Source: a virus. Taken from it: 21,517 bases of DNA. This document shows positions 1 through 21,517 of the stretch, in pieces; positions within the stretch are counted from its first letter, which is position 1; every line of letters begins with the position of its first letter. The stretch lies in the IMG/VR virus record IMGVR_UViG_3300050821_015928, positions 1 to 21,517 of that record; one strand, written 5' to 3'. Under the pieces are notes generated by a model. The model had not been told where the DNA came from. It was given only the letters and a program-made list of their open reading frames with translations, and made no database searches. The position numbers and the translations under genes were made by a program.

Positions 1-56
1 ACGCCGGCCGCCACCATCGCCAATCCGATCGCCATATTTGTTGCTGTGCTTTTCAT
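1..56 (-). CDS. Partial 5' end of a gene for a probable secreted or membrane protein
   Basis: An ATG at 56 opens a minus-strand frame that stays open to the left edge (18 codons visible). The peptide starts with MKSTATN and continues into a small hydrophobic stretch (MAIGLAMVAAG), which looks like the start of a signal peptide. No strong ribosome binding site is visible upstream. It lies beyond the tRNA-like sequence, so it may be host chromosome rather than phage. Too little is visible to name a family. Confidence 0.35.
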   Translation of the reverse strand, partial: MKSTATNMAIGLAMVAAG

Positions 57-222
57 GCTCGGAACAACGCATAGGGCGGGCGCATGGTTCCGGTCATGGC
101 CGGCATGTATTGCTAACTCGACTTGTATAAGCGACGAGTTGATCGAGTTGGGACCGTCGATAGTCGGGAAGGGTGTATTTCTGAGACCAGTTCGCCAGTT
201 GCCAAAGACAGCCATTCGTAGT
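57..222. other. Intergenic stretch with short CGAGTTG repeats
   Basis: I see no convincing gene here. A plus-strand frame from 46 to 318 is open, but its protein has no recognisable features and it runs through the tRNA-like sequence. The stretch contains AACTCG (115-120) facing two copies of CGAGTTG (135-141 and 144-150). These could be small inverted/direct repeat binding sites. They sit next to a candidate attachment site, but nothing more can be supported. Confidence 0.3.
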
Positions 223-356
223 TGGGAAACTCAACGCAACCCATTGGGGGGTAACGTTGCGCCTATGGTTCAGTTGGAAAAAAATCGAACTGAATCAAAC
301 CGGCACGGTGGACCCTGACTCCAAGAATCCAGGTTCGAATCCTAGTTTCCCAGCCA
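223..356 (+). tRNA. Expanded or degenerate tRNA-Gln-like sequence, candidate attachment site
   Basis: The 3' end looks like a tRNA: a T-arm CCAGG-TTCGAAT-CCTAG (330-346), then TTTCCCA, a discriminator G and CCA ending at 356. The seven bases at 223-229 (TGGGAAA) pair perfectly with TTTCCCA, as an acceptor stem would. An anticodon-arm-like hairpin TGGA-CCCTGAC-TCCA (309-323) would present CTG. A GTTC…GAAC pair (268-290) resembles a D-stem. From memory the 3' half is close to alphaproteobacterial tRNA-Gln(CTG). However, the element is about 134 nt instead of about 75, has extra hairpins between acceptor and anticodon arms, has C instead of T before the anticodon, and has a mismatch in the T stem. 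It is therefore more likely a relic, a tRNA-like RNA or an integration-scarred tRNA than a working tRNA. Its 3' end faces the prophage genes, as expected for integration into a tRNA 3' end. Confidence 0.45.
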
Positions 357-419
357 GCTCAAAATTGCGCCGTCGAACCGTCACCTACTTCTGAGAGCTT
401 GCTTGCCGACCCCGACGCC
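357..419. other. Short non-coding gap between tRNA-like end and last minus-strand gene
   Basis: This lies between the CCA end and the stop codon of the coiled-coil/TM gene. I see no gene and no clear terminator hairpin with a T run. If the tRNA 3' end is the attachment core, this would be the first prophage DNA. Confidence 0.3.
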
Positions 420-749
420 CTACTGGAAATGCGATAGCGCACGATCCACGGCCCACTTTAGCGCGGCTTCGATGAGCCACCCGAAGACCACCACTGCGGC
501 GAAGCCGATTGACGCCCAGGTCGCCAGTTTCGAACGTGAGAGTTCAAGGGCGGCGACGGTCGGGCGGATCATCTCAACCGAGGCCGCGTGCCGGTCGAGC
601 TTCTCGGAAAGATCGCGCAGCACCGCAGTGTTGTCCGCGTGCCGTCGCTCTTGTAGCTCGCGGTTCTCTTCGATGCGGCGTTGGATGTCGGCCACACTGG
701 CGCGAAGCCTGCCTATAGCTTCACTGATCTCATCGAGCTTGCCGGACAT
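420..749 (-). CDS. Small coiled-coil protein with C-terminal membrane helix (prophage accessory)
   Basis: The 109-residue product starts MSGKLDEISEAIGRL. Residues about 1-65 are charged and heptad-like (GRLRASVADIQRRIEENREL…LSEKLDRHAASVEMI), so a coiled coil is likely. A hydrophobic helix at about 80-100 (WASIGFAAVVVFGWLIEAAL) should anchor it in the inner membrane. I chose the ATG at 749 because AAGGA lies 6 nt upstream; the adjacent GTG at 752 has a poorer site. It resembles proteins annotated DUF1515 in rhizobial prophages, but I recall this only loosely. As the last gene after the lipase and holin-like genes it could serve lysis (for example a spanin or antiholin-type role), but nothing shows this directly. 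Confidence 0.7.
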   Translation of the reverse strand: MSGKLDEISEAIGRLRASVADIQRRIEENRELQERRHADNTAVLRDLSEKLDRHAASVEMIRPTVAALELSRSKLATWASIGFAAVVVFGWLIEAALKWAVDRALSHFQ

Positions 750-802
750 CACAGGTCCTTGGGTTCATTTGCTCTGCAATGTTGAAGCACGCAGCAGCGC
801 CC

Positions 803-1462
803 TCAGCCGGCCGTGCGCGTCGCCAAATATTTGGCGACATCGGCGACATAGCCGGCGATGGCGTGGCAGGCGAACGGATCGCGCTGCGCTACGCCGATCG
901 CGATGAGCGGTTCGCGCGCGTCGCGGAATTCCAGCAGCGGCGGCACATCGAACGGCATAAGCGGCACTGGATCATTGCCGCGGCGGTATTGCCGAATGGC
1001 AATCGGCTGCAGCACGGCGACAAATTTTGCCATGCCGTATCGCGGCGCTCCGAAGGTGACGATAGCTTCGGGCGATTTGCCGGAGCAGGCCAGCAGCGCG
1101 CCAACGCCAAGCGCGAGCGCGCCACCGAGGCTGTGCCCCGTGAGATAGCACTTATTATTGCCAGCAGCCGCCGCGATCGCGGCGACGACGCTCTCCGCAC
1201 CGTCAAGAAAGCCCGCGTGACAGAGGCCGAGCTGCGGATCTTCGTGGTCGACAACGGGGGCGCAGATGAAGTCGCGCGCCCAATCCTCCGCGCTCACTGA
1301 GCCACGAAACGCCACCACCAGGCTGCCCGCCACCGCCGAGACGCGCACGTCGGTCCCGGTCGCTGGGACCGGGAGCGTGCGCGGCTCGTCATAGGTCGCG
1401 GCGCAGCACTGCGCGAATGTCAGGTCGGAAATCATCGCGGCCTCGGATACGGCAACGCCCAT
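803..1462 (-). CDS. Class-3 lipase family protein (alpha/beta hydrolase)
   Basis: The 219-residue protein carries the lipase class 3 nucleophile elbow GHSLGG with Ser111. Asp164 lies in GNDPVPLMP and His200 in the C-terminal CHAIAGY, giving a plausible Ser-Asp-His triad. An AFRGS motif near residue 51 matches the oxyanion-hole strand of the family (from family knowledge). No signal peptide is evident. The start ATG overlaps the stop of the holin-like gene by one base (TGATG), so translation is probably coupled. The substrate is unknown: membrane phospholipid or other host lipid esters are possible. A lipase between a holin-like gene and the end of a late operon is unusual. It could assist envelope disruption (loosely analogous to LysB esterases of mycobacteriophages) or be an unrelated cargo gene. 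The family call is secure, the role is inference. Confidence 0.85.
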   Translation of the reverse strand: MGVAVSEAAMISDLTFAQCCAATYDEPRTLPVPATGTDVRVSAVAGSLVVAFRGSVSAEDWARDFICAPVVDHEDPQLGLCHAGFLDGAESVVAAIAAAAGNNKCYLTGHSLGGALALGVGALLACSGKSPEAIVTFGAPRYGMAKFVAVLQPIAIRQYRRGNDPVPLMPFDVPPLLEFRDAREPLIAIGVAQRDPFACHAIAGYVADVAKYLATRTAG

Positions 1463-2271
1463 CAGAGATTCGGCAGCCCGAGGAATGCGGCGACAGCGGC
1501 GGGCAAGCCGCTGAGCGTGGCGGCGGCACCGACCGGACTAGCAATGACGCCCACCGAGACGCCCAACGTCACCAGCGTATTCTGCACGTCGAGGACCAGC
1601 GGCGCGCAAGCGATATTCAGTCCGGCAAGCGGACCAGTCGGCGACTGAATGTTGGCGAGGTAGGCTTTGGCATCGCGCGCCTTCTGCAACGCTTGGAACG
1701 CGCCGGCACCGCTCGGCAACGGATTTTGTACTTGCGATTGCACAAAGGGGATCAGCGCCGTGTAGCAATTCGCCGCGACTGTGTCGGGCGGCGTCTGCGC
1801 CTGGGCGTCGGCGAGAGCAGCTTGCAGGTCTGTCACCGTAAAGCGCCGCAGGACAACGAGCGGGTTTTGCTGCGCCTGGGCCACTGTAGTCTTGTTGCTG
1901 ACCGCGGCTTTGGGCTGTGGCGCCGCGGCCTTGTTGGCCGCCATCGCGGGTACAACGAATATGCACGCGGCCGTGACGCACAAGACCGTGATAGCGAGAG
2001 TCTGGCCGCGATCGGTGGTGGAGGCACCCGCAACGCCATTCACCGCCTTTTTCATTTCCGGCAGAAAGATCGCCATCAAGCCGCCGAGACCCATGCCGAT
2101 CTCGGAAATGTCTTTCACGGCATCGGGCACATCGTGAAGGCCGAACATGCCGAGCAGCACGGCCAGCCCCGCATAGGTCGACGGTTCGCGCAAGCGCGCC
2201 CCGATCCAGGAAACGTCGCGCTCGATCTTGGCCCTGTCGATCGCGGATGCAGAGTTCGGATTTTGAGTCAT
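1462..2271 (-). CDS. Holin-like membrane protein with C-terminal exported domain
   Basis: The 269-residue product has a holin-like N-terminus. REPSTYAGLAVLLGMFGLH (about 29-46) and ISEIGMGLGGLMAIFLPE (about 55-72) form two membrane segments of the kind seen in alphaproteobacterial phage holins. A third hydrophobic segment (91-111) ends VVPAMAA and looks like a signal peptide with an AxA cleavage site. It is followed by a 150-residue low-charge region that I do not recognise, ending in a Gly/Ala/Leu-rich hydrophobic tail (about 235-267). This looks like a two-TM holin fused to an exported protein. An AGGAG site precedes the ATG at 2271. It sits between the RlpA-like gene and the lipase, which supports a role in lysis. 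Holin assignment is by resemblance of the N-terminus only; the C-terminal role is unknown. Confidence 0.7.
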   Translation of the reverse strand: MTQNPNSASAIDRAKIERDVSWIGARLREPSTYAGLAVLLGMFGLHDVPDAVKDISEIGMGLGGLMAIFLPEMKKAVNGVAGASTTDRGQTLAITVLCVTAACIFVVPAMAANKAAAPQPKAAVSNKTTVAQAQQNPLVVLRRFTVTDLQAALADAQAQTPPDTVAANCYTALIPFVQSQVQNPLPSGAGAFQALQKARDAKAYLANIQSPTGPLAGLNIACAPLVLDVQNTLVTLGVSVGVIASPVGAAATLSGLPAAVAAFLGLPNL

Positions 2272-2322
2272 GATGATCTCCTGTTTGCAGTGAGAGCAGT
2301 CGCCGAGCGAAGTTTTGACTAT

Positions 2323-2682
2323 TCAGAAGAAGCCGAAATCGCCGTGCTGTGGCCGGTAGGAGCCGAGCGGTTCGACGGTGACGCGGGCCAAACCCGAGAA
2401 GCCGAGCGCGCGCGCCGCCGCAGGCGTCAGGTCGATGATCCGCCCGCGTACGAACGGCCCGCGGTCGTTGATGCGTACCAGAATAGAGCGGCCGGCATCC
2501 GTTGTGACGCGCACCAGCGTTCCGAACGGCAGCGTGCGATGCGCCGCTGTCATCGCGCGCGGATCAAAATGCTCGCCGTCGGCAGTCTGCTGTCCGTAGC
2601 TATAGACCGACGCGATTCCACTCTCGGCCCGTGCTGGGCTGATCGCGAGCCCAAGCGCGAGCGCGACAATCGCGCGCTTCAT
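2323..2682 (-). CDS. RlpA-like double-psi beta-barrel protein, secreted
   Basis: The 119-residue protein starts with a clear signal peptide (MKRAIVALALGLAISPARA, cleavage after about residue 19). The rest is a compact RlpA-like double-psi beta-barrel: SGIASVYSYGQQTADGE, AMTAAHRTLPFGT, LVRINDRGPF and RIIDLTPAAARALGF match the family's conserved blocks. RlpA proteins act in the periplasm and some are lytic transglycosylases that cut peptidoglycan. This one lacks a SPOR domain and is near the minimum size of the fold. Its ATG overlaps the stop of the frameshifted DUF1906 gene by 4 nt (ATGA), and the holin-like gene follows after 51 nt. It probably belongs to the lysis cassette as a peptidoglycan-active enzyme. 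A host-derived cell-wall protein captured by the phage is also possible. Confidence 0.85.
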   Translation of the reverse strand: MKRAIVALALGLAISPARAESGIASVYSYGQQTADGEHFDPRAMTAAHRTLPFGTLVRVTTDAGRSILVRINDRGPFVRGRIIDLTPAAARALGFSGLARVTVEPLGSYRPQHGDFGFF

Positions 2683-3319
2683 GCCGAGACCGGGGACAAT
2701 GTCGACGCGAACGGCGCGAAGTCGCCGAACTCACCGTTGCTGTCGTCTGGATCACAATCGATGCCGGCGATGGTCGCGGGCACCTGCTGGCGCAATACCC
2801 ATTTGTTCGCCGAAAGATAAGCCCGGGAACCGGACCAGCCGAGCGAACACGATAGCCACGGAAAATCCGCGAGCTGCGCAGCCATCACAACCTCGCAGAC
2901 GGCGCCCGAGCCGTACACACGCAGCGCAGATTGGGCGCGAGCGATTTGAAAGCGGCGTCGATCGAGGCGAAGTATGGCAGCACGAGTTTCTTGATCTGCG
3001 CCGCGTTGGCGTCGACGTCGACGGCGAAATAGACGGCGGCGTTGTCTGGCGCGCCGACGGTCACGGCATAATGCGCGCAGAATTCGCCGTCGCGCTCACC
3101 AGCGCCTGCGGAGATTCCGCCGTGGGCAAAGTCGCCCCAGCCTTCGCAAACAAGCGCGAGGCGCAATTCCGCCGCGGCGATCGCGTGCGCCTCCGGTGGC
3201 TTGATGCACTTTTCGCCGGACGGATTGATCGGCGAAAGATACCGGATGATGGTCTTCACACCGGCGGCCTTGAGCGCCGCCAGATGCGACGTGGTGTCTA
3301 CGTTGGTGTCGAGGATCAT
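2679..3319 (-). pseudogene. DUF1906 (Rv2525c-like glycoside hydrolase-like) gene split by a frameshift
   Basis: Two adjacent frames encode the two halves of one protein. The first (3319 to 2885, MILDTNVDTTSHL…) carries the GH25-like N-terminal blocks: IIRYLSP, VCEGWGDF and AVYFAVDVD. The second (reading into VYGSGAVCEVV…WLSCSLGWSGSRAY…IDCDPDDSNGEFG to the stop at 2679) carries the C-terminal blocks of the same family. The frames switch in a GTGTGT tract (plus-strand acacac, 2915-2920). Removing one GT unit restores NLRCVYGSGAVCE in a single frame and gives about 212 residues, a normal size for the domain. I chose ATG 3319 because GGAG lies 7 nt upstream; the ATG at 3337 precedes that site. 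DUF1906 proteins are presumed muralytic, so this is a likely endolysin. As read it yields only a truncated protein. Confidence 0.75.
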
Positions 3320-3339
3320 GCATTTTCTCCAATGCAAAA

Positions 3340-3475
3340 TTCGCCTCTCGCCTAACGGGAGAGGCCGCGAGCGCTTCGGCGCGAGCGGGTGAGGAGGCTC
3401 GGATGTTTGGAATCGTAGGGGCGGGTTTGAGACCCGCGCCTACGTGCCGGCTCTCGGAATAAAGCAACGGATCTG
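3340..3475. repeat. Two dispersed-type hairpin repeats between lysis genes
   Basis: The gap upstream of the DUF1906 gene holds two palindromic units. The first (3351-3395) begins with a CCTCTC…GAGAGG hairpin followed by GAGCGCTTCGGCGCGAGCGGGTGAGG. This resembles the CTCTCCCGTTAGGCGAGAGG-type intergenic repeats common in Rhizobiales genomes (from memory). The second (3416-3445) is a strong hairpin, GTAGGGGCGGGT and ACCCGCGCCTAC around a TTGAG loop, 11 of 12 positions pairing. This is another repeat type that I recall as dispersed in bacterial chromosomes. Neither has a T run, so they are not obvious intrinsic terminators. They look like host repeats inserted into the late operon. Confidence 0.6.
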
Positions 3476-3493
3476 TATGTGGCCTGTGGCGTC

Positions 3494-3742
3494 CTAGTAG
3501 GGCCACACTGCGGCGGGTCCGAACTTGTTTGGCTCTTCCACCACCGCGGCATCAGGCACATCGAGCCATTGGTGCAACGCCGGGTCTTGCGTCGCGTATC
3601 ACCTGTCGACATCGCGTGTGGCCGCGGACGTTGCCGTAATCGCGACCATCGCGAAGGCCGCGAGCGATCGGGTTGGCGGGTGGCGATCGCGAGCGGCCAA
3701 ACAAAAGCGCGGCGCGGGCATGCGGCCGAAAAAATTCGTCAT
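3494..3742 (-). pseudogene. Small membrane/secreted protein gene interrupted by an in-frame TGA
   Basis: The ATG at 3742 overlaps the tail-fibre stop by one base (TGATG), which argues for a coupled gene. The first frame reads MTNFFGRMPAPRFC… with a basic stretch, then a hydrophobic SLAAFAMVAITATSAA that looks like a signal peptide or membrane helix. It hits a TGA at 3599-3601 after 47 codons. The same frame then continues for 34 codons (YATQDPALHQWL…FGPAAVWPY) to a TAG at 3494. The composition of that continuation looks like real protein. A single CGA-to-TGA transition would explain the stop. It may instead be a genuine 47-residue protein. No family is recognised; its position between tail fibre and lysis genes fits a small lysis or tail accessory protein. 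Confidence 0.45.
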
Positions 3743-5325
3743 CACAACTCCGCGCCGACGAGCGCGTGGAGCGCGATGAAAGCGTTACCGCCCGTGCTCG
3801 ATACTTCCAACGTAAAGCCGTCAGGCGATGCCGTGAGCGGAATCGTCGTGACCGAGATGCTGTCCGTCCACGAGCCGTCTTGGCGGTAAGAGGCTTTGCT
3901 CGCGTTTCCGGCCCCGTCCCAATAGCTGATGGTCGAGGACGACGGCGCTGCGCGCATGGATACCGGGCAGCGAAATTGGACTGGGATATAGCTTGAGGAA
4001 ATCGGCGCAGGCCCGGCGTAGCTGCCCTGCAAGCCGTTGCGAGTCGCCGTTCCTGTCGCAACGCCGTTGCCGTAAGTCGAATAGAGATAGCGCTGGCAGA
4101 ATGGCAACTCGGCGAAGATCGGCCTCAGCTCCGGCGGCGGCGGCGTCGAATTGGTCGCGCTCGCAGTCGCGCCGGGCGTCACCCGGATGTCGAGCTCGGT
4201 GATGCAGATATAATCCGACGACGAGCCGAAATTGTTGCCAAAGTCGAACCCGATCTCGATGCCGTTGCCCGACGAGCTTGAGGCGGTGAAGCTGTAGGCG
4301 ATCTGCGTCCACGCCGCATTGGCGCAGGTTTGCAGGCTGACCGCGCTGAAGTCAGTGGTCGGACTCGTCCAGACATCCTGCGAGGCGGCATGCTTGACGG
4401 TGAGCTTCGGCGTGATCGAGCCGCCGGTATTGTTGTAGACCTGAGCCTGAACGGTGACGACCTGCCCGGCGAGCGGCGCGCAGATGGTGCTCTCGATACG
4501 CTGCTTGACGATGACGTCAGTGACTGACGAGGCGCCAAGCACCTTCAGCGCATAGAGCGACAGCGCGCCGCTGCGGTTGTTGCTCACCTGCGAGCAGGTG
4601 ACGTTGGCACCCGTCGGCAGCACGATCCAACCGTCGGCCGTATAGCTGCCCGACGTGGTGGCGGAAAGGGACGAGGCGCCGCGCTGCCATACGTCCATGG
4701 CGCCGTTGCGGAACTTGTTGACCAAGCCGCCCGGCCCGCCGATCGACACCGTCGTGCCCGACGCCACCACCTTCAAGCCGTCAGTTGCGGCAATCGACAA
4801 GGCCCCAGTCAGCGAATTCACCGACGAGACTCCGCCACCGCTGCCGCCACCTGGCTGATCAATGATCGTCCACTTTCCGGAGCCGTTCGATTCAACGGCG
4901 AGGTAGCCGTAGGCGGAATTGATGGCGGCGGTCGATGCGCCATCGATGGCGTCGGTGCCGCTGGCGCCGAGCGTGAGCGTGAGAGCCGTTGAACACGATC
5001 CGGATTCGTCCACCACCAGGAGCCGCGTGCCCGTCGGGAAGGACGACGAGGCGGGCAGCGAAACGGTGCGCGCCGCCGTGATCGCCGTATAGGCGACAGT
5101 GCGGTCGGTGGCGAGCGCGGTGTAGTTCGCATCCGACACGGCCGTACGGGTATTGGTCAACGCCTCCGCAAGCTTCGCTGCGGGCCAGCCCCCGGCCGTC
5201 GAGCCATCCTGCACGACGATGCGATTGTTGGTGGTGTCGATGACCATTTCGCCGACCGCGCCAACGAACGAAGCCACCTGTGTCGACGTGCCACGCCGGT
5301 ATTGGACTTGAACCGCTGTTGTCAT
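3742..5325 (-). CDS. Tail fibre / receptor-binding protein with Mtd-like N-terminal domain
   Basis: The start is the ATG at 5325, preceded by GGAG at 5 nt; a longer frame to 5448 runs into a palindrome and has no such site. The 527-residue protein opens with VQYRRGTSTQVASF, GAVGEMVIDTT and VVQDGSTAGGWP (residues 7-48). This is the pattern of the major-tropism-determinant N-terminal beta-prism that attaches trimeric fibres. Residues 75-155 form a repetitive beta domain (RTVSLPASSSFPTGTRLLVVDESG…). NKFRNGAMDVWQRG (203-216) begins a carbohydrate-binding-like jelly roll, reaching to about 385. A PPPP linker (395-398) precedes a C-terminal domain (RCPVSMRAAPSSSTISYWDG…) found at the tips of many fibres. 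It should bind the host surface at the tail tip. Domain limits are by eye; host receptor unknown. Confidence 0.85.
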   Translation of the reverse strand: MTTAVQVQYRRGTSTQVASFVGAVGEMVIDTTNNRIVVQDGSTAGGWPAAKLAEALTNTRTAVSDANYTALATDRTVAYTAITAARTVSLPASSSFPTGTRLLVVDESGSCSTALTLTLGASGTDAIDGASTAAINSAYGYLAVESNGSGKWTIIDQPGGGSGGGVSSVNSLTGALSIAATDGLKVVASGTTVSIGGPGGLVNKFRNGAMDVWQRGASSLSATTSGSYTADGWIVLPTGANVTCSQVSNNRSGALSLYALKVLGASSVTDVIVKQRIESTICAPLAGQVVTVQAQVYNNTGGSITPKLTVKHAASQDVWTSPTTDFSAVSLQTCANAAWTQIAYSFTASSSSGNGIEIGFDFGNNFGSSSDYICITELDIRVTPGATASATNSTPPPPELRPIFAELPFCQRYLYSTYGNGVATGTATRNGLQGSYAGPAPISSSYIPVQFRCPVSMRAAPSSSTISYWDGAGNASKASYRQDGSWTDSISVTTIPLTASPDGFTLEVSSTGGNAFIALHALVGAEL

Positions 5326-5350
5326 TTGCTCTCCAAACCGGACGCAAAAA

Positions 5351-5387
5351 GGCGAAATTCGCAATCGGAAGCCGATCGGCTTCCGAT
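5351..5387 (-). terminator. Perfect 24-bp palindrome before the tail-fibre gene, possible terminator or attenuator
   Basis: Positions 5364-5387 are a perfect self-complementary palindrome (ATCGGAAGCC-GATC-GGCTTCCGAT). On the minus strand it is followed by a second small hairpin (GCGAATTTCGC) and then CTTTTTGCG at about 5346-5350. The arrangement of strong hairpin plus T run in a 100-nt gap between two late genes suggests partial termination or mRNA processing ahead of the fibre gene. It could also be a protein binding site. Confidence 0.5.
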
Positions 5388-5425
5388 CTCGATTTAGCTT
5401 GCTGATTCCGATGTCTGATCTTTGC

Positions 5426-7606
5426 TTATGCCGGGCCGAGGTCGGCATCGACGTCGACAGTCAACGTGAAGGGCGTGCCGTAGTCGTCTTCGGGACCTAC
5501 CGTGCCGGTGACCGATCCCATGTCCATGGGAGCGCCAGTCGTCCAAGCGCGCGCGACCGGATGATCAAAGGCGGCTCCAGTCGGCGTGAACGTATAGGCC
5601 GTACAAGCCGAAAGCGCCTCAACCCCACCGCCGAACACGTTGAACGATTGCAGCTTGATATAAAGTGTGCTGCCAGCGTATTGGGCCGGCAGGTCGTACT
5701 CGAAGACCGCGTTATCGAGTCGCGCGAACGGGGCTGCCGACGAATGAGCCGCAATCGCGCTGCCATAGAGCCCACGATAGAGCGTGGTGAGGACATAGTT
5801 ACTCGCGGATGTCAGCGCTGCGGTCTCATAAGACACCAACTCCGAACCGACGACGCACAGGGTGCTGCCGCTCGCCGCGTCGGCTGCGCTGCCGCTGGCA
5901 AGCACGCCGCCGCTCTCGGCAAGATTGACCGCAAGCGTGTCCGTGATGTCCGGATTTGTGCCGCCAAACAAAGCCAATGCGGACGTCAGCACGCCCTGGC
6001 GCGCCGGTGCCGTGATGATGCCGACCTGGCTGTACGAAGTACCGTCGAGTGACAGCCACACATAACAGCCGCCCCAATTCGGATCGGCCACACCGCCCGA
6101 GCCGCCGGACGCCGCGATCCAAACCTGCGGGGTCGATCCGACCAGCGCCGACGGCGGCTCGAAGATGATCGGCGCGTTGACCGGGTCCGCAGCGACGTTT
6201 CGATTGATCGGATTATTGGTAACCGGCTGCGTCGGGTAGAGCGTTGCGGTGGCCACGCCGAGCGGGAATTCCTCGGCGGTGACGCTGAGAAAGCCGTTGT
6301 CATCCTCCTCAATTTCGGTGATCCGGATCGCGGCATCTGACAGTCCGAGAACGGTATCCGTCACCGTCACCAGATCCATCGGATCGAGCAGGCAATATTC
6401 CCAGGAAAGCCGAAACTTGTACGCATTGCGAATATACACTGCCCGCTGGAGCATCAGCTGCCCCATCAGGGACGCCATGTTCTCGTCGCAGACTTCGTGC
6501 GCGGTGACCGTTGGCGCGATGCGCATGCCGTAAAGTTCTATTGCGTTCTGATCGCGCGCCTCCACGGTGGTCAGATTGTACTGGTTGTCGCGCTCGGAGA
6601 TTTCGAGCCGCCATACGTTATAAGCTTCGAACGGGTCGGAGCGCGAGACCTGCAGCGGGTCCTCGTTGTTCTCCACCTTGAAGTCATCGTCGCCGAGATT
6701 GTAAATCGGCGTGACATTGGGCGTGAAAGTAATGCCGTTCCCCGTGATGGCGCTGTCCCCGTAGGGAATCAGTTGCAAAAGGCCACCCGACCAGACTGCG
6801 GCGGTATTGGTGAGTTGCAGCCAGCGCTGCAAGATGCTTGAGGCCTGCTCCTGATCGACGAGCGCGGGGCTGAGCGCCAAGCCGAGCGCCCGGCAATAAG
6901 TCTGATAGGCATCGTCGCCGCCGGATGCACTATAGAGCGTCGTCGCATCGATGCTGGCGCTGGGAAAGCCAACACCGAATTGCGCGCTGGTGAGGAAATC
7001 GGAAACGATCAGCGCCGGATCGGCGTCGACGAAGCCATAGTTGGTACCGGTTCCGGCCGACACGTAGTAGCCGGCATTGAGAACGTATTGCAGCTGGCTG
7101 TAGCCGGTGCCGAACCGCAGGCCCGCGACCTCGAAATTATGATTGTCGAGAGTAGCGCTATCCCCCAGGCTGTAATTGGCCGCGCACACATAGGCGGTCC
7201 CCTCATAGCCGAGCGCCTGCGAAGGGTCGGTGGAGGTGACGTAGCTCCACGGTGTCTGCGGCGTGGTGCCGGTGAACAGCGTGAACCCGGTTTCGGCGAA
7301 CGTGTAGAAGCTTTGGCCCTTCCAGACGAGGCCGATGGTATCGATCGGACCTTCGCAGAGCGCCAGGATAATGGAGGCCGAGTAGGTATACTCGCTTGTG
7401 TTCACGGCAAACAAACTGCCCTTGCCGCCCGAACTGCCGCCATAGGTCTGGAAGTCATCGTACCAGATCAGATTTGGCGCGAGCTTGTTGGCCCCCCACA
7501 CGATCGGGATCGGCAGGGTGTTGACGGCGGTCTGAATTTGCAGGCCGGTATAATCCGGCGCGATGGACGACTGTGAGCCGCCAAATAGATTCCGCAGTCC
7601 GCTCAT
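5426..7606 (-). CDS. Baseplate / tail tip protein, Phage-tail_3 type (GTA g15 C-terminal or gpJ-like)
   Basis: The 726-residue protein begins MSGLRNLFGGSQ. Its ATG at 7606 overlaps the stop of the NlpC/P60 gene by 4 nt (ATGA); an upstream TTG at 7621 is less likely. Residues 20-55 (YTGLQIQTAVNTLPIPIVWGANKLAPNLIW) match the N-terminus of many GTA-like tail tip proteins. Residues about 235-430 (AYQTYCRALGLALSPALVDQ…PFEAYNVWRLEISERDNQYN…WEYCLLDPMDLVTVTD) match the Phage-tail_3 domain, which relates to lambda gpJ. The rest is beta-rich. It should form the distal megatron/tip below the hub and carry the fibre encoded next. In Rhodobacter GTA the equivalent gene also contains a TIM barrel at its N-terminus; here that domain is absent and lies in the gene at 9604. 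Confidence 0.85.
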   Translation of the reverse strand: MSGLRNLFGGSQSSIAPDYTGLQIQTAVNTLPIPIVWGANKLAPNLIWYDDFQTYGGSSGGKGSLFAVNTSEYTYSASIILALCEGPIDTIGLVWKGQSFYTFAETGFTLFTGTTPQTPWSYVTSTDPSQALGYEGTAYVCAANYSLGDSATLDNHNFEVAGLRFGTGYSQLQYVLNAGYYVSAGTGTNYGFVDADPALIVSDFLTSAQFGVGFPSASIDATTLYSASGGDDAYQTYCRALGLALSPALVDQEQASSILQRWLQLTNTAAVWSGGLLQLIPYGDSAITGNGITFTPNVTPIYNLGDDDFKVENNEDPLQVSRSDPFEAYNVWRLEISERDNQYNLTTVEARDQNAIELYGMRIAPTVTAHEVCDENMASLMGQLMLQRAVYIRNAYKFRLSWEYCLLDPMDLVTVTDTVLGLSDAAIRITEIEEDDNGFLSVTAEEFPLGVATATLYPTQPVTNNPINRNVAADPVNAPIIFEPPSALVGSTPQVWIAASGGSGGVADPNWGGCYVWLSLDGTSYSQVGIITAPARQGVLTSALALFGGTNPDITDTLAVNLAESGGVLASGSAADAASGSTLCVVGSELVSYETAALTSASNYVLTTLYRGLYGSAIAAHSSAAPFARLDNAVFEYDLPAQYAGSTLYIKLQSFNVFGGGVEALSACTAYTFTPTGAAFDHPVARAWTTGAPMDMGSVTGTVGPEDDYGTPFTLTVDVDADLGPA

Positions 7607-8061
7607 GGGCGCTTGGCCCAAATGCTGAAAAAGCGCGGCTTGCGTGCCGGATCGGACAACGGACTGTCGTGATCCACCTCTTCCTCGATGACGCGCCGCG
7701 CCGAAAAATACGCGTGCACGATGGTGAGCGGTCTTGCGTTGGTCACGATGCCCCCGTGGGAGTAACAGCGGCCGAAGCGCAGCACCATCAGATCGCCGGG
7801 TTTCGAGGCAGTCACCTCGCCGGCGCGATCAAAGATGAAGTCGAGATAGCGCTCCCCGCTGCGATGCAGGTGCCAATCCGCCGGGTAAGGCCGCGGTTCG
7901 AACGGATGGCATAATCCGGTATCGACGAAAACCCGAACCAGCAGCATTCCGCAATCGACCCCGGCACCCTTGATGTCGGCGCAATTGTGGTATGGCGTGC
8001 CAATCCAGGAGCGCGCCTCGGCCACGACTGCCGCGCGTTGCGCGGTTTCGCTGTCCGCCAT
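7603..8061 (-). CDS. NlpC/P60 family tail peptidase (GTA g14-like)
   Basis: The 152-residue protein has the NlpC/P60 catalytic pattern: RSWIGTPYHN, then Cys37 in GVDCGMLL, His102 in YSHGGIV, and a polar/His position at 116 in IVHAY. These would form a papain-like Cys-His active site that cleaves peptidoglycan peptides. DIMINISHED leader features fit a virion protein: there is no signal peptide. GTA and phage homologues sit between hub and tip proteins and let the tail cross the cell wall. The neighbours here (DUF2163 hub upstream, Phage-tail_3 protein overlapping by 4 nt) match that order exactly. The ribosome binding site before ATG 8061 is weak. Confidence 0.9.
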   Translation of the reverse strand: MADSETAQRAAVVAEARSWIGTPYHNCADIKGAGVDCGMLLVRVFVDTGLCHPFEPRPYPADWHLHRSGERYLDFIFDRAGEVTASKPGDLMVLRFGRCYSHGGIVTNARPLTIVHAYFSARRVIEEEVDHDSPLSDPARKPRFFSIWAKRP

Positions 8062-8103
8062 CTTGATGATCCGAGTTTGCGGTGGAGTCTTCGGGCTGTC
8101 GCT

Positions 8104-8979
8104 TCACACCGCCATCTGCGGCGGCGGCACGTAGGGGAAGCCGCGGAAATTCGCGAGATTGTTGAACTTGCTTTGGCACGTACCAGGAGTGTGGTCGCAG
8201 CCGTAGTAGACGGTGAAGCCGTCGCTCGTCCCAGGCACGCTTTCCAGCGGATAAAGCAAGGTCAGAGACGTGCCGGCAACGGCCGAGCCTACGGTCGCGG
8301 TGACCCCGGCGTTGACGCCGGAGGTGAAGGTGATCGACCCTTGCTGAAAGTTGGCGTTCGCGGCGGACCAGTTGATGACCGAAGCTGTCGAGCCGGAACC
8401 GACGGTTCCGTTGGTGCCGAAGGCATTCTTCACCAGGGTGCAGCCGGAATCATAAAGCGTATGAAGACACGTGGGCTGATAGACGTTGCGCGGCATGTCG
8501 ATGTCCAGCAGCACCAGATCGGAATTGACCGTAAGCTTGGCGCTGGTGCGCCCGATCTCCTCGATGACGCCGAGACGACCCTTGAACAGCAGCACCGAGC
8601 CGATCGCGGTGCCGCCGATCGTATCGGAGAAGAAGACGCGGTAGCGCACGATTTCGGTGCCATCAAACGAGCCGTCGCGCAGCGCCTGCAGGAATGGCGC
8701 GCCGCTGGTGATCGCATCGGTGGAACGCGCCGCGATCGTGATCTGCTGCTGATCGACTTCCAAGCCGACCGCGGCTTTGTATTTCAAGCCATCGACCAGG
8801 ATGGAATTCCCGAGATAGGTGTTGCCGTTGTAGCTGAAGGTCACGTCGACATTGGTGTAACAAAGTACAAGGCCCGAGCGCAGCGTGAAGACGAAAGCGT
8901 CTGCCATCAACAGCGGCACGTCCGAGTTTGCCCGCGCTGTGTTGAGATAGTTGATGAGTGCGGATGAGGCAGGTTTCAT
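8104..8979 (-). CDS. Tail hub protein, DUF2163 / BR0599 family (GTA g13-like)
   Basis: The 291-residue protein carries the DUF2163 N-terminal domain (DAFVFTLRSGLVLCYTNVDVTFSY… VDGLKYKAAVGLEVDQQ) and the BR0599-type C-terminus (YYGCDHTPGTCQSKFNNLANFRGFPYVP). Four late cysteines, C171, C180, C261 and C268, form CX8C and CX6C pairs around an inserted beta region. This is the arrangement expected for a metal or iron-sulfur site; lambda gpL, a tail-tip protein, is known to bind a [4Fe-4S] cluster through cysteines. In GTA-like tails this protein forms the hub ring between the distal tail protein and the peptidase/tip. The gap to the preceding DUF2460 gene is only 7 nt. Family assignment is firm; the Fe-S site is inference. 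Confidence 0.88.
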   Translation of the reverse strand: MKPASSALINYLNTARANSDVPLLMADAFVFTLRSGLVLCYTNVDVTFSYNGNTYLGNSILVDGLKYKAAVGLEVDQQQITIAARSTDAITSGAPFLQALRDGSFDGTEIVRYRVFFSDTIGGTAIGSVLLFKGRLGVIEEIGRTSAKLTVNSDLVLLDIDMPRNVYQPTCLHTLYDSGCTLVKNAFGTNGTVGSGSTASVINWSAANANFQQGSITFTSGVNAGVTATVGSAVAGTSLTLLYPLESVPGTSDGFTVYYGCDHTPGTCQSKFNNLANFRGFPYVPPPQMAV

Positions 8980-8986
8980 GCGCGTC

Positions 8987-9607
8987 TCACGGTTTCACGC
9001 TGCGGAACTTCATGCTCTCGAGCCTCCAGAGGCTCGCCATGAATTCCTCGAAGTCCATCTGGTCGTCGAGAAAGCGGCAGTTGAAGGCATACGAAAAGTC
9101 GGCCGAGACGGTGGCGCCGCTGGCCGGCGCGGACGTGAAGGCAACGGTGTTCGGTGGCGTCAAACTATAGCCCGACGAGGATTGCACGACGCCGTTGAGA
9201 TAGACGTTGGCGATCGCGGTCACCCAGCCGACCGGTTCGAGAAAGCCGCCGAGCGAGCGCATCATCGTGAACGACGTGGTCGAGCCGTCTCCTGTCGCAA
9301 AAGCCTGGCCGGTAACCGCATTGTCGTCCGGATCGGCATAGAGGAACGTGCCGAACTGGCCCTGCAGCTGCAGGAAGAAGCCCATCAGGGTCTGCAGACT
9401 CGAGGAGCCGAGTCCGGCGAAAGCCGGGGTCGCCGAGGAAGCAAGTCCGCTATACACGACCTCGAACTCGTAAAGCGGATAGCTCATCAGCGCCACGCGC
9501 ACCTCGCGGCCGGACACATGCGAAGCCACGCGCGTGGAAAAGCCAGGCTTCTTGTGCCGCGACCACGTGAGACCGGCAAGGCTCGGCAGCGAGGGCGGCG
9601 TGGTCAT
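8987..9607 (-). CDS. Distal tail protein, DUF2460 family (GTA g12-like)
   Basis: The 206-residue protein shows the whole DUF2460 pattern: LTWSRHKKPGFSTRVASHVSGREVR near residues 13-38, LQTLMGFFLQLQGQFGTFLY, a beta pair around ATGDGSTTSFTM and VYLNGVVQ, and the acidic end DDQMDFEEFMASLWRLESMKFRSVKP. DUF2460 proteins form the distal tail ring joining the tube to the hub. The ATG overlaps the stop of the TIM-barrel/DUF2460 fusion by 4 nt (ATGA). The C-terminal domain of that upstream protein is clearly homologous to this one, so the pair looks like a tandem duplication. Confidence 0.88.
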   Translation of the reverse strand: MTTPPSLPSLAGLTWSRHKKPGFSTRVASHVSGREVRVALMSYPLYEFEVVYSGLASSATPAFAGLGSSSLQTLMGFFLQLQGQFGTFLYADPDDNAVTGQAFATGDGSTTSFTMMRSLGGFLEPVGWVTAIANVYLNGVVQSSSGYSLTPPNTVAFTSAPASGATVSADFSYAFNCRFLDDQMDFEEFMASLWRLESMKFRSVKP

Positions 9608-12108
9608 GATCGAACCGTGCGCAGCTTGAGCGATTGCAGTGCGTAGAGCGCCACCATGAACTCTTCGGTATCCAGGTCGTCGTCATCGAAGCGGCAAAGA
9701 AAGTACCAATGAAAATCCGCCGCCACGGCAACGCCGGCCGCCGGCGCTGTCGCGAAAGTCACCGATGGTGCGAGCGCCGTTGCGTTCACCGTAAAGCCGC
9801 TCGATTGTGGCACGCCGTCGAGATACACAGCCGACACTGTGCCAACGTTTGCCGGCGCAACCTCAGCGCCGCCGATCGACACGGTGAACGCAAACGTCGT
9901 GGTCGCGCCGTCGCCCGTGCTGAGCGCCTGGCCGGAAACCGGCGAGAGCGTGGGCGGTTCGAACAAGAAGGATGTGGCTTCGCCGGCGCACTGTTCAAAG
10001 AAGCCAGCGATGGTCTGCAATTCGGTGTTGGGCGACACCATCCGCAGAAGATCGTAATTCAGTTCGATCGCCCACAGCGGCGAGGCGTATTTGGCCGCGC
10101 GCACCTCGCGCCCGGAGACGTGCAGGCCTGCGGCCGTCGAAAAGATCGGCGAGAGCGTCACCGACCAGCCGAGCGTCGGCACCACCGGAAACGTCGAGTA
10201 CGGACCGGACGCCGGCGGATTGGTCGGCACCGGCTGGCTCAAGAGCGGCCCCTTGCCACCGAGCCAATTCCCCGCCGGCCAGTCGCCGGTGTCGCCCCAC
10301 ACGCCCGTCAGTTGCGGAAAGACCGGGAAAGGCCGCGCATCCCAGTTCCAGACCGACATGAACGTCGTTTGGATCATGGGTACACCGCCGGAGGAGCTTT
10401 CGTTGTTGCCGTCGGTCACCCAATATTCGTAGATCGCCTGCAGCGCGAGCAGCTGCAGCTCGTCGTCCCGGCGCGGCCAGTGATCGCCCGCGACGCTCTG
10501 GCTCGGATCCCAGATCGACCAGAATGGCGTCGCGCTCTCGACGGAAGCCGGGCTGTAGAAGACATTCGGCTGGTTGGTGCCCTTGTCGCACGCCGGGAAG
10601 CCGTATTCGGCAAAGGTGATCGATTTGGATTGCGGCGCCCACTCCGTGTACGGGCCGTGCGGCGACCAGCCAGTGCCGTCGCCATCATCGTAAATCGCCT
10701 GGTGCGGATTGTTCCACCACCACCGCAACTGCTTGTTAGCCAGCAATTGCTGGTTCGCACTGTAAGTATTGCGCGATTGCGTCAGCCGATCGCCCTGGGG
10801 CAGCGACACGCGCAGGTCCGTTCCGTTCGGATCGAGCCCGATGCCGAGATTGTTGCTGTCATTGTAGAACCAGTTGAAATACTGCCCGGCTTCGATGTTC
10901 GCCTTCAGATAGGGAATGCTGTAGATCGTCGGCTGGCCGCTCATGCCGAGGCCATTGAATGCTGCCGCTGACGGCGGCCACGCGCCGTTCGGCGCCGGCG
11001 CAAGCCAATTGGACGCGTCCAGGCCGCCATCGCCTGTGGTCCAATCAGACAGCGGCAGGTAGTTGTCGAAGCAAACAAGGTCGATGTTGCCGTGGCCGTA
11101 AAGCTGATCGAGATGCGGCCATTGTCCGTTTTCGCCCGGATGCTGATAGCCCATCCACACCGACCAGTCGGCCGAGTAAGAAATCAGGTTGTGCAGGTTC
11201 ACCGTATCCTTGGTGAGACTGGCCGCGTCGAAGACGCTGCGCACGTCGTCGGCAAGCTGCATCAGCCTGGCAACGAACGGGTAATCCCAGGTGACCTTGC
11301 CATCGCCGCCGGTCGTGCCGGCCTTGGTCCAGGCCGGACCACGGACCACTTCCAAGCCGCGGAATTCCGAGCCAAGCAAAAATAGATCGACGCCGCCTGC
11401 GACCACGCACAGATTGGCGTAGTGCAGGATCATGCGCCGGTAAGTGTAATCGGTCGGCGAGCCCGAATAAGCGACGGTCAGGTTCGTCGTGTCGGGCGTG
11501 AATTGCGAGGTCGCGGCAGCGCCGAGGAAATTGTCGATCGCTGTTGTGGCGGCGCTGGAGATGTCGCTCCCATTGTAGGTGATGTTGCCGCGCCACGGCT
11601 CGCCGCTCGCCGTCATCAGGATGAAAGGATAGAAAACGACACGCAGGCCGCGCGATTTGAGATCACGGATGCAACGGACGATCGATTGATCCGACGGTGT
11701 GCCGCCGTAGATGAAGGCGTCACCGATCTGCGGGATCGCAATCAAACCCGATGACGATTGGGTCAGTCCCGAGCACCGCCAGACATCGGTACCGCCGGCG
11801 GCCCGCTCAAAAACGCCGTTAATATACGTCGTCGACGGATAGATCTGGCATGCGGTGACATCGGTCGAGTCGCCGAACCAAGAGACGACCACGGCAACGG
11901 TCGTGCAGCCCGAAAATTCCGCCTGCAGGCTATTCAGCGAGATCGTGTAGTCGGTGGTCGAGCCAGTCCCAGCGAGCGGCCCCCCATTGGCGTAACGATT
12001 TATCGAGGTGAGCGTGCTCTCGGTGGCCCGCTGCCCCAGATAGGGGACCGTGTCATAGGTGAACTCTCCCGTCGACGGCAGAAGATTGACGCCGAGGACG
12101 TAGCTCAT
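9604..12108 (-). CDS. GTA TIM-barrel-like domain fused to a DUF2460 distal tail domain
   Basis: The 834-residue protein has two parts. Residues about 140-620 match the GTA TIM-barrel-like domain: IRDLKSRGLRVVFYPFI, LVCFDNYLPLSDW (344-356), SKSITFAEYGFPACDKGTNQ (494-513) and SVWNWDARPFPVFP (585-598). Glu501 and Asp349 could be active-site-like acids of a glycoside-hydrolase fold. Residues about 640-834 are a DUF2460 domain (GWSVTLSP…LHVSGREVR… LQTIAGFFEQ… DDDLDTEEFMVALYALQSLKLRTVRS), homologous to the next gene. In Rhodobacter GTA the TIM barrel belongs to the tip protein g15, so this fusion is a rearranged module. It probably sits at the distal tail and may bind or cut surface glycans. The ribosome binding site before ATG 12108 is weak. 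Confidence 0.88.
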   Translation of the reverse strand: MSYVLGVNLLPSTGEFTYDTVPYLGQRATESTLTSINRYANGGPLAGTGSTTDYTISLNSLQAEFSGCTTVAVVVSWFGDSTDVTACQIYPSTTYINGVFERAAGGTDVWRCSGLTQSSSGLIAIPQIGDAFIYGGTPSDQSIVRCIRDLKSRGLRVVFYPFILMTASGEPWRGNITYNGSDISSAATTAIDNFLGAAATSQFTPDTTNLTVAYSGSPTDYTYRRMILHYANLCVVAGGVDLFLLGSEFRGLEVVRGPAWTKAGTTGGDGKVTWDYPFVARLMQLADDVRSVFDAASLTKDTVNLHNLISYSADWSVWMGYQHPGENGQWPHLDQLYGHGNIDLVCFDNYLPLSDWTTGDGGLDASNWLAPAPNGAWPPSAAAFNGLGMSGQPTIYSIPYLKANIEAGQYFNWFYNDSNNLGIGLDPNGTDLRVSLPQGDRLTQSRNTYSANQQLLANKQLRWWWNNPHQAIYDDGDGTGWSPHGPYTEWAPQSKSITFAEYGFPACDKGTNQPNVFYSPASVESATPFWSIWDPSQSVAGDHWPRRDDELQLLALQAIYEYWVTDGNNESSSGGVPMIQTTFMSVWNWDARPFPVFPQLTGVWGDTGDWPAGNWLGGKGPLLSQPVPTNPPASGPYSTFPVVPTLGWSVTLSPIFSTAAGLHVSGREVRAAKYASPLWAIELNYDLLRMVSPNTELQTIAGFFEQCAGEATSFLFEPPTLSPVSGQALSTGDGATTTFAFTVSIGGAEVAPANVGTVSAVYLDGVPQSSGFTVNATALAPSVTFATAPAAGVAVAADFHWYFLCRFDDDDLDTEEFMVALYALQSLKLRTVRS

Positions 12109-12156
12109 ATTCGGTGGTCCGCAACTTCCCTGCCCGCCCGCTGGGAAGGGTTGATC

Positions 12157-13356
12157 TCACTGCCCGCGCAGCCCCAGGTGCGCGCCGCGCTTCACCGCAT
12201 CGTTGATGGCGCGCATCATGTGGCGCGAATTGTCGTTGAAGAAACGGGCCACGCTTTGCGAATCGAGCGCCGACACGTTGATGCTCACTGGCGCATGCAC
12301 TTGCGCGCCCATGCCGGCGCCGCTGAACGGGCCGGAGCCGCGCGCCGCCGGAATGATGGTCTCGCCGGGATGAATAAGCGCGAGGCCGCCGCGCACCACG
12401 TAATCGGTACCGACATCGAAGATCGCGGCGGCCGAGACCGAGGCCTGAGCCGCGGCAGCCGGCCCGGCCGCAGCCGGACCCATGGTCGGCGCCAGAAAGG
12501 CGAACACGCCCGCGAAGGCCTGCCCGGCATCGGTCATGATCGCCTTCACGGCGTTGGCAATGGTGCTGAGCATACCGGCGCTCGAAGCGCCCTGCTCGGC
12601 GGCGGCGCGTGCGGCAGCGCCGGTCGTCGCCGCCGTCGTCTGAGCTAGCTGCGCCGCGGCCCATTTCACCACCATGGTCTCGCACGTCTCGATGAACTGG
12701 ATGATGAGATCGCCCAGGATCTTCTTAAACGCCTGGGACCACGTCGTGGTACCGGCAAGAAGCCCGCGCAGCTGCGAATTGAACGCGCTCTCAATTGATC
12801 CGAGCGCTGAATTCCACATTTGCTGCTGCTGGGCGATCGCCTGCTCGTCGAGCCGCAGCATGTCCGCATTGTGCTTTTCCTTAAGCGCGGCGATCTTGAG
12901 CAGTACCTCATTCCATTGTTTGACGCTGATATTGCCGAGCGCGGCTTCCTGGTTCAGCAACGCCAGTTCGGCCTCGTACTCCCTTTGCGTTTCCGCCTCG
13001 AGCATGGCGTATTTCCGATTCTGCGTAATCTGGAACTGGCTTGCCTCCGCGTCGAGAACGGCTTTCTGCTCCGCCAGGCTCTGCTGCAGAAGTTTGATCT
13101 CAGCGCCGATGTCCTTCACCTGGAGCGCTGTGCGGGCGGCCTGGTTTCCGAGGCCTTCGAAGGCTTCGACGGCCTCGGACAGCATGTCGGCCGGCACCGC
13201 CGCGCCGAATGCGGCGTTCAATCGGCCCAACACGCCCTGAAGATTTTGCACCGGCGTATTCAGCCCTGTCAGCGCCTCGCGGATTTGGGCGATTCCTTCC
13301 AGGGCGTCGTCCGTCGACGCGCCGAAACGGATCTGAACCACATTGTCATCGGACAT
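12157..13356 (-). CDS. Tail tape measure protein (short)
   Basis: I chose the ATG at 13356 (MSDDNVVQIRFGAS) with AAGG 8 nt upstream; the frame extends to a TTG at 13371. The 399-residue protein has a long helical, coiled-coil region at about 20-190 (KLLQQSLAEQKAVLDAEASQ…ETQREYEAELALLNQEAA), an Ala-rich hydrophobic region at about 235-320, and a C-terminal motif FDVGTDYVVRGGLALIHPGETIIPA seen at the end of many tail-length proteins. It measures tail length during assembly and is threaded through the tube. At roughly 1.5 Å per residue (general rule) it would specify a tail of only about 60 nm. It follows the tail chaperone gene, the usual place. Confidence 0.88.
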   Translation of the reverse strand: MSDDNVVQIRFGASTDDALEGIAQIREALTGLNTPVQNLQGVLGRLNAAFGAAVPADMLSEAVEAFEGLGNQAARTALQVKDIGAEIKLLQQSLAEQKAVLDAEASQFQITQNRKYAMLEAETQREYEAELALLNQEAALGNISVKQWNEVLLKIAALKEKHNADMLRLDEQAIAQQQQMWNSALGSIESAFNSQLRGLLAGTTTWSQAFKKILGDLIIQFIETCETMVVKWAAAQLAQTTAATTGAAARAAAEQGASSAGMLSTIANAVKAIMTDAGQAFAGVFAFLAPTMGPAAAGPAAAAQASVSAAAIFDVGTDYVVRGGLALIHPGETIIPAARGSGPFSGAGMGAQVHAPVSINVSALDSQSVARFFNDNSRHMMRAINDAVKRGAHLGLRGQ

Positions 13357-13373
13357 GGGTGTTGCCTTCAAAG

Positions 13374-13966
13374 CTATTTAATCTTGCCACTCGAAAACAT
13401 GGCGAGCAGCTCGTGATAGTTTTTCGATGGTCGCGGCTTCGGCTTATAGCCGAGGTAGGCTCCGAGCAGCCGGCGCAGCGGCGGACAATCCGCCCACGCC
13501 CGTCGTAGCTCATCGAGAAATGGAATGTCGACCTGATCGAGGACCTGCTCGCGCGTCCACTGCAGTTCGATCACCAGCTCGGCGACGAGCGCTCCCCACG
13601 CAACCGTATCGAAGCGCTCGTCGCCTGCTATTCCCCCGCCGCGGCATCAACCTTTCTGCCGCCTGCCTGCTCGATGACGACGGGCAAGGCCGCAACGAGT
13701 TCGCCGAGCGGAATCGGTAGATCGAAGAACTCATCCCGTGTCAGGCTCGGATGCGCGCGCCGCAAGCCGTGCCAAAGCACTTCGGCCAGCGGTAGGAGCC
13801 GCTCACCGCTCAGGGTGTCCGGCGTAATGCCCGAAAGCTTGGGCACGTAATCGGCGATGGCCAGGATCTGCCGCAGCGACAGCGGCGCCACATAAAAGTC
13901 CCGGCCTGCAAGCCGGACCACGCGCGCCAGCGACAGATCGACGGAATCGTCACGCTCGAGACTCAC
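13374..13966 (-). CDS. Tail assembly chaperone G-T fusion made by -1 ribosomal frameshift
   Basis: This is the predicted long chaperone product. Frame 0 (gene G) ends GGG GAA TAG at 13628. One base back, the -1 frame is open from a TGA inside GTT-GAT to the TAG at 13374, so slippage must occur in the short GCC-GCG-GCG-GGG-GAA window. The only slippery tract is GGGGG at 13633-13637. The extension reads IAGDERFDTVAWGALVAEL and continues through VDIPFLDELRRAW to the end, giving about 197 residues. Long-tailed phages commonly make G and G-T chaperones this way, and both bind the tape measure during assembly. The A-site re-pairing is imperfect (GAA to GGA), so efficiency is unknown. Separate initiation at the GTG at 13574 (66 residues) is the alternative but has no good ribosome binding site. 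Confidence 0.7.
13628..13966 (-). CDS. Tail assembly chaperone, short form (G-like)
   Basis: The 112-residue product (MSLERDDSVDLSLARVVRL…) is the normal frame-0 protein. It starts with GTG at 13966, with GGGAG 6 nt upstream. DFYVAPLSLRQILAIADYV and RRAHPSLTRDEFFDLPIPLGELVAAL are typical of small chaperones in alphaproteobacterial phages and GTAs. Its position between tail tube and tape measure is diagnostic. It is expected to coat the tape measure during tail assembly and not stay in the virion. Confidence 0.8.
   Translation of the reverse strand: MSLERDDSVDLSLARVVRLAGRDFYVAPLSLRQILAIADYVPKLSGITPDTLSGERLLPLAEVLWHGLRRAHPSLTRDEFFDLPIPLGELVAALPVVIEQAGGRKVDAAAGE
13631..13637 (-). promoter_or_regulatory. 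Candidate -1 frameshift slippery site (GGGGGAA)
   Basis: On the minus strand the sequence is GCG-GGG-GAA-TAG. A P-site tRNA on GGG can re-pair perfectly with GGG one base upstream, after which decoding continues in the downstream chaperone frame. It lies one codon before the frame-0 stop, which may help slippage. A GC-rich region with GAGCGC…GCGCTC inverted repeats follows (13580-13617) and could form a stimulatory structure. Confidence 0.6.
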
Positions 13967-13984
13967 GCCAGTCTCCCTCTATCG

Positions 13985-14026
13985 GTTTCAACAGTATCGA
14001 GCGAATCTTGCCCCAACTGTTGAAAC
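13985..14026. promoter_or_regulatory. Perfect 11-bp inverted repeat upstream of the tail chaperone gene
   Basis: GTTTCAACAGT (13985-13995) and ACTGTTGAAAC (14016-14026) are exact inverted copies separated by 20 nt. They sit in the 121-nt gap between tail tube and chaperone genes, about 20 nt upstream of the chaperone start. The pair could form an mRNA hairpin that adjusts the tube:chaperone ratio, or be a two-half-site operator. The rest of the gap holds no gene that I can see. Confidence 0.5.
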
Positions 14027-14087
14027 TATTGAATTTGCTAAAGGAACTTAGCCCTGCAAGCGGGCCGCGAAGCTTCCGCAACCCTGT

Positions 14088-14837
14088 TTACTCGCTCAGG
14101 CCAATCGTCCCGATGTTGTTCGAAGCGTCGGCGATCGCCTGGAAATCGAACTCGGCCACGGTGAATTTCTGGTTCGAGAACGGCAGCGACAGTTTCGGCG
14201 CAACGCAGGCATTCAGCTTCACCACTAGATCCTTGCTAGTGCCGAAATAGTTGAACGTCTCCTTGAGCGCGATTTCAAACATGGGCAGCGGGCCGGTGAG
14301 CTGGTTAGCCAGGCTGATCTTGTTGCCGGACGTGATTGTGTAGCTGTAGTAGATCAGCACCGAGGCGCCGTTGTCGGCGGAATTGAACGTATAGGCGCCA
14401 GGACTGCCCGACGGCGCGATGTACTGGCCCTGCGCCGGCGAAGCGGCAACGGGCGTGAGCTGCACGCCCGTCGTGGCGTAAAAGACGCCGAAGTCCTCCA
14501 CGTAATTCGAGCCGTTGGCGACCGTGATCGCGCCCGACGCCACGGTATCGGTCTCTCCGGTCGTCATTTCCACCATGCTGTTGGCGGTCAGCGTCTGGCC
14601 GAGGAACAGATTGTTGATCTGCGTCGACTGCAGGCGGGCGAATTTCGCCTTGCCGGTGATTTTGAACTCGCCTCCGCCAGCGGCGACCGCCATGTTGTAC
14701 TGGCCTAGCAACGTCTCGATCTTGCGGTCGAAATCGAGCGACACGTCCTGCAAGGTGCCGAGCAGCGCGGGTGGCGTTCCGGTGACGTCGGTGCGCTTGC
14801 CGATCAGTGTGCCGCTGCCGAAGGCGAATTGGGTCAT
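14088..14837 (-). CDS. Major tail tube protein
   Basis: The 249-residue protein (MTQFAFGSGTLIGKRTD…) follows the tail-tube pattern: GTLQDVSLDFDRKIETLLGQYNMAVA at 27-52, GEFKITGKAKFARL (56-69), and a beta-rich C-terminus (KDLVVKLNACVAPKLSLPFSNQKF). It polymerises into the tail tube. An AGGAG site precedes ATG 14837. Residues 115-168 (GVFYATTGVQLTP… AYTFNSADNGASVLIYYSY) are a small beta insert closely resembling one in the head-tail connector at 15931. Gene order between tail terminator and chaperone supports the call. Confidence 0.85.
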   Translation of the reverse strand: MTQFAFGSGTLIGKRTDVTGTPPALLGTLQDVSLDFDRKIETLLGQYNMAVAAGGGEFKITGKAKFARLQSTQINNLFLGQTLTANSMVEMTTGETDTVASGAITVANGSNYVEDFGVFYATTGVQLTPVAASPAQGQYIAPSGSPGAYTFNSADNGASVLIYYSYTITSGNKISLANQLTGPLPMFEIALKETFNYFGTSKDLVVKLNACVAPKLSLPFSNQKFTVAEFDFQAIADASNNIGTIGLSE

Positions 14838-14954
14838 GGATGAATTCTCCTGATGATCGTTTGGAGGCGCGAAATCGCGAACGCTCCCTCACCTCCTACG
14901 AGACGGGTGGCGAGCGGCAGCAGCCGCTAGTCGGAGTGCTGTGGTAGCCGTTCC
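14838..14954. other. Intergenic gap with small hairpins upstream of the tail tube gene
   Basis: Besides the tail tube ribosome binding site, the gap contains two hairpins: CGCGA-AA-TCGCG (about 14869-14880) and AGCGGC-AGCA-GCCGCT (14913-14928). The middle (CTCCCTCACCTCCTACGAGACGGGTGGCGAGCGG) resembles a worn copy of host intergenic repeats, but this is weak. No gene is seen. The hairpins could set relative expression of tail tube versus tail terminator. Confidence 0.4.
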
Positions 14955-15401
14955 TTAGGGAACGAGGATCTGAAACGGGATGGCGGCGACCGACTTGCCG
15001 TCGACGTCGCCGGTGTCAACGAAGACGGGGCCGAGCGGATAGCAATGCGACACGAGCCCGCCGAGGGTTTGCTTGTTGCCGTTGAGCGCGTCGGCGCCGC
15101 TTGGCGCGACCGCCGCGTCGATGGCGTCAAGCAGCGTATTCATGGCCGTATCCGGAACGTCCTCCGGATCCATGCCGGCGGAGAGATAGATGAACACATG
15201 GGCATTGATAGTGAGCGTCGGCAGGCCTTCCGTCTGCCGCCCGCGCACTTCGCCGGTCTTGAGCATGGTGAGAAACGGCATCTGCGTTTCGTTCACCTGA
15301 TCCCAATGCACGAAACGCCGGCTCGTGGCCGTGAAATCCGCCGCACCGGCGATGAGACTGAAGAAGGCAGCAGAGATCTGCTCGCGAGTGACGGCGGTCA
15401 T
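14955..15401 (-). CDS. Tail terminator / tail completion protein
   Basis: The 148-residue protein (MTAVTREQISAAFFSLIAGA…) has the layout of phage tail terminators: an N-terminal helix, RRFVHWDQVNETQMPFL, INAHVFIYLSAGMDPEDVPD, a helix with LLDAIDAAV, and a C-terminal beta pair (GDVDGKSVAAIPFQILVP). Such proteins cap the tail tube and form the joint with the head. AAGGAG lies 6 nt before the ATG. It is located between the gp10-like gene and tail tube gene, as in HK97-like and GTA clusters. The exact family was not searched. Confidence 0.75.
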   Translation of the reverse strand: MTAVTREQISAAFFSLIAGAADFTATSRRFVHWDQVNETQMPFLTMLKTGEVRGRQTEGLPTLTINAHVFIYLSAGMDPEDVPDTAMNTLLDAIDAAVAPSGADALNGNKQTLGGLVSHCYPLGPVFVDTGDVDGKSVAAIPFQILVP

Positions 15402-15457
15402 CGCAGCTCCTTACGCGCGGGGATACTCTCGCGAACCGTCCACACGACGGCCACCGC

Positions 15458-15931
15458 TCATTTCAAAGCCTCACCGACCGCTCCGGTCAGCTCATCCCTG
15501 ACCTCGTCCGCCATTTCGGCCAGTGACGAGCGCATGTAGGAGCGTTCCGGCATGGTCACGGTCGGCACCAGAACGCGCGCGGCGAAGGTCCGCTTGCCGC
15601 CGACCAGAAAGGTGAGTGCCTTGGCTTTGTCCGGCAGGATCTCGTGGGGCGGAATCGTGCCGCCGAACTCCTGAATGGCGGCATATTTCACGTCGGCTGA
15701 CGTGACGATGTCCACGGATAGGCCGGCGGATGAATCGTCAATCGTCACACCGATCGAGCCGGCGAGCGCGCCGCTCTTACTGTTGAGCACGTCGCCAGAG
15801 AGCTTTTGTTGAATCTTGGCTTGCAGCTCCGCCGCAAGGGCGCCGGCCTTAGCCGACAGCGCGGTACGAATGCGTTCGGGCATTGCCGCAAGGGCGGTGG
15901 ACATGCTGTCGAACAGCTCGACTTGAAGCAT
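15458..15931 (-). CDS. HK97 gp10-like tail/neck protein
   Basis: The 157-residue product starts at the ATG at 15931, which overlaps the connector stop by one base (TGATG). A longer frame to 16081 is a shadow of the connector gene. MLQVELFDSMSTALAAMPERIRTALSAKAGALAAELQAKIQQKL is the helical N-terminus typical of HK97 gp10 family proteins, and YAAIQEFGGTIPPHEILP (84-101) carries the conserved EFGG signature. MPERSYMRSSLAEM follows near the end. These proteins work at the head-tail joint during completion. Confidence 0.85.
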   Translation of the reverse strand: MLQVELFDSMSTALAAMPERIRTALSAKAGALAAELQAKIQQKLSGDVLNSKSGALAGSIGVTIDDSSAGLSVDIVTSADVKYAAIQEFGGTIPPHEILPDKAKALTFLVGGKRTFAARVLVPTVTMPERSYMRSSLAEMADEVRDELTGAVGEALK

Positions 15932-16767
15932 CACAGAGCCGCCACCCGACGATACGGATCGAGCGAGGTGCGGATGAAATCCGGGATGTCCTTCAGACGG
16001 TACGAAGCGGTCTGTTGGCCCTGCACCGTCTGCGCGCTCTGCCCGATCCGGGTGCGATAACGGTACCGCTCGGCGACCCACTCGATGCAGGCGTTATTGA
16101 TCGCCGCCGGAATGAAGCCGTAGGACACGAGCAGGGCGGCGCCAGCATCGGCGGCCGCAAAGGCGTAGATGCCGCCCGCGACATTATATTCACCGGCGCT
16201 CGGGGTCCCTTCCATCGTCGCCAGCGCAGTGCCGGTCGCGTAGGTGACACCGGCGTCGCTCGCCCAAGGCCCGAACGGCGCCGCGGCCGATACATTATAA
16301 GCACCGGGCGCGGCGGGTACGCTGGCGGCTTCGTTCTCCACCGCGTAGCCGGCGCTGTACGCGGCAACGACGTTCTGCCGGCCCAGCCGGTAGGCCATCT
16401 CGAAGAGATCGAGCGCCTGCGGCCGGCCCGGCGGCAAGCCGTCCCACGGTTCCAGCAGGTAGCCGCGCGGGCGCGGCGCGCCGGCGGCGGGCGGCGTAGC
16501 TGCCGCAACCGCCACATTGTCGATGACCAGCGAAGCCACTTGCAGCACTGGGTATTGCGGCAGGAACAACCGCGTCTTGCCGTTGCCGTCGAGGCGTTCG
16601 GCAAACGACCGCGGCGTCAGCGACGGCCGCCCCAGATAGGCGGTGATCGCTCCGCTCACGTCGGTGATCAACCGCGCGAGCAGCGCATCGTCCGATGAGC
16701 CAATGCCGCTCGAGCCCGCCAACCATGTTTTCACGTCGGCGAGCACTGCGAGATCGGACGCCGCCAT
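15931..16767 (-). CDS. Head-tail connector protein, gp6-like, with extra beta insert
   Basis: The N-terminus (LAVLADVKTWLAG…DDALLARLITDVSGAITAYLGR, residues 6-47) is the helical core of HK97 gp6-like adaptors. The C-terminal helices (AINNACIEWVAERYRYRTRIGQ… IPDFIRTSLDPYRR) complete the ring-forming fold. At 278 residues it is much longer than a typical gp6 of about 100-200. The extra length includes a beta-rich insert at about 150-218 (YATGTALATMEGTPSAGEYNVAGG…YAFAAADAGAALLVSYGF) that resembles a segment of the tail tube protein. GGAG lies upstream of ATG 16767. The protein should join portal and tail. Confidence 0.82.
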   Translation of the reverse strand: MAASDLAVLADVKTWLAGSSGIGSSDDALLARLITDVSGAITAYLGRPSLTPRSFAERLDGNGKTRLFLPQYPVLQVASLVIDNVAVAAATPPAAGAPRPRGYLLEPWDGLPPGRPQALDLFEMAYRLGRQNVVAAYSAGYAVENEAASVPAAPGAYNVSAAAPFGPWASDAGVTYATGTALATMEGTPSAGEYNVAGGIYAFAAADAGAALLVSYGFIPAAINNACIEWVAERYRYRTRIGQSAQTVQGQQTASYRLKDIPDFIRTSLDPYRRVAAL

Positions 16768-16821
16768 GATTTCTATCTCCCATTACATCGTCAGACGAAA
16801 GCGAAGCCGCTGGGCAAGAAC

Positions 16822-17058
16822 TCAATCAGCATCTTTTGGCAGACGCCGGCCACGCCGCGCCATCGGCGTAGCCTGAGAAGCTAGCTCCGGCATTAGCGCG
16901 GCCTCGGTTACCTCGTCGGCACCGACCTCGACAAAGCCAAAGCACTCGATCAGCAACGCGCCGACCTCGGCTTCGACTTCATAAAGTCCATCGCGCGCAA
17001 CAATGGCGACGCCGGCGACGCACGGATCGCCGACGCCTTCCGGCGCTTTGAGCTTCAT
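16822..17058 (-). CDS. Small hypothetical protein between capsid and head-tail connector
   Basis: The 78-residue product starts MKLKAPEGVGDPCVAGVAIVARDGLYEVEAEVGALLIECFGFVEV. I chose the ATG at 17058, with GAGG 6 nt upstream, over the adjacent TTG. The sequence reads as a small beta protein with a basic C-terminus (ARRGRRLPKD). Small genes in this place often encode head decoration or completion proteins, but I recognise no family. Tight gene packing and a good ribosome binding site support it being real. Confidence 0.65.
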   Translation of the reverse strand: MKLKAPEGVGDPCVAGVAIVARDGLYEVEAEVGALLIECFGFVEVGADEVTEAALMPELASQATPMARRGRRLPKDAD

Positions 17059-17145
17059 CAAAGACCTCGTGTTGTCGCGGCATGGATGCGCAGGTTAGAC
17101 CTGCTCATCATGGTTTGACGCCGCCGGTCAGCATTCACCGACGAC

Positions 17146-18717
17146 TTACCCCGCCGCAATATTCGTGATCACCGCCATGGACGGCGGGAAATAGTGCTGC
17201 AGCACCTCGTCGGCGTAGACGCCGCTCTCGTAGCGGCGCGCCCGCGGCGGCCATTCGATCTGATAGTAGTCCTGGCGCGTGCGGATCTGCATGACATTGC
17301 CGACGTTGGACAGCGGATACGGCAAGGTGCGCGCGGTCATCAGCACCGTGCCGGCGGGCATGTTGGGATGCACACGGATGTCGAGCGTTTTCGGGCCGGC
17401 CATGGAGAACTTATTGAGATAGGTGCGCACCATGACGCCGCCACCGAGCGCACCTTGCTCACTGTCGAACACGAAGCGCTGCGCCGCATTGGTGCCGCCG
17501 GCGAGAATCTTGGCCGACAGATTGTTGGCGACCTGCGACGACACCCACATAGTGTCGGGCGACAAGCGGTAATTGTCCCAGCGATCCTTCAAGGCGGCGT
17601 CGATCTCAGTAACGCCGCCGGCGTCGCCGGTGAGGGTCGAGCCGGTGCCAGCCGTGCCGGTCGGCAGATACGAGACGTAGGCGTTGGAGCCGGACTTGAA
17701 CGCCTGATAGAGCAGTCCGTCGAACACCAGCGCGTTGGTCGAGTTGTCGCTGCTGCCGAGGGAAGCTGCGGTCTGCGTTCCGGTGGCGTTGGCCGTGATC
17801 ACCAACGAGTTGATGGTCGTGATGGCACCGAGCACTTCGGAGCCAGACGCACCCCAGAACCAGGCATAGCCAAGCGCGCCAGTCACCACCGCCACGGTCG
17901 CGGCGATCGAGCCGGTCGTTCCCGAAGAGATTGACGCCGTGGCGTTGCCTGACTTGCCTCCGGCGCCGCCGCCGAACGTATCGGAAGAGCCGTCGGCATT
18001 GCTGCGCATGATGGCGCCCTGGATGCCGCCGCTGACGCTGCCATTGACGATGCCGTCGAGGGTGAGCGCCACGCAGATGACGCTATACGGACTCGCGGAC
18101 GCGGTGAGGCTGCCGCCGGTGGTCGATGGCGCCAGCGACGGCGTCGGCGTAGTGCTGAGCGGCACCGACGTGTCGCCGCCGAGGATCAGCAGCTCCTCGC
18201 CGAGCATGCAGGCTTCGAGGCCGACCTTGGCGCCGATGGCTTTGACATCGTCAAAGCCCATGCCGGCGTATTGGGCTTCGAAGTCGACCGAGGTTTCGAT
18301 GCCTATGCCCTTATAGGCGGCGCTGTAGTCCTGCGTGGAGACAGCCTGTACGCCGCCGCGATTGCCACCCGACACGCCGATGCGCAGGCCGGTCGTGTTG
18401 ATGCCGGTCACCGCGCGCCAGTTGGCCTGAATGCCACCCTTGCCGGACACGCGCGCGATCTCGTTGCGCAGAGGCGTGAGGAGTGGATAGAGGAACTTTG
18501 CCCCGAGTTCGAGATCATAATAGGTCAGGCCGGACGTGGCCGACGTGGATTCCGAGAAAGTGCTCTTGGCCAGCGGGTCGCCGGGCAGCGGATGAGAGTG
18601 AGCGCGTTCGATCTCCTTGAGGAAGCTCGCGGCGCTGGTCAGGGCTGCATTGTAGTCCTGTACGGTGCGCGGCAGCGCCGACTTGGCAAGCGTATGCGAA
18701 AGGCTGGGCTGATACAT
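17146..18717 (-). CDS. Major capsid protein, HK97-fold with an inserted domain
   Basis: The start is the ATG at 18717 (MYQPSLSHTLAKSALPRT), with AGGA 8 nt upstream. The frame extends to 18840, but those 41 extra codons are translated repeat DNA, not protein. The 523-residue protein has an N-terminal arm, a long helix-rich start (to about 80), and core blocks FLYPLLTPLRNEIARVSGKGG and FEAQYAGMGFDDVKAIGAK. C-terminal LDIRVHPNMPAGTVLMTARTLPYP and QIEWPPRARRYESGVYADEVL complete it. Residues about 184-330 are Ser/Thr/Gly/Ala-rich, start with LTASASPYSVICVALTL, and look like an Ig-like or surface insertion. The position after the protease and composition support the call; fold assignment is inferred. 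Confidence 0.85.
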   Translation of the reverse strand: MYQPSLSHTLAKSALPRTVQDYNAALTSAASFLKEIERAHSHPLPGDPLAKSTFSESTSATSGLTYYDLELGAKFLYPLLTPLRNEIARVSGKGGIQANWRAVTGINTTGLRIGVSGGNRGGVQAVSTQDYSAAYKGIGIETSVDFEAQYAGMGFDDVKAIGAKVGLEACMLGEELLILGGDTSVPLSTTPTPSLAPSTTGGSLTASASPYSVICVALTLDGIVNGSVSGGIQGAIMRSNADGSSDTFGGGAGGKSGNATASISSGTTGSIAATVAVVTGALGYAWFWGASGSEVLGAITTINSLVITANATGTQTAASLGSSDNSTNALVFDGLLYQAFKSGSNAYVSYLPTGTAGTGSTLTGDAGGVTEIDAALKDRWDNYRLSPDTMWVSSQVANNLSAKILAGGTNAAQRFVFDSEQGALGGGVMVRTYLNKFSMAGPKTLDIRVHPNMPAGTVLMTARTLPYPLSNVGNVMQIRTRQDYYQIEWPPRARRYESGVYADEVLQHYFPPSMAVITNIAAG

Positions 18718-18754
18718 GGTGCGGTTCCTGTTTGTTTGATGGTGGAACATGCGG

Positions 18755-18866
18755 CCGTCATTCCGGGGCCGAGCGAAAGCGAGGAGCCCGGAATCCATAA
18801 CCACAGTCTGTGATTGCGGATTCCGGACTCGCCGCTTCACGGCGATCCGGAATGGCGAGAAGACGG
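18755..18866. repeat. Palindromic dispersed repeat between protease and capsid genes
   Basis: The element begins CCGTCATTCCGGGGCC, reaches CCGGAATCC, and after a short centre runs GGATTCCGG to CCGGAATGGCGA…GACGG, so its ends and inner boxes are inverted copies. It matches, from memory, a dispersed intergenic palindrome common in Bradyrhizobium and relatives. It overlies the capsid upstream region but not its ribosome binding site. Its mRNA hairpin could reduce or protect capsid message. It also creates a false N-terminal extension of the capsid frame. Confidence 0.7.
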
Positions 18867-18872
18867 AGGCGG

Positions 18873-20027
18873 CTAATCCTGAGGCCGCCTGAAGCCCGGA
18901 ATGGCGCGCATCGGCGCGGCTTGCGCTTTGCGGATGGCGGCCTCGGCCAGCGCCTCAAGGGCGCCCGGCTGATCAAGCAGGGAATCGGGCTGCGGGAAGA
19001 TCGCATCTTCGCTCTTCTCAGCAACCCGCACGGAAGTGACGCCAAGCGGCAGCGGTTGACCCTCGATTTTCTTCAAGCGCGCGGCAAACTCGTCCATACG
19101 CGTGGTGATGCCGCCGAGCCCCTTCGCTAAAGAGCGCTGCAGAGACCGCTCCAGGCTCTTCGCAAGCTTATCGGTCTCCTCGTCGGCGGCTTCATCGTCC
19201 CCTGTCTCACCGGCCTGCGAAGGAAATTGCGGGCGGGAATCCACGTGTGCGCCCAGGAGGCTGGCGCCAGGGCAGCAATCGGGATCGAGTTCGACCAAAA
19301 GGTCGTGGGTTTGTTTGATGCGATCCTTGTCGACCTCAGAGTGCCGCGCCCCAATCTTGGCGAGGGCTTCCGCCACATCATTGCGAGGAGCCCCAACGGG
19401 GCGACGAAGCAGTCCAGCCCCCACCCTTCCCTCCCCCGCGAGCGGGGGAGGGTTAGGGAAGGAGTATTCTGGATTACTCCGCTGCGCCCGCAACGACGGC
19501 TCCCCGAATGCTTCGTCAGCATTGACCTTGAACTTACGCAGCTCCGTCGAGCCGTCCGCCTTGATGAGCGCGAAGGTCGCTTCCGGCAGGCAAGGATGAT
19601 CGACGAGTGAGACTTCGAGCGGCTCCGCCGTGTAGCGGGTCAACGCCGGCTCGTCGGGGTCCGGCCAGCGCTTGAGATAGCGCCCGCCCTGGGAGAAGCC
19701 GGTGTAAACCCCCTCCTCCACCTTCTGCCACTCGTCATCGTCGACAACCTTGCCGCAGATCTCGATCCGCTTCGCCTCATCGTTGAACGCGATCTCGACA
19801 AGCTTTCCGGCCGCGACATTCGCGTGCATGGCGCGCAGATTGCCGAAACTCTTGCCGTCGGTCGCATCGGCAAACCTTTGCGACCACTTCTGATAAAGCG
19901 GCTTGGTCGAGGCGTAATCGCAAACCTCGCCGGAAACATCCGGCGCCTCCGCGGTGACGACGCCGTAGACCAGGCGCTGCGCCGCATCGATCTTGGTGAT
20001 CGGAATGAAGAGTTTCATGTCATCCAT
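18873..20027 (-). CDS. Prohead protease–scaffold protein with in-frame repeat insertion
   Basis: The 384-residue protein has a prohead protease domain at 1-160: YGVVTAEAPDVSGEVCDY, LRAMHAN with likely catalytic His68, EEGVYTGFSQGGRYLKRW (104-121), and PLEVSLVDHPCLPEATFALI with likely Ser140. A C-terminal helical part (EETDKLAKSLERSLQRSLAKGL, ITTRMDEFAARLKKIEG) looks like a fused scaffold (delta-domain-like). Residues 176-218 (PSLRAQRSNP… PPPLAGEGRVGAG … GAPRNDV) are not phage protein: they are the translation of nested palindromic repeats, kept in frame without a stop. The insert falls between protease and the ARHSEVDKDRIKQTHDLL helix, a linker that could tolerate it. The protein should cleave capsid subunits during maturation. 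The first ATG (20027) has a G-rich site; Met4 is an alternative. Confidence 0.85.
   Translation of the reverse strand: MDDMKLFIPITKIDAAQRLVYGVVTAEAPDVSGEVCDYASTKPLYQKWSQRFADATDGKSFGNLRAMHANVAAGKLVEIAFNDEAKRIEICGKVVDDDEWQKVEEGVYTGFSQGGRYLKRWPDPDEPALTRYTAEPLEVSLVDHPCLPEATFALIKADGSTELRKFKVNADEAFGEPSLRAQRSNPEYSFPNPPPLAGEGRVGAGLLRRPVGAPRNDVAEALAKIGARHSEVDKDRIKQTHDLLVELDPDCCPGASLLGAHVDSRPQFPSQAGETGDDEAADEETDKLAKSLERSLQRSLAKGLGGITTRMDEFAARLKKIEGQPLPLGVTSVRVAEKSEDAIFPQPDSLLDQPGALEALAEAAIRKAQAAPMRAIPGFRRPQD
19378..19500. repeat. Nested palindromic repeats inserted in frame in the protease gene
   Basis: Outer arms CATTGCGAGGAGC…GACGAAGCAGTCCAG (19379-19417) and CTGGATTACTCCGCTGCGCC… CAACGACGG (19469-19499) are imperfect inverted copies, matching the dispersed ATTGCGAGGAGC-type repeat. 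Between them lies a second repeat with a perfect 11-bp stem, CCCTCCCCCGC / GCGGGGGAGGG (19429-19452). The whole block is translated in the protease frame. It looks like one repeat inserted within another. Confidence 0.8.
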
Positions 20028-20050
20028 CGGGTACCCCCCCTTGTTATGCG

Positions 20051-21475
20051 TTACGGCGCACTTGGCTCGGTGCGAAGAGCATCACCCGCATTCGCCTCGA
20101 TCGGCACATAGCCGGTGGCGGTGAGCACCATCGGGCGATCGGCGGCGGCGTTGGCATAAGGATCGAGGCCCAGGCTATCGCGCATCTCGTTGAGGGTGAC
20201 GGCGCCGAGCTTTACGCGGGCTTCGAGGTGCGCCTCGGCCTGGGCCGCGTCGATGTCCTCATCGAGCCACACCAGCTCCAGGTCCGGCGAGGTGAACTCA
20301 TCGGCGATGATCTCGTCGATCAGGTCCTTCACCCACTCTTTGGTGGGTTCGAGCCCTTCCTCCTCGGCTTGCGCCGATTGATTGTCCGCCGTGGCGCGAT
20401 TCATCAGCTTCACGGCCCATTGCGGCGGCACCGAAAACGCGTAGCAAATGATGCGGGCGAGCCATTCGTCGAAGTCGTTCTTTTGCTCCGGCTCCTTGGT
20501 CTGCACCACCTTGGCGGCAGTATCGCCGGGCACGAACTTGGCGCGGCGGCGCTTGGCGAGGTCGCCAGCAAATTCCGTATCCCAGTAGTCCTGGAACTGC
20601 TTGATCTGATCGGGAGTCCAGCCATTCGGCACCCCGATCAGCGCATCGGGGATCGAACCTTCGCTGTAATAGTCGAGCTGCCAAAGCTGGCGGCGCAGCG
20701 CGATGTTAACCGTCATCACCACCTGCTGCACCGGCGAATAGCCGTACACCCGATGGGCGCGCACGTTGCGGGGCCGATAGATAATGTCGCGCGCCGCGTA
20801 ATTGACCGCAGGCAGGCCTTTGAGCACCTGCTGATAGGCCGGCGGATAGATCATGGTGCCGTCGGGCGCCGCATAAGGCTGCGGCGTGCGGCCCCAGTCG
20901 TCGATCACACGCTTGATGGTGGCGCCGTCGAGTTGCTGCAGGGCGTAGAGCTGGCCGCTGCGCGTGCGCTGGCAATAGAGCGTCGACGCATCGATGACGA
21001 ACATGTCTTCAAGCAGCGAACGTAGCCAGGCCTTCCAACGCGTTATGCCGTCGGGCCGCTGGAAGAAGCGCTCGATCGCCGCGATGCGCGCGCTGATGTC
21101 GGTGTCAACTGTGGCGTTGCGGCGCCTCAGCTTCGGGGAGCGCGGACGGATACGCCAGCGCTGGCGCTCCATCTGATCCTTGCGCGTCTCGATGACGAGG
21201 CGAAGGAGATCGTAGGCGTCGGCGAAACCGCGTAGCTCGGCGAAGCCGACCGGCTCGTAGGCCCGCGGATTCGTGACGAGGTTGTAGCCGGGCGGGAAAT
21301 CGAAGCGCCGTCCAGCAACGTCCGGTGGCGCGATGGGCCGCAGTGGATCGAGCGGACCGAACCAGTCAGCGCCGCTGCCGCGCACGATGCCTTCGCTCGC
21401 GCCGTAGGTCACCCGGATCTGATAGGGCGATAACGGCCAGCTCGGCTTGCCCGCGCCGCGTATTTGTTCGCTCAT
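20051..21475 (-). CDS. Phage portal protein
   Basis: The 474-residue product starts at ATG 21475 (MSEQIRGAGKPSWPLSPYQIRVTYG), with AGGA 6 nt upstream. A GTG at 21493 would add 6 residues but overlaps the previous gene by 11 nt and has a poorer site. Typical portal features: AYDLLRLVIETRKDQMERQRWRI (88-110), FVIDASTLYCQRTRSGQLYALQQLDGATIKRV (156-187), RPRNVRAHRVYGYSPVQQVVMTVN and PDALIGVPNGWTPDQIKQFQDYW. A C-terminal stem and crown region follows (ARIICYAFSVPPQWAVKLMN, VKLGAVTLNEMRDSLGLDPYA). It forms the dodecameric DNA gate at the head vertex and connects to the gp6-like adaptor. The protease gene follows after 23 nt. Confidence 0.9.
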   Translation of the reverse strand: MSEQIRGAGKPSWPLSPYQIRVTYGASEGIVRGSGADWFGPLDPLRPIAPPDVAGRRFDFPPGYNLVTNPRAYEPVGFAELRGFADAYDLLRLVIETRKDQMERQRWRIRPRSPKLRRRNATVDTDISARIAAIERFFQRPDGITRWKAWLRSLLEDMFVIDASTLYCQRTRSGQLYALQQLDGATIKRVIDDWGRTPQPYAAPDGTMIYPPAYQQVLKGLPAVNYAARDIIYRPRNVRAHRVYGYSPVQQVVMTVNIALRRQLWQLDYYSEGSIPDALIGVPNGWTPDQIKQFQDYWDTEFAGDLAKRRRAKFVPGDTAAKVVQTKEPEQKNDFDEWLARIICYAFSVPPQWAVKLMNRATADNQSAQAEEEGLEPTKEWVKDLIDEIIADEFTSPDLELVWLDEDIDAAQAEAHLEARVKLGAVTLNEMRDSLGLDPYANAAADRPMVLTATGYVPIEANAGDALRTEPSAP

Positions 21476-21482
21476 GACGATC

Positions 21483-21517
21483 CTATTCGGCACCGGAGAT
21501 CCAGAACTGAAAAGTGG
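21483..21517 (-). CDS. 3' end of an upstream gene, probably large terminase
   Basis: A minus-strand frame reads TFQFWISGAE then TAG at 21483-21485, just upstream of the portal start. Only ten residues are visible, so identity rests on gene order: the large terminase normally precedes the portal gene in HK97-like and GTA clusters. The stop lies 7 nt from the portal ATG, consistent with a packed operon. Confidence 0.45.
   Translation of the reverse strand, partial: TFQFWISGAE

Follow-up and report, generated by a model that had tools for sequence, protein, structure and literature searches.

The prohead protease gene in the 21,517-nucleotide stretch of soil phage DNA analysed here (the window) contains a palindromic repeat of a kind that is multicopy in bacterial host genomes. 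A second repeat is nested in its loop, and both lie in the reading frame of the protease. We put the probability at about 0.87 that the host-repeat capture account set out here holds as a whole, from insertion and nesting to translation, tolerance at the hinge and recurrence. A multicopy host repeat, built as a head-to-head pair of arms resembling CGTC-tagged REPs, would have inserted by transposition or conversion into the prohead protease gene of a prophage that a Hyphomicrobiales bacterium carried. The second host repeat, of the GGGGGAGGG type, would have nested in its loop, either as a later insertion or because the composite arrived ready-made, and translation of both in an expressed protein would add about 41–42 residues. 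The insert would be tolerated because it is located in a variable, disordered hinge, and insertion elsewhere in the portal, protease or capsid would break the protein. The hinge would have been struck several times in the prophage family, or other host copies would have taken the place of its element. Despite the insert the protease presumably remains active, and in head maturation the linker is probably cleaved or shed; the self-processing of prohead proteases at that stage would be a simple reason for the hinge to accept inserts. The account draws its direct support from the nested element itself, the host copies, the empty sites in relatives, the common frame and site, the non-monophyly of the carriers and the predicted disorder.

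A sequence-only reading of this DNA had placed a block of about 123 nt at 19378–19500. The block exists, and its limits read directly from the window are shifted by 2 nt (Table 1). The open reading frame of the protease runs across it without a stop, as had been proposed, and the insert encodes the peptide SLRAQRSNP...APRND, with the segments SLRAQRSNP... and ...LLRRPVGAPRND. The mRNA strand of the element folds into a single nested hairpin from end to end (-77.9 kcal/mol, z -7.48, with none of 200 shuffles reaching this stability); the plus strand with its flanks gives z -3.96. The long arm, which scores 20.5 bits against an HMM of the arms (WIN 2101–2140), holds the CCCCAACGGGG sub-hairpin variant, and the same variant occurs in host copies (L204, L224). 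The stem of the inner repeat carries no substitutions, so that this repeat is probably younger than the outer element. Among the homologues, the window protease is alone in having an inner repeat in the loop of its hinge element. An Rfam search of the window matched no family.

Table 1. Coordinates of the protease gene, its parts and the repeats in the window
Feature	Position	Strand	Description
Prohead (head maturation) protease gene, 384 aa, bearing the insert	18873..20027	-	Identified by Pfam, PHROG, Foldseek and gene neighbours
Protease domain, residues 1–165	19533..20027	-	Conserved H68 and S112 (candidate catalytic residues); AF2 block with pLDDT 82–97
First helices of the C-terminal scaffold-like part, about residues 218–247	19287..19376	-	AF2 helices 218–225 and 231–247
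Outer REP-dimer-like palindromic element (123 nt, inner repeat included)	19376..19498	-	Read as residues 177–218 of 384; arms match host arms TCATTGCGAGGAGCGAAGCGACGAAGCAATCC (long) and TCATTGCGAGCGAAGCGAAGCAATCC (short)
Long arm	19376..19417	+	CATCATTGCGAGGAGCCCCAACGGGGCGACGAAGCAGTCCAG; CGTC-type tag decayed to CATC
Inner nested repeat	19418..19464		CCCTCCCCCGC/GCGGGGGAGGG; perfect 11-bp stem, 19429–19439 with 19442–19452; translated ...NPPPLAGEGRVGA
Short arm	19469..19498	+	CTGGATTACTCCGCTGCGCCCGCAACGACG, CTGGATT...GCAACGACG
Second host-type repeat, protease-capsid spacer, outside the insert	18756..18857		CGTC-tagged ATTCCGGG/CCCGGAAT pair with CCA tail; spacer RNA z -6.9

By sequence and model the window protein is an S78-like prohead protease, predicted to act on capsid or scaffold. 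Its match to Pfam PF14550 (Peptidase_S78_2) lies barely above the cut-off (25.1 bits against 24), the PHROG match is to head maturation proteases, and the best Foldseek match of the AF2 model is T4 gp21 (5jbl, E 2.6e-4, TM 0.57 by target); a sequence model above cut-off thus coincides with a protease fold of the Peptidase_S78_2 or T4 gp21-like kind. H68 and S112 are invariant columns in alignment A2. The portal gene lies upstream and a capsid-like ORF downstream. Elsewhere in the window (9604–12108) a GTA TIM-barrel domain is fused to a DUF2460 domain and followed by a second, separate DUF2460 gene.

The AF2 model, for which 55 diverse rows were used as input (21 similar rows gave a pLDDT of only 42), has a mean pLDDT of 74, with a further helix region at 282–323. 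Residues 184–217 fall below 50 and helices follow, and therefore the insert fills a predicted disordered hinge, naturally variable, that links the protease domain to the scaffold-like helices. This is the position proposed from the sequence, where a check for a disordered linker at residues 176–218 had been suggested. T4 gp21 and the XkdF-type Peptidase_S78_2 proteases share with the window protein the order of protease domain and then scaffold-like helices, but the hinge insert is foreign to that family.

As the window record is a lone IMG/VR contig, the word host is used here for the hosts of its close relatives. The closest prophages sit in Xanthobacteraceae metagenome-assembled genomes (MAGs) and in one Hyphomicrobiaceae MAG. 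A 17-mer of the arm is present in 27, 26, 4, 50, 17, 31 and 36 copies in the seven Xanthobacteraceae MAGs G001–G007, where the reversed pattern has 0, and in 0–1 copies in the Methylocella, Rhodoblastus and Methylobacterium genomes with distant prophages. Full-length relatives of the whole nested block, at 74–84% identity, occur in MAGs G005, G006 and G007, and the same composite of outer and inner repeat is found in host copies L204–L216. Since the nested block has full-length copies and the arm 17-mer is multicopy in host genomes, the palindrome is not a product of chance, and the host-type, non-phage origin suggested for it is borne out by many copies in the hosts of sister prophages. Host elements have short arms of the form TCATTGCGAGCGAAGCGAAGCAATCC and long arms of the form TCATTGCGAGGAGCGAAGCGACGAAGCAATCC, with loops of 19–31 nt, or about 48–55 nt when the GGGGGAGGG repeat is nested inside. 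The phage collection held no copies of the block, and one partial plasmid match came from Azospirillum. Of 297 host-family genomes scanned at E 1e-25, none proved a closer host than G007.

No mobilising enzyme was found. The Y1 tyrosine transposase family PF01797, which flanks or accompanies RAYT-mobilised REPs and REPINs, is present in four of the seven host MAGs and absent from G003, G005 and G004, the last being the richest of all seven in arm copies, although these MAGs may be incomplete. A parallel case occurs in a host gene. The class II ribonucleotide reductase NrdJ of G007, which also carries the sister prophage L094, has 62 extra in-frame residues of nested repeats (L217, G007:C61:1730-3769), inserted exactly between the positions of residues 499 and 503 of PDB 7b9q. 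An in-frame nested repeat is therefore also present in an open host enzyme gene.

Relatives of the protease were gathered from viral contigs and bacterial genomes, and 46 distinct close proteases were compared. The block is absent from 37 of them, so it is not a segment common to the family; their linker between the ELRKF and K.GARH motifs is 7–19 residues long, and that of the window protease 57. Outer-type elements also occupy this hinge, without change of frame, in eight other distinct homologues (L012, L015, L058, L019, L087, L088, L089 and L118), which encode the pattern SLR..RSNP ... LLRR..RND. Repeats are typical misassembly spots and the window is a metagenomic contig, but an assembly artefact joining host repeat to phage DNA is very improbable, given that the two flanks share a reading frame in nine distinct sequences, drawn from different projects, and that L015 and L058 have the same insert in different samples.

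The arm HMM, for which reversed sequence gave zero matches at 10 bits or more, was run over the fetched loci. In-gene elements were found in the hinge alone (eight loci) and the others in spacers; none lay inside the portal, the capsid or the protease domain. Several other features of the homologues were observed. Distant homologues (L055, L057, L059, L065-L067, L074-L077 and L080) are about 600–700 residues long, with some 250–300 extra residues at the same hinge. A second insertion site follows the LDPDCC motif (about residue 252 in the window), where L019 has an intact inner-type repeat (PHPYPPPQAGEGWEG) and L046 a decayed one. The peptide FSPQAGEG (about 19201–19230 in the window; L003, L013 and others) is conserved in most close homologues and absent from distant relatives. 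It is identical to the translation of the inner GGGGGAGGG repeat, with DNA differences mostly at synonymous third positions, and may be a domesticated fossil copy of the repeat or a chance likeness.

On the protease tree, built with the hinge left out, the distribution of carriers requires at least five gains or losses, four of which are forced by well-supported branches. The grouping of carriers as one clade was rejected on this tree (AU p about 1e-43) and on the capsid tree (AU p 8e-4). The sisters L087 and L088 have their arms in opposite order and unrelated loops. The arms of L118 and L087 are identical at 26 of 26 positions in genes that are 60% identical at third codon positions, and those of L088 and L019 at 32 of 32 in genes that are 56% identical. 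Identity of arms between genes so diverged at third positions is not what vertical descent of an old single element would give. Because the carriers are non-monophyletic, the sisters differ in orientation and the arms are identical between diverged genes, the sequences indicate that the hinge repeatedly received separate recent insertions or had its element exchanged for other host copies. The insert described earlier is real, but the case is not unique, and the same hinge has been struck repeatedly in this prophage family. A target-site duplication was sought at the hinge and none was found; the linker flanks are too variable for one to be read.

Two forms of this history were weighed. In one, a single ancestral insertion at the hinge was lost on several occasions, and gene conversion rewrote it from other host copies, leaving elements that look young and vary in orientation and loop. 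All carriers share the site, the SLR...RND frame and a near-constant distance from the element to the K.GARH motif, the loops of four carrier elements are equal at 22 nt, and the flanks of the window and L088 are alike (KxNADE...P|SLR). The carriers are nevertheless interleaved with empty-site sisters on both trees, the arm order and loops of L087 and L088 do not agree, the empty sites hold no remnants, and repeated replacement by host copies would still be required; we regard an ancestral insertion as a tentative alternative. It is likewise doubtful, if possible, that the hinge is a true recurrent capture site in the stricter sense, at which independent REP-like insertions always entered in the one frame that gives a hydrophilic peptide (SLR..RSNP/LLRR..RND) and the peptide was then selected as a new protein segment. 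Such a peptide could serve, for example, as a processing site or spacer in head maturation, and the downstream PQAGEG could be an older, fully domesticated copy. The common frame of all inserts fits a shared ancestral insertion later overwritten and, equally, selection on independent insertions.

Host-repeat capture at a tolerant hinge was also set against the possibility that the insert damaged the gene and that the repeat is debris in a decaying prophage. Host repeats are abundant in the spacers of these prophages, and the isolate phage collection contains no full-length relative. However, the carrier frames are open, H68 and S112 are conserved, and the adjoining genes in the window are intact. 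L015 and L058, which share one insert, have a core dN of 0.011 and dS of 0.067 (dN/dS about 0.16), and therefore the protease gene was under purifying selection while carrying the insert; in the insert itself the values are 0.041/0.091, a higher ratio than in the core, from few sites. Decay is accordingly quite improbable.

In the arms, any constraint on the peptide is intertwined with any constraint on the RNA. Compared with matching consensus arms chosen from copies in the host and relatives, the window arms have six substitutions, none of which changes a residue when read in the protease frame (p about 0.003 on the assumption of neutral transitions); in the other two frames one of five and none of five are synonymous. 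Five of the six also leave the mRNA hairpin with a standard pair (G.U) at the changed position, so the synonymous pattern is confounded by RNA pairing. This retained pairing, the very stable nested hairpin (z -7.5) and the strong hairpin that mostly also precedes the capsid gene would suit a hairpin kept for an RNA role, such as a translation pause or mRNA processing between protease and capsid, with translation incidental. Most homologues, however, have no hinge hairpin, and the eroded elements of L089 and L012 keep the frame though much of their pairing is lost; we consider an RNA role unlikely.

The spacer between protease and capsid genes (18718–18872 in the window; L003-L160) mostly holds a strong host-type palindrome whose repeat family varies by phage. 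ATTCC..GGAAT pairs occur in 25 of 44, and CCTCCCC..GGGGGAGG and CCCCGCG types in others. The RNA fold of the spacer has a z below -3 in 29 of 39 (median -5.1), and these palindromes may tune capsid expression. The window copy has an 8-bp stem but a long loop. More host-like repeats (GTAGGGGCGGGTTTGAGACCCGCGCCTAC) lie at 3350–3450, in the spacer between a Mtd-like tail gene and a glycoside-hydrolase-like gene. In L116, L238, L245, L246, L269 and L301, the portal gene recurs in partial or complete copies, often of its 3' end (residues about 390–470), around other cargo near the protease.

In-frame palindromic repeats have been described mostly in bacterial housekeeping genes. What is new here is a virion-assembly enzyme as the carrier, the nesting of two repeat families and the recurrence at one hinge. 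The sequence-only reading was right in substance but understated: in this family of prophages the hinge is a site of repeat capture. At this one hinge, carriers and relatives range naturally from empty sites through fresh inserts to eroded ones, which amounts to a natural linker-tolerance map of a prohead protease and opens to test the long-standing question whether repeats, once captured, remain as neutral filler of the linker or take on a function as protein. Host repeat families thus invade resident prophages and can alter virion-assembly proteins, the hinge offering them a landing pad on which they may turn into new protein.

The closest known system is that of the CGTC-tagged REPs, which predominate in Alphaproteobacteria, form head-to-head dimers with a CCA tail, have no linked transposase and include RPE-4 and RPE-6 of Rickettsia conorii (Di Nocera et al. 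2013, PMC3733652). Phages do not figure in that paper. The arms of the host and of the relatives start with the CGTC tag (TGTC and CCTC are allowed), and on the coding strand of the window the element has CGTC at its left end and, at its right, GATG, a decayed form of GACG. The stems start with AT and an unpaired CCA tail follows (ATTGC...GCAAT, then CCAG). Both arms are tagged outward in the host copies read, with 4–50 arm copies per MAG. In place of the 8–9-bp stem and 4–5-nt loop of CGTC-tagged REPs, the arms pair over 5 bp (ATTGC/GCAAT) around a longer, purine-rich middle. Because this stem is lacking, we term the elements CGTC-like and do not count them as members; by sequence they resemble CGTC-tagged REP dimers, the superfamily of RPE-4 and RPE-6, which makes the parallel with Rickettsia palindromic elements drawn earlier an apt one.

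CGTC-tagged REPs thus share with the present element the tag, AT start, CCA tail, dimeric form and high copy number, and intragenic copies are known, but here the arms self-pair over about 5 bp only, and it is one arm pairing with the other that makes the large hairpin. The closest precedent for such recurrence comes from two Xanthomonas species, whose recB genes carry an intragenic CGTC-tagged REP at roughly the same position (PMC3733652). Nothing relevant to the insert peptide, or to head proteases with palindromic repeats, came up in a literature search. Rickettsia palindromic elements (RPE-1, RPE-4 and RPE-6, likened here through the descriptions in PMC3733652) are, like the present element, small palindromes in frame in protein genes, where they are translated and tolerated by the proteins (PMC2229807, PMC3733652). 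Unlike them, the elements described here lie outside Rickettsia, in a phage assembly protease, combine two nested families and occupy one site repeatedly across divergent phages.
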